This document shows positions 1 to 64,000 of a stretch of DNA of 64,000 nt, one piece after another (the stretch's first letter is position 1; each line of letters begins with the position of its first letter). A program made the position numbers and the translations under genes. Origin of the DNA: Aquabacterium sp. OR-4 (GTDB lineage Bacteria; Pseudomonadota; Gammaproteobacteria; Burkholderiales; Burkholderiaceae_C). The notes beneath the pieces were generated by a model that saw only the letters and a program-made list of their open reading frames with translations, was not told where the DNA came from and ran no database searches. The DNA lies in contig NZ_JAOCQD020000003.1 in the NCBI RefSeq assembly GCF_025290835.2, forward strand, positions 434,001 through 498,000, read 5' to 3'.

Positions 1-768
1 GCCGATCTGGCCGTCGATCACGCCGTAGATGCTGGTGCGCTTGTCATGCAGCGCGCGCAGGTACGAATCCTTGTCGTCGTGCGCCACCACCAGGCGGCCG
101 GCCCAGCGGCCGTCGTCGGACAGGCGCCGGTTCAGGTCGAGCGTGAGGCGCTTCTTGTTGTACGAGCCCAGCGTCAGGCCGATCGTGCCCTGGTCGGTGT
201 TGGTGGGGCGCTTGCGCACGTAGTTGATCGTGCCCGACGAATTGCCCACGCCGGTGAGCAGGCCGTTGGCGCCGCGGATGACCTCGATGCGCTCGAACAG
301 GAAGGTGTCCTGCTGGCCCACCACGGTGCCCCAGGAGTTGGTCATGCCCAGGCCGTCGAGCTGGGTGGACTGGATGTCGAAGCCGCGCGCGTTGTAGGTG
401 GCGCGGTTGGTCTCGTACTGCTCGACGTTGACGCCGGTGACCAGGCTCAGCGCGTCGTTGGCGCCGTCGAGGCCGAAGTCGCTGAGCTCCTCCTTGTCGA
501 CCGTGCTCACCGATTGCGGCGTGTCCTTGATCGTCAGCGGCAGGCCCGTGGCGCCCTTCGAAATGCGCTGCGCGCGCTTGCCGGTGATCACCACCGCCTG
601 GCCGCTGGCGGGCGTGGTGCTGGCTGTTGCGGTGGTGCTGGCCTGCGCCGCCGGCGCCGGCGGCGCGCTGTCGGTGGTGGCAACGGCGGGCTGGCTCTGG
701 CCATGGGCGGGCAGAAACACCAGGGCGGCGGCAAAGGCGCAGGCGCTGAGCGCCGGATTGCGGGACAT
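1..768 (-). CDS. TonB-dependent siderophore receptor, N-terminal part (cut by window edge)
   Basis: The minus strand from the ATG at 768 is open to base 1 (256 codons), so the C-terminal barrel is missing. It begins with a hydrophobic signal peptide ending near AHGQ, then an Ala/Thr linker, a plug domain with the TonB-box-like stretch VVITGKR near residues 60-66, and plug signatures DTPQSVSTV, RGFDIQSTQLDG and ERIEVIRGANGL, the last typical of the siderophore receptor (FhuE/FpvA) branch. The first barrel strands follow. The product would sit in the outer membrane and import ferric siderophore using TonB energy. It is divergent from a PepSY membrane protein, with a Fur-like dyad between them. 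The ligand cannot be told from the sequence. Confidence 0.9.
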   Translation of the reverse strand, partial: MSRNPALSACAFAAALVFLPAHGQSQPAVATTDSAPPAPAAQASTTATASTTPASGQAVVITGKRAQRISKGATGLPLTIKDTPQSVSTVDKEELSDFGLDGANDALSLVTGVNVEQYETNRATYNARGFDIQSTQLDGLGMTNSWGTVVGQQDTFLFERIEVIRGANGLLTGVGNSSGTINYVRKRPTNTDQGTIGLTLGSYNKKRLTLDLNRRLSDDGRWAGRLVVAHDDKDSYLRALHDKRTSIYGVIDGQIG

Positions 769-961
769 GGGGGTACTTCCTTGAATTGCGTGGGAGATGG
801 CATCACGGTGCCCGCCGGGGCGCGGCAAGCACGGCACCCGGTGCCGTGCCCCACCGCCCCGGCCAAGCCGCCGCTGGAGTGAAGCGATCCGGCCGGCCCG
901 GCAGCACCGGTGCGCCAGGCGGTGGATCAACGGCGAAATCTTAATCGCAATAGGAAGGGTT

Positions 962-976
962 CTCATTCATAATGAG
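962..976. promoter_or_regulatory. Fur-box-like dyad in divergent promoter region
   Basis: The sequence CTCATT-CAT-AATGAG is a perfect 6-bp inverted repeat in a locally AT-rich stretch (about 930-980), which stands out from the GC-rich surroundings. It resembles half of the Fur consensus (GATAATGATAATCATTATC). It lies between the siderophore receptor and the iron-type membrane genes, where Fur repression would be expected. The match is partial, so this is a candidate. Confidence 0.5.
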
Positions 977-1034
977 CATATTCACCACACTGGGCGTCGC
1001 CGGCTGCAGGGTTCGGCCGCGCCATGGAGTCCGC

Positions 1035-1205
1035 ATGTCCGAAGAATTCCGCCGCGTCTGGACCTGGCCGGTCGCGCTGGGTCTGCTCACCGCCACCGGC
1101 CTGCTCAGCGCGCTGGTGTCCGATGGCTGGGGCGATGCCTGGTCCTGGCTGGCGCTGGGTGTGCCGGTGGCCGTGATGACCCGCTTCTCGCTGACAGGAC
1201 GCTAA
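1035..1205 (+). CDS. small membrane protein next to PepSY protein
   Basis: A 56-residue protein starting MSEEFRRVWTWP, with two hydrophobic segments (about 11-26 and 35-50) and a short basic tail. An upstream ATG at 972 would add 21 residues without hydrophobic or conserved features and would lie inside the Fur-like dyad, so 1035 is preferred. The gene ends 4 bp before the PepSY gene, so both are probably co-transcribed. Small two-helix proteins like this are often found beside PepSY/PiuB iron-uptake membrane proteins; a function cannot be assigned. Confidence 0.65.
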   Translation: MSEEFRRVWTWPVALGLLTATGLLSALVSDGWGDAWSWLALGVPVAVMTRFSLTGR

Positions 1206-1209
1206 AGCC

Positions 1210-2364
1210 ATGCCCTCGCCCAAAGCCCTGCGCGTGTGGTCGTGGCTGCACACCTGGAGCAGCCTGGTCTGCACCGTGTTCATGCTGCTGCTGTGCCTGA
1301 CCGGTCTGCCGCTGATCTTTCATCACGAGATCGAGCACCTCAGCGGTGACGAGGTGGAACTGCCCGCGCTGGCCCACAGCGGCCCGCCGGCCAGCTTCGA
1401 CACGGTGCTGGCCGCGGCGCGCGCCAAGTACCCGCAGCGCGTGCTGCAGTACGCCTCGGCCGACGAGGAGAACCCGCTGCTGTGGCATGTGACGCTGACG
1501 CCCACGCCGGCCCCCACCGACGACTACAAGTCGCTTGCCGTGGATGGCCGCAACGCCCAGGTGCTGCGCGACGCGCGCACCAGCGAAGGCTTCATGTACT
1601 GGATGCTGCGCCTGCACGTCGACCTGTTTGCCGATCTGCCCGGCAAGCTGTTCCTGGGCTTCATGGGCCTGCTGCTGGTGATCGCCATCGTCTCGGGCGT
1701 GGTGCTGTACGCGCCCTTCATGCGCAAGCTCGAGTTCGGCGCGGTGCGCCGCGACCGCTCGCCGCGCCTGAAGTGGCTGGACCTGCACAACCTGCTGGGC
1801 ATCGTGACCCTGGTGTGGGCGCTGGTGGTGGGCTTCACCGGCGTGATCAACACCTGGACCGACCTGCTGGTGAAGTACTGGCAGTACAGCGAGCTGAGCG
1901 CGCTGCTGGCGCCCTACCAGGGCCAGGCCCTGGTGGCCGAGGCCGAGCGCGCGCCGATGCAGGCCGCACTCGATGCCGCGCGCGCCCACACGCCCGACAA
2001 GCGCATGGCCTTCGCGGCGTTTCCGGGCACCGCCTTCTCCAGCCCGCACCATGTCACCTTCTTCATGCAGGGCAATACGCCGCTCACCTCCAAGCTGATG
2101 CAGCCGGTGCTGGTGGATGCGCGCACCGCCAAGGTCACGGCCTCGCCCCAGCTGCCCTGGTACCTGACCGCCCTGCTGCTGTCGCAGCCGCTGCACTTTG
2201 GCGACTACGGCGGCCTGCCGATGAAGCTGCTGTGGGCCTTGCTCGACATCGCCACCCTGGTGGTGCTGGGCAGCGGCCTGTACCTGTGGGTTCGCCGCCG
2301 CGCCGACCAGAAGCAGGCGGCCGTTCAGTCACCGGACACCGGGCTCAGCTCGGCGGCGGGCTGA
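1210..2364 (+). CDS. PepSY-associated transmembrane protein (PiuB-like)
   Basis: A 384-residue inner-membrane protein. The N-terminal helix (about 10-40, with SWLHTWSSLVCTVFMLLLC) carries the family's conserved histidine, and a periplasmic PepSY-type region follows. Further helices lie near 145-170, 195-215 and 335-360, and the tail is basic. This family is commonly linked to TonB siderophore receptors and proposed to act in reduction or release of siderophore iron. It follows the 56-residue membrane gene and is divergent from the receptor, consistent with iron uptake. The exact reaction is unknown. Confidence 0.85.
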   Translation: MPSPKALRVWSWLHTWSSLVCTVFMLLLCLTGLPLIFHHEIEHLSGDEVELPALAHSGPPASFDTVLAAARAKYPQRVLQYASADEENPLLWHVTLTPTPAPTDDYKSLAVDGRNAQVLRDARTSEGFMYWMLRLHVDLFADLPGKLFLGFMGLLLVIAIVSGVVLYAPFMRKLEFGAVRRDRSPRLKWLDLHNLLGIVTLVWALVVGFTGVINTWTDLLVKYWQYSELSALLAPYQGQALVAEAERAPMQAALDAARAHTPDKRMAFAAFPGTAFSSPHHVTFFMQGNTPLTSKLMQPVLVDARTAKVTASPQLPWYLTALLLSQPLHFGDYGGLPMKLLWALLDIATLVVLGSGLYLWVRRRADQKQAAVQSPDTGLSSAAG

Positions 2365-2471
2365 GTTGGCGCCCCCAACGTCGCTGCGCTCCGGCCCCCC
2401 GAGGGGGCCCTCGGCCCCTTGGGGCGGCCCGGCGGGGCTGAGCCGGCCGCGGTGCGTGCCCGCAGTGCGTC
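2365..2471. repeat. GC-rich dispersed repeat with hairpins between convergent genes
   Basis: The 107-bp gap between the convergent PepSY and xylulokinase genes contains two back-to-back hairpins. The first is GGCCCCC (2393-2399) with GGGGGCC (2403-2409); the second is the weaker GGCCCC-TT-GGGGC just after it. They could act as a bidirectional terminator, though no T-run follows. On the minus strand 2416-2436 reads CCGCCGGGCCGCCCCAAGGG plus one base, identical over 21 bp to 59038-59058 inside a linker ORF before fhcA. This marks a dispersed repeat family. Confidence 0.7.
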
Positions 2472-3965
<1,494 letters not shown>

Positions 3966-3981
3966 GGTGGAGCCGGGTGCT

Positions 3982-4914
3982 CTATGTCGAGCCGGAGAAA
4001 CGGTTGGCCGACTGCTTGCGGAAGTCGCTGGGCGTCATGCCCTTGACCTCGAGAAAGCGCCGGTTGAAGTTGGCCACGTTGTTGAATCCCACCTCGTAGC
4101 AGATGTGGGTGATGAGGCGGTCGCTCTCCATCAGCAGCTGGCAGGCGCGGTGGATGCGCACGCGGTTGACGAAGTCGACAAAGGTGTTGCCGGTGGCGCG
4201 GCGAAAAAAGCGCGAGAAGCGGCTCTCGCTCATGCCCAGCTCGGCGGCCACGCCGGCCAGCGTGATGGGCTCGGCGATGTTGTCGGTGATGCGGCTGACC
4301 ACGGCATGGATCTGCGCGATCGAGGCATCGTCGCCATCGCTTTGCAGCTGCACGCTCGACAGCAGCCGGTAATCGGTGCAGGCGGCCAGGTCGGCCAGGT
4401 AGTCGCAGAAGGCGGTGATGCGGCGCAGGCCGCGCGAGGTCTTCACGCGCTGCCAGTGGGTGGTGGCCCGCTCCGACAGGCCGAAGAACTCGATGCCGTT
4501 CTTGGCGCGCTCGAGCAGCGGCAGCACCTCGCGCAGCTCGGGAATGGTGTCGGCCGCCCGGGCCAGCGGCTCGTGCGAGAACTGGATCACCAGGTCGCGC
4601 TGCTCGACGCCGCCTTCGGGCACATCCAGGCTCACCCAGTTGTGCGGCAGGCGCGGGCCGGTGAGCACCAGCTGGCCGGGGCCGAAGGGGCCGATCCAGT
4701 CGCCCACGAACACCTTGCCGCTGGTGCTGGTGATCAGGTGCAGCTCGTACTCGTCGTGGTAGTGCCAGCGCGCCAGCGGCGTGGGAAATCCGTGCGACAG
4801 GCAGCGCACGAAGCCGACGTCGCTGGACGACTCGTAGCCCAGGTCGGGCGAGCGCGCATGCTCGTGCTCCAGCTCGGGCCGGATGTCGCGGGGCAGACCG
4901 GGCTTGACCGACAT
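3982..4914 (-). CDS. AraC-family regulator of the polyol operon
   Basis: A 310-residue regulator with an N-terminal cupin-like ligand domain (WHYHDEYELHLI near 70, then GDWIGPFGPGQLVL) and two C-terminal helix-turn-helix motifs (ITLAGVAAELGMSESRFSRF and ITHICYEVGFNNVANFNRRF). The ATG at 4914 was chosen; the frame also opens at a TTG at 4935 directly abutting the dehydrogenase stop. Embedded between dehydrogenase and kinase genes, it matches the arrangement of MtlR in pseudomonad mannitol/arabinitol operons, where it activates on polyol binding. Its targets here are inferred from position. Confidence 0.85.
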   Translation of the reverse strand: MSVKPGLPRDIRPELEHEHARSPDLGYESSSDVGFVRCLSHGFPTPLARWHYHDEYELHLITSTSGKVFVGDWIGPFGPGQLVLTGPRLPHNWVSLDVPEGGVEQRDLVIQFSHEPLARAADTIPELREVLPLLERAKNGIEFFGLSERATTHWQRVKTSRGLRRITAFCDYLADLAACTDYRLLSSVQLQSDGDDASIAQIHAVVSRITDNIAEPITLAGVAAELGMSESRFSRFFRRATGNTFVDFVNRVRIHRACQLLMESDRLITHICYEVGFNNVANFNRRFLEVKGMTPSDFRKQSANRFSGST

Positions 4915-4935
4915 GGCTGGGGCGCGGGCCGGCAA

Positions 4936-6348
4936 TCAGCCGGCGCTGCGGCGCGCCACGAAGTCGAGCACGCGGGCGTGGGCCGTGCGCAGCGCGGCCA
5001 CCAGGCGCGCATCGGCGGCCAGGTCGCCCCACAGCGTGCGGTCGGTGGCAAAGGCGGCCACCGGGTCGGCCGCGTCGCACAGGGCATGGGCCACGGCCGG
5101 GTCCATGGCCTGGTCCTGGTAGCTGTAGGGCAGCGCGCCGGCATGCCAGCGCTGCAGGTAGGCCAGGTACAGCGCCGGCAGCATGCTGACGCTGGCAATG
5201 CCCTCGCCGCGCGCCAGGCGCTCGCGGATGGTGGGCGCGATGAAGCCGGGGATCTTGCTGAAGCCGTCCATCGCCACGCGCTGGTTGGTGTCCTGGATCG
5301 CCGGGTTGCCGAAGCGGTCGAGCACCACGTCGCGGTAGGCGGGCAGGTTCAGCGGGCACGGGTGCTCGGGCGTGTCGAGCACGGGAATCGTGTCGTCGGT
5401 GACGTAGTCGTAGGCCAGCTGGCGGATCTCGGCGTCGTGCGTGCCTTCGTGGATGTAGCGGTAGCCGGCCAGCGTGCCGGCCCAGGCGATGCAGCTGTGC
5501 GTGGCGTTGAGCAGGCGGATCTTGGCTTCTTCGTAGGCCTGCACCGAGGCCACCATCTCCACGCCCACGGTCTCCCATGCGGGCCGGCCGGCGATGAAGC
5601 GGTCTTCGATCACCCACTGGATGAAGCTCTCGCCCATCAGCGCGGCCGCGTCGTCCACGCCGGTGGCGGCCTTCACACGCGCCGCCACCTCGGGCGTGGG
5701 CCGCGGCGTGATGCGGTCGACCATGGCGTTGGGGCTGCTGGTGTGGGCCTCCACCCAGGCCTGCAGCGCGGCATCGCCCAAGGCGGCGATGAACTGCAGC
5801 AGGCCGCTGCGCGAGCGGTCACCGTTGTGGCGCAGGTTGTCGCAGTTGAGCAGCGTGAGCGGGCCGGCGCCGGCCGCCATGCGCGCGCGCAGCAGGCGCA
5901 CCAGCGCGCCGTAGACCGTGTGGCCGCTGGCGCTCACCTGGCCGGCGCGCACCGCCTCGAGGTCGGCCTGCAGCTCGGGGAAGCCGGCCCAGTCGAGCTG
6001 GTTCTTCGCATCGAGGTAGTAGCCGGCCTCGGTGACGGTGAATGACACGATGCGCGTGTCGGCCTGCGCGCCCACGGCGATCAGCGGCGCCAGATCCGGC
6101 TGGTAGCCGATGACCTGGCGGATCGAGGTGATGCGCGTGTAGCTGCGCTCGCCCTGCGGCGTGACGGTCTCGAGCGTGTAGGCGCCGCCCTGGGCCTGCA
6201 GCGCGGCGATCACGTCGGCCATGTCGGGGCGCAGGTTGCCGCCGGCCAGCTGCCAGCCGGTGTCGCCGGCCTCGCGCAGCTGGTGGATGTAGAGGGCCTG
6301 GTGGGCGCGGTGGAACGAACCCAGGCCGAGGTGGAGTATCGTGAACAT
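4936..6348 (-). CDS. dalD: D-arabinitol 4-dehydrogenase / mannitol-2-dehydrogenase family
   Basis: A 470-residue polyol-specific long-chain dehydrogenase. The N-terminus MFTILHLGLGSFHRAHQ holds the dinucleotide loop. CDNLRHNGDRSRSGLLQF (about 180) and the catalytic region EEAKIRLLNATHSCIAWAG (about 290-310, with Lys, Asn and His) are intact. NQRVAMDGFSKIPGFIAPTI is also family-typical. The overall pattern closely resembles the DalD type, which oxidises D-arabinitol to D-xylulose, and xylulokinase lies two genes downstream. The start at 6348 follows the family N-terminus; the frame opens earlier at 6372. Mannitol or sorbitol activity is possible, since specificity cannot be read from sequence. 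Confidence 0.88.
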   Translation of the reverse strand: MFTILHLGLGSFHRAHQALYIHQLREAGDTGWQLAGGNLRPDMADVIAALQAQGGAYTLETVTPQGERSYTRITSIRQVIGYQPDLAPLIAVGAQADTRIVSFTVTEAGYYLDAKNQLDWAGFPELQADLEAVRAGQVSASGHTVYGALVRLLRARMAAGAGPLTLLNCDNLRHNGDRSRSGLLQFIAALGDAALQAWVEAHTSSPNAMVDRITPRPTPEVAARVKAATGVDDAAALMGESFIQWVIEDRFIAGRPAWETVGVEMVASVQAYEEAKIRLLNATHSCIAWAGTLAGYRYIHEGTHDAEIRQLAYDYVTDDTIPVLDTPEHPCPLNLPAYRDVVLDRFGNPAIQDTNQRVAMDGFSKIPGFIAPTIRERLARGEGIASVSMLPALYLAYLQRWHAGALPYSYQDQAMDPAVAHALCDAADPVAAFATDRTLWGDLAADARLVAALRTAHARVLDFVARRSAG

Positions 6349-6402
6349 GGTCGGGCCTTGATGGTCAGGCAACGAAGAAAAACAGCACGGAAGGGCGGGG
6401 GC

Positions 6403-7155
6403 TCAGAGGTCGAAGTTGCTGGGCATCATCACCACGTCGCGGATGGTCATGCCGCGCGGGCGGGTGAGCATGAACAGCAGCACCTCGGCCACCTCGGACG
6501 CCTCGACCAGGCTGCCGTTGGCCTTGGCCTCGGCCAGCTTCTCGGCCGGCCAGTCGGCCAGCAGCGAGGTGATCACCGGGCCCGGCGAGATGGCGCCCAC
6601 GCGAATGCCATGCTTGAACACCTGGCGGCGCACGGTCTGCACGAAGCAGTTCACCGCCCACTTGGACGAGGCGTACACCGGCTCCCACGGGGTGGGAAAG
6701 TGCGCCGCCAGCGAACTGGTGACGATGATGTCGCCCACGCCCTGGGCGATGAAGTGCGGCAGCACGTTGTGCACGTTCTTCATCACCACGTTGACGTTCA
6801 GGTTCAGCATGCGGTCGATGGCGTCGGGGTCGGCATCGACCAGATCGCCACCCACATACAGCCCGGCATTGGCATGCAGGATGTGCAGGCCGCCGGCCAG
6901 CGCCAGCACACGCTGCAGCAGGCTCTGGCACTGCGCCGCGTCCAGCAGGTCGAGCACCAGCGGCAGCGCGGCCTCGCCGATCTGGCCGCAGGCGCGGGCC
7001 AGCGCAGCTTGGTCGCGGTCGACCAGCACCACGCGCGCGCCGGCGGCGGCCAGCGCCTGCGCGCTGGCCAGGCCGATGCCCGAGGCCGCACCGGTGATGG
7101 CCGCCACCTGGCCCTGCAGCGGCAGGCCCTGGGCGGGCAGTTTGGCTTGGTTCAT
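6403..7155 (-). CDS. short-chain dehydrogenase, ribitol/polyol 2-dehydrogenase-like
   Basis: A 250-residue classical SDR. The cofactor motif TGAASGIG is at about 22-29, the NAG motif (HANAGLYVGG) near 93, catalytic Ser in TSSLAAH near 146, and YxxxK as YASSKWAVN near 160. The C-terminal region RPRGMTIRDVVMMPSNFDL is characteristic of the clade often annotated as ribitol 2-dehydrogenase. It lies between the ATPase and DalD-like genes, so it probably oxidises a second polyol imported by the same transporter or acts on an intermediate. Asp in VLVDRD after the cofactor loop suggests NAD rather than NADP. Confidence 0.85.
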   Translation of the reverse strand: MNQAKLPAQGLPLQGQVAAITGAASGIGLASAQALAAAGARVVLVDRDQAALARACGQIGEAALPLVLDLLDAAQCQSLLQRVLALAGGLHILHANAGLYVGGDLVDADPDAIDRMLNLNVNVVMKNVHNVLPHFIAQGVGDIIVTSSLAAHFPTPWEPVYASSKWAVNCFVQTVRRQVFKHGIRVGAISPGPVITSLLADWPAEKLAEAKANGSLVEASEVAEVLLFMLTRPRGMTIRDVVMMPSNFDL

Positions 7156-7168
7156 GCGTGCGGCCCCT

Positions 7169-8212
<1,044 letters not shown>

Positions 8213-8228
8213 GTGTATGTCTCCGCGT

Positions 8229-9062
8229 TTACTTGACGGCACCAAAGGTGAGGCCTTGAACCAGCTGCTTCTGACTGAACCAGCCGAACACCACGATGGG
8301 CGCGATGGCCAGCAGCGAGGCCGCCGACAGCTTGGCCCAGAACAGGCCCTCGGGGCTGGAGTAGCTGGCGATCAGTGCGGCCAGCGTGCCGGCATTGGCG
8401 CCCGAGAGGTTGAGGCTCCAGAAGGCCTCGTTCCAGCTCAGCACCAGGCACAGCAGGCCGGTGGAGGCCAGGCCGCCCATGCCCAGCGGCACCAGCACAT
8501 GGCGGAACTCGCCCCACAGGCCGGCGCCGTCCATGCGCGCGGCTTCCAGGATCTCGTGCGGGATCTCCTTGAAGTGCGAGTACAGCATCCACACCATGAT
8601 CGGCAGGTTGGACAGCGCAAACACGATGGTCAGGCCCAGCGTGCTGTCGAGCAGATGGGTCTTCTGCGCCATCACGTACACCGGCACCAGCGCGCCGACC
8701 GCGGGCATGAACTTGGTGGACAGCATCCACATCAGCACGTCCTTGGTGCGCTGGGTCGGGAAGAACGCCATCGCATAGGCCGCCGGTGCGGCCAGCAGCA
8801 GGCCCAGCAGGGTGGAGCCCACGCTGGTGATGACCGAGTTCTTGGCGAACTGCAGGTAGTCGCTGCGCTCCTGCACCTCGTGAAAGGCCTCGAGCGTGGG
8901 CGCAAACCACCACAGCGTGGGCACCTCGATGGCCTGCAGCTCGGTCTTGAACGCGGTGATGAACAGGAAGATCAGCGGAAAGACATACAGCAGCGACAGC
9001 CCCCACGCCACCACGGTGCGCAGGGCCTGCAGCCAGTTGAACGGGACGGGACGGGTAGACAT
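8229..9062 (-). CDS. polyol ABC transporter permease (MalG-like)
   Basis: A 277-residue inner-membrane permease starting MSTRPVPFNWLQALR, with about six transmembrane segments. The conserved EAA loop, EAARMDGAGLWGEFRHVLVPL (about 183-203), contacts the ATPase. It starts 8 bp after the preceding permease stop and ends 16 bp before the ATPase start, in the standard order F-G-K. The frame is open upstream inside the previous gene, but family length and start position support 9062. Confidence 0.92.
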   Translation of the reverse strand: MSTRPVPFNWLQALRTVVAWGLSLLYVFPLIFLFITAFKTELQAIEVPTLWWFAPTLEAFHEVQERSDYLQFAKNSVITSVGSTLLGLLLAAPAAYAMAFFPTQRTKDVLMWMLSTKFMPAVGALVPVYVMAQKTHLLDSTLGLTIVFALSNLPIMVWMLYSHFKEIPHEILEAARMDGAGLWGEFRHVLVPLGMGGLASTGLLCLVLSWNEAFWSLNLSGANAGTLAALIASYSSPEGLFWAKLSAASLLAIAPIVVFGWFSQKQLVQGLTFGAVK

Positions 9063-9070
9063 GCTTGGGC

Positions 9071-9955
9071 TCACTTGTCGAGGCTCTTGCCGATCAGGCG
9101 CACCAGGAAGATGGCCACCACATTGGCCAGCACCACCGCAAACAGGGCCCCGGCACTGGCCACGCCGGCGTCGAAGTTCAGCAGCGCCTGCTTGAAGATC
9201 AGGAAGGCCACGTTGGTGCTGGCATCGCCGGGGCCGCCACCGGTGGTGGTGAAGATCTCGGCAAACACCGACAGCAGGAAGATCATCTCGATCATCACCA
9301 CCACGGCCACCGGCCGGGCCAGGTGCGGCAGCACCAGGTGGCGCAGCTGGTCCAGCCAGCTGGCGCCGTCCATGCGCGCGGCTTCCATCTGCTCGCGGTC
9401 CAGGCTTTGCAGCGCGGTGATGAAGATCAGGCAGGCAAAGGGCAGCCACTGCCACGAGACCATGATGACCACCGCGGTCATCGGCCAGTCGGCCATGAAG
9501 TCGATGGGCGTGGCGCCGAACCACTGCGCGATCTGGGCGAACACGCCGTAGATCGGGTTCATCATCATGTGCTTCCACATCAGCGCGTTCACCGTGGGCA
9601 TCACGAAGAACGGGCTGATCAGCAGCATGCGCACGATGCCGCGGCCGGCAAAGGGCTCGTTGACCAGCAGCGCCAGGGCCACGCCGCCGACCACGCTGAT
9701 GGCGATGACGCTGCCGATCAGCAGCAGCGTGTTCAGCACCGCCGTGCCGAAGGACGGATCGGTGATGAAGTAGTGGTAGTTCTCGAGCCCGATGAAGCCG
9801 CTCTGCTCGGGCTGCATCAGGTTGTAGCGGATGGTGCTGAAGTACAGCGTCATCACCAGCGGCACGATCATCCACAGGAAGAGCGTGACGACGGCCGGCG
9901 CCTGCAGCAGGCGCGGGATCAGGCGGGGTGCGGCTTGGGTGGCGGGGAGTGACAT
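9071..9955 (-). CDS. polyol ABC transporter permease (MalF-like)
   Basis: A 294-residue inner-membrane permease beginning MSLPATQAAPRL, with about six helices and the EAA loop EAARMDGASWLDQLRHLVLPH (about 200-220). It is the first permease after the binding protein. The start at 9955 follows family length; the frame opens earlier at 10060, which would take in the intergenic hairpins. It probably forms a heterodimer with the MalG-like protein encoded directly downstream. Confidence 0.92.
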   Translation of the reverse strand: MSLPATQAAPRLIPRLLQAPAVVTLFLWMIVPLVMTLYFSTIRYNLMQPEQSGFIGLENYHYFITDPSFGTAVLNTLLLIGSVIAISVVGGVALALLVNEPFAGRGIVRMLLISPFFVMPTVNALMWKHMMMNPIYGVFAQIAQWFGATPIDFMADWPMTAVVIMVSWQWLPFACLIFITALQSLDREQMEAARMDGASWLDQLRHLVLPHLARPVAVVVMIEMIFLLSVFAEIFTTTGGGPGDASTNVAFLIFKQALLNFDAGVASAGALFAVVLANVVAIFLVRLIGKSLDK

Positions 9956-9982
9956 CGAACGATCCGCTTGAAAGGCGCGAGC

Positions 9983-10005
9983 CCCGCGACGCGCTGCGTC
10001 GCGGG
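9983..10005. promoter_or_regulatory. intercistronic stem-loop (10-bp perfect stem)
   Basis: CCCGCGACGC and GCGTCGCGGG form a perfect 10-bp stem around a 3-nt loop, in the 174-bp gap between the binding-protein gene and the first permease. In ABC sugar operons such a hairpin commonly protects the binding-protein mRNA or attenuates read-through, giving more binding protein than permease. That role is inferred here. The inner part GACGC-N3-GCGTC recurs in the hairpin at 31535-31557. Confidence 0.6.
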
Positions 10006-10064
10006 CGAGAAGGAAGCGTTCAGCCGGCGTAGCGAGCGGGCCGAGGTGGGTGCGCAGCATCGCA

Positions 10065-10082
10065 GCCGTACACCCGTACGGC
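10065..10082. promoter_or_regulatory. second intercistronic stem-loop
   Basis: GCCGTAC (10065-10071) and GTACGGC (10076-10082) form a perfect 7-bp stem with loop ACCC. It lies about 48 bp after the binding-protein stop codon and upstream of the 9983-10005 hairpin in transcript order reversed. Together they make a structured spacer between the two cistrons. No T-run follows, so a simple intrinsic terminator is unlikely. Confidence 0.5.
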
Positions 10083-10129
10083 GAGAAGCTCCGCGCCCGG
10101 ATCGGCCCGCGCAGTAGCCGGATGAATGC

Positions 10130-11446
<1,317 letters not shown>

Positions 11447-11745
11447 GGAATGTGTCTCCTCAGAAGGGGCGGGGACCAGGGGTGGATCGCTGCGGCGCTT
11501 TCACGGGCACCGTCGGCAGGGCGCAACGATAGGCCGACAGCCCGCGCGAATTGGTACTTCGGCGGGCATGATTGATACTTTCCTGCGTCAAAAACCTAGG
11601 GTTTTCCTGATTCATGAGCAAAAACGTATTGCCTGTTGCGGGCTGTACGTTCACCGCGACGGCGCTGCGGCGGCTGAACTGTGCGGACAAGCCCGCCGTT
11701 TTCAGCCCAGTGGCCCGGTGCCCGCGCCGGCACACTGGCCTGGCC
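11447..11745. promoter_or_regulatory. divergent promoter region of the polyol operon
   Basis: A 299-bp gap without a convincing gene, between the binding-protein gene (minus) and a small membrane protein (plus). It is locally AT-richer around 11560-11620. AAAACC-TAG-GGTTTT (11591-11605) is a 15-bp dyad, and on the minus strand a TTGACG box lies next to it (11583-11588 region), so this may hold the operon promoter and an operator. The AraC-family activator encoded in the operon is the obvious candidate ligand-responsive regulator. No experimental-grade -10 box is evident. Confidence 0.4.
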
Positions 11746-12129
11746 ATGGCCCACATCCCCCCCGCCCACAGCACGCTGGCGACCTACTCGCCACCCGCCC
11801 TGCCCCGCACTGTGCTGGCGGTGGGCACAGCACCGCTGCTGGTGCTGCTGGTGTTCACGCTGGTGGTGCTGCGGGTGATGGACGTGGACACCGCACTCGC
11901 CTGCCTGGCCGCCTGCGCGGTGTGGGTGGCCACCGAGATGCACGGCTGGCAGCGCGCCACCGACCGCTACAACGCCGAGTACGTGCAGCGCCACCTGATC
12001 TGGCGCAGCAGCGACACGCTGCTGGCCCTGTCCACGCACGAGTACACCAACGCCGAGACCCGCGTCTTCGTGCTGCGCTACCTGGCCGCCGGGCGCGTGC
12101 TGCGGCCCGATGGGCCGCTGGCACAGTAG
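11746..12129 (+). CDS. hypothetical small membrane protein
   Basis: A 127-residue protein, not recognised. The ATG at 11746 (MAHIPPAHS) is preferred to the frame opening at 11614, because the added residues look non-coding. Two hydrophobic stretches (about 23-43 and 48-65) are followed by a charged C-terminal half containing HGWQRATDRYNAEYVQRH and EYTNAETRVFVLRYL. It is monocistronic, divergent from the polyol operon and convergent with the SARP-like regulator. No function can be proposed. Confidence 0.6.
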   Translation: MAHIPPAHSTLATYSPPALPRTVLAVGTAPLLVLLVFTLVVLRVMDVDTALACLAACAVWVATEMHGWQRATDRYNAEYVQRHLIWRSSDTLLALSTHEYTNAETRVFVLRYLAAGRVLRPDGPLAQ

Positions 12130-12167
12130 CTCAGCCCTGCGGTCGTTCAGCCGCGCAGTGCGCGAGC

Positions 12168-12186
12168 AGCGCCGTCGCGCGGCGCT
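12168..12186. terminator. candidate bidirectional terminator hairpin
   Basis: AGCGCCG (12168-12174) and CGGCGCT (12180-12186) pair around TCGCG, in the short gap between two convergent genes. A single extra T follows, so the T-run is weak. It could end the small plus-strand gene and the large minus-strand regulator. Confidence 0.45.
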
Positions 12187-15100
12187 TCAACCTGCCACCG
12201 GAACACCCAGCATCAGGCCGCGATGCACCGGGTTGCGGTGCAGGAAACTGTCGCGATACGCCTCGGGCACATGCGGCAAGGCGGTCTGGATCCAGCGGCA
12301 GCCTTCGGCTTGCGCTGCGGCGGCCAGCGTGGCATCACCGCCCGCGGCAGCCGCTTCGTGCACCAGCCAGCAGTAGCTGCTGTGATCCAGATCCAGCAGG
12401 GCCGGCTCGCCGCCCTGCCCCCAGGCCTCGGCGGCCAGGGCCTGCGCGCGCTCAGGCTGGCCCACGCGTGCGCAGCAATGCGCCAGACGCGCCAGCGCAT
12501 GGCGGTGCGCTGGCAGATCGGCCGCGGCCAGGGCCTCCTCAGCCACCTGCGCTGACAGCGCCAGGCCCTCGTCGGCCGGCAGGTGGGCCGCCAGCAGCAG
12601 TTGCAGCGCACGCCGGTCCATGGCCGACAAGCGCGGCGCGAACTCGGTGAGCGCAAGCCGCAGCTGCGGCAGCACCGCATCGCCGCGCTGGTGCGCAATG
12701 CGGCACGCCACCATCACCCGCATCGCGGCGCGGCCGGCATCGTCGTCATCGCCCAGCGGCGTCAGCACCTGCAGCGCGCGGGTGTGCTGGCCCAGGCGCA
12801 GACAAACCACGGCCAGACGGTGCTCGGTGATGATGCGCCAGGCCGCCGGCCCGCTTTGGCGCCACACCGCCAGCGCCGATTGCAGGCGCTCGATGGCCTC
12901 GGCAAAGCGCCCGCGGGCCGCATACAGCGCGGCCAGCTGCACCATGCCCGACATGGCCGACACGCTCTCGGGCCGGCCCAGACGCTGCCACAGCACCAGC
13001 ATGTGCTCGCCGGCCCGCAGCGCCGCATCGCGCTGGCCCAGCGAGCCCAGACAGATCATGCGGTTGTTGGCCTGCTCGAGCGCCTCGCCCAGCTCACCCA
13101 GCGATTCGGCCAGCCGCAGCGTCTGCTCGAAGGCCTGCAAGGCGCCCGCATAGTCGCCCGCCTGGTGCAGCGCATAGCCGTGGGCGCCGAAAAAATCCAG
13201 CCGTGCACGAGGGTCGGCCACGGCCTCGATCCGGCCGACCATGCCGCGCAGCAGCGCCAGGCCCGGCGCCAAGCGCCCGTTCATCACCTGGGCCAGGCCC
13301 AGCCAGCCCGCGGCCCTGAGTTCGGCCGCGGCATCGGCCAGCTGCCGGGCCAGCACCAGGGCCCGCTCGGCCACCGGCAGCGCCGCATCCCCATCCGAGG
13401 CGTTGAGGGCGGCGCGGGCCTGCGCCAGGGCGACCCGCAGATGCTGCTGGTCGTTGCGCGCCAGCGCGGCGAGGCGGGCGATGCGCTGGTGCAGGCCCTG
13501 GTCGGTGTCCAGCAACAGCGCCACCGCCAGGCCGCGGTGCAGATCGGTCCACTGCGCCTCGGGCTCGCCGGCCTGTGCCGCGGCGTCGGCCGCGGCGTCG
13601 TGAAACGCCAGCGCCTGCTGCAGGCGGCCGCGCAGGTGCGCGGCCTGCGCCGCGGCGCGGTAGGCCTGCGCAGCCTCAGCCCAGCAAGCGGCGGCGGCCC
13701 AGTGCAGCGCCACGCGCTCGGGCGGTGCCGCGGCATCGGCCAGCGCCTGGGCCAGGCGCAGGTGCAGGCGCCGCGCCAGCGCCGTGGGCAGATCACTTTG
13801 CACGGCCTCGGCCACCACGTCGAAGGCACGGCCGTCGTCGTCGAGCAGCTGGGCCGCCTCCAGTTGGTGGCGGGCCGCGGCCAGATCCGGCCCGTCCAGG
13901 CCGCTGGCCTGCCTGGCCTCGGCGTCAGCCAAAACGCCGCCGGCCAGCGCCAGCACCTGCAGCAGGCGCTGCGCCAGCGGCGGCAGATGGCCGACACGGC
14001 GCACCAGCAGGGCGCGCAGTCGCAGATCGAGTTCGGTATCGCCGCCGGTGGCGCCCTGCCGCACCGCCGGCATGCGCCCCTGCGGCCCCTGTCGCAACAG
14101 CTCGAGCACGATGTACGGATGCCCGCCGGTGCGGCGCAGCAGGGCCTGGGCATCGGCGGCGGCCGGCGCCGTGCCGGGTTGCAGACTGGCCAGCAAGTCG
14201 CCCAGACCCGCGGCATCCAGCGGGCCCAGCTCCAGCTCGAGCACCGGCGCGCTGGCCACCGGGGCGGCCGGCCCATCGGCGTCACCGCGGCCCTGCGCAG
14301 CCAGGCCAGCGCCGGGCGCCGGCTGGCGCGCCAGCAACCAGCGGCTGAGCGCCGCAGGCACGGATTGCGACCGCACGGCCAGCACCACCGGCGGCGCAGG
14401 GTGCGGCAGCGGCGCAGGGTGCGGCAGCAGCGCCGGTTGCGGCACCGGCGCTGTGGGCGATGCGCCGCTGCCATCGGGCAGCCGAATCGCTGCGTCGGTG
14501 CCGGCAGCCAGATCCAGCCAGTCCAGCAGCAGGGCCAGCGACGGCGCATCGGCCCATTGCAGATCGTCCACCACCAGGCAGGCATCGCCGCGTTGCGCCC
14601 AAGGCGCCAGCAGATCGGCCATCGCACGGGCCAGTCGCTGCGGCTGTTCGGCACCGGGCAGCACCGGGCCCCAACCCCACTGCGGTGGCGCCACCAGCGC
14701 CAGGGTCTGGGTGACCGTGCCAGCCAGGGGCATGGCCAGGCCCAGCGCGCGCCAGGCCTCCAGCCAGGCCTGCGCCAGTGCATACGGCAGATGCCGGGTC
14801 TCGGGCAGCGGGCGCAGGATCAGCGCACGGGCATGACTGCGGCCGAAGTCGCCCACCAGCCGGCTCTTGCCGATGCCCGGCTCACCGCGCACCAGCACCG
14901 GCAGCCGGGCATGGGCAGCGGCCTGCAGCCGGGCCCACAGCGCATCACGCCCCACCAGCCGCGGCGGCCGCAGCAAGGCCACTGCCGGCGTGGCCGCGCT
15001 GGCGTCGGCCCGTCCGGGCAGGCGCGCCGACGTGACCAGCCGCGCCAGTTGCTCGGTTTCGTCATCGGGGGCCAGCCCCAGATGGGTGCGCAGGTGCGCC

Positions 15101-15729
15101 CGGCAACGCTCGTACTCGGCCATTGCCTGGCCGCGATCGCCCAGCAGGTAGAGCAGCTGCATGCAGCGCCGCGCCGCGCGCTCGCTGGCCGGCTGGGCCG
15201 CACGCAGGCGCTGGGCGATGCGCAGGGCCGCGGCCAGCTCACCCTGCGCCTGCAGTGCGTCGGCGCGCGCCTCAAGTGCCGCCAGGCGTGCGTGCAGCCA
15301 GCGGTCTCGCAGCGCCTGCAGGCGCTCGCTCAGCGCCTCGCCAGGCGGGTGATGGTGGCCGGCCAGCAGCGAGAACTCCGACGGCGAGGCCGCGGCGTCG
15401 TCCTGATCGGCCATGGCGTGCAGATCGTGCGCCACGCCATCGGCCAGCTGCAGCGGCCCATCGTCACTGACCACGGCCTGGCCCACCGCGCGGCGCAGCC
15501 GGAACAGGCGCTGGCGCAGGCTGCTCATGGCCTTGGCCTGCGGTACCTCGGGCCACAGCAGCGCCGCCACATCCTGCCGCGCCTGCGGGCCATCCAGCAC
15601 CAGCAGCGCCAGCAGCGCGGCGTCGTGCCGCTCGAGTGACACCCGCTGGCCATCGCTCAAGACCACGGCCGGCGCGCCCAGCAGCACCAGCCTCGGCATC
15701 TGTGGTGCCGATCGGTTTGCAACTCCCAA
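12187..15729 (-). CDS. very large SARP/AfsR-like transcriptional regulator with ATPase and TPR regions
   Basis: A 1180-residue protein. The N-terminus (LVLLGAPAVVLSDGQRVSL) is a winged-helix DNA-binding fold like OmpR/SARP. It is followed by a bacterial transcriptional activator (BTAD) helical domain up to about 240, ending YERCRAHLRTHLGLAP. Next is an AAA/STAND ATPase with Walker A RGEPGIGKSRLV (about 277-288) and CLVVDDLQWAD as Walker B. The long helical C-terminus (about 600-1180) reads like degenerate TPR repeats. There is no LuxR HTH at the C-terminus. Ala and Leu dominate. Such STAND regulators act as ATP-dependent switches; the signal and target genes are unknown. No neighbour shares its strand closely. 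Confidence 0.8.
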   Translation of the reverse strand: MGVANRSAPQMPRLVLLGAPAVVLSDGQRVSLERHDAALLALLVLDGPQARQDVAALLWPEVPQAKAMSSLRQRLFRLRRAVGQAVVSDDGPLQLADGVAHDLHAMADQDDAAASPSEFSLLAGHHHPPGEALSERLQALRDRWLHARLAALEARADALQAQGELAAALRIAQRLRAAQPASERAARRCMQLLYLLGDRGQAMAEYERCRAHLRTHLGLAPDDETEQLARLVTSARLPGRADASAATPAVALLRPPRLVGRDALWARLQAAAHARLPVLVRGEPGIGKSRLVGDFGRSHARALILRPLPETRHLPYALAQAWLEAWRALGLAMPLAGTVTQTLALVAPPQWGWGPVLPGAEQPQRLARAMADLLAPWAQRGDACLVVDDLQWADAPSLALLLDWLDLAAGTDAAIRLPDGSGASPTAPVPQPALLPHPAPLPHPAPPVVLAVRSQSVPAALSRWLLARQPAPGAGLAAQGRGDADGPAAPVASAPVLELELGPLDAAGLGDLLASLQPGTAPAAADAQALLRRTGGHPYIVLELLRQGPQGRMPAVRQGATGGDTELDLRLRALLVRRVGHLPPLAQRLLQVLALAGGVLADAEARQASGLDGPDLAAARHQLEAAQLLDDDGRAFDVVAEAVQSDLPTALARRLHLRLAQALADAAAPPERVALHWAAAACWAEAAQAYRAAAQAAHLRGRLQQALAFHDAAADAAAQAGEPEAQWTDLHRGLAVALLLDTDQGLHQRIARLAALARNDQQHLRVALAQARAALNASDGDAALPVAERALVLARQLADAAAELRAAGWLGLAQVMNGRLAPGLALLRGMVGRIEAVADPRARLDFFGAHGYALHQAGDYAGALQAFEQTLRLAESLGELGEALEQANNRMICLGSLGQRDAALRAGEHMLVLWQRLGRPESVSAMSGMVQLAALYAARGRFAEAIERLQSALAVWRQSGPAAWRIITEHRLAVVCLRLGQHTRALQVLTPLGDDDDAGRAAMRVMVACRIAHQRGDAVLPQLRLALTEFAPRLSAMDRRALQLLLAAHLPADEGLALSAQVAEEALAAADLPAHRHALARLAHCCARVGQPERAQALAAEAWGQGGEPALLDLDHSSYCWLVHEAAAAGGDATLAAAAQAEGCRWIQTALPHVPEAYRDSFLHRNPVHRGLMLGVPVAG

Positions 15730-15876
15730 GGTCGCACTCCCCCCTGTTCGGATGCCCCGAATCTAACGCGGCAGTCACGCACGCTGCGGACAGTCAGGTC
15801 AACAGGCAGGGCGGACAGGATGGCGGGTCAGAGCGCGGTTCTGGCCGACCCCAGGGCACAAAGGGAGGAAGGCTGG

Positions 15877-15914
15877 CCGCCCGGCCGCTGTGGTGAACCC
15901 CAGCGGCCGGGCGG
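15877..15914. promoter_or_regulatory. 14-bp perfect hairpin upstream of PEP-CTERM gene
   Basis: CCGCCCGGCCGCTG (15877-15890) and CAGCGGCCGGGCGG (15901-15914) form a perfect 14-bp stem with a 10-nt loop. It lies in the 298-bp gap between the divergent SARP-like regulator and the PEP-CTERM gene. There is no T-run. The same gap has GCACAAAGGGAG twice (15856-15867 and 16007-16018), the second copy serving as the PEP-CTERM ribosome site. The hairpin could be an mRNA leader structure or a regulator site. Confidence 0.55.
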
Positions 15915-16027
15915 ATCAGACCTTGCGCGCCGCTCCGGCAGGTGGCCGGGCATGCCGGCACGCCCCGCTTTTTTGAGAACGACACAGTCCAGTCCACCAG
16001 CCACAAGCACAAAGGGAGCGAAAAAGC

Positions 16028-16825
16028 ATGATGAACCGATGGGCCGCCAACTGGGCCTTGTCAGTTGCCGCCGTGGCCTGCGTCACACCGGCCCATGCCG
16101 GTGTTGCGGTGAGCAGCTACGGGGCCATCTCTGGCAAGCACGTGGTCAGTTTCGACGAGTTGATCACCGGCGTCGACATCACGAATCCAGTGGCTTCGAA
16201 CAGGGCGGTCGACGGCATCGTCTACAGCCAGGGGGTGGCCATTGCGGAGCACTTCGCGGGACAGACGGTGTCGCCTTCGGGCGATTTCGACGTGCTGTCG
16301 GACGCGCCGGGCAGGCCCTTGCAACTGGTTGCGGGCGCACCGGGCGAGAACCTCTACGCCGCGCTGTACCGAGTGACCGATCTCGCCACTTTCAGCTTCG
16401 ACAGTGTCTTGTCGGGGGTTGGCTTCAAGGGCCCGTCATCCATCGGCGGCGTCGGCGAAGGCGCCATGTCCTTCCTGTTCTCGTCTGACCAGTCCCAGTT
16501 CGGTCTACAGGTCATCGGGATGAATGGCGGTTTTCTGAACTTTGCCTTCTTCCGGCAGGACGGCTCACTGATCAACAGCCTGGCCATTCGGGCAGCGGAC
16601 AAGAGCTACCTCGGTTTCTTCAGTACCAGCCGCGAGATCCGAGGTGTCTCGCTCTGGAATTCAGATCCCAACGGCATGTCCATCAACAACCTGAAGCACG
16701 ATGTGGCGTCGAACCTGGCCGCGGTTCCAGAGCCCGGCCAGTGGGCGCTGATGCTCGGCGGCTTGGCCACACTGTCCTGGTCGGTTGCCAGCCAGCGCCG
16801 GATCAGGCGGCGCGCCACCCGTTGA
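16028..16825 (+). CDS. PEP-CTERM sorting domain protein
   Basis: A 265-residue secreted protein. It has a signal peptide (about 1-24, ending AHA), a beta-rich middle with no recognised enzyme motif, and a C-terminal PEP-CTERM signal: VPEPGQWALMLGGLATLSW followed by a basic tail RRIRRR. In PEP-CTERM systems the exosortase EpsH/XrtA cleaves at this signal, and substrates often join extracellular polysaccharide or floc matrices. No exosortase is in the window. A second ATG at 16031 is equally possible. AAAGGGAG at about 16011-16018 is a plausible ribosome site. Confidence 0.88.
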   Translation: MMNRWAANWALSVAAVACVTPAHAGVAVSSYGAISGKHVVSFDELITGVDITNPVASNRAVDGIVYSQGVAIAEHFAGQTVSPSGDFDVLSDAPGRPLQLVAGAPGENLYAALYRVTDLATFSFDSVLSGVGFKGPSSIGGVGEGAMSFLFSSDQSQFGLQVIGMNGGFLNFAFFRQDGSLINSLAIRAADKSYLGFFSTSREIRGVSLWNSDPNGMSINNLKHDVASNLAAVPEPGQWALMLGGLATLSWSVASQRRIRRRATR

Positions 16826-16866
16826 ACGTCGAACGGGCGTCGAAACGGAATCGACTGCCCGATCCG

Positions 16867-17217
16867 TCAAAGCTCTTCCGCCTCGATCACCACCCGCTCC
16901 CGCCCGACCCCGCGCACCGCCACCTTGGCCAGCACGCGCAGCGGTTCGCCCAGCGGCACGGTGCGGGCAAAGCGGTAGTCCAGGCCGTCGGTCTGGCCGG
17001 GGTTGCTGCTGTCGATGCGGCGGCGCCATTGCTGGTGGCCGTTGGCCAGGATCTGCAGTTCGTGCCAGGCGCCGTGCAGTTCGGCCGGGCAGCGCACGGT
17101 GAGTGCGACGGCCACCTCGAAGCGGCGGTCGCGGTGGGCGTCGGGCGGAATGTCGAGCAGGGCTTCGCCGGCATCGCCGGCGTCGATGGCCCAGCGTTCT
17201 GGGGCGGTGTCGCTCAC
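16867..17217 (-). CDS. hypothetical protein downstream of gshA
   Basis: A 116-residue protein from a GTG start 16 bp after the gshA stop, so probably co-transcribed with it. It is predicted soluble and beta-rich (RRFEVAVALTVRCPAEL, LRVLAKVAVRGVGRERVVIEAEEL), with no signal peptide, no cysteine pair and no recognised motif. Codon use matches its neighbours. I do not recognise the family. Confidence 0.6.
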   Translation of the reverse strand: MSDTAPERWAIDAGDAGEALLDIPPDAHRDRRFEVAVALTVRCPAELHGAWHELQILANGHQQWRRRIDSSNPGQTDGLDYRFARTVPLGEPLRVLAKVAVRGVGRERVVIEAEEL

Positions 17218-17233
17218 GTTCGCGGGCTGCCCT

Positions 17234-18793
17234 TCACGCGGCCTGCGCCTGCGCCATCACCTCCAGCGTGGCCGGATCCAGGTAGGCCTGGCGCCAGGGC
17301 TCGAAGGGTTGGGTGTCGGCGGCCTCGATGCGGCGCTGCTCGGCGCGCGAGGCTTCGGCCATGGCGGCCAGGCGCTGGGCCAGTGGCTCGGGGTAGGGCA
17401 AGGCCAGCAGGCGGGCGCGGGTGGCCTCGCTTTGCGCGCGGGCCAGGGCATTGAAGCTGCCGTCGAAATCGGCCTGCATCTGCGCCAGCACACGGGCCGA
17501 GGGCAGCGTGTCGGGCGCGGCCAGGCTGGCGTGGGCGCCGGCCAGCGCGTCGCGGTAGTGGTGGCCGCCGTGGGCGGTGTCGAGTGCCTCGGCGATGGGC
17601 GCGCATTCGCCCAGCAGCTCGATGGCCCAGTCGTTGAGGGTGATGACGTCGCCGTCGCGCTCGAGCAGCAGGCCCGGCTCGCGGCCGCGGGCCGCGGTGC
17701 GGTGCTGGTTGCGGCCCAGCGCGGCAATCTCGTCGGGGCTGTCGGGCGGGCTGTCGGCCAGCAGGCAGTGCAGCAGGAAGATGTCGAGAAAGCGCATGGT
17801 GCCGGCCTCGATGCCCACCGGCACGAAGGGGTCGAGATCCATGCAGCGCACCTCGATGTACTCGACGCCGCGCTGGCGCAGCGCATGCAGCGGGCGCTCG
17901 CCCGAGCGGATCACGCGCTTGGGCCGGATCAGGCCGTAGAACTCGTTCTCGATCTGCAGCAGGCTGGTGCTGAGCTGGTTGTAATCACCACCCGGGTTGC
18001 GCACGCCCACGGCCTCGTACAGCGGATAGGGCGTGGTGAGCGCGCCGTGCAGCGAGTTGGCGTAGCTCTCCAGGCTGTTGTAGCTGACCGCCAGCGAGGC
18101 CTGCGCGTCGCTCTGGTAGCCCAGGCGGCCCATGCGCAGCGAGGTGGCGTGCGGCATGTGCATGGTGTGGCCGCCGGTGCCGGGCACCGGCAGCAGGGTG
18201 TGCTGGCGGCCGGCCACGAAGCTGGCGCACACGGCCGGGCTGGCGCCAAACAGCGTCAGCAGCACGAAGGCATGGCGGCGGAAGTTGCGGATCAGGCCCA
18301 GGTGCTGGTCGTTGTCGAGCCCCGGCAGCGACCAGTTGTAGTGAATGCCCGAGATGGTCTGCATGCGCCGGCCGTAGCGGTGGCCCAGGCCCATGCGGTA
18401 GACGCTCTTGGCGCGGCCGATGTGGCTGCTGCCGTAGCGGCCCAGCGGAATGGTCTCGTCGGTGGGCAGCTCGCACGGCATGCTGCCCACCCACAGGCGC
18501 TCGGCCTCGGGGCCCTGGCCCAGCGCGTGGTACACGGCCTGGTGCAGCTGGGTCAGCTCGTCCAGACAGCTTTCGGCCGAGCCGTGCACGCCGGTGATCA
18601 GCTCGACCTGGCTCTCGCTGTAGTCGGTGGTGATGTGCGGATGGGTCAGCGCCGAGCCGAGCGCGGCCGGGTGCGGCGTGAGGGCCAGCGCGCCGTTGGG
18701 CAGGGCGCGCAGGCTTTCCTTCTCGAGCCCGCGCCGCATGCCGGCCAGCTGGGCCGGGCTGAGCGCACGCAGGCGCCTGGTCAATGCGGTCAT
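17234..18793 (-). CDS. gshA: glutamate-cysteine ligase, E. coli type
   Basis: A 519-residue cytosolic ligase making gamma-glutamylcysteine, the first step of glutathione synthesis. It starts MTALTRRLRALSPAQLAG with a strong ribosome site (GAGGAGACCGCC). The family block GLEKESLR near 24-31, TTDYSESQVELITG (about 58), MPCELPTDETIPLGRYG, GIHYNWSLPG and YIEVRCMDLDPF are all typical of the gammaproteobacterial-type GshA. Length is normal. The frame is open further upstream to 18901 but without coding character. It lies downstream of an AraC regulator on the same strand with a 133-bp gap, so it is probably independent. Confidence 0.93.
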   Translation of the reverse strand: MTALTRRLRALSPAQLAGMRRGLEKESLRALPNGALALTPHPAALGSALTHPHITTDYSESQVELITGVHGSAESCLDELTQLHQAVYHALGQGPEAERLWVGSMPCELPTDETIPLGRYGSSHIGRAKSVYRMGLGHRYGRRMQTISGIHYNWSLPGLDNDQHLGLIRNFRRHAFVLLTLFGASPAVCASFVAGRQHTLLPVPGTGGHTMHMPHATSLRMGRLGYQSDAQASLAVSYNSLESYANSLHGALTTPYPLYEAVGVRNPGGDYNQLSTSLLQIENEFYGLIRPKRVIRSGERPLHALRQRGVEYIEVRCMDLDPFVPVGIEAGTMRFLDIFLLHCLLADSPPDSPDEIAALGRNQHRTAARGREPGLLLERDGDVITLNDWAIELLGECAPIAEALDTAHGGHHYRDALAGAHASLAAPDTLPSARVLAQMQADFDGSFNALARAQSEATRARLLALPYPEPLAQRLAAMAEASRAEQRRIEAADTQPFEPWRQAYLDPATLEVMAQAQAA

Positions 18794-18926
18794 GGCGGTC
18801 TCCTCTCGTCTGTCGGGGCGGTACGGTAGCAGAGGCCGATGACGGCTGCAGGCAACAGGCTGATGCGAAACGTGATAGGGCGAAATTTCACCATGCGGCA
18901 ACCGGGCGGCCCCGGCCCGCCGCCGG

Positions 18927-19901
18927 TCAGCGCTGCGCCTGGTGGATGGCCGCTGCCGCGGCGCGGTAGGCGCTGGGTGCCAGGCCGGTGCGGGCGCGGA
19001 ACACGCGGCTGAAGTGGCTGAGGTTGGAGAAGCCGAAGGCCAGCGCGATGTCGGTGATCGAGCGCTCGCTCAGGCGGGCATCGTCGAAGGCGGCGCGGCA
19101 GGCCTCGATGCGCCGCGCCTGCACGAAGCCGGCCACGCCGTCGGCCTCGTCGGCAAAGGCGTTGTACAGCGCGCGCCGGCTCACGCCCAGCGCGCTGGCA
19201 ATGCGCTCGCCGCTCAAGCCTGGGTCGCCCAGGTGGCGCAGCACATGCTGCTTGATGCGCTCGCGCAGCGCCTCGCGCTGGCTCACCGCGGTGCTGCGGC
19301 CGGCCAGCTCCAGCAGCGACAGGTGCACGCAGTGGGTGATCATCTCGCCCAGGCCGCGGGCCGCGTCGGGCGCCATGCCGGGCAGCTCGCGCCAGGCACT
19401 GCGCATGGTCTCCAGCGCCACCCGGGCGATGCCGCCGTCGCCGCCCATGCGGCGCGCCATCAGCTCGTCGATGGCCAGGCCGCGCTCGGCCAGCTGGGCC
19501 TTGGGCACCATCACGATCAGGTGCTCCACGCGCACCGGGTTGTCGACGGCATAGGTGTCGGTGGTGTCGTAGATGCTCCACTCGCCCGGCGTCACCCAGG
19601 CCTGGCGGCCCTTCTGGCCCACGCCGGCACAGCCCTCGTAGGGCGCCACGATCTTCAGGTGGGCCTCGCCGCCGTGGCGCGCCTGGTCGGCCGAGCGCAT
19701 CACGCGGTGGCGGTTGCTGTCGAGCCGGCTGAGCACCACGTCGCCGGCCTGCGCGGTGGCGATGCGGCCGTCGAAGCGGGTGTCGCCGTACAGGTCGGAG
19801 CGCAGGCCGTGAAACAGGCGGTCGATCCAGTCGGTCCAGTAGGGCACGCGGTCATCCGGACTGACTTGGTCGGTGTCCATCGCGGTGCTGCGTTGTCCCA
19901 T
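18927..19901 (-). CDS. AraC-family regulator divergent from Liv-type transporter
   Basis: A 324-residue regulator. The N-terminal domain (about 1-200) resembles the AraC-binding-like domain of FeaR-type regulators (DVVLSRLDSNRHRVMRSADQ, GEWSIYDTTDTYAV). The C-terminal HTH pair is LSGERIASALGVSRRALYNAF and ITDIALAFGFSNLSHFSRVF. The start at 19901 follows a good ribosome site (AAGGAGG, 7 bp away). FeaR-type regulators often control aromatic amine or aldehyde catabolism, and the divergent operon contains an aldehyde dehydrogenase. Control of that operon is inferred from position. Confidence 0.88.
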   Translation of the reverse strand: MGQRSTAMDTDQVSPDDRVPYWTDWIDRLFHGLRSDLYGDTRFDGRIATAQAGDVVLSRLDSNRHRVMRSADQARHGGEAHLKIVAPYEGCAGVGQKGRQAWVTPGEWSIYDTTDTYAVDNPVRVEHLIVMVPKAQLAERGLAIDELMARRMGGDGGIARVALETMRSAWRELPGMAPDAARGLGEMITHCVHLSLLELAGRSTAVSQREALRERIKQHVLRHLGDPGLSGERIASALGVSRRALYNAFADEADGVAGFVQARRIEACRAAFDDARLSERSITDIALAFGFSNLSHFSRVFRARTGLAPSAYRAAAAAIHQAQR

Positions 19902-19948
19902 CGTGTCGCCTCCTTGCGTGGCGGCGGATTATCGGCAGCCGGGGGGCA

Positions 19949-20017
19949 TTCGCCGCTCGGCGAACCCGGGATCGGGTAAGCCCCGAGCCCGGTTTGACCG
20001 CCAGGGGATCGGGAAAC
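19949..20017. promoter_or_regulatory. operator-like repeats between AraC regulator and transporter operon
   Basis: In the 260-bp divergent gap, TTCGCCG-CT-CGGCGAA (19949-19964) is a perfect 7-bp inverted repeat, and GGGATCGGG followed by TAA or AAA occurs twice (from 19968 and from 20005, 37 bp apart). AraC-family proteins usually bind direct repeats, so the pair is a reasonable candidate site. No clear -35/-10 pair is visible. Confidence 0.45.
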
Positions 20018-20161
20018 TCCTGACCCCGCTTGCACAAATCGGCAAGCCGGCCGGTAGTGGCGGCACAGCAGCGGCGCACGGCCCTGCCTACAGTGCAGCT
20101 GCCCACCGGTGGCCCCCAGCCGGGCCACCCGCCACTGCAGCCACACGAGAGGAGACCTCCG

Positions 20162-21400
20162 ATGTCCGACCCACGCTCCCCGGCCCCTGAAGCCAGCCCC
20201 AGCCGCCCCGAGTGCGTCAGCCGCCGCACGGCGCTGCAGGGCGCGGCAGCGGCTGCCGCGTCGCTGGCCTTTCCGGCCATCGCCCAGGCCAAGCCGGTGC
20301 GGGTGGGTTATGCCATCGCCCGCACCGGCCCCTGGACCGGCGGCGCCCAGGTCAGCCAGGAGCCCAACTACCTGCTGTGGGCCGAGCAGCAGAACGCGGC
20401 CGGCGGCCTCAGCGTGGGCGGCCAGAAGCGGCCGATCGAGCTGATCAGCTTTGACGACCGCAGCGAGGTCGAGACCTGCGTGCGCACCTACGAAAAGCTG
20501 ATGGGCAGCGACAAGGTCGACCTGGTGCTGCCGCCCTGGGGCAGCAATGCCAACTTCGCGGTGGCACCGCTGGCCAACCGCTTCGGCTACCCGTTCCTGG
20601 CGCCCACCGCGCTGAGCCGGCGCCTGGTGGAGATGAAGCTGCCCTACTTCTTCCTGCTGCTGCAGCAGCCGGCGCCGATGACCCAGGCGCTGGTGGACAT
20701 GCTCAAGGCCAACGGCGTGAAGAGCGTGGCCTGCATCTACGTGGACGACCTGTTCGGCCTCGAGAACTACGCCGCGCTGAAGGTGGCGCTGCAGGGCTCG
20801 GGCATCAGCCTGGTCGAGGACAAGAGCTACCCGGGTGGCGTGAAGGACTTGAGCCCGGTGCTGCGCAGCATCAAGGACAAGAACCCCGACGCCTTCATCG
20901 GCTTCACCTACCCGCCCGACACCATCCTGGCCAGCAAGCAGGCCAAGGAGGTGGGCTTCAACCCGAAGTTCTTCTACGCCTCGGTGGGCACGGCCTTTCA
21001 GCTCTACCGCAACGTGATGACGCCGGCCGGCGCCGAGGGCGTGCTGGGCATGGGCTCGTGGAACGGCAAGACCAGCGCCGGCGCCAAGGCCTATTTCGAC
21101 GCCCACACCAAGAAGTTTGCCGGCAAGGAGCCCGACCGCTGGGCCAGCGGTCACTGCTGGGCCAGCCTCGAGATCCTGAGCGCGGCGGTGGCCAAGGTGG
21201 GCCTGGATCGCAAGGCCATCCGCGACTACGTGGCCGGCACCGAGCACGACACGGTCATCGGCAAGGTCCGGTTCACCGGCAGCGAGAACACCGCCACGCC
21301 GGGCACCGTGGGCCAGTGGCAGAACGGCGAGTTCGAGGTGGTGTGGCCCAAGGCCCGCGCCACCGCGGCCCTCAACGCCGCCAAGCCGGCCTGGAAATGA
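20162..21400 (+). CDS. Liv-type ABC transporter substrate-binding protein (Tat-exported)
   Basis: A 412-residue periplasmic binding protein of the branched-chain amino acid/amide family (type 1 fold). The N-terminus has a twin-arginine signal (SRRTALQGAAAAAASLAFPA, cleavage near AQA). Mature family segments include VGYAIARTGPWTGGAQVSQ, VDLVLPPWGSNANFAVAPL and FIGFTYPPDTILASKQAKEV. The ATG at 20162 sits behind GAGGAGACCTCC. It is first in an operon with livH, livM, livG and livF homologues and an aldehyde dehydrogenase. The ligand may be an aromatic acid or amide rather than leucine. Confidence 0.92.
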   Translation: MSDPRSPAPEASPSRPECVSRRTALQGAAAAAASLAFPAIAQAKPVRVGYAIARTGPWTGGAQVSQEPNYLLWAEQQNAAGGLSVGGQKRPIELISFDDRSEVETCVRTYEKLMGSDKVDLVLPPWGSNANFAVAPLANRFGYPFLAPTALSRRLVEMKLPYFFLLLQQPAPMTQALVDMLKANGVKSVACIYVDDLFGLENYAALKVALQGSGISLVEDKSYPGGVKDLSPVLRSIKDKNPDAFIGFTYPPDTILASKQAKEVGFNPKFFYASVGTAFQLYRNVMTPAGAEGVLGMGSWNGKTSAGAKAYFDAHTKKFAGKEPDRWASGHCWASLEILSAAVAKVGLDRKAIRDYVAGTEHDTVIGKVRFTGSENTATPGTVGQWQNGEFEVVWPKARATAALNAAKPAWK

Positions 21401-21459
21401 CCCAGCCGCCTTGCGCCACGGTGCAGCCCGGCCGCCGCGCTGGCCCGCTGGAGCGTTGA

Positions 21460-22335
21460 ATGAGCGCGCTCGCGTGGTTCGAGTTGCTGGCGTCGGGGCT
21501 CATCACCGGCGGCATCTACGCCCTGGTGGCGCTGGGCCTGAACCTGCAGTACGGCCTGATGCGCATCCTGAACATCGCCCATGGCGAGTTCCTGATGCTG
21601 GGCGCTTTTGTCACCTGGATGATGCACACCCAGTTCGGCTGGCACCCGCTGCTGATGGTGCCGCTGAGCTTTGCGCTGCTGTTCGCGCTGGGCCTGGTGG
21701 TGCACCGGCTGTGCTTCAGGCGGCTGGCCGCCACCTCGCCCAACCTCGACATCTTCGAGGCCCGCGGCCTGATGGTGGCCTTCGGCCTGATGTTCCTGGT
21801 GCAGAACCTGGTCAGCCTGGTGTGGGGCGGCGAGCTGCGCGGCTACGACTTCGCCACCACCGCGCTGCCGGTGGCCGGCACGCAGTTCGCGGCCAACAAG
21901 CTGCTGGTGTTCGCCCTGGCGCTGCTGTTTGCCGGCGCGCTGATCGCGCTGCTGCGCCTCACGCTGCTGGGCAAGGGCGTGCGCGCGCTGATGCAGTCGC
22001 CGGTGGGCGCGCAGCTGGTGGGCATCGACACGCGGCGCCTGCACCCGCTGATGTTCGGCATCGGCCTGGGGCTGTCGGGCGTGGCCGGCTGCCTGCTGTC
22101 GATGGCCTACACCATCAGCCCGGCCATGGGCGAGCCCTACACCGTGACGGCGCTGATCGTCATCACCCTCGGCGGCTTCGGCAGCATGGGCGGGGCCCTG
22201 GCCGGCGGCCTGCTGCTGGGCGTGGTCGAGGCCGTGGGCATGCACTACAGCAGCCCCTCGCTGAAGGCCTTGCTGTCCTACACCGTGTTCATCGCCGTGC
22301 TGCTGGCACGGCCCAAGGGCCTGTTCGCCAAATGA
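21460..22335 (+). CDS. livH: Liv-type ABC transporter permease LivH
   Basis: A 291-residue inner-membrane permease with about eight hydrophobic segments. The N-terminal motif GLITGGIYALVALGLNLQYGLMRILNIAHGEF is typical of LivH; only NIAHGEF and GGIYALVALGLNL need be noted. The C-terminal GGFGSMGGALAGGLLLGVVE is the conserved cytoplasmic loop. It is 59 bp after the binding protein and 43 bp before livM. Confidence 0.93.
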   Translation: MSALAWFELLASGLITGGIYALVALGLNLQYGLMRILNIAHGEFLMLGAFVTWMMHTQFGWHPLLMVPLSFALLFALGLVVHRLCFRRLAATSPNLDIFEARGLMVAFGLMFLVQNLVSLVWGGELRGYDFATTALPVAGTQFAANKLLVFALALLFAGALIALLRLTLLGKGVRALMQSPVGAQLVGIDTRRLHPLMFGIGLGLSGVAGCLLSMAYTISPAMGEPYTVTALIVITLGGFGSMGGALAGGLLLGVVEAVGMHYSSPSLKALLSYTVFIAVLLARPKGLFAK

Positions 22336-22378
22336 CCATCGACCTCCAGCTGCCCCGCGCCCGGCGCCGGGCCACCCC

Positions 22379-23416
22379 ATGAACCGCCCGGCAGCCGAGC
22401 TGCGGCGCGATGGCCTGGTGCTGTTCGGCCTGGCCGGCTGGGCCCTGGCCCTGCCCGGCCATGCCAGCGAGTTTGTTGCCTCGCTGGCGCTGACCTGCCT
22501 GATGTACGTGGCGCTGGCCTCGAGCTGGGCGCTGTTTTGCGGCACCTCGCGCTACCTGTCGCTGGCCACCGCGGCGTTTTTCGGCCTCGGCGCCTACACC
22601 AGCGCGCTGGGCCTCGAGCATGTGGGCTGGTGGAGCGCCATCGCGCTGGGTGCGCTGGTGGCCAGTGCCGTGGCCCTGGTGATGGGCGCGCTGGTGCTGC
22701 ACCTGCGCGGCACCTACTTCGCGGTGCTGACCTTCGGCATGACCGAGCTGATCCGCCACGCCATCACCTTCTGGGAAAAAAGCGTCACCGGCACCGTGGG
22801 CCGGGTGCTGACCGTGGTGCCCGAGCGCGAGACGGTCTACCTCACCGTGCTGCTGCTGGCGGTGCTGGCGGTGGCCACCAGCATCGTGGTGCGGCGCACG
22901 CGCTTCGGCCTGGCGCTGGCCGGCATCGGCGCCGACGAGCAGCGCGCGCAGACCCTGGGCGTCAACACCCGCTGGGTCAAGACCCTGGGCTTTGCGCTGA
23001 CGGCGGCCTTTGCCGGCGCGGTGGGCGCAGCGATGAGCGTGCGCTGGACCTACATCGACCCGCCCACCGTGTTCAACCCCTTCATCGGTTTCCAGACGGT
23101 GCTGATCGCGCTGATCGGCGGCGCGCTCACGCTGTGGGGGCCGCTGATCGCCGCGGTGGTGTTCAGCCTGCTGGCCGAGACCCTGCGCCTGCAGGTGCCG
23201 CAGCTGTACATGATGTCGCTGGGCCTGCTGCTGATCCTGTGCGTGCTGTACCTGCCGGGTGGCCTGGCCAGCCTGCGCTGGGCCACGCTGCAGGGCTGGT
23301 GGCAGCACAGCCGCCAGGCGCTGCGCGAGCGCCGCGCGCGGCGTGACCGGCGCAACCAGCGCAACCAGCGCGCCAACCGGGCCGCCGGCCATGACGACGA
23401 GGACAGCGATGACTGA
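22379..23416 (+). CDS. livM: Liv-type ABC transporter permease LivM
   Basis: A 345-residue permease with about nine hydrophobic segments. It carries the LivM motifs SLATAAFFGLGAYTSAL (about 60), HLRGTYFAVLTFGMTEL (about 105), and LALAGIGADEQRAQTLGVN (about 178). The tail after about 310 is strongly basic (ALRERRARRDRRNQRNQR) and then acidic, an unusual low-complexity extension. Its stop codon overlaps the livG start by 8 bp, indicating translational coupling. Confidence 0.93.
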   Translation: MNRPAAELRRDGLVLFGLAGWALALPGHASEFVASLALTCLMYVALASSWALFCGTSRYLSLATAAFFGLGAYTSALGLEHVGWWSAIALGALVASAVALVMGALVLHLRGTYFAVLTFGMTELIRHAITFWEKSVTGTVGRVLTVVPERETVYLTVLLLAVLAVATSIVVRRTRFGLALAGIGADEQRAQTLGVNTRWVKTLGFALTAAFAGAVGAAMSVRWTYIDPPTVFNPFIGFQTVLIALIGGALTLWGPLIAAVVFSLLAETLRLQVPQLYMMSLGLLLILCVLYLPGGLASLRWATLQGWWQHSRQALRERRARRDRRNQRNQRANRAAGHDDEDSDD

Positions 23417-24320
23417 GCCCCTGCTGCAGGCCCGGGCGGTCAGCGTGCGCTTTGGCGGGCTGACCGCCGTCGACGCGGTGGACGCCAGCTTCCACGCCGG
23501 TGAGCTGGTGGGCATCATCGGCCCCAACGGGGCTGGCAAGACCACCTTCTTCAACGCCATCTCGGGCGTGGTGGCGCCCACCGGCGGCGAGCTGATCGCC
23601 GGTGGCCAGCGCCTCACCGGGGCCGGCCCGCACCGCTTTGCCGCGCGCGGCATCGCCCGCACCTTCCAGACGCCGCGCGTGTTTGCCGACATGACGGTGC
23701 GCGACAACATCGCCTTCGGCCTGCAGTTTGCCGGCCGGCGCCCGCGCCGCTGGGGGCTGTGGGGCGCCCAGGCGCCGGTGCCCTGGGCGCTGCGCACGCC
23801 CGAGAGCATCCTGGCGCTGATCGGCCTGGGCAGCGAGCGCCAGGACCTGGCCGCGCTGCCTGCCGCCGCGATCACGCCGTCGCAACAGCGCCTGCTGGAG
23901 ATCGGCATGGCGCTGGCCACGCGGCCCAGGCTGCTGCTGCTTGACGAGGTGGCGGCCGGCCTCACCGAGGCCGAGGTCGAGGCCATGGCCCAGCTGATCC
24001 GCCGCCTGCGCGACGAGCTCGACCTCAGCGTGGTGTGGATCGAGCATGCGGTGACCACGCTGCTGCGCCATGTCGAGCGCGTGATCGTGCTGCACCAGGG
24101 CCGCAAGATCGCCGATGGCCCGCCGGCCGAGGTGGTGCGCAACCGCGAGGTCATCGAGGCCTATCTGGGCGACGAGATGGGCGACGAGACGGGCGGCGCG
24201 GCCGGCGACAAGACCCGCGACAAGACCCGCGACAAGACCGGCGACAACACTGGCGACAACACCAGCGACAACACCGGCCAGGGCCTGAACCACCGCCACA
24301 GCGCAGGGGCCGCCGCATGA
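23409..24320 (+). CDS. livG: Liv-type ABC transporter ATPase LivG
   Basis: A 303-residue ATPase with Walker A GPNGAGKTTFF (about 38-48) and Walker B LLLLDEVAAGLTE (about 178). In place of the usual LSGGQ signature it reads AITPSQQRLLEIGMAL, so the signature is degenerate. After about residue 262 there is a repetitive Asp/Lys/Thr/Asn tail not found in LivG generally (see the 12-bp repeat). The start at 23409 overlaps livM; the livF ATG at 24317 overlaps its stop. Confidence 0.9.
   Translation: MTEPLLQARAVSVRFGGLTAVDAVDASFHAGELVGIIGPNGAGKTTFFNAISGVVAPTGGELIAGGQRLTGAGPHRFAARGIARTFQTPRVFADMTVRDNIAFGLQFAGRRPRRWGLWGAQAPVPWALRTPESILALIGLGSERQDLAALPAAAITPSQQRLLEIGMALATRPRLLLLDEVAAGLTEAEVEAMAQLIRRLRDELDLSVVWIEHAVTTLLRHVERVIVLHQGRKIADGPPAEVVRNREVIEAYLGDEMGDETGGAAGDKTRDKTRDKTGDNTGDNTSDNTGQGLNHRHSAGAAA
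24204..24275 (+). repeat. 12-bp tandem repeat in livG tail
   Basis: Six in-frame copies of a 12-bp unit (GGCGACAAGACC and variants) encode Gly-Asp-Lys-Thr, drifting to Gly-Asp-Asn-Thr. The unit length keeps the reading frame, so copy number could change without breaking the gene. Confidence 0.85.
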
Positions 24321-25117
24321 TGGACTGGAGCGATCGGCCCTTCGTGCTGGGCGGCACGGGCCATGCGCACCTGTCGGTGCAGGGCCTGTCGGCGGGTTAC
24401 GCCAACTTCCTGGTGCTGCGCGACCTGCAGCTCGAGGTGCGGCCCGGGCTGACCGTGATCCTGGGGCCCAACGGCGCCGGCAAGACCACGCTGCTGAAGG
24501 CCCTGGCCGGCCTGATCCCGCGTCAGGGCCGGGTGCTGCTGGACGACGTGCGCCTGCCGCGCCGCACCGATGCCATCGTGCGTGCCGGCATGGCCCTGGT
24601 GGCCGAAGGGCGCCAGCTGTTTCCGCAGATGAGCGTGCTGGAGAACCTCGAGCTTGGCGGCTGGCTGACCGACAAGGCCCAGCGTGCGCAGCGTCTCGAG
24701 CAGTGCTTTGCCAATTTTCCCAAGCTGCGCGAGCGCGCCCAGCAGCTGGCCGGCACCATGAGCGGTGGCGAGCAGCAGATGGTGGCCGTGGCCCGCGCAA
24801 TGATGAGCGCGCCGCGCCTGCTGATGCTCGACGAGCCCTCGCTGGGCCTGGCGCCACGCATGGTCGACGAGCTGCTGGCCATCGCCCGGCGCATTGCCGA
24901 CGCCGGCACCACGGTGCTGATGGTGGAGCAGAACGTGCGCAAGGCGCTGGCCGTGGCCGACCGCGCCCATGTGCTCGAGCGCGGCGTGCTGGTGGCCAGC
25001 GGCCCGGCCCGGCTGCTGGCGCGCTCGAGCGTGGTGCGCGAGGCCTACCTGGGCAAGGCCGAGGCCCCCGCGGCTGCGCCGCGGCCGCTGGCGCGCCCAC
25101 AGCCCCGCGCGGCCTGA
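24317..25117 (+). CDS. livF: Liv-type ABC transporter ATPase LivF
   Basis: A 266-residue ATPase. Walker A is GPNGAGKTTLL (about 53-63), the signature MSGGEQQMVAVARAMM (about 151) is intact, and Walker B is LLMLDEPSLGLAP (about 171), followed by the switch region VLMVEQNV. An N-terminal extension of about 20 residues (MMDWSDRPFVLGG) is unusual. ATG 24317 overlaps the livG stop; the second codon is also ATG. It is the last transport gene before the aldehyde dehydrogenase. Confidence 0.92.
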   Translation: MMDWSDRPFVLGGTGHAHLSVQGLSAGYANFLVLRDLQLEVRPGLTVILGPNGAGKTTLLKALAGLIPRQGRVLLDDVRLPRRTDAIVRAGMALVAEGRQLFPQMSVLENLELGGWLTDKAQRAQRLEQCFANFPKLRERAQQLAGTMSGGEQQMVAVARAMMSAPRLLMLDEPSLGLAPRMVDELLAIARRIADAGTTVLMVEQNVRKALAVADRAHVLERGVLVASGPARLLARSSVVREAYLGKAEAPAAAPRPLARPQPRAA

Positions 25118-25186
25118 GCGCACGCAGCGCCCGGCCGAGGCCTGCCTGCGCCCTCAACCCCCCGTTTCGCCACTGGAGACACCGCG

Positions 25187-26641
25187 ATGTCCGACTTATC
25201 GATGCTGATCAACGGCCTGCAGGTCACCGCCGAGCATGGCGCCACCTTCGAGCGCCGCAACCCGCTGGACGGCAGCGTGGCCACGCGCGCCGCGGCGGCC
25301 AGCCCGGCCGATGCGGTGATGGCCGTCGAGGCCGCGGCCGAGGCCTTCAAGGCCTGGAGCCGCAGCGGCCCCGGCGAGCGCCGCGCCCTGCTGCTGAAGG
25401 CCGCCGACGCGCTGGAGGCCAAGACCCCGCGCTTCATCGAGGCGCTGGGCGCCGAGACCGGCGCCACCGCCATGTGGGCCGGCTTCAACGCCCACCTGGC
25501 CGCCGGCATGCTGCGCGAGGCGGCGGCGCTCACCACCCAGATCAGCGGCGAGGTGATCCCGTCCGACGTGCCCGGCAGCCTGGCCATGGGCCTGCGCGTG
25601 CCGGCCGGCGTGGTGCTGGGCATCGCGCCGTGGAACGCGCCCATCATCCTGGGCGTGCGCGCCATCGCCGTGCCGCTGGCCTGCGGCAACACGGTGGTGC
25701 TCAAGGGCAGCGAGAACTGCCCGCGCACCCATGGCCTGATCATCGAGGCGCTGCAGGAGGCGGGCTTTGCGCCCGGGGTGGTGAACTACGTCACCAACGC
25801 CCCGGCCGATGCCGGTGCGGTGGTCGAGGCCATGGTGGCCCACCCGGCGGTGCGGCGGGTCAACTTCACCGGCAGCACCCGGGTCGGCAGGATCATTGCG
25901 CAGACCTGCGCGAAGTACCTGAAGCCGGTGGTGCTCGAGCTGGGCGGCAAGGCGCCGCTGCTGGTGCTTGACGATGCCGACCTGGACGATGCCGTCAACG
26001 GTGCGGCCTTCGGCAGCTTTGCCAACTCGGGCCAGATCTGCATGAGCACCGAGCGCCTGATCGTCGACCAGAAGGTGGCCGACGAGTTTGTGCGCAAGTT
26101 TGCCGCCAAGGCCAGCGCACTGCCGCTGGGCGATCCGCGCCAGCCCGATCCGGTGGTGCTGGGTTCGGTGGTGGGCATGGGCACCGTGGCGCACTGCAAC
26201 GCGCTGATCGACGATGCGCTGGCCAAGGGCGCCAAGCTGGTGTGCGGCGGCAAGGTCGAGTCGACCTTGATGCCGGCCACCGTGCTCGACCATGTCACGC
26301 CGGCCATGCGCGTGTACCGCGAAGAGACCTTCGGCCCGCTGAAGTGCGTGGTGCGGGTCAAGAGCACCGACGAGGCCGTCGCCTGCGCCAACGACAACGA
26401 GTACGGCCTGTCGGCGGCGGTGTTCGGCCGCGACATCGCGCGCGCCTTCCAGGTGGCCCAGCGCATCGATTCGGGCATCTGCCATGTCAATGCACCCACG
26501 GTGCACGACGAAGCGCAGATGCCCTTTGGCGGCGTCAAGGGCTCGGGCTACGGCCGCTTCGGCGGCAAGGCCGGCGTGGCCGAGTTCACCGAGCTGCGCT
26601 GGATCACGCTGCAGACCACGCCGCGGCACTACCCGTTCTGA
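25187..26641 (+). CDS. aldehyde dehydrogenase, vanillin/salicylaldehyde-dehydrogenase-like
   Basis: A 484-residue NAD(P)-dependent aldehyde dehydrogenase. The catalytic Cys lies in FANSGQICMSTERL (about residue 284), the general base Glu in VLELGGKAP (about 250), the cofactor site is FTGSTRVG (about 226), and the N-terminal IAPWNAPIILGVRAIA is intact. The clade features (GSENCPRTHGLI) resemble vanillin and salicylaldehyde dehydrogenases. It follows the transporter genes by 69 bp, and a FeaR-like regulator is divergent from them. An aromatic aldehyde released from the imported compound is a reasonable but untested substrate. Confidence 0.9.
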   Translation: MSDLSMLINGLQVTAEHGATFERRNPLDGSVATRAAAASPADAVMAVEAAAEAFKAWSRSGPGERRALLLKAADALEAKTPRFIEALGAETGATAMWAGFNAHLAAGMLREAAALTTQISGEVIPSDVPGSLAMGLRVPAGVVLGIAPWNAPIILGVRAIAVPLACGNTVVLKGSENCPRTHGLIIEALQEAGFAPGVVNYVTNAPADAGAVVEAMVAHPAVRRVNFTGSTRVGRIIAQTCAKYLKPVVLELGGKAPLLVLDDADLDDAVNGAAFGSFANSGQICMSTERLIVDQKVADEFVRKFAAKASALPLGDPRQPDPVVLGSVVGMGTVAHCNALIDDALAKGAKLVCGGKVESTLMPATVLDHVTPAMRVYREETFGPLKCVVRVKSTDEAVACANDNEYGLSAAVFGRDIARAFQVAQRIDSGICHVNAPTVHDEAQMPFGGVKGSGYGRFGGKAGVAEFTELRWITLQTTPRHYPF

Positions 26642-26644
26642 GCG

Positions 26645-27274
26645 TCAGACCAGGTTCCAGTCGCAGGCCACCTGGTACACACCGTCGTGGTCGCGGAAGG
26701 TCAGCGTCTTCACCGCCGAGCTGGGGCTGCCGCTCCAGCTGAAATTGGCCGAGTCGATGCTCACCGTGGTGTGCTGGGGCTGGAACAGGTCGTCGGAGAT
26801 GGCGCCCATCAGCTTCTTGCGCACGTAGTCAATGACGTAGGGCGCGGCATAGGCCAGGGCCTGCGCCAGCAGCGGTGACAGCGCCCGCTGGCCCTCGGCC
26901 TGGCGCACCATCGCAGCCGGCTGCTCGAGGCGCTTGCGCACCTCGGTCTCCACCTTGTCGGCAATGCGCTTGATGGCGTCGCTCATGCCGCCGGCGTCTT
27001 TCTCGATCAGCACCAGGCCCACCGCGAACTCCTGCGGAAAGCTGGGCCCCAGCGCGAAGGTGTGGAACACCCGCGGCGGGTTGTAGACCTTGATGTCGCC
27101 ATCGTCGAAGTGCGGGTACACGCTGAACGCCGGCACCACGCTGGTACTGCCGTCGCCGAGCATGGCGTGACCGCCCATGTAGATCTCGTCGTTGCCGAAA
27201 CGCTCGGCAAAGCGGCCGCCGGTCTCGTCGACGCAGCGCACGCTGTGGATTCGCAACTGCAGGGCTGAAGCCAT
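26645..27274 (-). CDS. hypothetical protein
   Basis: A 209-residue protein starting MASALQLRIHSVRCVDETGG (ATG at 27274; the frame opens at 27331 without support). The sequence looks like a beta-sandwich N-terminal half (DEIYMGGHAMLGDGS, FSVYPHFDDGDIKVYNPPRVFHTFALG), then a helical segment (DAIKRIADKVETEVRKRL), and a C-terminal strand region ending DHDGVYQVACDWNLV. There is no signal peptide or membrane segment. Its stop lies 3 bp from the aldehyde dehydrogenase stop (convergent). I do not recognise it. Confidence 0.7.
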   Translation of the reverse strand: MASALQLRIHSVRCVDETGGRFAERFGNDEIYMGGHAMLGDGSTSVVPAFSVYPHFDDGDIKVYNPPRVFHTFALGPSFPQEFAVGLVLIEKDAGGMSDAIKRIADKVETEVRKRLEQPAAMVRQAEGQRALSPLLAQALAYAAPYVIDYVRKKLMGAISDDLFQPQHTTVSIDSANFSWSGSPSSAVKTLTFRDHDGVYQVACDWNLV

Positions 27275-27429
27275 GGAACACATCCTTTGGTCTGGAACTC
27301 CGAGAGGCGCTCGGTACGCTCCAGGTTCCACGGCCGCTGCCGCCTGCCGCGGACGGCAGCGCGGCCACCCGCCTCATCTGGCCGGTGGAGGGGGCGGCAG
27401 GCCGGCTGCCCGCGCGGGGGCCGGGCCGG

Positions 27430-28629
27430 TCAGCGCGTGAGGGCCCCGCCCTCGTACCAGCGGCGGATCAGGGCGCGCTCGTCGTCGCTGATCTGGGTGG
27501 CGTTGTTCAGCGGCATCAGCTTCAGCACCACCGCCTGCTGGTAGACGGCCTGGGCATGGCGGCCCAGCAGCTCGGGCGTGTGCAGGGCCACGCCCTTTTG
27601 CTGCAGCTGCGGGCCATGGCACATCAGGCAGCGCTGGGCGATCACCGCCTGCACCTGGGCCGGCGTGGGCAGCGGCGCACTGGCGGCCGGCGCCGCCTGC
27701 GGCATGGGCGCGCGCCACACCGCCAGGCCCGCCAGCAGCAGCGTGCCGGCCAGCGCATGGCCCCAGGGCACCGCCTGGCCCAGCACCAGGGCCTTGTGGC
27801 GGGCCACGAAGCTGAGGCGGATCAGCGCCCCGGCCAGCATCAGCAGCACCAGCACCGCCCAGTTGTGCGGGCCCTGGTACAGCCAGCCGTAGTGGTTGCT
27901 GAGCATGGCCACCAGCACCGGCAGCGTGAAGTAGGTGTTGTGCACGCTGCGCTGCTTGCCGCGCAGGCCGTGCACCGGATCGACCGGCTGGCCGGCCTTC
28001 ATCTGCGCGATCACGGTGCGCTGGCCCGGGATGATCCAGAAGAACACGTTGGCGCTCATCGCCGTGGCCATCATGGCGCCGATCAGCAAGAAGGCTGCGC
28101 GCCCGGCAAACAGCTGGCAGGCCAGCCACGAGGCCAGCACCACCACCGCCGTCACCGCCGCGCCAACGATCGCATCGCCGCGCGGGCCGCGGCCCAGCGT
28201 GCGGCAGATGGCGTCGTAGACCAGCCAGAACACCGCCAGAAAGCCCAGCGCCGCGGCAATGGCCGCGCCGGCCGGCCAGTCGTGCACGCTCTTGTCGATC
28301 AGAAAGCTGCCGGCCTGGAACAGGTACAGCACCGTGAACAGGCCGAAGCCGGTGAGCCAGGTGCTGTAGCTCTCCCAGTAGAACCAGTGCAGGCGCTCGG
28401 GCAGCGCAGCCGGCGCCAGCAGGTATTTCTGCGGATGGTAGAAGCCGCCGCCGTGCACCGCCCACAGCTCGCCCGACACGCCCTTGCGGCGCAGCGCGGG
28501 GTCGTCCGGCGGCGTCAGGCTGCTGTCGAGAAAGACGAAGTAGAACGACGAGCCGACCCAGGCGATCGCGGTGACCACATGCGCCCAGCGCAACAGCAGA
28601 TTGGCCCAGTCGAGCAGGTAGGCCTCCAT
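27430..28629 (-). CDS. puuD: membrane urate hydroxylase PuuD (cytochrome c fusion)
   Basis: A 399-residue inner-membrane enzyme that oxidises urate to 5-hydroxyisourate. About eight helices form the N-terminal membrane region (MEAYLLDWANLLLRWAHVVT, YFTLPVLVAMLSNHYGWLY). The C-terminal cytochrome c domain has its haem motif in QRCLMCHG (about 334) and a distal Met in LKLMPLNNATQIS. The start at 28629 follows the family; the frame opens earlier without coding character. It is the first step of the urate pathway whose later genes lie at 33.2-36.6 kb. Confidence 0.92.
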   Translation of the reverse strand: MEAYLLDWANLLLRWAHVVTAIAWVGSSFYFVFLDSSLTPPDDPALRRKGVSGELWAVHGGGFYHPQKYLLAPAALPERLHWFYWESYSTWLTGFGLFTVLYLFQAGSFLIDKSVHDWPAGAAIAAALGFLAVFWLVYDAICRTLGRGPRGDAIVGAAVTAVVVLASWLACQLFAGRAAFLLIGAMMATAMSANVFFWIIPGQRTVIAQMKAGQPVDPVHGLRGKQRSVHNTYFTLPVLVAMLSNHYGWLYQGPHNWAVLVLLMLAGALIRLSFVARHKALVLGQAVPWGHALAGTLLLAGLAVWRAPMPQAAPAASAPLPTPAQVQAVIAQRCLMCHGPQLQQKGVALHTPELLGRHAQAVYQQAVVLKLMPLNNATQISDDERALIRRWYEGGALTR

Positions 28630-29160
28630 GGCCGCCTCCAGCAATGCACGCGCCGTGCCGCCTGGCCAGGTGCCCGGCCCGTGGCGGGCCCGGCCGGCCG
28701 GAGCGGCACCCCACCACAGCGGGCTCTGTGGGGCGCGAAAGGTCGCGAACCCGGCTGACGGTGCGTCGGCCAGGGCGCCGCGGCGACCATGGGCCACAGT
28801 CTAGCCAGTTGCGTGCCAGCCGCACCCGGCCTGCGCGCTGCGGGAGGTACGGCGCAGGGCCTGCGCCGGATGCAGGCGAGGTGGATTCACCCAGTGACCA
28901 ATGTCACAACTGCGCACGGTGGCCCTGCGCAGGCGGGCCGGTGCGGGGCGCCGCCGTCAAGCTGTTTGTCAGCGTTCGCCCCTATAGTCACCAGCACAAA
29001 ATTGGGGAGCCCGGGGCGACACCGGGCTTTCTCACCCAGGAAGGCGGCATGTCGGACGGGAACCTGCGCGGCACCAAGGCGTGCAGCCGATTCCAGTCAG
29101 GGCAGCCAGTTCGTCCCGTGGAACAGGTTGTCGTAGTACCCCGAGCAGGAGTTGTTTCAC
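28630..29160. promoter_or_regulatory. 531-bp divergent intergenic region (puuD / LysM gene)
   Basis: No convincing gene is seen. GTGAC-CAAT-GTCAC (28894-28907) is a perfect 5-bp dyad with a 4-bp centre, resembling an FNR/CRP-like or GntR-type operator. AGCCCGG (29008-29014) with CCGGGCT (29022-29028), followed by TT, is a hairpin that could be a weak terminator or leader structure. TATAGT at about 28983-28988 could be a -10 box for the plus strand, with no good -35. The ribosome site AGGAG at 29147-29151 serves the LysM gene. Confidence 0.45.
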
Positions 29161-30432
29161 ATGGGATTTCCGGTCTTGTCGCAGCCGCGCCGCCCTGGCG
29201 CGCGCACCCTTTCGCTGGGCGCTGCCCACACCGTCATGGCCACCGCCGCCATGCTCTGCCTGGCCGCCGCACCCGATGCCCGGGCGCAGGCCGAGGCCGC
29301 CAAGGTCTTCGAGGTCAAGCCGGGTGACACGTTCTCGTCGCTGGCCGCACGCCACACCGGCAATGTGCGCAGCTGGCGCAAGCTCTACCGGCCGCAGCAA
29401 AGCCGGCTGAGCGATCCCAACCGCATCCAGGTGGGCATGCGTTTCGAGCTGGTGAGCGACGCCCAGGGCCAGTTCCTGTGCCTGGTGGGCCAGCATGGCC
29501 GCGCGGCACCTGCCGCCGCCGCGGTGGCCGCGGCCGTGGCCCCGGCCGCTGCGCCGGCCCCCGCACCGGCCCCTGCCCCTGCCCCTGCCCCTGCACCGGC
29601 GGCCGCCCCGGCACCGGCGCCGGCGCCCGTGGCGGCTGCCGCGGCGCCGGCAGCTGGCGAGTTCGTGCTGGGCGTGCTGCCCAACATCGCGCCGGCCACG
29701 CTGCTGGCGCAGTACGAATCGATGCGGCGCTACCTCGAAAAGCACAACGCCGGCATGAAGGTCAAGGTGGTGGTGCCCGCCAACTTCAAGGTCTTCTTCG
29801 ACGCCACGATGAACGGCGAGTACGACCTGGCCGTGGCCGCGCCGCACTTTGCGCGGGTGGCCCAGGCCGACCGCAACCTGGTGCCGCTGGGCATGTACGA
29901 GCCGCGCATCAACGGCCTGTTCGTGGCGCCGATCGACAGCCCGATCACCGGCGCGAAGGACGCGCGCAGCAAGGCCATCGGCTTTGCCAACCCGCAGTCG
30001 CTGGTGGCCATGTACGGTCTGCAGTGGCTCAAGGGCCAGGGCCTCGAGCCGGCCAAGGATTTCGAGATCAAGGCCGCCCGCACCGACCTGGGCGTGGGCC
30101 GCATGATGCTCACCGGCGAGGCCGTGGCCGCGGTGATGAGCAATGGCGAGATGCGCGCACTGCCGCCCGACGAGGCCTCGCGCATGCGCATCGTCGAGGT
30201 GTTCACGCGCATCCCCAACTTCATGCTGATGGCCAACCCGGCGCGGCTGGACCGCGAGCGCATGGCCCGCCTGAAGGGCCAGCTCAAGGCCTTCATCGCC
30301 GACAAGGACGAGGGCGCCGAGTTCATGCGCGCCACCGGCTTCTCGGGTCTGGCCGAGGTGGACGACGCGCAGATGCGCGAGCTCGACGCCTTTGCGCCGC
30401 AGACGCGCCGTGCGATGGGCGTGGTGAAGTGA
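29161..30432 (+). CDS. LysM domain fused to PhnD-like periplasmic binding domain
   Basis: A 423-residue secreted protein. After a long N-terminal signal (cleavage near DARAQ) comes one LysM domain (about 50-95: FEVKPGDTFSSLAARHTGN, NRIQVGMRFELV), which would bind peptidoglycan. A Pro-Ala linker of about 50 residues follows. A phosphate/phosphonate-binding (PhnD/TAXI-like) domain (about 165-423) has GVLPNIAPATLLAQYESM, YDLAVAAPHFARVAQ and RIPNFMLMANPARL. The design suggests a cell-wall-tethered ligand sensor rather than a transport receptor, since no permease is nearby. ATG 29161 fits AGGAG; a TTG at 29152 is less likely. Coupled to the next gene. Confidence 0.82.
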   Translation: MGFPVLSQPRRPGARTLSLGAAHTVMATAAMLCLAAAPDARAQAEAAKVFEVKPGDTFSSLAARHTGNVRSWRKLYRPQQSRLSDPNRIQVGMRFELVSDAQGQFLCLVGQHGRAAPAAAAVAAAVAPAAAPAPAPAPAPAPAPAPAAAPAPAPAPVAAAAAPAAGEFVLGVLPNIAPATLLAQYESMRRYLEKHNAGMKVKVVVPANFKVFFDATMNGEYDLAVAAPHFARVAQADRNLVPLGMYEPRINGLFVAPIDSPITGAKDARSKAIGFANPQSLVAMYGLQWLKGQGLEPAKDFEIKAARTDLGVGRMMLTGEAVAAVMSNGEMRALPPDEASRMRIVEVFTRIPNFMLMANPARLDRERMARLKGQLKAFIADKDEGAEFMRATGFSGLAEVDDAQMRELDAFAPQTRRAMGVVK

Positions 30433-31541
30433 GTTCTGGCGCCGGCGGCCCGCGGCCGGCCTGGCAGGCCTCGCGCCAGGATAGCGGCCCTTCGACGATC
30501 ACGCCGCCCGATGCGGTGCCGGTGCCGGCCCCGTTCGGGCCGCTGGCCGGCGACATGGCGCGGCTGTTCCGGGTGCTCGGGCTGCAGTCGTTTCGCGCCT
30601 CGGTGGTCGACATGGCCTCGATGGCCTACGAGGCCGCCTGGCTGGTGGGCGAAAACGGCGAGCTGGTCGACGAGCCCGACCGCGCGCCGCTCGACAGCGC
30701 GTTTCCGGGCTCCACCTCGGTGGTGGCGCGGCTGGCCAATGCCAGCCTCGACGAGACCATCGACCAGCCGCTGGGCGCACGCCGCTGCGTTTATGCCTGG
30801 CGCATGGACGGCCTGCGCGTGGTCATCGCCGAGGCGCGCTACCACGAGCGCCACAACCGCACCCGCGAGCTCGACATCGCCGCCGCGCGCCTGGTCTGCA
30901 GCGCCGGCCTGATGGGCCGCCAGGGCGGTGGTGCCCGCAGCGGCGAGGCGGCCATGCCGCTGAACTGGTCGCAGCCGGCACCGGTGGCGCCGGGCCCGTC
31001 GCGCGGCATCTCGCTGGCCGGCCTGGGCCTGAGCCTGGCCGCCGCCGGCCTGGGCGCCTGGCTGACCGTGCTGGCCCTGCCCGCGCTGAACCGCGAAACC
31101 CAGGCCGTGGCCGGCCAGGCGGTGCGCCTGCGCACCATGACCGACGAAACCCTGGGCCAGGGCCTCACCACGGCGCTGGCCAGCGGCGACTACGGCGAGG
31201 TGCAGAACCAGCTCGGCAGCTTCGAGTCGCTGGGTTACTTTCGCGGCGCCTTGATCACCAATGCGCGCCAGCGCGTGGTGGCCATCGCCGGCCAGGTGGA
31301 CGACACGCTGCGCATCGGCATCGAGCTGCCCGAGGGCACGCTGCCCAAGGCGCAGTCGCGTGACCTGGTGCAGGGGGCCGAGCGCTTCGGCCGCCTGGTG
31401 ATCGTCAAGCCGGCGGGCGACGCCCTGGCGCCGCCCGATCTGGCACCGCTGCGCACCGTGGCCGGGGTGGCCACCGGTGCCGCGGCACTGGCGGCCTTGC
31501 TGCTGCTGTGGGCGCTGCGGCGGCCCGGGGCAGCGCGCTGA
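30429..31541 (+). CDS. membrane protein of unknown function coupled to the LysM-binding protein
   Basis: A 370-residue protein starting at GTG 30429, which overlaps the LysM gene stop (GTGA). A cytoplasmic N-terminal region (about 35-170: ARLFRVLGLQSFRASVVDMASMAYEAAWLVG, of which FRASVVDMAS is notable) is followed by a transmembrane helix (about 195-220: SLAGLGLSLAAAGLGAWLTV). Then comes an outside loop of about 110 residues (LRTMTDETLGQGLTTALASG) and a second helix near the C-terminus (LLLLWALRR). The shape is that of a two-helix sensor with no kinase or cyclase domain. It probably receives the signal from the LysM-PhnD protein; that is inference. Confidence 0.65.
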   Translation: MSSGAGGPRPAWQASRQDSGPSTITPPDAVPVPAPFGPLAGDMARLFRVLGLQSFRASVVDMASMAYEAAWLVGENGELVDEPDRAPLDSAFPGSTSVVARLANASLDETIDQPLGARRCVYAWRMDGLRVVIAEARYHERHNRTRELDIAAARLVCSAGLMGRQGGGARSGEAAMPLNWSQPAPVAPGPSRGISLAGLGLSLAAAGLGAWLTVLALPALNRETQAVAGQAVRLRTMTDETLGQGLTTALASGDYGEVQNQLGSFESLGYFRGALITNARQRVVAIAGQVDDTLRIGIELPEGTLPKAQSRDLVQGAERFGRLVIVKPAGDALAPPDLAPLRTVAGVATGAAALAALLLLWALRRPGAAR

Positions 31542-31557
31542 CGCAGCGCGTCAGCGC
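31535..31557. terminator. perfect hairpin between convergent genes
   Basis: GCGCTGACGC (31535-31544) and GCGTCAGCGC (31548-31557) form a 10-bp perfect stem with a 3-nt loop. It overlaps the stop codon of the plus-strand membrane gene and lies 10 bp from the haloperoxidase stop. No T-run follows, so it may act as a bidirectional mRNA end or stabiliser. Its core GACGC-N3-GCGTC is shared with 9983-10005. Confidence 0.55.
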
Positions 31558-31567
31558 CGCGGCCTGA

Positions 31568-33010
31568 TCAGCTGAACACGCGCTGGCAGCGGGCCAGCAC
31601 CGCGCTGCCCACCTGCTTGCCCAGGGCACGGCCCATCAGGTCACCACGCTCGAAGTGGATGCCGCCCACGCGACGCGAGTAGCCGGCCCAGTCGGCGGCC
31701 TCGCTGAGCGTGCCGACGCTGAGGTTCACCTGCTGGCCCACCGGCTCGAAGCGCGGCAATTCGGGCAGCACGTAGCCGGTCAGCGCGATGGTGTTGCTGC
31801 CGCGCAGGCCGGCGATCACCGACGAGGCCGCGGCACTGAAGGTGCTGTGGCCCGACACGAACTCGGGGAACGGCGGCGTGGGCGCGGTGGGCCGCTGGAA
31901 CGGCCGCCAGTGCTGGCCCAGGATGGTCTGCGTGCCCAGGCCCGGGCCGGCCCAGGCGCGGATCGACTGGTTGCGAAAGTAGTAGGGCACGGCGCTCACC
32001 GGGCGGGCCGAGTCGTAGGCGCGCTTGGCGTCCCAGGCGGCGATGCCGGCATCCAGCAGCGCCTGCGAGACGCCGAAGAACAGCTTCACATCCTCGGCCA
32101 GCGAGTTGTTGTCGGCGTTCGACACCGCCTCGGCGATCTGCAGCCACTGCCCGGGCGGCGACACGGTGCCGGGATTGGCGGCCCAGAACTCGACCAGCGC
32201 CTTGGCATTGAGATCGAGCGCAGCGCTCAGGTTGATCATCTCCAGCATCTCGGCCTGGCTGGGGCCGGCGGCGGCGCTGAACGCCGGCCGGTACTGCGAG
32301 CCCGAGGCCAGCGCAAACGGCCGCACGCGGCCCCAGTGCGGCGTGAGGAACTTCTGCACGCCCCACACGCCCTGCGCGTCCAGCACGTACAGCGGCTGCC
32401 AGCGGGTGGGGTCGACCAGCTGCGTGGGCGAGTTCACCGGCACGTAGCCCGAGGTGTCGGCATAGGTTCCGGCGGCCGGGTCACCGTACTGGTTGGCGCC
32501 GTCGTTGCGGCGTGCCGCCAGCAGGCGCCGGCCCATGTCCAGGCCCAGGTCGCGGGCCGCCTGGCCATGGCCCAGCCACTGGTACACGGTGCTCGAGGGG
32601 GCACGCAGCGCCAGCTTGCCATCCAGCACCGTCTTCTGGCTCGGAAACAGGTCGACCAGCACGGTGTAGGCGGCGTAGCTGATCGCCACCTCGCGCCAGG
32701 TGTCGCTGGCCTCCCAGAACGGGCGGCGGCTGCAGCCGGACAGCGTGAAGTCGGCCGAGCTGCTGTAGGCCGCCCAGGCGTTGTAGATGGCCTCGTTGAC
32801 CATCGACGCGGCGCGTGCCGAGATCGTGGCCTGGGTGAAGGTGGCCGCCACGGCCTCCAGCAGGCTGCGGTTCCAGCGCAGCACCATCGTCGAGCCGCGG
32901 CTGCCCGCCGTCGGCACATTCACCACCTGCGCCTGCGCGCCGCTGCCTGCCACCCAGGTCACGCCGGCTGCTGCCGCCTGACCCATCCATGCCCGTCGAG
33001 AGATTGTCAT
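31568..33010 (-). CDS. vanadium-dependent haloperoxidase / PAP2-like Tat protein
   Basis: A 480-residue exported protein. The Tat signal is SRRAWMGQAAAAG with cleavage near AQA. The active-site trio of the vanadium haloperoxidase/acid phosphatase superfamily is complete: KRAYDSARP (about 332-340), FVSGHSTFSAAAS (about 381-393) and SRRVGGIHFERGD (about 445-457). Length fits the bacterial vanadium-haloperoxidase group. The start at 33010 gives the signal peptide. It sits alone between the LysM pair and the urate genes. Whether it is a halogenating enzyme or a phosphatase is not decided by sequence. Confidence 0.88.
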   Translation of the reverse strand: MTISRRAWMGQAAAAGVTWVAGSGAQAQVVNVPTAGSRGSTMVLRWNRSLLEAVAATFTQATISARAASMVNEAIYNAWAAYSSSADFTLSGCSRRPFWEASDTWREVAISYAAYTVLVDLFPSQKTVLDGKLALRAPSSTVYQWLGHGQAARDLGLDMGRRLLAARRNDGANQYGDPAAGTYADTSGYVPVNSPTQLVDPTRWQPLYVLDAQGVWGVQKFLTPHWGRVRPFALASGSQYRPAFSAAAGPSQAEMLEMINLSAALDLNAKALVEFWAANPGTVSPPGQWLQIAEAVSNADNNSLAEDVKLFFGVSQALLDAGIAAWDAKRAYDSARPVSAVPYYFRNQSIRAWAGPGLGTQTILGQHWRPFQRPTAPTPPFPEFVSGHSTFSAAASSVIAGLRGSNTIALTGYVLPELPRFEPVGQQVNLSVGTLSEAADWAGYSRRVGGIHFERGDLMGRALGKQVGSAVLARCQRVFS

Positions 33011-33256
33011 TGCCCGTACTCCATGTTGTTGAGCGACGGCACGACCGGGCAGCTGGGCACCTGCGGGTACATCACTGACGGGCGCGCCATTCTTGTAACA
33101 ACAGGTACGCTATCTGCTGCCGGGCGGTGGCCGACCCCCTGGGTTCAATGGCCCGGGCCCATGCGCCGGCCAGCCCGTGTGAATGTGCTCTCCTAGCGTT
33201 CAGGTGACGCGTCCAGGCGTGTCAATGCAGCCACGCCGGGGCCGGGCCGGCGTGGC

Positions 33257-33613
33257 TCAGGAGCCGCGGTAGGTGGCGTAGGACCAGGGGCTGGCCAGCA
33301 GCGGCACGTGGTAGCGCGCAGCGGCATCGGCAATGCCGAAGTCCAGCGTCACGGTGTCGATGAAGGGCGGCTCGGGCAGCTCGACGCCGCGCGCCCGGAA
33401 GTACGGCGCCACCTCGAACAGCAGGCGCCAGCGGCCGGTGGCCATGGCCGGGCCTTCGAGCAGCGGGCCGCCGGCGCGGCCATCGGCGTCCAGCTGCACC
33501 TGGCGCACCGTCTCGGCGCGGCCGTCGTCGTGCAGGCGCTGCAGGCGCACCTGCATGCCGGCGGCGGGGCAGCCGTGCATGGTGTCGAGAACATGGGTAC
33601 TGAGGTGGCCCAT
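33257..33613 (-). CDS. uraH: 5-hydroxyisourate hydrolase
   Basis: A 118-residue transthyretin-like enzyme that hydrolyses 5-hydroxyisourate to OHCU, the second step after PuuD. The N-terminal signature LSTHVLDTMHGCPAAGM and the C-terminal YRGS are diagnostic, as is the central F-I-D-T-V-TLDF region. Length is normal. It is divergent from puuE with a 111-bp gap that contains a candidate operator. Confidence 0.95.
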   Translation of the reverse strand: MGHLSTHVLDTMHGCPAAGMQVRLQRLHDDGRAETVRQVQLDADGRAGGPLLEGPAMATGRWRLLFEVAPYFRARGVELPEPPFIDTVTLDFGIADAAARYHVPLLASPWSYATYRGS

Positions 33614-33683
33614 TGCGGCAGATCCTTGGTTGGCAGGCGGTGAGGGGCAAGACCGGGCGGCATGGCACAGGACTTGCCGCTGT

Positions 33684-33697
33684 CAGTCTATACACTG
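33684..33697. promoter_or_regulatory. dyad in the uraH-puuE divergent promoter
   Basis: CAGT-CTATAC-ACTG is an inverted repeat with an AT-richer centre, about 28 bp upstream of the puuE start and inside a GC-rich context. It could be a GntR-type operator or a -10 region. No regulator gene for urate use is seen nearby. Confidence 0.4.
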
Positions 33698-33724
33698 CCT
33701 TGCACCGCCCGTGCCAGCCCGCCG

Positions 33725-34765
33725 ATGACCGCCTTTGCGCCCGACACCGCCCCCCGCTACCCCCGTGACCTGGCCGGCCACGGCCGCTGCGCGCCGCATC
33801 CGCAGTGGCCGGGTGACGCCCGCGTGGCGCTGCAGTTCGTGCTGAACTTCGAGGAGGGCGGCGAGAACTCGGTGCTGCATGGCGACGCCGGCAGCGAGCA
33901 GTTCCTGTCGGAGATGTTCAACCCCGCCAGCTACCCGGCGCGCCACCTCAGCATGGAGAGCATCTACGAGTACGGCTCGCGGGTGGGCGTGTGGCGCATC
34001 CTGCGCGAGTTCGAGCAGCGTGGCCTGCCGCTCACCGTGTTCGGCGTGGGCATGGCGCTCGAACGCTGCCCCGAGATCACCGCCGCCTTCGTGGCTGGCG
34101 GCCACGAGCTGGCCTGCCACGGCTGGCGCTGGATCCACTACCAGGGCCTGGACGAGGCCACCGAACGCAGCCACCTGGTGCGCGGACTGGCGGCCATCGA
34201 GCAGCTCACCGGTGCGCGCCGCGGGCACAGCGCGCCGGGCGCGGCGGCCGACCTGTTGAACGGCCATGTGCACGGCCTGGGCTGGTATACCGGCCGCGAC
34301 AGCCCCAACACCCGCCGCCTGGTGGCCGACGCCGGCGACATCGCCTACGACAGCGACCACTACGGCGACGACCTGCCCTTCTGGCTGCAGGTGCAAAAGT
34401 CCGACGGCAGCCTGGCGCCGCACCTGGTGGTGCCCTACACGCTGGACTGCAACGACATGCGCTTTGCCCTGCCCCAGGGCTACAGCCACGGCGAGCCGTT
34501 TTTCCAGTACCTGAAAGACGCCTTCGACGTGCATTACGCCGAAGGCGGGCGCGATCCGGCCGATGGCCAGGGCGGCCCGGCGATGATGAGCGTCGGCCTG
34601 CATTGCCGCCTGCTCGGCCGGCCCGGCCGCATGCGGGCACTGCAGCGCTTTCTTGATCACGTGCAGTCGCACCCGCAGGTGTGGGTGGCCCGGCGCATCG
34701 ACATTGCGCGCCACTGGCGCCGCGTGCACCCCTTCGACGCCGCCACCGCCTTCACCTGGGCCTGA
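33725..34765 (+). CDS. puuE: allantoinase PuuE (polysaccharide-deacetylase fold)
   Basis: A 346-residue enzyme that converts allantoin to allantoate. It is metal-independent and unrelated to the amidohydrolase allantoinases. Family blocks are VLNFEEGGENSVLHGD (about 43-58), AGGHELACHGWRWI (about 126), GHSAPGAAAD and SDHYGDDLPFW. The ATG at 33725 replaces an upstream frame opening at 33662. It is followed 16 bp later by the UraD-allantoate amidohydrolase fusion, so both form an operon. Confidence 0.93.
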   Translation: MTAFAPDTAPRYPRDLAGHGRCAPHPQWPGDARVALQFVLNFEEGGENSVLHGDAGSEQFLSEMFNPASYPARHLSMESIYEYGSRVGVWRILREFEQRGLPLTVFGVGMALERCPEITAAFVAGGHELACHGWRWIHYQGLDEATERSHLVRGLAAIEQLTGARRGHSAPGAAADLLNGHVHGLGWYTGRDSPNTRRLVADAGDIAYDSDHYGDDLPFWLQVQKSDGSLAPHLVVPYTLDCNDMRFALPQGYSHGEPFFQYLKDAFDVHYAEGGRDPADGQGGPAMMSVGLHCRLLGRPGRMRALQRFLDHVQSHPQVWVARRIDIARHWRRVHPFDAATAFTWA

Positions 34766-34781
34766 GCGGCCCCTCCCACCG

Positions 34782-36587
34782 ATGAGCCCCACCCCGTTGA
34801 CGCTGGCCGCGCTGAACGCCGCCAGCCCCGAACTGTTCAGCACCCAGCTGGCCGGCATCTACGAGCATTCGCCGTGGATCGCCGAACACGCCGCCGCTGC
34901 CCGGCCCTTTGCCACGCTGGCGCAGCTGCGCCAGGCCCTGGTGCAGGCGGTGCGTGCGGCGCCGCGCGAGGCCCGGCTGGGCCTGATCCGCGCCCACCCC
35001 GAGCTGGCCGGCAAGGCCGCCATCGCCGGCACGCTGACGCCTGAATCCACCGGCGAGCAGCAGCGCGCCGGCCTCAACGCCTGCACGCCCGAAGAGTTTG
35101 CGCAGCTGCAGCGGCTGAACGCCGACTACGGTGCGCGTTTCGGCTTTCCGTTCATCGTGGCGGTGCGCGGGCCGCGTGGCACCGGTCTGGCCCGCAGCGA
35201 GATCATCGACAGCCTCGCCCGCCGCCTGCTCAACCACCCCGACGACGAGTTTGCCGAGGCGCTGCGCCAGATCCACCGCATCGCCGAGATCCGGCTCGAC
35301 GACCGCCTTGGCAGCGCCCCCACGCTGGGCGAGGCGGTGTGGGATCGCGCCGAGGCCCTGGCCCGGCACAGCGAGGCGCCGGCCGTGCCTGGCGCGGCGC
35401 CCGAGCTCACGGTCACCTACCTCACGCCGGCGCACCGCGCGGTGGCGGCCGAGCTGGCGCAGTGGATGCGCGACGACGGCTTTGACGAGGTGGGCCTGGA
35501 CGCCGTGGGCAATGTGGTGGGCGTGTACCACGGCAGCGATGCCGCCGCGCCGCGCCTGCTGACCGGCAGCCACTACGACACCGTGCGCCGCGCCGGCAAG
35601 TACGACGGCCGCCTGGGCATCCTGGTGGCCATGCAGGTGGTGCAGGGCCTGGCCCGCGCCGGCCGGCGCCTGCCCTTCGGGCTGGAGCTGGTGGCCTTTG
35701 CCGAAGAGGAAGGCCAGCGCTGGCCGGCCACCTTTCTGGCGTCGAGCCCGCTGGTGGGCCGCTTTGACGCCGCCTGGCTGGCGCAGGCCGATGCCCAGGG
35801 CGTCCGCCTGCGCGACGCGATGCGCGACGCCGGCCTGCCGGGCGAGCTGGCCGCCATCGAGGCGCTGCGCCGCGACCCGGCGCGTTACCTCGGCTTTGTC
35901 GAGGTGCACATCGAGCAGGGCCCGGTGCTGCATGCGCTGGACCTGCCGCTGGGCGTGGTCAGCGCCATCAACGGCAGCCGCCGCCATGTCGGCCTGCTCA
36001 CCGGCCAGGCCAGCCATGCCGGCACCACGCCGATGGGCCAGCGCCGCGACGCCGCCGCCGGCGTGGCCGAGCTGGCGCTGCTGCTCGAGCGCTGCGCCAG
36101 CGCCCGCCCCGAGGTGGTGGCCACGATGGGCCAGCTGGAGGTGCCGGGCGGCTCGGTCAATGTGGTGCCCGGGCGCTGCCGCTTCAGCCTCGACATCCGC
36201 GCCACCACCGACGCGGCGCGCGATGCCTGCCTGGCCGAGGTGCAGGCCGGTCTGGCCGAGATCTGCCAGCGCCGCGGCCTGCGGCCCACGCTGACCGAAA
36301 CCCTCAGCGCCGGCGCCGCGCCCTGCCACCCCGCCTGGCAGCAGCGCTGGGCCGCGGCGGTGCAGGCGCTGGGCCTGCCGGTGCACAGCCTGCCCAGCGG
36401 CGCCGGCCACGACGCGATGATGCTGCACCATGCACTGCCGCAGGCCATGCTGTTTGTGCGCGGCCAGAACGGCGGCATCAGCCACAACCCGCTGGAAGCC
36501 GTGAGCACCCACGACGCCGACCTGGCCGTGCAGGCCTTCCAGCAGCTGCTGCAGGGCCTGGCCGCCGAGCGCGCCAGCCCCGCCTGA
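34782..36587 (+). CDS. bifunctional OHCU decarboxylase - allantoate amidohydrolase
   Basis: A 601-residue fusion. Residues about 1-165 are UraD (2-oxo-4-hydroxy-4-carboxy-5-ureidoimidazoline decarboxylase): active-site LIRAHPELAGKAA with STGEQQRAGL, and NADYGARFGFPFIVAV. Residues about 205-600 are an M20 allantoate amidohydrolase: metal sites TGSHYDTVRRAGKYDGRLG, FAEEEGQRW and EVHIEQGPVL. The two steps lie on either side of PuuE in the pathway, so the fusion joins non-consecutive reactions. Both halves look complete. The product stands between puuE and an M20 hydrolase gene. Confidence 0.9.
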   Translation: MSPTPLTLAALNAASPELFSTQLAGIYEHSPWIAEHAAAARPFATLAQLRQALVQAVRAAPREARLGLIRAHPELAGKAAIAGTLTPESTGEQQRAGLNACTPEEFAQLQRLNADYGARFGFPFIVAVRGPRGTGLARSEIIDSLARRLLNHPDDEFAEALRQIHRIAEIRLDDRLGSAPTLGEAVWDRAEALARHSEAPAVPGAAPELTVTYLTPAHRAVAAELAQWMRDDGFDEVGLDAVGNVVGVYHGSDAAAPRLLTGSHYDTVRRAGKYDGRLGILVAMQVVQGLARAGRRLPFGLELVAFAEEEGQRWPATFLASSPLVGRFDAAWLAQADAQGVRLRDAMRDAGLPGELAAIEALRRDPARYLGFVEVHIEQGPVLHALDLPLGVVSAINGSRRHVGLLTGQASHAGTTPMGQRRDAAAGVAELALLLERCASARPEVVATMGQLEVPGGSVNVVPGRCRFSLDIRATTDAARDACLAEVQAGLAEICQRRGLRPTLTETLSAGAAPCHPAWQQRWAAAVQALGLPVHSLPSGAGHDAMMLHHALPQAMLFVRGQNGGISHNPLEAVSTHDADLAVQAFQQLLQGLAAERASPA

Positions 36588-36644
36588 TCGACCGACCGCC
36601 TGAACGCCTGAACGCCTGACCGCCCGCCCCTTGCGCGACACCCG

Positions 36645-37925
36645 ATGACTTTGCCCCTGAACGACCCGCTGTTTGCCGCCCTCGACGCCTGGATCGCCGA
36701 GCACTTCGACGACGAGGTGGCCTTTCTGCAGGCCCTGGTGCGGGTGCCCACCGACACGCCGCCCGGCGACAACGCGCCGCATGCCGAGCGCACCGCCGAG
36801 CTGCTGGCGCAGTTTGGCTACCAGGCCGAGCGCCATGCCGTGCCGGCCGACGCGGTGCGCGCCGCCGGCCTGCAAAGCATCACCAACCTGATCGTGCGCC
36901 GGCCGCAAGGCGCCGGTGCTGGCGGCGTCGGCCCGACCATCGCGCTCAATGCCCATGGCGACGTGGTGCCGCCCGGCGATGGCTGGACGCACCCGCCCTA
37001 CGCCGCCGAGATCGTCGACGGCGCGCTCTACGGCCGCGCCGCCGCGGTGAGCAAGAGCGACTTCGCCACCTACACCTTCGCCACCCGCGCGCTCGAGGCC
37101 GTGGCCGCCGCGCAGGCCGCGCGCGGCCTGGCGCTGCGCGGCACGGTGGAGCTGCACTTCACCTACGACGAAGAGTTCGGCGGCGAGCTGGGCCCCGGCT
37201 GGCTGCTGGCGCAAGGCCTCACCCGGCCCGACCTGCTGCTGGCCGCCGGCTTCGGCCACGAGGTGATCACCGCGCACAACGGCTGCCTGCAGCTGGCCGT
37301 CACGGTGCATGGCGTGATGGCCCATGCGGCGATCCCGCACACCGGGGTGGATGCGCTGCAGGGCGCCAACGCCATCCTCAACGCGCTGTATGCCCAGAAC
37401 ACCGTGCTGCGCCAGCGCAGCTCGCAGGTGGCCGGCATCACCCATCCCTACCTCAACGTGGGCCGCATCGAGGGCGGCACCAACACCAACGTGGTGCCGG
37501 GCCAGGTGCTGCTCAAGCTCGACCGGCGCATGATCCCCGAGGAAGATCCGGTGGCCGTGGAGGCCGCGCTGCGCCAGCTGATCAGCGAGGCCGCGGCCAC
37601 GGTGCCGGGCATCACGGTGCGCATCGACCGCCTGCTGCTGGCCCATGCCATGCAGCCGCTGCCCGGCAACCGGCCGCTGGTGGCGGCCCTGCAGCGCCAT
37701 GGCCAGGCGGTGCTCGGCGAGCCGTTGGCCGAGCGCGGCACGCCGCTCTACACCGATGCCAGGCTGTATGCCGAACGCGGCATTCCGGCGGTGATCTACG
37801 GTGCCGGCCCGCGCAGCGTGCGCGAAAGCAATGCCAAGCGGGCCGACGAGCACCTGCAGCTCAGCGACCTGCAGGCCGCCACCCGGGTGGTGGCGCGCAT
37901 GCTGGCCGATCTGCTGATCGCCTGA
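36645..37925 (+). CDS. M20 family metallohydrolase (ArgE/DapE-like)
   Basis: A 426-residue zinc-dependent amidohydrolase/peptidase. Metal motifs are ALNAHGDVVPPGDGW (about 103-115), FTYDEEFGGELGPGWL (about 173) and a C-terminal region with YTDARLYAERGIPAVIYGAG. It lies 57 bp after the allantoate amidohydrolase fusion. Those 57 bp hold a 9-bp direct repeat (CCTGAACGC). In related purine clusters such enzymes are annotated only generally; the substrate may be a ureide or N-acyl amino acid. Co-transcription with the urate genes is probable. Confidence 0.82.
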   Translation: MTLPLNDPLFAALDAWIAEHFDDEVAFLQALVRVPTDTPPGDNAPHAERTAELLAQFGYQAERHAVPADAVRAAGLQSITNLIVRRPQGAGAGGVGPTIALNAHGDVVPPGDGWTHPPYAAEIVDGALYGRAAAVSKSDFATYTFATRALEAVAAAQAARGLALRGTVELHFTYDEEFGGELGPGWLLAQGLTRPDLLLAAGFGHEVITAHNGCLQLAVTVHGVMAHAAIPHTGVDALQGANAILNALYAQNTVLRQRSSQVAGITHPYLNVGRIEGGTNTNVVPGQVLLKLDRRMIPEEDPVAVEAALRQLISEAAATVPGITVRIDRLLLAHAMQPLPGNRPLVAALQRHGQAVLGEPLAERGTPLYTDARLYAERGIPAVIYGAGPRSVRESNAKRADEHLQLSDLQAATRVVARMLADLLIA

Positions 37926-38001
37926 AGCGCCCGCATCAACGGGCTGGATCAGCGGCCGGCCCACGGCGTGGCGTAACGGCTGAAATGGGCGGCCGGCTCA
38001 A

Positions 38002-39933
38002 GTGCCGCGCCTTTTTGCCGATAGCAGCAGACCCGCACTGCTGCCCGAAAGCCCGCCCGTGTCCGCCCACCTGCCCCGCGAAACCCAGGCCCTGGCCGCG
38101 GCCGCGGCTGCGGCCGACGTTGCGGCCGACGTTGGGCAGGGCGGCCGCAATAGGCCGCTGGCTGCCGGCACCGCCGCGGCGGGCCCGGCCGCGGCCGCTG
38201 CCACCGCCCCGGCCCGCAACGGCCGCGGCACCGCGCTCAGCCGCTGGGTGGCACCGGCCGTGCTGCTGGCGCTGGTGGTGGCCTGGGCGGCGGTGGGCGC
38301 GGTGCTCACGCTCAAGTGGCGCCATGCCATCGCGGTGGAGCAGCTGCACAGCGCCAACCTGGCGCGCATCCTCCAGGAGCAGACGGTGCGGGTGCTGGCC
38401 AGTGCCGACCAGGCCACGCTGCGCCTGCGCGATGCGCTGCGCAGTGGCGAGCTGGCGCCGGGCGACATCGCGCACTACGCCAACGAGACCGGCCTGGCGC
38501 CCAGGATCCTGGTGCAGCTGGCCCTGGTGGGGGCCGACGGCCGGCTGCTGGCCAGCAACCTCGACCCCGACGGCAGCCGCTCGGGCCATGTCGACCTGTC
38601 GGAGCGCGAGCACATCCGCGTGCACCTGGCCCAGCCGGCCGGCACGGCGGGCGGGTCGGTGTCGGCCGGCGGCCTGTTCATCGGCAAGCCGGTGCTGGGC
38701 AAGGTGTCCGGGCGCTGGACGATCCAGCTCTCGCGCCGCATCGACGGCCCGCAGGGCCAGACCCTGGGCGTGGTGGTGGCCTCGCTCGACCCGGCCTACT
38801 TCGAGGACGTGTACCGCGGCGTGGCCCTCGGCGCGCAGGGCGGCGTGGCCCTGGTGGGCAGCGATGCCGTGGTGCGCGCCCAGGTCATCGGCGGGCGCAG
38901 CCAGGGCATGGGCAGCCGGCTCGACGCCGCCGAGATGCCGGGCGCGGCGGCCTCGGCCGGGCATGTCACGGCCACCCGCGCCGCCGATCCGGTGCCGCGC
39001 CTGGTGAGCCACCAGGCCGTGGCCGGCTACCCGCTGCACGTGGCCGTGCTGCGCGCCACCGACGAGGCCCTGGCCAGCTGGCGCGACACCCGCACGCTGG
39101 CGCTGCTGCTGACCGCGCTGCTGAGCCTGGCCATGCTGGGCGCCGCGGCGATCTTCCACCTGGGCCTGCGCCGGCTGGAGGACAGCCACGCCGCGCTGCA
39201 GCTCAGCGAGGCCGCGGCCCAGTCGGCCAACCAGGCCAAGACCGACTTCCTGGCCGCCATCTCGCACGAGCTGCGCACGCCGCTGACCAGCATCCGCGGT
39301 TTTGCCGAGCTGATGGAACAGCGCCTGCCGCAGCCGCGCCAGCGCCAGCAGGCCGGCCTGATCCGCCAGGCGGCCGAGTACCTGAACACCCTGCTCACCG
39401 AGATCCTGGATCTGGCCAAGGTCGAGGCCGGCGCCATGCAGGTGGTCAACGCGCCGGTGGACTTGCGCGCGGTGGTCGAGGGCGCGGCCTCGTTCTACGC
39501 CATCACGGCGGCCGAAAAGGGCCTGGCGCTGCGCGTGCGGGTGGCCGATGCGGTGCCGTCCAGCCTCATCGCCGACGAGCTGCGCATCAAGCAGATCCTG
39601 AACAACCTGCTGTCCAACGCCTTCAAGTTCACCTGCAGCGGCGAGGTGTGCATCGAGGCCGAACTGGCGCCTGCGGCGGCCTGCGGCGGCAGCCAGCCGT
39701 GCTGGCTGCTGCATGTCAGCGACACCGGGCCGGGCATCGCGGCCGAGCTGCATGGCCGCATCTTCGAGCGCTTTCGCCAGGGCCACGACCGGGTGGCCTT
39801 CGAGCATGGCGGCACCGGCCTGGGCCTGGCGCTGTCGCGCGCACTGGCCGGCCTGATGGGCGGCACGCTGGCCGTGCACAGCGCGCCGGGCCAGGGCGCC
39901 CGCTTCACGCTCAGCGTGCCCTTGCAGGCCTGA
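38002..39933 (+). CDS. membrane sensor histidine kinase (Cache-type input)
   Basis: A 643-residue kinase. An Ala-rich N-terminus is followed by a helix (about 82-103), a periplasmic PDC/Cache-like domain (about 105-360), a second helix (about 366-390), a short linker and the kinase core. The H-box SHELRTPLTSIRGF is near 422, N-box NNLLSNAFKF near 535, G1 DTGPGIA, F-box FERFRQ, and G2 GTGLGLALSR. GTG 38002 is used; GTG 38059 is an alternative start with a shorter tail. No response regulator gene adjoins it, and it directly precedes the C1 cluster, so it may be an orphan kinase. Confidence 0.88.
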   Translation: MPRLFADSSRPALLPESPPVSAHLPRETQALAAAAAAADVAADVGQGGRNRPLAAGTAAAGPAAAAATAPARNGRGTALSRWVAPAVLLALVVAWAAVGAVLTLKWRHAIAVEQLHSANLARILQEQTVRVLASADQATLRLRDALRSGELAPGDIAHYANETGLAPRILVQLALVGADGRLLASNLDPDGSRSGHVDLSEREHIRVHLAQPAGTAGGSVSAGGLFIGKPVLGKVSGRWTIQLSRRIDGPQGQTLGVVVASLDPAYFEDVYRGVALGAQGGVALVGSDAVVRAQVIGGRSQGMGSRLDAAEMPGAAASAGHVTATRAADPVPRLVSHQAVAGYPLHVAVLRATDEALASWRDTRTLALLLTALLSLAMLGAAAIFHLGLRRLEDSHAALQLSEAAAQSANQAKTDFLAAISHELRTPLTSIRGFAELMEQRLPQPRQRQQAGLIRQAAEYLNTLLTEILDLAKVEAGAMQVVNAPVDLRAVVEGAASFYAITAAEKGLALRVRVADAVPSSLIADELRIKQILNNLLSNAFKFTCSGEVCIEAELAPAAACGGSQPCWLLHVSDTGPGIAAELHGRIFERFRQGHDRVAFEHGGTGLGLALSRALAGLMGGTLAVHSAPGQGARFTLSVPLQA

Positions 39934-39974
39934 GCGGCAGGCCGGCGCGCGGCCGTCGCCTCACGGCCAGCCGC

Positions 39975-39989
39975 GCAACACAGTGTCAC
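39975..39989. promoter_or_regulatory. GCAACACAGTGTCAC dyad (candidate upstream activator site)
   Basis: It contains the perfect palindrome ACACAGTGT. On the opposite strand it matches the dyad at 57417-57431 (upstream of fhcB) at 13 of 15 positions. It lies about 105-120 bp upstream of a -24/-12-like box, a usual distance for a sigma-54 activator site. The regulator encoded at 48096-50210 is the natural candidate to bind it; this is inference. Confidence 0.5.
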
Positions 39990-40093
39990 GGCCACGGCAC
40001 AGGCCGGCGCGGGTGTGGGCCGAAATGCCGGCGCTGCCTGGCAAAACCGGCCCTGATCGGCCTCAAAACGACCCGATTCGCGGCTTTTGGCGG

Positions 40094-40109
40094 CGGAACG
40101 ATGCTTGCT
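40094..40109 (+). promoter_or_regulatory. sigma-54 promoter-like element before the H4MPT operon
   Basis: CGGAACG-ATGC-TTGCT has the GG and GC dinucleotides at 40095-40096 and 40107-40108 with the required spacing. It agrees with TGGCACG-N4-TTGCW except at two positions. The predicted start would be near 40120, leaving a 21-nt leader for the beta-RFAP synthase gene. Two mismatches mean chance occurrence cannot be ruled out. Confidence 0.45.
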
Positions 40110-40140
40110 ATTCCAGGCCTGAACGCCACCACGCCAGGCC

Positions 40141-41277
40141 ATGCTGTCCACCCTTGCCACCCCCTGCCCGCCCGGGCCGCAGCCAGCGGCTGAGGCCGGC
40201 GCCGTGGTCACGGTGTCGGCGCCCGGCCGCCTGCACCTGGGCTTTCTGGATCCGGCCGGCAGCCTGGGCCGGCGCTTTGGCAGCGTGGGCCTGGTCATCG
40301 ACGGCCCGGCCACCGAGCTGAGCCTGGGCCGCGCCGGGCACGATGCCGTGCTGGCCGGCACACCGGCCGCGCTGGCCGAGGCCGAGCGCGCCAGCGCCTG
40401 GCTGCACACGCTGCGCCAGCGCAGCGGCTGCCACGCGCCGCTGCGGCTGCAGCTGCACCAGGTGTTGCCAGCGCATGCCGGCTTCGGCTCGGGCACGCAG
40501 CTGGCGCTGGCGCTGGGCCGCGCCTTTGCCCGCCTGCATGGCCTGGCGCTCGATTCGGCCACGCTGGCGCACTGGCTGGGCCGCGGCCTGCGCTCGGGCA
40601 TCGGCATCGCCGGCTTCGACCAGGGCGGCCTGCTGCTCGATGGCGGCCCCGGCGCCGATGGCCGCCCCGCGCCGCTGCTGGCGCGCCTGGCCCTGCCCGA
40701 GGCCTGGCGCGTCGTGCTCGTGCTCGATCCGGCCCACCGCGGCCTGTCGGGCCCGCAAGAGCGCAGCGCCATGGCCAGCCTGCCGCCGCTGCCGCAGGCC
40801 CTGGCCGCTGACATCTGCCACCAGGTGCTGATGCGCGTGCTGCCCGGCGCGGCCGGCCAGGATTTCGCGCTGTTTGCCGCCGGCGTGACCGGCATGCAGC
40901 AGCGCCTGGGCGCGCACTTCGCGGCCGCCCAGGGCGGCAGCGCCTACACCAACCCGGCCGTGGGCCGGCTGCTGCACTGGATGGCCGACAGCGAAGCCGG
41001 CATTGAATCCGGCAGCGGCAACGGCATCGGTACCAGCAACGCCAGCACGGCCGCTGCCGGCATCGGCCAGAGCTCCTGGGGGCCCACCGGCTTTGCCATC
41101 GTCGAATCACAGGCCCGGGCCGAGGCCCTGTGTGCCGCCGCACGCCGGGCCGGCCTGGTGGCGCCCGGCCTCGTGCTGCAGATCACCCGGCCGCGCCAGC
41201 GCGGCGCCGAGGTGGCCGTGCAGGCCGCTGGTGCGCCAAGCCCGCGTGCGCTGCCCGCCGCCCAGCCGGTGGCCTGA
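40141..41277 (+). CDS. beta-ribofuranosylaminobenzene 5'-phosphate synthase (H4MPT synthesis)
   Basis: A 378-residue GHMP-superfamily enzyme that joins phosphoribosyl pyrophosphate and 4-hydroxybenzoate or p-aminobenzoate, releasing CO2, the committed step to the arabinose/ribose arm of methanopterin. The N-terminal APGRLHLGFLDPAGSLGRRF and the glycine loop AHAGFGSGTQLALALG (about 111-126) are family-typical; SGIGIAGFDQGGLLLDGG follows. An insertion rich in Gly/Ser/Asn lies near 280-300. It is the first gene of the C1 unit, followed by mtdB. This matches orf4 of methylotroph clusters. Confidence 0.88.
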   Translation: MLSTLATPCPPGPQPAAEAGAVVTVSAPGRLHLGFLDPAGSLGRRFGSVGLVIDGPATELSLGRAGHDAVLAGTPAALAEAERASAWLHTLRQRSGCHAPLRLQLHQVLPAHAGFGSGTQLALALGRAFARLHGLALDSATLAHWLGRGLRSGIGIAGFDQGGLLLDGGPGADGRPAPLLARLALPEAWRVVLVLDPAHRGLSGPQERSAMASLPPLPQALAADICHQVLMRVLPGAAGQDFALFAAGVTGMQQRLGAHFAAAQGGSAYTNPAVGRLLHWMADSEAGIESGSGNGIGTSNASTAAAGIGQSSWGPTGFAIVESQARAEALCAAARRAGLVAPGLVLQITRPRQRGAEVAVQAAGAPSPRALPAAQPVA

Positions 41278-41366
41278 GCGGCCAGGCCGCCCGCCGCCGC
41301 CCCGCCCGCCTCGCCCGATCCACCCCCGATCCACTCTCACTGGCGCCCCAGCCGCTGGAACCCCCG

Positions 41367-42287
41367 ATGGAACGCCGCCACATCCTGCACCTGTTCACCC
41401 CCGGCCGGCAGGCCAGCCCCTTTGACGTGAACATGGCCGCCGACGCCGGCTACGACCTGGTGGTGCCCTACTGCCAGGTGGACGCCGACGGCGTGGCCGC
41501 GATGACCCAGGACGCCATCTTCTCGCGCGGCCCCAAGGGCGTGGCGCGCACCGGCATCTTCATCGGCGGGCGCGATGCACTGCTGGCGGCCGACATGCTG
41601 GCGCGCGCCCAGGCGGCGATGGTGCCGCCCTTCAGCGTGTCGCTGATGGCCGACCCGAGCGGTGCCTACACCACCGCCGCGGCCATGCTGGCCTGCGTGG
41701 AAGCCGCGCTGCAGCAGCGCCACGGCCAGGGCCTGGCCGGGCAGCAGGTGCTGGTGCTGGGCGGCACCGGGCCGGTGGGCCGCGTGGCCGCCGTGCTGGC
41801 GGCCCAGGCCGGTGCCCGAGTGCGCCTGGCCAGCCACCGCGGCCGCCCGCATGCCGACGCCGCGGCGGCCGAGACCGCGCAGCGCTTTGGCGTGCCGATC
41901 GACGGCGCCTCCACCGCCGACGCCGCCGCGCTGGCCGAGGCCCTGGCCGGCACCGATCTGCTGCTGGCCTGCGCCGCGGCCGGCGTGCAGGTGGTGGACG
42001 CCAGCGCGCTGCAGCAGGCCGTGCGGCTGAAGGTGGCGGCCGATGTCAACGCCGTGCCACCGGCCGGCATTGCCGGCGTTGGCGTGATGGACCAGCAGCA
42101 GCCGCTGGCCGGCAGCGGCGCGGTGGGCATCGGTGCGCTGGCCATCGGCAACGTCAAGTACCAGACCCAGCACCGCCTGCTGCTGCAGATGCGCGAGGCC
42201 AGCCGCCCGGTGGTGCTGGGCTTTGCCGAGGCCCTGCACACCGCGCGCAGCTGGCTGGCCGAGCAACCTGCCGCGCCCTCGCGCTGA
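41367..42287 (+). CDS. mtdB: NAD(P)-dependent methylene-tetrahydromethanopterin dehydrogenase
   Basis: A 306-residue cytosolic enzyme that oxidises methylene-H4MPT to methenyl-H4MPT. MERRHILHLFTPGRQASPFDVNMA opens with the family N-terminus (the core FTPGRQASPFDVNMA), then SRGPKGVARTGIFIGGRD, the nucleotide loop VLGGTGPVGRVAA (about 127-139), and DVNAVPPAGIAGV. The start at 41367 follows the family; the frame opens earlier without coding character. It precedes the ATP-grasp gene by 13 bp. MtdB produces reduced pyridine nucleotide in formaldehyde oxidation. Confidence 0.95.
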   Translation: MERRHILHLFTPGRQASPFDVNMAADAGYDLVVPYCQVDADGVAAMTQDAIFSRGPKGVARTGIFIGGRDALLAADMLARAQAAMVPPFSVSLMADPSGAYTTAAAMLACVEAALQQRHGQGLAGQQVLVLGGTGPVGRVAAVLAAQAGARVRLASHRGRPHADAAAAETAQRFGVPIDGASTADAAALAEALAGTDLLLACAAAGVQVVDASALQQAVRLKVAADVNAVPPAGIAGVGVMDQQQPLAGSGAVGIGALAIGNVKYQTQHRLLLQMREASRPVVLGFAEALHTARSWLAEQPAAPSR

Positions 42288-42300
42288 GCCGGCCGGGCGC

Positions 42301-43545
42301 ATGGCCGTGCTGGCGGTGGCGGGCCTGTCGGCCCGGGCAATGGCCGAGGCCGCGGCCCGCGACGGCCTGCGCGTGGTGGCGCTCGACCTGTTTGGCGACC
42401 GCGACACGCGCCGCGCCAGCCAGGCCTGGCGCTGCATCGGCGATGCCGACACGCTGCGCATCGACCCCGCCCGCCTGCTGCCGGCGCTGCAGGCACTGGC
42501 GCGCGATGGCGACGTGCTGGGCTGGGTGGCCGGCAGCGGCTTCGACGACCAGCCCGAGCTGCTGGCCGCCGGCGCCGCGGTGCTGCCGCTGCGGGGCACC
42601 GCGCCCGAGGCCGCGGCGCGGGTGCGCGATGCGCGCCAGTTCTTCGGTCTGCTCGACGCGCTGCAGGTGCCCCATCCCGAGGTGCGCTGGCAGCGCCCGG
42701 CCACGCCCCAGGGCTGGCTGCTGAAAAACGCCCGCGGCTGCGGCGGCTGGCACATCCGCCCGGCCAGCGCGGTGGGCAGTGCCCAGCCGCCCGAGCACCA
42801 CCTGTACCAGCGCCAGGTGGCCGGCACGCCGATGTCGCTCACCTTCCTGGCCAATGGCCGCGCCGCGCGGGTGCTGGGCTGCAACCGGCTGCTGGTGCAG
42901 GCCATGGGTGGCCACCCCTTCGTCTTCTGTGGTGCGATCGGGCCGGTGCCCTGCCCGCCCGCCGTGGCGGCGCAGGCCGGCGCGGCCCTCGAGCGGCTGG
43001 TGCCGGCACTGGCGCTGCAGGGCCTGGGCAGCCTCGACTTCATGCTGCACGAGGGCCAGATGCTGGTGCTCGAGATCAATGCCCGGCCGCCGGCCAGCAT
43101 GGCGCTGTACCCGCAGGTGCAGGGCGAGGGCCTGATGCAGGCCCATCTGCGCGCCTGCATGCAGGGCCGCTTGCCGGCGCTGGCGACAGTGCCACCCCAC
43201 TTGCTGGCCCACTTGCCGGCCCACTCGCCAGCCCACTCGCCAGCCCACGCGCCGACACCCACGCCGCCCTGCACGCCGCACGCCGGCCCGGCGGCCACGC
43301 GGGCGGCGCCGGTGCGCGGCATCGAGATCGTGCATGCGCCGCGCGCGCTGCGGCTGGACGACAGCGCGGCGCGCTGGCTGGCCCGGCGCGGCGATGTGCA
43401 CGACGTGCCAGCGCGCGCCACCCGCTTTGCCGCCGGCCATCCGGTGTGCAGCGTCAGCGCGGCCGGGCGCGACGCCGCCACCGTGCGCCGCCAGCTGCGC
43501 CGCACCCGAGACGACCTGCTGCTGCAACTCGAGGCTCCGCCATGA
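42301..43545 (+). CDS. ATP-grasp protein of the H4MPT cluster
   Basis: A 414-residue ATP-grasp carboligase-like protein (COG2232 type, as in methylotroph orfY). Motifs: MAVLAVAGLSARAMAEAAA (start), LLKNARGCGGWHIRPA (about 140), YQRQVAGTPMSLTFLANG, and the metal-binding LEINARPPASMALYP (about 258-272). A Pro/His-rich tail insertion lies near 300-320 (see repeat). It probably adds an amino acid to the cofactor or a precursor; the substrate is unknown. Its stop overlaps the mch ATG by 4 bp. Which methylotroph orf label applies is uncertain. Confidence 0.75.
   Translation: MAVLAVAGLSARAMAEAAARDGLRVVALDLFGDRDTRRASQAWRCIGDADTLRIDPARLLPALQALARDGDVLGWVAGSGFDDQPELLAAGAAVLPLRGTAPEAAARVRDARQFFGLLDALQVPHPEVRWQRPATPQGWLLKNARGCGGWHIRPASAVGSAQPPEHHLYQRQVAGTPMSLTFLANGRAARVLGCNRLLVQAMGGHPFVFCGAIGPVPCPPAVAAQAGAALERLVPALALQGLGSLDFMLHEGQMLVLEINARPPASMALYPQVQGEGLMQAHLRACMQGRLPALATVPPHLLAHLPAHSPAHSPAHAPTPTPPCTPHAGPAATRAAPVRGIEIVHAPRALRLDDSAARWLARRGDVHDVPARATRFAAGHPVCSVSAAGRDAATVRRQLRRTRDDLLLQLEAPP
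43201..43260 (+). repeat. 12-bp tandem repeat within ATP-grasp gene
   Basis: Five consecutive 12-bp units (such as TCGCCAGCCCAC) encode Leu/Ser-Pro-Ala-His, making a Pro-Ala-His linker before the C-terminal part. Two neighbouring units are identical. The frame is preserved. Confidence 0.8.
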
Positions 43546-44585
43546 CCGCCCCCCGCCCCACCCACCCCTCCCAGGCCACCGAGGCCGGCCCCCACGCCGT
43601 GCCGCAGCCGGCGCCCAGCGTCAACGCGCTGGCGCGCCCGGCGCTGGCGCGGCTGCTGGACCAGGCCGATGCCCTGCGCGTGCAGGTGGCGCCCGGGCCT
43701 TCGGGCGTGTGCCTGGTGGATGCCGGCATCGCCTGCCGCGGCAGCGTCGAGGCCGGCCTGCTGATTGCCGAGATCTGCCTGGGGGGCCTGGGCCAGGTGC
43801 GGCTGCGCGCCGATGGTCACGCGGCCTGGCCCGGCTGGGTCGAGGTCAACAGCGCCCAGCCGGTGCTGGCCTGCCTGGGCAGCCAGTACGCCGGCTGGAG
43901 CCTGGCCGCCAGCAAGGACGAAACCGGCGGCCGCAGGTTCTTCTCGCTGGGCTCGGGGCCGGCCCGCGCGCTGGCCGCCAAGGAGCCGCTGTTTGCCGAG
44001 CTGGGCTACCGCGACCGGGCCGATGCCGGCGTGCTGGTGCTCGAGGTCGACCGCCTGCCGCCGCCGGTGATCGTGGACAAGCTGCTGCGCGACTGCGCGC
44101 TGCCGGCCAGCGCGCTGACGCTGATCCTCACCCCCACCACCAGCCTGGCCGGCATCACCCAGGTGGTGGCCCGCGTGCTGGAGGTGGCGCTGCACAAGGC
44201 CCACCAACTGGGCTTTGCGCTGGCCGACATCGTCAGCGGCTCGGCCACCGCGCCGCTGCCGGCGCCCTGTGCCGACGGCGTGATGGCCATGGGCCGCAGC
44301 AACGACGCCATCCTCTACGGCGGACGCGTGCACCTGACGGTGAGCGGCAGCGATGCCGCGGCACGCGACCTGGCGGCCCGCCTGCCGTCGTGCAACTCGG
44401 CCGCGCATGGCCGCTCGTTTGCCGAGATATTCAGCGCCGCCGACCACGACTTCTACAAGATCGACGGCGCGCTGTTTGCGCCGGCCCAGGTGTGGGTCAG
44501 CAACCTCGACAGCGGCAACACCTGGCAGGGCGGCGGCACCCGCCTGGATCTGCTGCAAAGCCTGTGGCTGGGGGCCGGCCAGTGA
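43542..44585 (+). CDS. mch: methenyl-tetrahydromethanopterin cyclohydrolase
   Basis: A 347-residue cytosolic enzyme that hydrolyses methenyl-H4MPT to formyl-H4MPT. Family blocks: SVNALARPALARLLDQADALRV (short form SVNALARPA), DAGIACRGSVEAG, LGSQYAGWSLAASK, LGSGPARALAAKEPLF, SVNVVP-like TTSLAGITQVVARVLEVALHK (core TSLAGITQVVAR), and MGRSNDAILYGGRV. An N-terminal extension of about 20 residues is present. The ATG overlaps the preceding stop, and the next gene starts on its own stop (GTGA), so translation is coupled. The reaction follows MtdB and precedes FhcD. Confidence 0.95.
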   Translation: MTAPRPTHPSQATEAGPHAVPQPAPSVNALARPALARLLDQADALRVQVAPGPSGVCLVDAGIACRGSVEAGLLIAEICLGGLGQVRLRADGHAAWPGWVEVNSAQPVLACLGSQYAGWSLAASKDETGGRRFFSLGSGPARALAAKEPLFAELGYRDRADAGVLVLEVDRLPPPVIVDKLLRDCALPASALTLILTPTTSLAGITQVVARVLEVALHKAHQLGFALADIVSGSATAPLPAPCADGVMAMGRSNDAILYGGRVHLTVSGSDAAARDLAARLPSCNSAAHGRSFAEIFSAADHDFYKIDGALFAPAQVWVSNLDSGNTWQGGGTRLDLLQSLWLGAGQ

Positions 44586-45538
44586 GCGGCCCGCGCATCG
44601 CGCTGCTGGCCGACGAGCGCGGCTGGCACACCCGCCAGCTGCAGGCCGCGCTGCGTGCGCGCGGCGCCAGCGGCCACTGCGTGGACCTGGCCGACTGCCA
44701 CATCGACACCACGGCCAGCCGCCACGGCCTGGTTCTGCCGGGCTTTGGCCGCGGCCTGCCCGATGCGGCCCTGGTGCGCGGCATTGCCGGCGGCAGCTTC
44801 GAGCAGGTGACCAAGCGCCTGGGCGTGCTGCACGCGCTGCGCGAGCTGGGCGTGCCGGTCTACAACGACGCCCGGGCCATCGAGCGCAGCGTCGACAAGT
44901 CGATGACCAGCCTGCTGCTGCATGCGGCCGGCATTCCCGGCCCGGCGACCTGGGCCACCGAGTCGCAGGCCCAGGCCCAGCGCATCACGATGCGCGAGGC
45001 CGCGCGCGGCCATGCGCTGGTGCTCAAGCCGCTGTTCGGCTCGCAGGGCCATGGCCTGCAGCGGGTGGGCCAGGTGGACGGCGTGTTCCAGCCGGTGCCC
45101 GAGCTGGCCACGGCCTATGGCGGCCTGGCCTATCTGCAGCGCTACGTGCCGCCGCTCGAGGAGCCGGGCTTCGACTGGCGGGTGCTGGTGGTGGGCGGGC
45201 GGGCGGTGGCGGCGATGCGGCGGGTCAGCCGGCACTGGGTGCACAACATCGCGCAGGGCGCCCAGGCCATGCCGGCGGTGCTGACCCCGGCTCTGGCCGA
45301 GCTGGCCGAGCGCAGCACCCAGGCGCTGGGGCTCGATTACGCCGGCATCGACCTGCTGCCCGCCGCCCGCGGCGCACCGCTGCAGGTGATCGAGGCCAAT
45401 GGCGTGGCCGCCTGGCAGGGCCTGCAGCGCGTCACCGGCTTCAACATCGCCCGCGTGCTGGTCGACGACCTGCTGGACCGCCGCCTGGCCGGCGCGCGCG
45501 CGCGGTGCCCGGTGCCGCAGCTGGCGCCAGGGGCATGA
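44582..45538 (+). CDS. RimK-like ATP-grasp ligase (orf17-type)
   Basis: A 318-residue protein from GTG 44582, overlapping the mch stop. It has the RimK/ATP-grasp pattern: VDKSMTSLLLHAAGIPGPATW (core SLLLHAAGIP), LVLKPLFGSQGHGLQRVG (about 142-158), FDWRVLVVGGRAVAAMRR, and the metal site VIEANGVAAWQGLQ (about 277-290). This is the clade of alpha-L-glutamate ligases such as MptN. Methylotroph H4MPT clusters carry such a gene (orf17). A cofactor side-chain ligase role is likely but not proved. Its stop overlaps the ATG of the linker ORF at 45535. Confidence 0.78.
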   Translation: MSGPRIALLADERGWHTRQLQAALRARGASGHCVDLADCHIDTTASRHGLVLPGFGRGLPDAALVRGIAGGSFEQVTKRLGVLHALRELGVPVYNDARAIERSVDKSMTSLLLHAAGIPGPATWATESQAQAQRITMREAARGHALVLKPLFGSQGHGLQRVGQVDGVFQPVPELATAYGGLAYLQRYVPPLEEPGFDWRVLVVGGRAVAAMRRVSRHWVHNIAQGAQAMPAVLTPALAELAERSTQALGLDYAGIDLLPAARGAPLQVIEANGVAAWQGLQRVTGFNIARVLVDDLLDRRLAGARARCPVPQLAPGA

Positions 45539-45600
45539 GCGCGCCGCGTCGCGCCCAGGCGCGCACCCCTGAGCGCGCAGCGCCGGGGGGCGTCCAGTGA
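45535..45600 (+). other. 21-codon overlapping linker ORF (repeat family member)
   Basis: The ATG overlaps the preceding gene's stop (ATGA), and its TGA overlaps the next gene's GTG start (GTGA). It encodes 21 residues starting MSAP and ending PGGVQ. The same length, start (MSA) and end (GGVQ) occur at 61748-61813. It is probably a translational bridge made by a dispersed repeat; a functional peptide is not evident. Confidence 0.55.
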
Positions 45601-46661
45601 TCCGCACGGCCGGCATCCGCGACGCCTTCGTGCAGGCCTGCGCGCTGGATGTGGCGGTGCGCAAGCCCGGCAATGTGAGCCACGCCTCACCGGGCCACGG
45701 CATGCAGGCGGCGCAGTTCGAGGCCAGCGCCGAGGCCGCCGCGGGCCCGCTGTGCCGTGCCGGGGCCAGCGTGGGCCAGCGCATCGTGACGGCCCAGGCG
45801 GCCTCGTGGCGGGCGGCCGGCTGCAATACCAATCTCGGCATCGTGCTGCTGTGCGCGCCACTGGCGGCGGCCGCTGAGCAATGTCTGGCGGCGGCCGCTG
45901 AGCAAAGTCTGGCCGCGGCCGCCGAACACGGCCTCGCCGCGGCGGCACGGCCACCCTGGGCCGGCGCGGCCGCGCCGGCGGTGGCCCAGCCACCGCCGCA
46001 GCCGCTGCAGCCAGCCGGCCTGCGCGCGGCGCTGCAGCAGGTGCTGGGCGCGCTCGACCGCCACGACGCACAGGCCGCCTTCACGGCCATTGCCGCCGCG
46101 CAGCCGGGCGGCCTGGGCGAGGCACCCACGCAGGATGTGCACGGCCCGGCCACGCTGGGCCTGCGCGCCGCCATGGCCCTGGCCGCCGAGCGCGACCGCA
46201 TCGCGCGCCAGTACCGCGACGGCTTTGCCGACCTGTTCGACACCGCGCTGCCGGCCTGGGCCGCAGCCTGCGGTGGCCAGCCGCTGGCGCCACCGCCGTG
46301 GGCCGGGCCGGGTGGCGACGCGGCGGGCCACCGCGCCGTGCTGCGCCTTTACCTGGCGCTGCTGGCGCGCTGGCCCGATTCACACATTGTGCGAAAGCAC
46401 GGCGAGGCCGTGGCACACACTGTCATGGCGCTGGCGCAGGGCTGGCAGCGGCGTGCGGCCAGCGACGACACCGCCGCACTGGCCTGCGAACTGGCCCAGT
46501 GGGACCAGAGCCTCAAGCACCAGGGCCTGAACCCCGGCACCACGGCCGATTTGACCGTGGCAACCCTGATGCTGGCGGCCTTGATCCACCCTGCGCCGGG
46601 CCCTGGCCCGCAAGCGGCCGACAGCAGCACGCGTCGCCTGCGTGCATGGCACGGAACGTGA
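45597..46661 (+). CDS. CitG/MdcB-like protein (triphosphoribosyl-dephospho-CoA synthase family)
   Basis: A 354-residue protein from GTG 45597. Family motifs: VRKPGNVSHASPGHGM (about 20-35), GCNTNLGIVLLCAPLAAA (about 78), DSHIVRKHGEAVA (about 262), and LNPGTTADLTVATLM (about 318). CitG enzymes use ATP and dephospho-CoA to build a triphosphoribosyl group; in methylotroph H4MPT clusters (orf19-type) the homologue is thought to act in cofactor synthesis. An Ala-Glu repeat insertion sits near 90-115. It is followed 78 bp later by fae. Confidence 0.8.
   Translation: MIRTAGIRDAFVQACALDVAVRKPGNVSHASPGHGMQAAQFEASAEAAAGPLCRAGASVGQRIVTAQAASWRAAGCNTNLGIVLLCAPLAAAAEQCLAAAAEQSLAAAAEHGLAAAARPPWAGAAAPAVAQPPPQPLQPAGLRAALQQVLGALDRHDAQAAFTAIAAAQPGGLGEAPTQDVHGPATLGLRAAMALAAERDRIARQYRDGFADLFDTALPAWAAACGGQPLAPPPWAGPGGDAAGHRAVLRLYLALLARWPDSHIVRKHGEAVAHTVMALAQGWQRRAASDDTAALACELAQWDQSLKHQGLNPGTTADLTVATLMLAALIHPAPGPGPQAADSSTRRLRAWHGT
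45861..45944 (+). repeat. 24-bp tandem repeat in the CitG-like gene
   Basis: Three and a half 24-bp units beginning CTGGCGGCGGCCGCTGAGCA encode Leu-Ala-Ala-Ala-Ala-Glu-Gln-Cys/Ser. The first two units differ at one base, so the duplication is recent. It forms an in-frame helical or linker expansion. Confidence 0.85.
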
Positions 46662-46739
46662 TATGGCCAAGGCACTCTGGCCCGTGTTGAGGCCAGCGTC
46701 GTCTCGACTCCACAACCCAACGCAGGAGACCAGCAAACC

Positions 46740-47252
46740 ATGGCCAGGATCAATCACATGATGGTGGGCGAATCGCTCGTCGGCGAGGGCAACGAAGTAG
46801 CCCACATCGACCTGCTCATCGGCCCGCGCGGCAGCCCCGCCGAAACCGCCTTCGCCAACGCCCTCGTCAACAACAAGGACGGCTTCACCTCGCTGCTGGC
46901 GGTGGTGGCGCCCAACCTGCTGACCAAGCCGTCCACGGTGATGTTCAACAAGGTCACCATCAAGGGCGCCAAGCAGGCGGTGCAGATGTTCGGCCCGGCC
47001 CAGCGCGGCGTGGCCATGGCGGTGGCCGATTCGGTCGAAGACGGCACCATTCCGGCCGACGAGGCCGACAACCTGTTCGTCAGCGTGGGCGTGTTCATCC
47101 ACTGGCTCGCCGAGGACGACAAGAAGATCCAGGACTACAACTACCAGGCCACCCGCGAGGCCATCAAGCGGGCCGTCGGCGGCCTGCCCACCGCCGCCCA
47201 GGTGGTGGCCCAGAAGGGCACGGCCGCCCATCCGTTTGCGGCCCACCTGTAA
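46740..47252 (+). CDS. fae: formaldehyde-activating enzyme
   Basis: A 170-residue cytosolic enzyme that condenses formaldehyde with H4MPT to methylene-H4MPT. It is nearly colinear with characterised Fae: [20 protein letters not shown] (catalytic His in EVAHID), [53 protein letters not shown] and the C-terminal THPFAA-like AHPFAAHL. A strong ribosome site (AGGAGACC) precedes the ATG. It is last in the operon, ending at an intrinsic terminator, and should be the most highly expressed gene of the cluster. Confidence 0.97.
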
Positions 47253-47258
47253 AGACAC

Positions 47259-47329
47259 GCGCCGGCCGCGGCCGGCGCTGTCGCCATGCGTCCGCCCGCC
47301 CGCGTCAGCCGCGTGGCGGGCGGGCTTTT
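47259..47329 (+). terminator. intrinsic terminator after fae
   Basis: Two hairpins follow the fae stop. GCGCCGGCC (47259-47267) pairs with GGCCGGCGC (47270-47278). The second, CCGCCCGCC (47292-47300) with GGCGGGCGG (47315-47323), is followed by GCTTTTG, giving a proper stem and T-run for plus-strand transcription. It also separates the convergent folB gene. Confidence 0.8.
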
Positions 47330-47340
47330 GTCGGGCCTGC

Positions 47341-47865
47341 TCAGCGCTGGCCCGGCACCAGGCCGCTGCCCAGCAGGCGCAGCACCGCGGCCTGGCGTGC
47401 ACCCGGGCCCTCGTGGCCACCAGCACGGCGGCTGGCCTGGCGCTCGATCTGCACACCCACCGCTTCGACATCGGCAAACTTGCGTGGCTTGGTCACGCGC
47501 ACACGCACCCAGGCAGCATGAAACTCCTCGATCAGGATGCTGGCCATCTGCTCGGCCAGGGCCTCGAGCAGCTGCAGCCGGTGCTCGGCCAGCAGGCGCA
47601 GCAGGCGCTCGCGCACCTCGCCGTAGTCGATGGTGTCGGCAATGCGGTCGGTGTCGCAGGCCAGTGCACGCGGCAGCCCGGCCTGCAGGTCGATGCGCAG
47701 CGGCTGCGGCGCGTGCAGCTCGCTCGGATGGATGCCGATCACGGTCTGGCCGAGCAGGCCGTCGATGAAGATCAGGTCCAGCGCCCGGCCGGTGGCCGGG
47801 GCCGTGTCGGCGCGTGGGCTGCCGGGGGCCGGCCAGGCGTTCTGGTCGCTCCAATGCGGGGTCAT
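47341..47865 (-). CDS. folB: dihydroneopterin aldolase family protein
   Basis: A 174-residue pterin enzyme. The FolB core is clear: DLIFIDGLLGQTVIGIHPSEL (core GLLGQTVIGIH, about 35), IDYGEVRERLLRLL (about 80) and KPRKFADVEAVGVQIER near the C-terminus. It has an N-terminal extension of about 28 residues and a C-terminal one of about 30 compared with the usual 120. Encoded opposite the C1 operons and convergent with fae. It could supply 6-hydroxymethyl-dihydropterin for H4MPT, as folB-like genes do in methylotroph clusters. Confidence 0.88.
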   Translation of the reverse strand: MTPHWSDQNAWPAPGSPRADTAPATGRALDLIFIDGLLGQTVIGIHPSELHAPQPLRIDLQAGLPRALACDTDRIADTIDYGEVRERLLRLLAEHRLQLLEALAEQMASILIEEFHAAWVRVRVTKPRKFADVEAVGVQIERQASRRAGGHEGPGARQAAVLRLLGSGLVPGQR

Positions 47866-48095
47866 CCGTGGGGTCTCCTGGGGTCGTTTGTGCGTGGATG
47901 GCGTGGCACGCGCCGTGGCGCGGCGGCCAGCCAGTGCAATATGCGGGCCACGCGCGGCCGCGCCGGCTGCAGCGCCACCGCCAGGCGCCGTCTATCGTGG
48001 TGGTACCCGTGTTTAACCGGGTGTCCGTCCGGCAACGCCGACCCAGAATGCCTGCTGAGCAGGGCCTGCTGTCACCGGGCCCGCCGGAGATCACC

Positions 48096-50210
48096 ATGGC
48101 GTTGAGCTTGTCCAGCGAATCCAGCAGTGCCGACCAGCACGCCGAGCGCATCCTGAACGTGGTGCGCGTGGGTGCCAGCGGTGGCGGCAACGAGGTCTTG
48201 CTGCGCTCCTGGGACCGCTGCCTCAACGACTACCGGCTCGACCCGGCCAAGCGCCGCGATCCGCTGCTGGTGTCGCAGGCCTCCCTGGAAGAGCGCTGCG
48301 CACGCCAGGCCGATGTCATCGACTGCGCCCGCTACGAGATGACCACGCTGTACCAGCAGCTGGCCGACCCCGAGATGGCCGTGGTGCTGACCGACACCGA
48401 CGGCGTCATCATCCACATGGTGTCCTCGCCCGAGTTTGCGGCCGAGGCCGCCTTTCTGGGCCTGCAGTGCGGCGGCGTGTGGAGCGAGAACCAGGCCGGC
48501 ACCAATGGCATGGGCACCTGCCTGGCCGCCGCGGCGCCGGTGTCGATCCGCCGCGAAGACCACTTCTTCAGCGACTTCACCCAGCTCACCTGCTCGGCCG
48601 TGCCGGTGTTCGATCCGGCGGGCCGCATCACCGCGGTGCTGGATGTCACCAGCCGGTCCAGCCTGATGCAGCAGCATCTGCTGGTGCTGCTGGGCATGAC
48701 CGCGCGCATGATCGAGAACCGCCTGATCGATCAGCGTTTCCGTGACGCGCATCCGCTGCACTTCCACAGCCGGCCCGAGTTCGTCTACACGCTGCACGAG
48801 GGCAAGCTGGCCATCGGCAACGATGGCCGCGTGCTGGCCGCCAACCGCAGCGCGCTGTTCCAGCTGGGCCTGCAGTCGATGGACCAGATCCGCAGCCAGC
48901 GTGTCGACGAGCTGTTCCAGAGCTCGCTCGAGGACATGCTGGTGCGCAGCTCCTCGTCCTCGTACCACCCGGTGGTGACCTACCGCGCCGGGGCCTCGTC
49001 GCGCTTTTTCGCCGTGGCCCGGCAGCCGGCCACGGCCCTGGTGGCCGGCAGCGGCCCGCGGGGCGCCATCGGGCCGGTGGCGCACCTGGCACCGGGCGGC
49101 CAGGCCGGCCAGATGCCGGGTGCCGAGCTGGTGGCCGCGGCGCGGCCGCGCCCCGCGGCGGCCCGTGGCGGCAGCGGGCTGGGCACCTTCCAGGACGCCC
49201 GGCTGCAGGCCCATCTGCAAACCGCCCGGCGGGTCATCGGCCGGCAGACGCCGGTGCTGCTGTGCGGCGAAACCGGCGCCGGCAAAGAGGTGTTTGCGCG
49301 TGCGGTGCACGAGGGCAGCCCGCATGCGGCCGGCGCCTTCGTGGCCGTCAACTGCGCCAGCCTGCCCGAGACCCTGATCGAGTCCGAGCTGTTCGGCTAC
49401 CGCGCCGGCGCCTTCACCGGGGCGCAGCGCACCGGCCGCCGCGGCAAGATCCTGCAGGCCGATGGCGGCACGCTGTTTCTCGACGAGATCGCCGACATGC
49501 CGCTCGAGCTGCAGGCCCGGCTGCTGCGCGTGCTCGACGAGCGCCAGGTCACGCCGCTGGGCACCGAGGACACCCTGCCGGTCGACTTCCAGCTCATCAG
49601 CGCCAGCCACCAGCACCTGCCCACCATGGTCAGCGAAGGCCGCTTCCGCGAAGACCTGTACTACCGCCTGGCCGGCATCGAGCTGCAGCTGCCGCCGCTG
49701 CGCGAGCGCAGCGACCGGCAGGAGATCATCCGCGCCACGCTGGTGGCCGAGGCCGGCGCCGAGGCCCAGCTCAGCCCGATGGCGCTGCAGCGCCTGATGA
49801 GCCACCCCTGGCCCGGCAATGTGCGCCAGCTGCGCCACGTGCTGCGCACCGCCGCGGCGCTGGCCGACGGCCAGACCATCGACTGCGAGCACCTGCCCGC
49901 GCTGCGCGTGCTGCCCGAACCCGCGGCCACCGGCCCCGGCCGCCTGGCCGCACCCGAGGCGCTGGCCGGCCCCGGCAGCGTGGCCACCCCCACCGCCCTG
50001 CCGCCGGCCGCCACCGCGGCAGCCCTGCCGGCCGCCGCCGGCCGCTTCAACCCGATCCAGGCCAACGAACGGCAGGTGCTGCTGCAGATGCTCGAGCAGT
50101 ACCGCTGGAATGTCAGCAACGTGGCCAAGGCCCTTGATGTCAGTCGCAACACCCTCTACCGCAAGCTCCACAAGCTCGACATCGACGTCTGCCCGCCCGA
50201 GCCCCGCTGA
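48096..50210 (+). CDS. sigma-54-dependent activator (AcoR-like)
   Basis: A 704-residue activator. The N-terminal sensory region (about 1-330) contains GAF/PAS-like domains (TDTDGVIIHMVSSPEFAAEA, GVWSENQAGTNGMGTCLAA). The AAA+ core starts near 360: Walker A GETGAGKE (about 390), GAFTGAQRTGRRGK (about 437, sigma-54 contact), and LFLDEIADMPLELQARLLRVL. The Fis-type HTH (NVSNVAKALDVSRNTLYRKL) is at about 675-695. An Ala/Pro-rich linker joins core and HTH. The start at 48096 follows GGAG; ATG 48048 is the alternative. It heads unit 2 and lies between two operons with -24/-12-like boxes, so it probably activates C1 genes. Confidence 0.9.
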   Translation: MALSLSSESSSADQHAERILNVVRVGASGGGNEVLLRSWDRCLNDYRLDPAKRRDPLLVSQASLEERCARQADVIDCARYEMTTLYQQLADPEMAVVLTDTDGVIIHMVSSPEFAAEAAFLGLQCGGVWSENQAGTNGMGTCLAAAAPVSIRREDHFFSDFTQLTCSAVPVFDPAGRITAVLDVTSRSSLMQQHLLVLLGMTARMIENRLIDQRFRDAHPLHFHSRPEFVYTLHEGKLAIGNDGRVLAANRSALFQLGLQSMDQIRSQRVDELFQSSLEDMLVRSSSSSYHPVVTYRAGASSRFFAVARQPATALVAGSGPRGAIGPVAHLAPGGQAGQMPGAELVAAARPRPAAARGGSGLGTFQDARLQAHLQTARRVIGRQTPVLLCGETGAGKEVFARAVHEGSPHAAGAFVAVNCASLPETLIESELFGYRAGAFTGAQRTGRRGKILQADGGTLFLDEIADMPLELQARLLRVLDERQVTPLGTEDTLPVDFQLISASHQHLPTMVSEGRFREDLYYRLAGIELQLPPLRERSDRQEIIRATLVAEAGAEAQLSPMALQRLMSHPWPGNVRQLRHVLRTAAALADGQTIDCEHLPALRVLPEPAATGPGRLAAPEALAGPGSVATPTALPPAATAAALPAAAGRFNPIQANERQVLLQMLEQYRWNVSNVAKALDVSRNTLYRKLHKLDIDVCPPEPR

Positions 50211-50811
50211 GGCCGACCCCGGCCGCGGTGACGCGCCCGGCCCGGCCACGCCGGCCCGCCCGCGTTTTGCCTGGTGCGTCACCGGCTCGGGGCACTACCT
50301 CGAAGAATCGATGGCGCTGGCCGCGCGCCTGCCCGATGTCGATCTGTTTCTCTCCGCCGCGGCCGAAGAGGTGCTGCCGCTGTACAAGCTGCGCATCGAC
50401 ACCCTGAAGCAGCGCTTTCGCGTGCTGCGCGACACCACCGCCAGCGGCGTGCCGGTGGGCATGCTCTACGACGGCAGCTACCACACCGTGGTGGTGGCGC
50501 CGGCCACCAGCAACACGGTGGCCAAGTGCGCGCTGGGCATCAGCGACAGCCTGCCCACCAACATGTTTGCGCAGGCCGGCAAGCTGGGCATTCCGGGCAT
50601 CGTGTTCGCGTGCGACACCGAGCCGGTGGTGGTGACCAAGTCGCCGCACGACTGGGTGACGCTGCGCCCGCGCCGCATCGAGCTGGACAACGTGGCGCGG
50701 CTGCGCGAGATCGATTTCTGCCAGGTGGTCTGCTCTCCCGATGAACTGGCCGCCGCGCTCGAGGCCCGGCTGCACGCTTTGGCCCTGGCATGGAACACAT
50801 CCTCTTCCTGA
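50137..50811 (+). CDS. AfpA/DmrB-like flavoprotein (dihydromethanopterin reductase type)
   Basis: A flavoprotein whose core begins RFAWCVTGSGHYLEES, with SAAAEEVLPLYKLRID, VVVAPATSNTVAKCALGISDSLPTNMF and GIVFACDTEPVV typical of the archaeal flavoprotein/DmrB family, which reduces dihydromethanopterin. No ATG, GTG, TTG or CTG occurs in frame between the regulator stop (50208-50210) and the core. The nearest in-frame ATG is 50137, inside the regulator's last 25 codons, giving 224 residues with a poor N-terminus. It is therefore either a long overlap or a non-canonical start. Next gene overlaps its end by 22 bp. Confidence 0.75.
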   Translation: MSVATPSTASSTSSTSTSARPSPAEADPGRGDAPGPATPARPRFAWCVTGSGHYLEESMALAARLPDVDLFLSAAAEEVLPLYKLRIDTLKQRFRVLRDTTASGVPVGMLYDGSYHTVVVAPATSNTVAKCALGISDSLPTNMFAQAGKLGIPGIVFACDTEPVVVTKSPHDWVTLRPRRIELDNVARLREIDFCQVVCSPDELAAALEARLHALALAWNTSSS

Positions 50812-52331
50812 CCGGCCGGCTGGCCCAGCCGCAGCTCGAGCGGGTGCTGGCCGGCATCGACAACGCACCGTTCACCCACGAGGTGCGCGATCTCGGCCTG
50901 CAGGTGGCCGCCCTGATGACCGCCGACATGGTGCGCCGCCGCCTGGCCACGCCGGTGGCCGCGCAGCGCATCATCGTGCCGGGCCGCTGCCGTGGCGACC
51001 TCGAGGCCCTGAGCCGGCACTACGGCCTGCCGGTGCAGCGCGGGCCCGAGGAGCTGAAGGACCTGCCGCAGTTCTTCAACCGCCAGGCCCGGCCGGTCGA
51101 CCTGAGCCAGACCGGCAGCCTGCTGTTTGCCGAGATCGTTGACGCACCGCGCCTGTCGGTGGCGCAGATCGTCGAGCGCGCGCTGGCCCTGCGGGCCGAA
51201 GGCGCCGACGTGATCGACCTCGGCGGCCTGCCGCAGACGGCGTTTGGCCACCTGGCCGAAAGCGTGCAGGCGCTCAAGGCCTGCGGGCTGCGGGTCAGCG
51301 TCGATTCGGTCAACACCGACGAGCTGCGCCTGGGCGCGCGCGCCGGTGCCGACTACCTGCTGAGCCTGAGCCTCGACACGCTGTGGCTGGCCGACGAGGT
51401 GGCGGCCACGCCGGTGCTGATCCCGCGCGAGCCGGCCGACGAGGCCTCGCTCGATGCCGCGATCGCGCAGTTGCAGCGGCGCGGCCGGCCGTTCCTGGCC
51501 GACCCGATCCTCGACCCGATCCCGTTCGGCTTTGCCGCGTCGATCACGCGTTACCACCGGCTGCGCCAGTGCCACCCCGAGGTGGCGATCATGATGGGCG
51601 TGGGCAATCTCACCGAGCTGACCGAGGCCGACACCAGCGGCATCAATGCGCTGCTGTTCGGCATTGCCGCCGAGCTGGGCGTGGCGGCGGTGCTGACCAC
51701 CCAGGTCAGCGCCCATGCCCGCCGCGCCGTGCGCGAGGCCGACTGGGCGCGCCGCATCATGCATGCCGCGGTGCGCCACGGCGCCTTGCCCAAGGGCCTG
51801 TCGCCGGCGCTGATGACGGTGCACGACAAGCACCCCTTCCCCGACACGCCGGCCGAGATTGCCGCCACCGCCGCCCAGGTGCGTGACCCCAACTTCCGGG
51901 TGCAGGTGGCCGCCGATGGCCTGCATGTCTACAACCGCGACGGCCTGCGCCAGGGCCCCGACCCGTTCACGCTGTGGCCGCGGCTGGGCCTGCACGACGA
52001 CGCCGCCCATGCCTTCTACATGGGCGTGGAACTGGCGCGCGCCGAGATCGCCTGGCGTCTGGGCAAGCGCTATGTGCAGGACCAGCCGCTCGACTGGGGC
52101 TGCGCGGTCGAACGCGCGGCCGAGCCGCTGGAGGGCTGGTGCGCGCCGGGCAGCACGCGGGCGGCGGGTGCGGCGGCGGGTGCTGCCGCGGGTGCGCCCT
52201 CGGGTGCGACGGCGGCGGGCGCGTGCGCCGGCGCGCCCGCCGTTCCCGCTGCCAATCCCGGTGCCACTCCCGGTGCCACTCCCGGTGCCACTCCCGCCGC
52301 CATCCCCACTGCCATCCCCGCCGCACCATGA
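50790..52331 (+). CDS. dihydropteroate-synthase-like protein (DUF6513 type) of the H4MPT cluster
   Basis: A 513-residue protein. An N-terminal DUF6513-like part (MEHILFLTGRLAQPQLERVL) precedes a TIM-barrel with pterin-binding-like blocks: ALRAEGADVIDLGGLPQTAF (core GADVIDLGG, about 140), VSVDSVNTDELR, FLADPILDPIPFGF and MMGVGNLTELTEADTSGINAL. Methylotroph clusters (orf20/21 type) have such a gene, thought to join the pterin and the beta-RFAP arm. After about 440 the tail is a low-complexity Ala/Gly/Pro extension. The stop overlaps the DUF447 ATG by 4 bp. Confidence 0.8.
   Translation: MEHILFLTGRLAQPQLERVLAGIDNAPFTHEVRDLGLQVAALMTADMVRRRLATPVAAQRIIVPGRCRGDLEALSRHYGLPVQRGPEELKDLPQFFNRQARPVDLSQTGSLLFAEIVDAPRLSVAQIVERALALRAEGADVIDLGGLPQTAFGHLAESVQALKACGLRVSVDSVNTDELRLGARAGADYLLSLSLDTLWLADEVAATPVLIPREPADEASLDAAIAQLQRRGRPFLADPILDPIPFGFAASITRYHRLRQCHPEVAIMMGVGNLTELTEADTSGINALLFGIAAELGVAAVLTTQVSAHARRAVREADWARRIMHAAVRHGALPKGLSPALMTVHDKHPFPDTPAEIAATAAQVRDPNFRVQVAADGLHVYNRDGLRQGPDPFTLWPRLGLHDDAAHAFYMGVELARAEIAWRLGKRYVQDQPLDWGCAVERAAEPLEGWCAPGSTRAAGAAAGAAAGAPSGATAAGACAGAPAVPAANPGATPGATPGATPAAIPTAIPAAP
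52248..52327 (+). repeat. 12-bp tandem repeat at the end of the DHPS-like gene
   Basis: About six 12-bp units (GGTGCCACTCCC and variants) encode Gly/Ala-Ala-Thr/Ile-Pro, ending at the start codon of the next gene. Three consecutive units are identical. Confidence 0.85.
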
Positions 52332-53035
52332 ACGACAGCATCTTCGAGGCCGTGGTCAGCACCCGTTCGCCGGCCGGGCGCGACCACCTGGCGCCGATGG
52401 GCGTGCGCTGGCAGCCCGAGGGCGTGGTGCTGATGCCGTTCAAGCCCTCCACCACGCTGGACAACATCCTGGCCAGCGGGGTGGCGGTGCTCAACCTGGT
52501 CACCGATGCGCGGGTGTTTGCCGGCTGCGTGACCGGCCGCCGCGACTGGCCGCTGCGGCCCGCCACGCAGGTGCTTGGCGCCTACCTGGCCTGCGCGCTG
52601 CGGCATGTGGAGCTGCGGCTCGACCATCAGCACGACGACGGCCAGCGCCCGGTGCTGCACATGCGCACGCTGCACGACGCCACCCATGCGCCGTTCCAGG
52701 GCCTGAACCGGGCCCAGGCGGCGGTGCTGGAGGGCGCCATCCTCGTCAGCCGCCTGCACCTGCTGCCGGCGGCCAAGGTGGATGCCGAACTGGCCTACCT
52801 GCAGATCGCCATCGACAAGACCGCCAGCCCGGCCGAACACGAGGCCTGGGGCTGGCTGCGCGAGGCCGTGGCGCGGCACCGCGCTGCAGCCGGCACCGCA
52901 CCCGGCGCCGCACCCGGCGCCGCACCCGGCGCGATTGCGGCCAGCGGCCAGGCAAGCCTTGCGGTGCCCATGGCCCGTCGCGAGCCGGCCCAGGCTGTTT
53001 CGGACAAGGCCGCTGTCCAGCCGCGCGGTGGCTAG
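52328..53035 (+). CDS. DUF447 family protein (H4MPT cluster)
   Basis: A 235-residue protein of the DUF447 group, a split-barrel flavin-reductase-like fold found in methanogens and H4MPT-using bacteria. Blocks seen: MNDSIFEAVVSTRSPAG, APMGVRWQPEGVVLMPFKPST, NILASGVAVLNLVTDARVFAG and FQGLNRAQAAVLEGAILVSRLH. The tail after about 180 is low complexity with 12-bp repeats near 52891-52932 (Gly-Ala-Ala-Pro). Coupled by ATGA overlap to the preceding gene. Function unproved; a role in cofactor synthesis is likely. Confidence 0.78.
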   Translation: MNDSIFEAVVSTRSPAGRDHLAPMGVRWQPEGVVLMPFKPSTTLDNILASGVAVLNLVTDARVFAGCVTGRRDWPLRPATQVLGAYLACALRHVELRLDHQHDDGQRPVLHMRTLHDATHAPFQGLNRAQAAVLEGAILVSRLHLLPAAKVDAELAYLQIAIDKTASPAEHEAWGWLREAVARHRAAAGTAPGAAPGAAPGAIAASGQASLAVPMARREPAQAVSDKAAVQPRGG

Positions 53036-53063
53036 CCTCAACCACAGCTTGTCAGGCCCTCTG

Positions 53064-53789
53064 ATGCACCAGAACCCTCCGCTGCGCCTGCTGGTCAGCG
53101 TGCGCAGCGTCGACGAAGCCCGGCTGGCCTGCGCCGCCGACATCGACTACATCGACCTGAAGGAGCCCGGCGCCGGCGCCCTGGGTGGCCTGCCCCTGCC
53201 CACGGTGCGGGCGGTGAGCCAGGCGCTGCGCGCGGCGGGCTGGTCGCGCCCGGTCAGCGCCACCATCGGTGATCTGCCGCTGCAGCCGCTGCAGGCGGTG
53301 CTGGAGCGGGTGGCCGCGGTGGCCGATTGCGGGGTCGACTATGTCAAGGTCGGCATCCCGCCGGGGCCGGGCGCCGCTGCCGCGCTGCAGGCCCTGGCGG
53401 CCGGGCCCTCGACGGTGGTGCCGGTGTTCATTGCCGAGCAGGGCCTGCCCGAGGACCTCACCACGCTGGCCTGCAGCCTGGGCTTTGCCGCGCTGATGGC
53501 CGACACCGCCGACAAGCTCGCCGGCAGCCTGCTCGACTGCGTGCCGCGGCCGCTGCTGCAGGCCTTTGTGGCGCGCGCGCGGGCGGCGGGCGTGCCGGTG
53601 GGCCTGGCCGGCGCGCTGCGCGCCAGCGATCTGCCGGCAGTGCAGGCCCTGGGTGCCAGCTTTGCCGGTTTTCGCAGCGCGGTGTGTGCCGGCCACCGCG
53701 CCGCGGCGCTGGATGCGCAGCGCCTGCAGGCGCTGCGCCAGTGGCAGCACGGCCGCGGCGCGCCGGCCTCAGCGCTCGGCGTGGCCTGA
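53064..53789 (+). CDS. mfnB: (5-formylfuran-3-yl)methyl phosphate synthase-like protein (MfnB, orf9)
   Basis: A 241-residue TIM-barrel of the DUF556/MfnB family, which in methanogens converts glyceraldehyde 3-phosphate to the furan precursor of methanofuran. Typical blocks: LLVSVRSVDEARLA, IDYIDLKEPGAGALGGLP (catalytic Lys in DLKEP), VSATIGDLPLQPLQAVL and GVDYVKVGIPPG, later AGSFAGFR-like GASFAGFRSAVC. In methylotrophs orf9 serves the methylofuran analogue. It ends 21 bp inside the convergent orf7-like gene. Confidence 0.9.
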   Translation: MHQNPPLRLLVSVRSVDEARLACAADIDYIDLKEPGAGALGGLPLPTVRAVSQALRAAGWSRPVSATIGDLPLQPLQAVLERVAAVADCGVDYVKVGIPPGPGAAAALQALAAGPSTVVPVFIAEQGLPEDLTTLACSLGFAALMADTADKLAGSLLDCVPRPLLQAFVARARAAGVPVGLAGALRASDLPAVQALGASFAGFRSAVCAGHRAAALDAQRLQALRQWQHGRGAPASALGVA

Positions 53790-54377
53790 GACCCGGTGGC
53801 CACCCAGCAGCAGGGCGCGCATCTGCGCCAGCTCGTGCTTGTGCAGGATCTCGATCGGAAAGGCCGCGGTCTCTGACAGCTGCGCGAAATGCCCGTCCAC
53901 CACGCCGGCCTCGCCCAGCTGGCCCAGCGAGCAGCGGTGGTCGACCAGGCATGACTTCACCAGCACCAGGCGTTCGGCGTTCAGGCCGCAGGCCAGCTCG
54001 AGGGCCATGCTGTCGGCGGTGTTGTCCCAGTTGGTCATGCGGTCGGGCTGGTCGCGCTGCATCTCGAAGGGCAGCCACAGCGCGGTCTGGCCCTTTTGCA
54101 GCACCTGGCGGATCTCGCGCTGGCTGGCGGCCAGGCGCAGCCCGGGGTTCAGCGCATGCAGCTGGTAGGCCACCTGGGCCATGGCCAGCACCGCCATGTT
54201 GTGCGCGGCCAGGTCATTGAACTGCCAGTGCGCCTGCACGCGGCGCACCTCGTCGGCAAAACGCGCGCCGCCGCAGACCACCGCCACGCGCCCGCCACCC
54301 AGGCGCACCAGCAGCTCCAGCCACTCGAGCAGCACCGGGTCGTCGCCCAGGCTGCCACCCAGCTTGACGATCCACAT
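53769..54377 (-). CDS. amino-acid-kinase-fold protein, MfnE-like (orf7)
   Basis: A 202-residue amino acid kinase family protein. It opens MWIVKLGGSLGDDPVLLEW (kinase KLGGS loop), then VAVVCGGARFADEVRR, LAAHNMAVLAMAQVAY, and MTNWDNTADSMALELACGL with LVLVKS. These features match the kinase-like MfnE, which in methanogens phosphorylates the aminomethylfuran phosphate, and orf7 of methylotrophs. ATG at 54377 overlaps the orf5 stop. Its 3' end overlaps mfnB by 21 bp on the opposite strand. Confidence 0.82.
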   Translation of the reverse strand: MWIVKLGGSLGDDPVLLEWLELLVRLGGGRVAVVCGGARFADEVRRVQAHWQFNDLAAHNMAVLAMAQVAYQLHALNPGLRLAASQREIRQVLQKGQTALWLPFEMQRDQPDRMTNWDNTADSMALELACGLNAERLVLVKSCLVDHRCSLGQLGEAGVVDGHFAQLSETAAFPIEILHKHELAQMRALLLGGHRVSGHAER

Positions 54378-55498
54378 CAGCCACGCTCCTGCTGCCACAG
54401 CGCGGCCACCGCCACGCTGGGCGCGCACACCTGGGCCCAACGCGCCAGCCGGGCGGCTTGTTCGGGGCTGTCGGCGGCGATCGGCACCAGCGCGTCGACG
54501 TAGCGCTGCAGCCGCGGCCGCGGCGCCGTGGCGGCACCCGGCAGCGCGGCCCAGGCCTGGGCCAGCACATCGGGCAGCAGAAAGTCGCCGCAACCAGCGC
54601 TGACCACCTGACCCGGCCAGCCCGGTGCGGTGGCCGGCAGCCGCGCCAGCACACGCTGCAGCTGGCCGGCCAGCTCAGCCACCTGGCGCGCCCGCCAGGC
54701 CTGTGCAAAGCCCAGCCATTCGGCGGCGCTGCCCTCGCGGGCATCGAGCCCGATCATGCGCGCCAGCCGGGCCTGCGAGCCGGCCTGGTTCTTGAGGCCC
54801 TGGTCGGCGGCGGCCTGCTGGTCGTGGGCCGGGTCGAGCTCGCCGGTCAGGCGGTACACGTCGGCGCTGGTGGCAAACCATTCGTTCATCACGTTGTGCA
54901 GCTGGCCGCGCCAGGCAATGCGCGGGCCCAGGGCGCACAGCGGCGTGCGCACCACGCCGTGGTAGACCAGCTCGCCGCTGGCCAGGCGCTGGGCGTCGCT
55001 GCGGCTGGCACCCAGCACCTGGCCGCCGGCCAAGGCGATCAGGTCGGTGGTGGTGCTGCCGATGTCGACCAGCACGCCTTCGCCCAGGCCGGCCGCGGCA
55101 TGGCGGGCGGTGGCCAGCCAGTTGGCCGAGGCGATGTGCGGCCACAGCGCCGCGGCGTGGCCGGGCGTGCACCAGCCGGCCTCGCCGGCAAACACCTGCA
55201 GCGCCGCGGCGTCGCGCGGGCGCAGGTCGGTGGCCAGCTGGGCGCTGATGCGGCGCACGCCGTCCTCGCGGTCGGCAAACAGGTCGGCCATCTCGCCGCT
55301 CATGGTCACGGCATGGTTGGCGCCGTCCAGCGCCGGCCAGCGCTGCCAGGCGGCCTGCAGCACGGCCTGCAGGTGCGACAGGCCCAGCCACAGCGTGCAG
55401 GGCCACTGCGCCAGGTCGTGCACGCGGCCGCCGCGCATCAGGCAGGCCTTGACATGGGCACCGCCGATGTCCCAGCCGATCAGCGCGCGCTCAGACAT
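54377..55498 (-). CDS. hydantoinase/oxoprolinase-like kinase fold protein, MfnF-like (orf5)
   Basis: A 373-residue protein starting MSERALIGWDIGGAHVKACL, an ASKHA phosphate loop. VLVDIGSTTTDLIALAGGQV (about 140) is the second loop, then GELVYHGVVRTPLCAL and a C-terminal VVSAGCGDFLLPDVLAQ. This is the COG1548 group; in methanogens MfnF couples the aminomethylfuran and tyramine-glutamate parts of methanofuran, and orf5 of methylotrophs is the bacterial homologue. Overlaps the upstream ATP-grasp gene by 8 bp and orf7 by 1-3 bp. Confidence 0.85.
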   Translation of the reverse strand: MSERALIGWDIGGAHVKACLMRGGRVHDLAQWPCTLWLGLSHLQAVLQAAWQRWPALDGANHAVTMSGEMADLFADREDGVRRISAQLATDLRPRDAAALQVFAGEAGWCTPGHAAALWPHIASANWLATARHAAAGLGEGVLVDIGSTTTDLIALAGGQVLGASRSDAQRLASGELVYHGVVRTPLCALGPRIAWRGQLHNVMNEWFATSADVYRLTGELDPAHDQQAAADQGLKNQAGSQARLARMIGLDAREGSAAEWLGFAQAWRARQVAELAGQLQRVLARLPATAPGWPGQVVSAGCGDFLLPDVLAQAWAALPGAATAPRPRLQRYVDALVPIAADSPEQAARLARWAQVCAPSVAVAALWQQERG

Positions 55499-56501
55499 GG
55501 CCGGCCTTTGCCCGCGCCGGGCTGCCCAGGCCGGCTGGCGGCCCGACCGGTGGCGCCAGGCTGTGGATCCAGTCGGCCGCCAGGTTGCGACCCAGCGCCG
55601 CCGACAGGCCGTCGTAGGCGCAGGTCAGGCGCGGGTTCAGCTCGATGAACACCGCGCCTTCGCGGGCATGCCACACACAGTCGATGCCCACAAAGCCCAG
55701 CAGGCCGGGCACGGCGGCCACCACCCGGGCGGCCAGCGTGGCCAGCGGCGCATGGCGCGGATCGCCCGGGCCCAGGGCGCACAGGCTCACGCCGGCGTAC
55801 GACACCTGGCCGGCGGCGTCCACCTCGATGTGCTGGCGGTTCACGCTGAGCAGCTCGAAGCCGGCGTGGCTGCACAGCAGCGACAGGCTCAGCGCCTCGC
55901 CATCCACCCAGGGCTCGAGCGTGCTGACCCTGCCGCTGGCGGCCCGCCGGGCCTGGTCGGCCAGGGCCGAAGCCAGGTCGTCATGGCGCCAGGTGGCCAG
56001 GGCGCCGGCACCGTCGTCGGGCTTGACCACCCAGCGGCCGGCCTGCGCCCCGGGCCCGAAGCGCCAGGGCGTCGGCACGCCGTGGCGCGCCAGGTGGCCC
56101 AGCGTGGCCTGCTTGCGGCTGGTGAGCGCGATGGCCGCCGGCGAGCAGCCCAGCCAGGCCTCGGCCGGCACCACCGCCTGCAGCCCGGCCAGCAGGCCGT
56201 CGGTCTCGGGCGCGATGACCCACACCAGCCCATGCCGGCGCGCCTGGCGGGCCACGAAGGCCTGCGCCGGCTCGCCCGGCGCAGGGGCCTGCACCCGCGC
56301 ACCCGGCGGTGGTGCCGGCATGCCGCTGGCGCTGGCCACCACCACCTCGGTGTGCGGGCAGGCCAGCAGGTCGCGGGCCAGCGCATCGCGCATGGCCAGG
56401 CCGGCGGCCAGCAGCTCGGCGTCGTCGGCGGGCGCGGCGCCCAGGCCCGCGGCCAGCGGCGCCGCGCCACTAACATGCTCGTACACGAACACCTGTCTCA
56501 T
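55491..56501 (-). CDS. ATP-grasp protein, MfnD-like (COG1821)
   Basis: A 336-residue ATP-grasp protein from ATG 56501 (MRQVFVYEHVSG). Segments: VWVIAPETDGLLAGLQAVV, SRKQATLGHLARHGVPTPW (about 130), GRWVVKPDDGAGA (about 155), LEPWVDGEALSLSLLCS and the metal site VFIELNPRLTCAYDGLSAA (about 290). The arrangement resembles MfnD, the tyramine-glutamate ligase of methanofuran synthesis. The frame opens further upstream to 57236 across the divergent HisA-like gene, which is coding on the other strand. The first gene of unit 3. Confidence 0.82.
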   Translation of the reverse strand: MRQVFVYEHVSGAAPLAAGLGAAPADDAELLAAGLAMRDALARDLLACPHTEVVVASASGMPAPPPGARVQAPAPGEPAQAFVARQARRHGLVWVIAPETDGLLAGLQAVVPAEAWLGCSPAAIALTSRKQATLGHLARHGVPTPWRFGPGAQAGRWVVKPDDGAGALATWRHDDLASALADQARRAASGRVSTLEPWVDGEALSLSLLCSHAGFELLSVNRQHIEVDAAGQVSYAGVSLCALGPGDPRHAPLATLAARVVAAVPGLLGFVGIDCVWHAREGAVFIELNPRLTCAYDGLSAALGRNLAADWIHSLAPPVGPPAGLGSPARAKAGHV

Positions 56502-56522
56502 CGCCCGCCTCCCGTCTTGCCC

Positions 56523-57266
56523 ATGCAGCTCATTCCGGTGATCGACCTGATGCACGGCCAGGTGGTGCGCGCCCGCGGCGGCCAGCGCGCGCTGTACCGG
56601 CCGATGCAGTCGCAGCTGTGCGCAGGCAGCGCACCGCTCGTGGTGGCCCGCGCGCTGCTGGCCCATTGCCGGACCGAGACGCTGTACCTGGCCGACCTGG
56701 ATGCACTGACCGGCGGCGCGCCGCAGCAGGCGGTGCTGGCCAGCCTGCTGGCCGCGCTGCCGCGGCTGCAGCTGTGGCTGGATGCCGGCTTTGCCAGCGC
56801 GGCCGATGCCCGGCAGCTGCGCGACGCGCTGGGCGCCGATGGCGACCGCCTGGTGCCGGTGTTCGGCAGCGAATCGCTGCGCTCGGCGCAGGCGCTGGAC
56901 GCTTGTTTCGGCCCCGCTGGCGCCTGGCAGGCGCAGGGCATCCTGTCGCTCGACCGGCGCGGCACCGAACTGCTCGACGCCGCCGGCTGCTGGCAAAGCC
57001 CCGGCCGCTGGCCGCAGCGGCTGATCGTGATGACGCTCGAGCGCGTGGGCTCCGGCGCCGGGCCCAACCTCGACACCCTGCGCTGGGTGCGCGAGCGCGC
57101 GCCGCAGGCCCTGCTGGCCGGTGCCGGCGGCCTGCGCGACGAGGCCGACCTGCAGGCCGCCGCGGCGGCCGGCGCCGATGCCTGGCTGGTGGCCAGTGCG
57201 TTGCACGATGGCCGGCTGGCGCCGCGCGGTGGCCACCGCACGTCATCCGGGCCCGGCGAGGGCTGA
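56523..57266 (+). CDS. HisA-like TIM-barrel protein (COG1411 type)
   Basis: A 247-residue protein starting MQLIPVIDLMHGQVVRARGG, a HisA/HisF-like barrel. ETLYLADLDALTGG (about 55), LQLWLDAGFASAADARQL, VPVFGSESLRSA and AGAGGLRDEADLQAAAAAGA follow. This related family, not the histidine enzyme itself, is conserved in methanogens and H4MPT clusters. Its substrate is unknown; it has the two-fold-phosphate design of HisA. The gene is divergent from the MfnD-like gene with only 21 bp between start codons. Confidence 0.82.
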   Translation: MQLIPVIDLMHGQVVRARGGQRALYRPMQSQLCAGSAPLVVARALLAHCRTETLYLADLDALTGGAPQQAVLASLLAALPRLQLWLDAGFASAADARQLRDALGADGDRLVPVFGSESLRSAQALDACFGPAGAWQAQGILSLDRRGTELLDAAGCWQSPGRWPQRLIVMTLERVGSGAGPNLDTLRWVRERAPQALLAGAGGLRDEADLQAAAAAGADAWLVASALHDGRLAPRGGHRTSSGPGEG

Positions 57267-57416
57267 GCGGGGCCGGGCCGCCGCAGGCGCTGCGTGGATT
57301 GCATCGCCCGCTTGCATCACGTTTCGTGCCATCCGCAGAACCCCTGCCAGAACCCCCGCCAGCCCCCCGCCAAGGCCCCGGCCAGGGCCTGCCACGGCGT
57401 GGCAGCGGCCATAAAC

Positions 57417-57431
57417 GTCACACAGTGTTGC
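57417..57431. promoter_or_regulatory. GTCACACAGTGTTGC dyad (candidate activator site)
   Basis: On one strand it differs from the 39975-39989 element's complement at only two of 15 positions, and both contain ACACWGTGT. It lies about 160 bp before the -24/-12-like box. Shared by the two main C1 operons, it is a candidate upstream activator site. Confidence 0.5.
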
Positions 57432-57590
57432 GTTTTTGGCGGCTGGCGGCGGGGGCGGCCCGGGCGGTGAACGGCGGGACCGGGCGTGGCAGCCGGATGC
57501 GACAGCGGTGGCGACAGCGGTGGCGACAGCGGTGGCAACAAGGGGGCCGACACAACCGGCCGCCGGGGCGCGCAGCCGGGCGCGGCGCAA

Positions 57591-57605
57591 TGGCATGTGG
57601 ATTGC
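57591..57605 (+). promoter_or_regulatory. sigma-54 promoter-like element before fhcB
   Basis: TGGCATG-TGGA-TTGC matches TGGCACG-N4-TTGC at 10 of 11 fixed positions, with correct GG to GC spacing. The transcription start would fall near 57617, only about 4 nt before the fhcB ATG and after its ribosome site. Either the mRNA is nearly leaderless, or the match is chance. Confidence 0.35.
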
Positions 57606-57620
57606 GAGGTGGGGCCCTGC

Positions 57621-59036
57621 ATGAGCCTTGCCGCCAGCCCTCACTCGCTGCCCCCGGAGCCGTCCAGGCCGCTCTGGACCTGCCCGTTCTGCCCGCTGCT
57701 GTGCGACGAGGTCGACCCGGCGCAACCCGCCGCCGCCGACTGCGCGCTGCTGCAGCAGCGCCTGGCCGAGGTGCTGGCCACGCCCGAGGCCGAGGCCGGC
57801 GCGGCGGCCTGGGTGGCCGGCCAGCCCTGCGATCTGGCCACCGCCGTGGCGGCCGCCGCTGCCCACCTGGCCAACAGCCGCCAGCCGCTGCTGGCCGGCA
57901 TGGGCACCGATGTGGCCGGGGCCCGTGCGCTGTACCGCCTGGCGGCACACACCGGCGCCATCTGCGACGCCGCGCATGGCGAGTCGCTGATGCAGTCCCA
58001 GCGCGCGCTGCAAGACCATGGCGGCTACAGCAGCACCCTGGGCGAGCTGCGCGAGCGCGCCGACCTGATCGTCTTCGTGGGCGGGCTGCAGCGAGACCTG
58101 GCGCCGCGGCTGTGGCGCCGCTGCGGCATCGGCCAGCCGATCGGCGTGGCGCCGGCGCTGCACCGCCACATCGTGCTGCTGGGCCCGGCCGAAGGCGACC
58201 TGGCGCTGTTGCAGGGCCTGCCGCACACCCGCGTGAGCAGCCTGCCGCTGCACGGCGGTTTGCCGGCGCTGCTGGCGCAACTGGCGATGCTGGTGCGCAG
58301 CCAGCCGCAGCCGGCGGCCGCGGCGCAGGATGCCGATGCGCCGCCTGCGTCACCCGACACCCCTGACACCTCGGACACCCCCGACACCCCCGACACCCCC
58401 GACACCCCCGACCACGCCGCACTGGCCCGGCTGGCCGCGCAGCTGCACGGCGCACGTTACGCCGTGTTCGTGGGTGCCAGCGCGCGCCTGCCGGCGCATG
58501 GCGCGCTGCTGATCGAGCAGGTGCAGCGCCTGGTCGGCGAGCTCAACCGCCGTGGCCGCGCGGCCAGTCTGTGGCTGGGCGGCAGCGGCGGCACCGGCAC
58601 CGCCAACCAGGTGTTCACCTGGCTGTCGGGCCTGCCCTTGCGCAGCCGCGCCGGGCCGGCGGGCCTGGAGCATTCGCCGCAGCGCTTTGCCAGCGCCCGG
58701 CTGCTGGCCGATGGCGCGGTGGACGCGCTGCTGTGGGTGTCGAGCCTGGACGTCACGGCCCAGGCGCCACTGCCGCCCGCGGGCCAGGCGCTGCCCTGCA
58801 TCTACCTGGCCCCCCCGGCGCTGGCGCCGCGCCAGGCGATGGCACCGCAGGCCATCTACATCCCGGTGGCCATGCCGGGCATCGACAGCGCCGGCCACCT
58901 GCTGCGCACCGACGGCACGGTGGTCAAGCCGCTGTTCGCCTTGCGCCCCAGCCGCCTGCCCGGCGTGGCCGAAGTGGCCTCGCGGCTGCTTGACGCCGTG
59001 CTGCGGCAGCGCGCCATGGCGGGGGTGGCGGCATGA
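57621..59036 (+). CDS. fhcB: formyltransferase/hydrolase complex subunit B
   Basis: A 471-residue subunit homologous to formylmethanofuran dehydrogenase subunit B but without the metal-cofactor role. The N-terminal WTCPFCPLLCDEV keeps the cysteine group. MGTDVAGARALYRLAAHTGAI, GGYSSTLGELRERADLIVFVG (core GELRERADLIVFVG), GGTGTANQVFTWLSGLP and AIYIPVAMPGIDSAGHLLRTDG are family blocks. A Pro-Asp-Thr repeat lies near 245-265. ATG 57621 has a GAGGTGG ribosome site; an earlier GTG at 57486 stays in frame. First of fhcB-A-D-C. Confidence 0.93.
   Translation: MSLAASPHSLPPEPSRPLWTCPFCPLLCDEVDPAQPAAADCALLQQRLAEVLATPEAEAGAAAWVAGQPCDLATAVAAAAAHLANSRQPLLAGMGTDVAGARALYRLAAHTGAICDAAHGESLMQSQRALQDHGGYSSTLGELRERADLIVFVGGLQRDLAPRLWRRCGIGQPIGVAPALHRHIVLLGPAEGDLALLQGLPHTRVSSLPLHGGLPALLAQLAMLVRSQPQPAAAAQDADAPPASPDTPDTSDTPDTPDTPDTPDHAALARLAAQLHGARYAVFVGASARLPAHGALLIEQVQRLVGELNRRGRAASLWLGGSGGTGTANQVFTWLSGLPLRSRAGPAGLEHSPQRFASARLLADGAVDALLWVSSLDVTAQAPLPPAGQALPCIYLAPPALAPRQAMAPQAIYIPVAMPGIDSAGHLLRTDGTVVKPLFALRPSRLPGVAEVASRLLDAVLRQRAMAGVAA
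58353..58411 (+). repeat. 9-bp tandem repeat in fhcB
   Basis: About six to seven 9-bp units (CCCGACACC and variants) encode Pro-Asp-Thr repeats, placed between two conserved domains of FhcB. Four consecutive units are identical, so slippage is likely recent. Confidence 0.85.
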
Positions 59037-59116
59037 GCCCGCCGGGCCGCCCCAAGGGCGAATCCCGACAGGCGCAGCCTGGCGGTGCCAAAGTGCACCC
59101 GCGGTGCCACCGATGA
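59033..59116 (+). other. 27-codon overlapping linker ORF (repeat family member)
   Basis: The ATG overlaps the fhcB stop (ATGA) and the TGA overlaps the fhcA ATG (ATGA). It encodes MSPPGRPKGESRQAQPGG and nine more residues. Bases 59038-59058 are identical over 21 bp to the complement of 2416-2436, and the stretch aligns with 61748-61813. Probably a repeat that keeps ribosomes translating between fhcB and fhcA. Confidence 0.6.
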
Positions 59117-60816
59117 GCAGCGTGCGCCTGAGCGGCGGCCGCGTGATCGACCCCACGCAGGCGCTCGACGACCGCGTGATGGACCTGGTGCTGCGCGATG
59201 GCCGCATGGCCGCGGCCGACTACGCCGGGCCGGTGACCACCACGCTCGACGCCAGCGGCTGCGTGATCATGGCCGGCGGCATCGACATGCACACCCACAT
59301 CGGCGGTGGCAAGGTCAACCTGGCGCGCATGCTGATGCCCGAGGATCACCGCGCCGGCCTCGATCCGCTGCCCCTGCCCGCGCCGCTGGCCGCGGCCACG
59401 CAGGCGCTCGAGCTGCCCTCGTGCGGCCGCTGCACGCCGGGCACCCTGGCCACCGGCTACCGCTATGTGGAGATGGGCTACACCGCGGCCTTCGAGCCGG
59501 CCATGGTGGCGGCCAATGCACGCCAGGCGCACCTCGAGATGGGCGACACGCCCATCCTCGACCACGGCGCCTACGTGATGCTGGGCAACGACGAGCTGAT
59601 GCTGCAGATGCTGGCCGAGCAGCAGGATTTCGGCCTGCTGCGCGACTACACCGCCTGGACCCTGCACGCCAGCAAGGCGCTGGGCGTGAAGGTGGTCAAC
59701 CCGGGCGGCATCTCGGCCTTCAAGTTCAACCAGCGCCGGCTCGACGTGGACGAGGCCCATGGCCACTGGGGGGTCTCGCCGCGGCGCGTGCTGCACACGC
59801 TGGCGCGCGCGCTGCACGACCTGGGCGTGCCGCACCCGCTGCACATCCACGGCAGCAACCTGGGCGTGGCCGGCAACATCGGCTCGACGCTGCAGACCAT
59901 CGCGGCGCTCGAAGGTCTGCCCGGCCACCTGACCCATGTGCAGTTCCACGCCTACGGCCGCGAGGGGCCGAAGAAGTTCTCGTCGGCCGCGCGCGAGCTG
60001 GCCGAGGCGGTCAACACCCATCCCAACATCAGCATCGATGTCGGCCAGATCATGTTCGGCCAGACCGTCACCGCCTCGGGCGACACCATGCGCCAGCATG
60101 CCCAGGCCGGCCTGGCCAGCCCGCGCAAGTGGATCGGTGGCGACATCGAGTGCGAGGCCGGCTGCGGCGTGGTGCCCTTCCGCTACCGCGAGCAGAGCTT
60201 CGTCAACGCGCTGCAGTGGGCCATCGGGCTCGAGATCTTCCTGCTGGTGCGCAACCCCTGGCAGGTGGTGCTCACCACCGACCATCCCAATGGCGGCCCG
60301 TTCACCAGCTATCCGCACCTGATCCGGCTGCTGATGGACCGCAGCTTCCGCAACGAGCAGCTGGCCCGCCTGCACCCCGACGTGGCCGCGCACAGCGCGC
60401 TGGGCGAGATCACGCGCGAGCTGACGCTGCGCGAGATCGCCATCATGACCCGCGCCGGCCCGGCGCGCCTGCTGGGCCTGCGCGACCGCGGCCACCTGGC
60501 GCCCGGCGCCGCGGCCGACATCGCGGTGTACCGCGACCAGCCCGACCGCGAGCGCATGTTCGCCACGCCGCAATGGGTGTTCAAGGACGGCGCGCTGGTG
60601 GCCGAGGCCGGCCGGCTGCTGGCCATGCCGGTGGGTGGCACGCACTTTGTCGAGCCCGAATACGACCGCGGCATCGAGCGGGTGCTGCGCCGCCACTGGG
60701 CGCGCCACGGCTCGGTGAACTTCGACCACCAGGCCATCGGCCGCGACGAGCTGTGCCACTGCGCCAACGGCGGCCGCCTGCTGCCGGCGGCGTGTTTCGA
60801 GCGCACACCGGCATGA
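59113..60816 (+). CDS. fhcA: formyltransferase/hydrolase complex subunit A
   Basis: A 567-residue amidohydrolase-fold subunit that hydrolyses formyl-methanofuran to formate. The metal-binding N-terminal IDMHTHIGGGKVNLARML (about 57-74), LHASKALGVKVVNPGGIS with the modified Lys, LHIHGSNLGVAGNI (about 236-249), THVQFHAYGREGPKKF and LTTDHPNGGPFTSYPHL (about 385-400) are present. The catalytic His and Asp residues are intact. Start overlaps the linker ORF; stop overlaps the fhcD start (60813). Confidence 0.95.
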   Translation: MSSVRLSGGRVIDPTQALDDRVMDLVLRDGRMAAADYAGPVTTTLDASGCVIMAGGIDMHTHIGGGKVNLARMLMPEDHRAGLDPLPLPAPLAAATQALELPSCGRCTPGTLATGYRYVEMGYTAAFEPAMVAANARQAHLEMGDTPILDHGAYVMLGNDELMLQMLAEQQDFGLLRDYTAWTLHASKALGVKVVNPGGISAFKFNQRRLDVDEAHGHWGVSPRRVLHTLARALHDLGVPHPLHIHGSNLGVAGNIGSTLQTIAALEGLPGHLTHVQFHAYGREGPKKFSSAARELAEAVNTHPNISIDVGQIMFGQTVTASGDTMRQHAQAGLASPRKWIGGDIECEAGCGVVPFRYREQSFVNALQWAIGLEIFLLVRNPWQVVLTTDHPNGGPFTSYPHLIRLLMDRSFRNEQLARLHPDVAAHSALGEITRELTLREIAIMTRAGPARLLGLRDRGHLAPGAAADIAVYRDQPDRERMFATPQWVFKDGALVAEAGRLLAMPVGGTHFVEPEYDRGIERVLRRHWARHGSVNFDHQAIGRDELCHCANGGRLLPAACFERTPA

Positions 60817-61751
60817 GCACGGCGCAACGCCCCGCGCTCGCGCTGCTGCGCAACGGCGTGCTGATCGACGACGGCTTTGCCGAGGCCTTTGCGATGAAGG
60901 CCACGCGGGTGATCGTCACCGCCCACAACGCGCAATGGGCGCGGCATGCGGCCGAGGCCGCCACCGGCTTGGCCACCTCGGTGATCGCCTGCGGCTGCGA
61001 GGCAGGCATCGAGCGCACGCTGGCGGCCGACGAAACCCCCGACGGCCGGCCGGGCGTGGCCCTGCTGCTGTTTGCGATGTCGGGCAAGGAGCTGGCCAAG
61101 CAGATCGAGCGCCGCATCGGCCAATGCGTGCTCACCTGCCCCACCACCGCGGCCTTTGCCGGCCTGGCCGAGGGCGAGCCGGTGGCGCTGGGCCGCAACC
61201 TGCGCTTTTTTGGCGATGGCTGGCAGATCGCCAAGCTGATCGACGGCCAGCGCTACTGGCGCATCCCGGTGATGGACGGCGAGTTCGTGGTGCAGGAGAG
61301 CACGCCGGTGATCAAGGCCGTGGGCGGCGGCAACCTGCTGCTGCTGGCCCGCGACACCGACTGCGCGTTGGCGGCGGCCGAGGCCGCGGTGGCCGCCATG
61401 CGCCGTCTGCCCAACGTGGTGATGCCTTTTCCGGGTGGCGTGGTGCGTTCGGGCTCCAAGGTGGGCAGCAAGTACCCGGCGCTGAGCGCGTCCACCAACG
61501 ATGCCTTCTGCCCCGGCCTGCGCGGCCTGGTGCCGCACAGCGAGATCGCTGCCGAGGTGCGCTGCGTGCTCGAGGTGGTGATCGACGGCCTCAGCGAGGC
61601 CGACGTGGCCGCGGCCATGCGCGCCGGCCTGCAGGCCGGCATCGCCATCGGCGCCGCCGGGGGCCTGCTGCGCATCTCGGCCGGCAACTATGGCGGCAAG
61701 CTGGGGCCCTACCACTTCCACCTGCACCGGCTGCTGGAGGACAGGGCATGA
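60813..61751 (+). CDS. fhcD: formylmethanofuran:tetrahydromethanopterin formyltransferase
   Basis: A 312-residue enzyme (Ftr) transferring the formyl group from formyl-H4MPT to methanofuran. Family blocks: LLRNGVLIDDGFAEAFAMKATR (core IDDGFAEAF), TSVIACGCEAGIER, RIGQCVLTCPTTAAFAG, RNLRFFGDGWQ, IPVMDGEFVVQE, FPGGVVRSGSKVGSKYP (about 210-226) and GKLGPYHFHLHRLL at the end. ATG overlaps the fhcA stop, and its stop overlaps the linker ORF ATG at 61748. Confidence 0.95.
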   Translation: MSTAQRPALALLRNGVLIDDGFAEAFAMKATRVIVTAHNAQWARHAAEAATGLATSVIACGCEAGIERTLAADETPDGRPGVALLLFAMSGKELAKQIERRIGQCVLTCPTTAAFAGLAEGEPVALGRNLRFFGDGWQIAKLIDGQRYWRIPVMDGEFVVQESTPVIKAVGGGNLLLLARDTDCALAAAEAAVAAMRRLPNVVMPFPGGVVRSGSKVGSKYPALSASTNDAFCPGLRGLVPHSEIAAEVRCVLEVVIDGLSEADVAAAMRAGLQAGIAIGAAGGLLRISAGNYGGKLGPYHFHLHRLLEDRA

Positions 61752-61813
61752 GCGCGCAGGGCCGCTCCCAAGCGCCAATCCTGCAGCGCGGAGCGCGGGG
61801 GGGCGTGCAGTGA
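61748..61813 (+). other. 21-codon overlapping linker ORF (repeat family member)
   Basis: The ATG overlaps the fhcD stop (ATGA) and the TGA overlaps the fhcC GTG (GTGA). It encodes 21 residues starting MSAQGRSQAP and ending RGGVQ. It matches the 45535-45600 ORF in length, MSA start and GGVQ end, and the 59033 ORF in its GGGCCGC-CCCAAG-GCGAATCC core. Confidence 0.6.
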
Positions 61814-62670
61814 GCGGCTGGCGTCTGGCCCTGCGGCGGCCGCCGCCGCTGCGCCTGGATCTGCGCGGCCTCACGCCCGCCGCGCTGGCCGGCCTGGGCC
61901 AGGCGCAGGTCGAGCGCTGGCCGCTGGGCCATGGCCGCGAGACGCTGGCGCTGGCCGAGTGTTTTGACGTGTCGGCGCAGCCCGACGATGGGCTGCTTTT
62001 CGAGGGCAACCTGTCGCGCTGCGACCACCTGGGCTGGGGCATGGACGGCGGCCGCATCCGGGTGCTTGGCCCGGTGGGCGATGGCGTGGGCACCGGCATG
62101 CGCGCCGGCGAGCTGCGGGTGGACGGCAACGCCGGCGACCTGGCCGCCTGCGAGATGGCCGGCGGCCTGCTGCACATCGGCGGCGATGTCGGCCACTTTG
62201 CCGCCAGCACCCTGCCCGGCAGCATCGACGGCATGCGCGGCGGCCTGCTGCGCATCGACGGCCATGCCGGCGACCGCCTGGCCGACCGCATGCGCCGCGG
62301 CACCGTGCTGCTGCGCGGCGATGCCGGCGCCTACGCCGCCTCGCGCCTGGTGGCCGGCACCGTGCTGCTGGGCGGCCGCGCCGGCGCGCAGGTGGGCTAT
62401 GGCATGCGGCGCGGCAGCGTGGTGTGCGCCGCCGGCCCGCAGGCCGTGACTGTGCCGGGCAGCTTTGTGCCGGCCGGCGCCGAGGTGCCGGTGTTCTGGG
62501 CCCTGCTGTCGCGCAGCCTGGCGCGCCTGGCCGGCCCGCAGCCCGACGCGCCCTGGCCCGAGCGCGCCTTGGCCGAGCACCCCTTCGCCGGCCTTGGCCG
62601 CCGGCCCATCCAGCGCCACCTGGGCGACCGTGCCCAGGGCGGCTTTGGCGAACTGATCCACCTGTGCTGA
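61810..62670 (+). CDS. fhcC: formyltransferase/hydrolase complex subunit C
   Basis: A 286-residue subunit related to formylmethanofuran dehydrogenase subunit C and the C-terminal beta-helix of glutamate synthase. Repeated Gly-rich strands read GDGVGTGMRAGELRVDGNAGD, GGLLHIGGDVGHFAAS, GLLRIDGHAGDRLADRMRRG and GTVLLGGRAGAQVGYGMRRG, with periodic GxxxG spacing. Starts at GTG 61810 on the linker ORF's stop. It is followed by the second fae-like gene after 20 bp. Confidence 0.93.
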   Translation: MSGWRLALRRPPPLRLDLRGLTPAALAGLGQAQVERWPLGHGRETLALAECFDVSAQPDDGLLFEGNLSRCDHLGWGMDGGRIRVLGPVGDGVGTGMRAGELRVDGNAGDLAACEMAGGLLHIGGDVGHFAASTLPGSIDGMRGGLLRIDGHAGDRLADRMRRGTVLLRGDAGAYAASRLVAGTVLLGGRAGAQVGYGMRRGSVVCAAGPQAVTVPGSFVPAGAEVPVFWALLSRSLARLAGPQPDAPWPERALAEHPFAGLGRRPIQRHLGDRAQGGFGELIHLC

Positions 62671-62690
62671 CCCATCCCCGGAGCCCCTGC

Positions 62691-63233
62691 ATGATCCCCG
62701 AGACGCCCGACTACCTGTTCCACGCCGGCGAGGCCACCGTGCTGGCGCGCGAAGGCCAGTTCACCGACGCCATGCCCGAGATCCTGATCGGCCGCACCGA
62801 CGGGCCGGTGGGCCATGCCTTTGCCAAGCTGATGGCGCAGAGCAAGGGCCACACCGCGATGTTCGTGATCCGCGCCTGCAACCAGCTGGTGCGGCCGGCC
62901 ACGATCATGGTGCCCAAGGTCACCCTGAAGGACACGGCCAACATCGACCTGTTCGGCGGCGTGGTGCAGAGCGCCACCGCCGATGCGGTGGTCGACTGCC
63001 TGATCGAGGGCATCATCCCGCGCGAGCTGGCCAACCGCCTGTGCATCATCAGCCTGGTCTGGATCGACCCGCGCTGCGCCAAGCACGAGAATCTCGACAA
63101 GAAGGACATGTACCGCACCAACCACGAGGCCACCCGGCTGGCCATCCGGCGCGCGCTGTCCAACGAGCCCACGGTGGATGAGCTGATCGCGCGCCGCCAC
63201 AGCCTCAAGCACGACATGGACGACTGGTCCTGA
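62691..63233 (+). CDS. formaldehyde-activating enzyme-like protein (Fae paralogue)
   Basis: A 180-residue paralogue of Fae, starting MIPETPDYLFHAGEATVLA. It keeps the core ILIGRTDGPVGHAFAKLM, AMFVIRACNQLVRPATIMVPKV, NIDLFGGVVQSATADAVVD and FVIHW-like CIISLVWIDP. At the place of the catalytic His of Fae ([10 protein letters not shown]) the aligned residue is Met (DAMPEILIG), counting back from the common LIG. The enzyme may therefore have another role, such as formaldehyde sensing or storage. The gene ends the fhc unit, just before pabB. Confidence 0.85.
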   Translation: MIPETPDYLFHAGEATVLAREGQFTDAMPEILIGRTDGPVGHAFAKLMAQSKGHTAMFVIRACNQLVRPATIMVPKVTLKDTANIDLFGGVVQSATADAVVDCLIEGIIPRELANRLCIISLVWIDPRCAKHENLDKKDMYRTNHEATRLAIRRALSNEPTVDELIARRHSLKHDMDDWS

Positions 63234-63315
63234 GCCCTTTTTCTTGCCCGCCTTGCCTGCCACCCCCACCGCTGCCCCCGCGGCCGCCCCCGCGGCCGCC
63301 ATCCTGCCGGCCCCG

Positions 63316-64000
63316 ATGGCCTGCTTTGCCCTGATCGACGACCCGGGCGCCGACACCAACGCGCCCGCCGACGCCCGCCCCGGCGCACGCCTGTACACCG
63401 GCCTGGCCGGCGAGCACCGCTGCACCGATGCGCCGGGCCTGGATGCCTTGTGCGCCGCGGTGGCGGCCGACCAGGCCCGCGGCCTGCACGCCGTGCTGCT
63501 GGCCGACTACGAATGGGGTGCCAAGCTGCAGCAGGCCGCGGCGGCGCGCCGGCCGGGCGACGAAGCCGCCGCGCTGCGGGTGCTGATGTTCCGCCAGCGC
63601 CAGCACCTGGACGCGGCCCAGGCCCAGGCCTGGCTGCGCGAGCGCATCGCCAGCGAGGCCCAGGCCGAGCCCGATGCCGAGCGCGATGCCGACGGCCACC
63701 GCGCCTGCGGCGTGATCAGGCTGCAGCCCAGCATCGACCGCGCGGGCTTCGGCCAGGCCATTGCCGCCATCCAGACGGCCATTGCCGAGGGCCAGACCTA
63801 CCAGGTCAACTACACCTACCGGCTCGAGGGCCAGGCCTACGGCTCGCCGCTGGCGCTCTACCAGGCCTTGCGCGCGCACCAGCCGGTGCGCCATGGCGCG
63901 CTGCTGGCCCTGCCGGCACGCAGCGCCCCGCCCTGGCAGGCGGGGGCCGCGGGCAGCGAGCCGCCGCCGGCGGTGGAGATGGTGCTGTCGTGCTCGCCCG
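63316..64000 (+). CDS. pabB: aminodeoxychorismate synthase component I, N-terminal part (cut by window edge)
   Basis: Partial gene of at least 228 codons. The ATG at 63316 (MACFALIDDPGADTNAPADAR) is used; TTG 63244 or 63253 in the same frame would add an Ala-Pro-rich tail. The chorismate-binding signature begins at SIDRAGFGQAIAAIQTAIAEGQTYQVNYTYRL (core EGQTYQVNYTYRL). It makes 4-amino-4-deoxychorismate, the p-aminobenzoate precursor of the methanopterin arm, and it follows the second fae-like gene, matching pabB placement in methylotroph H4MPT islands. No ribosome site is obvious. Confidence 0.85.
   Translation, partial: MACFALIDDPGADTNAPADARPGARLYTGLAGEHRCTDAPGLDALCAAVAADQARGLHAVLLADYEWGAKLQQAAAARRPGDEAAALRVLMFRQRQHLDAAQAQAWLRERIASEAQAEPDAERDADGHRACGVIRLQPSIDRAGFGQAIAAIQTAIAEGQTYQVNYTYRLEGQAYGSPLALYQALRAHQPVRHGALLALPARSAPPWQAGAAGSEPPPAVEMVLSCSP

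Follow-up and report, generated by a model that had tools for sequence, protein, structure and literature searches.

Hairpin-forming repeats at stop/start overlaps in Burkholderiales: candidate mobile linkers that may keep neighbouring genes translationally coupled

REP, BIME and REPIN repeats are short, hairpin-forming sequences found 3′ of genes, in arrays. The linkers described here are likewise short, hairpin-forming, arrayed and 3′ of genes, but they begin on a stop codon, carry a reading frame and a Shine–Dalgarno (SD)-like motif, lie inside operons, and have no association that we could find with Y1_Tnp genes. Rickettsia palindromic elements (RPE) are, in the accessible text of a review (PMC10969869), inserted in frame within genes with translational fusion. 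As far as that text goes, both are small dispersed palindromic repeats that keep frames open, and the fusions made by our type B elements (see below) are similar; however, our linkers lie between cistrons on a stop/start overlap rather than inside genes (only 5/244 non-tandem copies are within a called gene), in type A the frame ends and a new one starts, with no fusion, and the type A peptide appears unselected rather than conserved.

The RU elements, which are enterobacterial MITEs, carry ORFs that fuse to genes, according to the accessible part of PMC2759123, and the title of the report on Chunjie, also a MITE, states insertion into an operon with its structure undisturbed. Our linkers resemble MITEs in being non-autonomous and in duplicating the target site, and differ from them in having no terminal inverted repeats on inspection of the consensus (start GCGCGCCGGGCC, end GGGTAGTCCAG) and in being placed on a stop codon. 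GGGAATC-type repeats (Xanthomonas, Nostoc) are heptamer arrays with proposed G-quadruplexes, and the accessible text on them describes neither a linker ORF nor a target duplication. Termination–reinitiation at ATGA/TGATG overlaps (PMC6728339, PMC10666635) has the same codon geometry as the linkers, but the pairs in the accessible portions of these papers are native ones, whereas here an inserted repeat adds a stop/start step. Among the matches listed, a full-text literature search that took in the core DNA and peptide strings as queries (subscription papers and preprints lying outside its scope) returned no description of the repeat family.

Linkers of the H4MPT region and their repeat family

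The window is the whole 64,000-nucleotide stretch of Aquabacterium sp. OR-4 DNA that was analysed, with genes and their starts called by our own codon-bias caller. As the original prediction had it, three short ORFs of 21, 27 and 21 residues in the H4MPT region have stop/start overlaps at both ends, the ATG lying on the TGA of the upstream gene and the terminal TGA on the next start, and all coordinates check (Table 1). Their translations are MSAPRRAQARTPERAAPGGVQ, MSPPGRPKGESRQAQPGGAKVHPRCHR and MSAQGRSQAPILQRGARGGVQ, each followed by a stop; the two 21-residue linkers align without gaps at 75% identity over 89 nt, and the window's own copies have no clear GGAGG. A lone linker-like ORF would not be unusual by chance, being found at 12/125 same-strand junctions with C before the TGA stop, so the significance of the three comes from the repeat family. 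The prediction went too far in having a linker couple every gene of the operon, the fhcA/fhcD junction being a bare ATGA overlap, and in tying the element to H4MPT genes. Copies in the same genome also lie at junctions that we take, from the protein sequences, to be xseB/ispA, livG/livF, btuC/btuD-like and MazF-like, and the proteins beside the copies looked unrelated in function by eye; an H4MPT-specific role was rejected because of these other junctions.

Table 1. Linkers, genes and related repeat in the window (offset, linker ATG to next start; R1, model score)
Feature	Coordinates	Strand	Type or neighbours	Match or remark
Linker 1	45535..45600	+	Type A, 62 bp offset, 21-codon ORF; MptN-like gene (5′), weakly CitG-like gene (3′)	R1 55.7 bits
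Linker 2	59033..59116	+	Type B-derived, 80 bp offset, 27-codon ORF; fhcB-like gene (5′), fhcA (3′)	R1 20.3 bits, partial
Linker 3	61748..61813	+	Type A, 62 bp offset, 21-codon ORF; fhcD (5′), fhcC (3′)	R1 64.1 bits
RimK/MptN-like ligase gene	44582..45538	+		TIGR00768 above cut-off, NF040720 below its cut-off; stop TGA 45536–45538 is bases 2–4 of linker 1
Weak CitG-like gene	45597..46661	+		TIGR03125 below cut-off; GTG start overlaps linker TGA
fhcB-like, formylmethanofuran dehydrogenase subunit B-like	57486..59036	+		TIGR03129 below cut-off; stop overlaps linker ATG
fhcA, formylmethanofuran dehydrogenase subunit A	59113..60816	+		TIGR03121 above cut-off; ATG overlaps linker TGA
fhcD, formylmethanofuran-H4MPT formyltransferase	60813..61751	+		Bare ATGA overlap with fhcA, linker absent; stop overlaps linker ATG
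fhcC, formylmethanofuran dehydrogenase subunit C	61810..62670	+		TIGR03122 above cut-off; GTG overlaps linker TGA
Terminator-like related repeat	2371..2436	−		21-bp core in common with 59038–59058

The 6.63-Mb genome has 104 occurrences of the core GGGCCGCN{0,1}CCCAAG and one of a reversed-pattern control, a clear excess over chance; blastn with 61730–61818 finds 16 places at E<1e-4 (the query site included) and the model matches 24 (E<=1e-5). Model matches number 0 to 32 per genome among 21 genomes of the genus, and hits also occur in several named Burkholderiales genera, so the relatives mentioned in the original prediction do exist. Type A (62 bp) has an ORF of 21 codons that opens at the stop of the gene before it (ATGA) and closes at the start of the gene after it (GTGA/ATGA); type B is 60 bp and mostly in frame into the following gene, and head-to-tail arrays of the repeat occur. 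Bases 59038–59058 are the reverse complement of 2416–2436 over 21 bp, and the latter falls, as claimed, between convergent genes (1210–2364, +; 2472–3965, −), but this far copy has nothing beyond the core in common with the linkers and is a related, terminator-like repeat, not the same one. Rfam gave no match in the window at gathering thresholds, phages none with a type B query, and plasmids none with a type A query; the type B query found 4 plasmid records, 3 of which were looked at.

Placement on stop codons and mobility

The non-tandem copies, here called leaders (n = 244, from several genomes), have their TGA exactly on the stop codon of the upstream gene in 174 cases, the other 70 being off-stop; in the genome of the window 20 of 23 are exact. 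An A precedes the TGA in 149/174 exact leaders versus 29/129 other stop-codon TGAGC sites of the same loci (overlapping loci unmerged) and 55/333 TGA stops in an own-genome sample, and in a copy set drawn from a pattern independent of this A, 102/109 leaders are A-preceded and 78/109 lie exactly on a stop. The overlap geometry recurs across genomes, and none of the outcomes that the original prediction named as refuting the linker reading came about. A predicted bias to same-strand junctions stood only in part: these hold 196/244 leaders versus 289/382 junctions in a 464-kb own-genome sample, hardly an enrichment, and we dropped it as an argument, whereas the element has the orientation of both neighbours in 190/196 same-strand leaders. 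A neutral REP-like repeat, whose linker ORF would be a by-product of TGA duplication, a fixed length of 60–62 bp and GC-rich, stop-poor DNA, would suit one genome (G018) in which 14/33 leaders are at C-preceded stops, six of these with a convergent right neighbour, where a relay is unnecessary; the A preference of the exact copies argues against it.

Empty sites exist in relatives at all five junctions examined. The fhcB/fhcA and fhcD/fhcC junctions are bare ATGA overlaps in G012 and G016 (the fhcC orthologue of the latter begins ATGAGCGGTTGGCGC at the overlap), and fhcA/fhcD, bare in the window's own genome and in G016, in G012 bears a linker whose offset is 92; fhcA is present in 3/21 genus genomes only. 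At xseB/ispA and livG/livF an insert is found in 4/17 and 3/15 readable loci, respectively. One junction can bear different element types in orthologous copies, an observation not counted here as evidence.

Flank comparison places the beginning of the target-site duplication at the TGA. In type A (90 pairs), deviations from the 5′ consensus recur 3′ 16 times versus 6.6 expected, with 0/2000 permutations as high, and in type B (40 pairs) 6 times versus 3.1 expected (P 0.036); the duplications that flank two plasmid copies differ, being 11 and 12 bp long. Empty sites and duplication together support the mobile character originally ascribed to the repeat. No mobilising enzyme was found, Y1_Tnp being the candidate examined across the 21 genus genomes. 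Mobilisation of REP sequences by a Y1/RAYT (HUH) transposase would agree with short, hairpin-forming repeats in head-to-tail arrays and with a Y1_Tnp match in 13/21 genomes, but G018 and G003 have 32 and 14 repeat matches and no Y1_Tnp, while G013 and G005 have two and one Y1_Tnp and no copies. G008 is a further genome in which the repeat has no match. Nor is a repeat-flanked RAYT, as in REP/REPIN systems, seen in the window's own genome, the 1.5-kb flanks of its single Y1_Tnp being empty of linkers, and HUH elements of this class are not known to leave a target duplication. Because Y1_Tnp count is uncorrelated with repeat copy number, RAYT mobilisation was rejected as very improbable.

Reading frame and hairpins

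Substitutions creating an in-frame stop number 4 in type A versus 17.5–21 expected (the lowest of 1000 nulls being 6–8), all 4 at column 61 adjoining the terminal TGA, with no depletion in frame 2 (3 versus 3.8 expected) and weak avoidance in type B (3 versus 6.5–7.1, P 0.05–0.06); in these counts, as in those of flanks and covariation, copies share ancestry, so events are non-independent. Openness alone proves little, since frame 2 of type A is also open in 104/106 copies and a +2-frame start would lead into the next gene in 70/78 type A copies (21/61 in type B), and frame counts alone were set aside as proof. Of the exact leaders whose TGA follows A or G and which have a gene on the same strand no more than 250 nt away, 76/78 of type A and 58/61 of type B are predicted to be coupled, by overlapping codons (ATGA, GTGA, TGATG) or by fused frames. 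Six further inserts in relatives at the five junctions, five of them neither standard A nor standard B and one a type B tandem, without exception carry an ORF that begins at the ATGA of the gene before and stays open until a TGA lying on the start of the gene after (6/6).

The neutral repeat would account for a type A peptide free of selection and a mostly open frame 2, but not for stop avoidance confined to frame 0 of type A, nor for non-standard inserts of offset 71, 71, 92, 110 and 230 that all relay, and we consider it distinctly unlikely. A functional small peptide would explain why the ORF stays open; however, nonsynonymous changes in type A are as frequent as in the null (synonymous 231/nonsynonymous 510 versus 218/509), and residues change freely in the variable loop and at the covarying pair. 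The type A peptide appears to drift under no selection, and a functional one is extremely improbable.

At pair 41–47 the combinations are GC 69, AT 28, CG 11, GT 4 and TG 1, making 113/115 paired versus a mean of 74.7 and a maximum of 83 in 200 shuffles; type B pair 39–47 has TA 37, GC 15 and CG 14. These compensatory changes support the hairpins predicted in both types, a feature of REP/REPIN repeats as well, although, when the type A consensus is folded together with its flanks, the minimum-energy structure is not the alignment's two-hairpin fold. The SD-like motif is found in 93/106 type A and 61/64 type B copies by a permissive pattern, with no control for chance. Regulatory RNA, in which hairpins near this motif would tune downstream translation or mRNA decay with coupling secondary, is consistent with the paired changes and the retained motif, and is compatible with the linker reading set out below. 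A DNA mobility signal is equally expected to have hairpins, though, the neighbouring proteins seem unrelated in function, and one consensus, in a fold unlike the alignment's, leaves four of the six SD bases mostly free of pairing, so that a primarily regulatory role seems unlikely.

A putative translational relay

The exact position, the empty sites, the target duplication, the covarying pairs and the frame-specific stop avoidance of type A are the observations from which we propose that the linkers are, quite probably, mobile, non-autonomous repeats which insert at stop/start overlaps and survive where translation stays coupled. We infer the mode of movement as follows. A hairpin-forming repeat of Burkholderiales, about 60–62 bp long and accompanied by a target duplication that begins with TGA, would insert at a gene's stop codon, most often one that overlaps the start of the following gene (ATGAGC). 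Both codons would be restored by the duplicated TGA: the upstream gene would keep its stop, the former ATG would become the start of a mini-ORF within the repeat, and the second TGA would overlap a new GTG or ATG of the downstream gene. In type A the 21-codon ORF would end on this new start, and in type B mostly in-frame read-through would add a 20-residue N-terminal extension. A re-initiating ribosome would step from stop to start twice rather than once, the second start being aided by the SD-like stretch in most copies. Of the coupling first predicted, the overlap geometry is borne out, and translation of the linker by ribosomes is suggested by its sequence evolution.

The authors of PMC10666635 conclude, in the accessible text, that a spacing of 20 nt all but abolished coupling in tests, so coupling should not survive an insert that lacks a relay; selection for coupling would be the reason for persistence. 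More tentatively, and with rather less than even confidence, these repeats may represent a class of mobile element aimed at stop codons, chiefly those in stop/start overlaps, that acts as a plug-in translational relay, resetting the downstream start and ribosome-binding site and perhaps the protein ratio; such a relay might, equally tentatively, enter tightly packed operons without breaking them.

One would expect DNA inserted at a stop/start overlap to break the two genes or end their coupling, yet repeats have gone into these overlaps again and again, hitting the same junctions in separate species, with the geometry kept. The natural before/after pairs would make the worth of termination–reinitiation measurable, and they suggest a route by which GTG replaces ATG as a start codon and N-terminal extensions are added to proteins. 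There are consequences for annotation too: on a Variovorax plasmid the annotated start of PhnK is the ATG of the linker. The integrating enzyme would be a useful tool should integration prove to be aimed at stop codons.

The linker repeats and their family

The original prediction described three linkers, mini-ORFs running from an upstream stop codon to the next start; on recheck of the sequence their coordinates, translations and both codon overlaps agree, and the 21-bp match of 59038–59058 to the reverse complement of 2416–2436 was reproduced. Among the neighbours, fhcA, fhcD, fhcC, fae and mch score above the NCBIfam cut-offs, and the fhcB-like and MptN-like genes below; gene calls are from our own caller, with start positions the least certain. 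The fhcA/fhcD junction, between linker-bearing junctions, is a bare ATGA overlap. Before the second start, the window copies have G-runs or no clear motif, not a clean GGAGG.

The repeat core occurs 104 times in the own genome, against once for a reversed-pattern control, and is common to several repeats, of which the linkers are one group. R1, a sequence-only model built from 13 own-genome type A copies, finds 33 places there at E ≤ 0.1, with one copy split into two of them. The stricter cut-off of E ≤ 1e-5 gives 24 in the own genome and 32 in the relative G018; 17 of the 21 genomes of the genus, some of them fragmented, have matches, and G001 (61% complete), G005, G008 and G013 have none. 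A pattern scan of named genomes matched at least 120 stretches, the record titles among the 80 matches listed being Methylibium, Piscinibacter, Rubrivivax, Rhizobacter, Ideonella, Aquabacterium, Rhodoferax, Ramlibacter, Bordetella, Castellaniella and others. The family is patchy, since nearly the same exact pattern matches 4 of 300 genomes sampled throughout the order, the own one included.

Another repeat, which shares the GGGCCGCnCCCAAG core, forms tandem arrays of period 75–90 bp (loci L001–L003, L017–L024, L054–L058). Several of its single copies end with GAGGGGC(A/T)GACATG, or a close variant of it, on an apparent gene start (L016, L029, L030, L053), as if they brought a ribosome binding site.

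All fetched loci together hold 326 distinct linker copies (155 type A, 171 type B), not independent of one another; 82 lie behind another in tandem, leaving 244 “leaders”, and both types form tandem arrays. Type A measures 62 bp from its ATG to the next start, with an ORF of 21 codons (consensus MSAPGRSQARIPERAARRVVQ*); type B (consensus MSPPGRPKGEYRSAQHEGTPV) measures 60 bp and is in frame with the gene that follows. Among leaders exactly on the upstream stop whose TGA follows A or G and which have a same-strand gene no more than 200 nt away, 61 of the 78 type A copies terminate on the next start, one is a fusion and 16 are others, the majority tandem relays or TGATG overlaps; the 60 type B copies comprise 35 fusions, 19 terminating on the next start and six others. 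The second start in type A (n = 106) is GTG in 75, ATG in 29 and TTG in 2, consistent with the element supplying the base ahead of the second TGA.

Linkers and related features (C1 and C3, contigs of the own genome, G000; L numbers, fetched loci)
Feature	Coordinates	Observation
Window linker	45535–45600	
Window linker	59033–59116	Lengthened type B relative; terminates on next start
Window linker	61748–61813	
L046	C3:121938–121988	Type A linker in frame into a probably GNAT-like gene; does not terminate on its start
L098	C1:2221802–2221869	Linker joining a short upstream gene and a probably MazF-like gene
L111/L044	C1:1268520–1268611	livG/livF linker lengthened by 12-bp in-frame units, frame kept
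L322 (relative G010)	1253–1486	xseB/ispA; 77-codon linker ORF of in-frame tandem MYAPWACG-like units
L406 (own genome)	5972–6082	Copy of the GGGCCGCnCCCAAG-core repeat; open linker ORF from ATGA stop to next start, offset 107
L435 (Variovorax sp. SRS16 plasmid)		Type B-like linker at phnJ/phnK; in the record PhnK begins with the linker ATG, which makes roughly its first 20 residues repeat-derived

In type A, mutual information over all column pairs is highest for 41–47, followed by 12–22 and 7–26; the consensus fold of the larger type A set contains 7–26 and 41–47 and not 12–22, which was present in the first fold, from 13 sequences. Type B has compensatory changes at 39–47, 38–48 and 7–25. 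Folding the type A consensus together with its flanks gives a minimum-energy structure other than the alignment fold, which counts against the hairpin evidence.

Placement on stop codons

The element's TGA lies exactly on the stop of an upstream same-strand gene in 174 of the 244 leaders, with a stop within about 10 nt in 8; in 33 the same-strand left gene ends elsewhere, in 20 the left neighbour is on the opposite strand, 5 lie inside a called gene and 4 have no left gene. As a control, TGAGC elsewhere in the same loci falls 129 times on stops, 156 times between genes and 1713 times within them; the corresponding counts for a 464-kb stretch of own-genome sequence are 112, 146 and 1099. An A precedes the TGA in 149 of the 174 exact copies versus 29 of the 129 control stops, possibly with a bias toward A, as ATGAGC was part of the seeds for the model and blast searches; a pattern-found set not so seeded has it in 102 of 109.

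The anticipated enrichment between same-strand genes is absent as such (196/244 leaders versus 289/382 own-genome junctions). In 190 of the 196, however, the element has the same orientation as both neighbouring genes. In G018, C precedes the stop at 14 of 33 leaders, 6 of the 14 with a convergent right neighbour, and because all 14 are exact, the anchor is the stop codon, the relay (stop-to-start stepping of the ribosome through the linker ORF) being the case of that stop overlapping a start. In the same genome (L129–L154), most members of a type A subfamily with GCGCTTTGCGCGG lie at C-preceded stops, several of them facing a convergent gene on the right, and copies with GCGCGCAGCGCGG occupy ATGAGC overlaps.

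Empty sites and the linker reading frame

Empty sites are direct evidence of insertion. At fhcD/fhcC, G016 reads gcATGAGCGGTTGGCGC and the own genome gcATGAGC, the element and caGTGAGCGGCTGGCGT; fhcA was found in 3 of the 21 genus genomes. The xseB/ispA junction, readable in 17 of 20 fetched loci, has inserts in the own genome (A), G006 (B, tandem), G003 and G010 (both other) and none in 13, where the stop lies in ATGA for 12 and CTGA for one. At livG/livF (15 of 19 loci readable, from 13 genomes, second matches within one genome included) there are inserts in the own genome (A), G016 and G020 (both other), and none in 12. The flanks place the start of the target duplication at the TGA, from which it runs a few bases further; two Comamonadaceae plasmids have duplications of 11 and 12 bp, unlike each other.

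Each of the six inserts that relatives carry at the examined junctions is an open ORF whose end falls on the next start (offsets 71, 71, 92, 110, 200 and 230); one is a tandem of type B, and the other five are neither standard A nor standard B. The G012 insert has its 3′ end in common with type A, and that of G020 a type B-like 5′ end. Chance alone produces linker-like ORFs at same-strand junctions at a rate that is not negligible: in an own-genome sample of 289 such junctions, one arises at 12 of 125 C-preceded TGA stops, which form no start codon, versus 6 of 51 ATGA stops, or 12/100 versus 6/12 without bare overlaps and fusions, three of the six being the window's own.

Tracing overlapping stop/start codons or fusion reaches the downstream gene at 76/78 type A and 58/61 type B junctions, and from a +1 start at 0/78 and 0/61; the count is not proof of a relay, because +2 starts also reach the gene (70/78 and 21/61). 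Stop avoidance is the stronger evidence: only 4 of 692 type A substitutions create an in-frame stop, all at column 61 adjoining the terminal TGA, versus 17.5–21 expected (a count that low occurred in 0 of 1000 nulls), with no depletion in frame 2. Since in-frame stops are avoided while synonymous and nonsynonymous counts equal the null expectation, it appears that in type A the frame matters and the peptide does not. Stop avoidance in type B is only suggestive (P 0.05–0.06).

Proposed retention filter and possible targeting

Published tests (PMC10666635) conclude that re-initiation is nearly abolished at 20 nt spacing, and at 38 nt three E. coli pairs lost 80–90% or all of it; other studies cited there differ on the effect. 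Because short spacing cuts re-initiation in those tests, an insert of 60 bp should break the coupling of an ATGA pair if no relay of translation takes place. Our interpretation of the frame evidence is a retention filter, whereby insertions at stop/start overlaps would persist where ribosomes remain able to pass along. No such filter is apparent at the C-preceded stops of G018, and the exact placement there argues for some targeting of stop codons by integration itself, which would then be more than survivors alone lying there.
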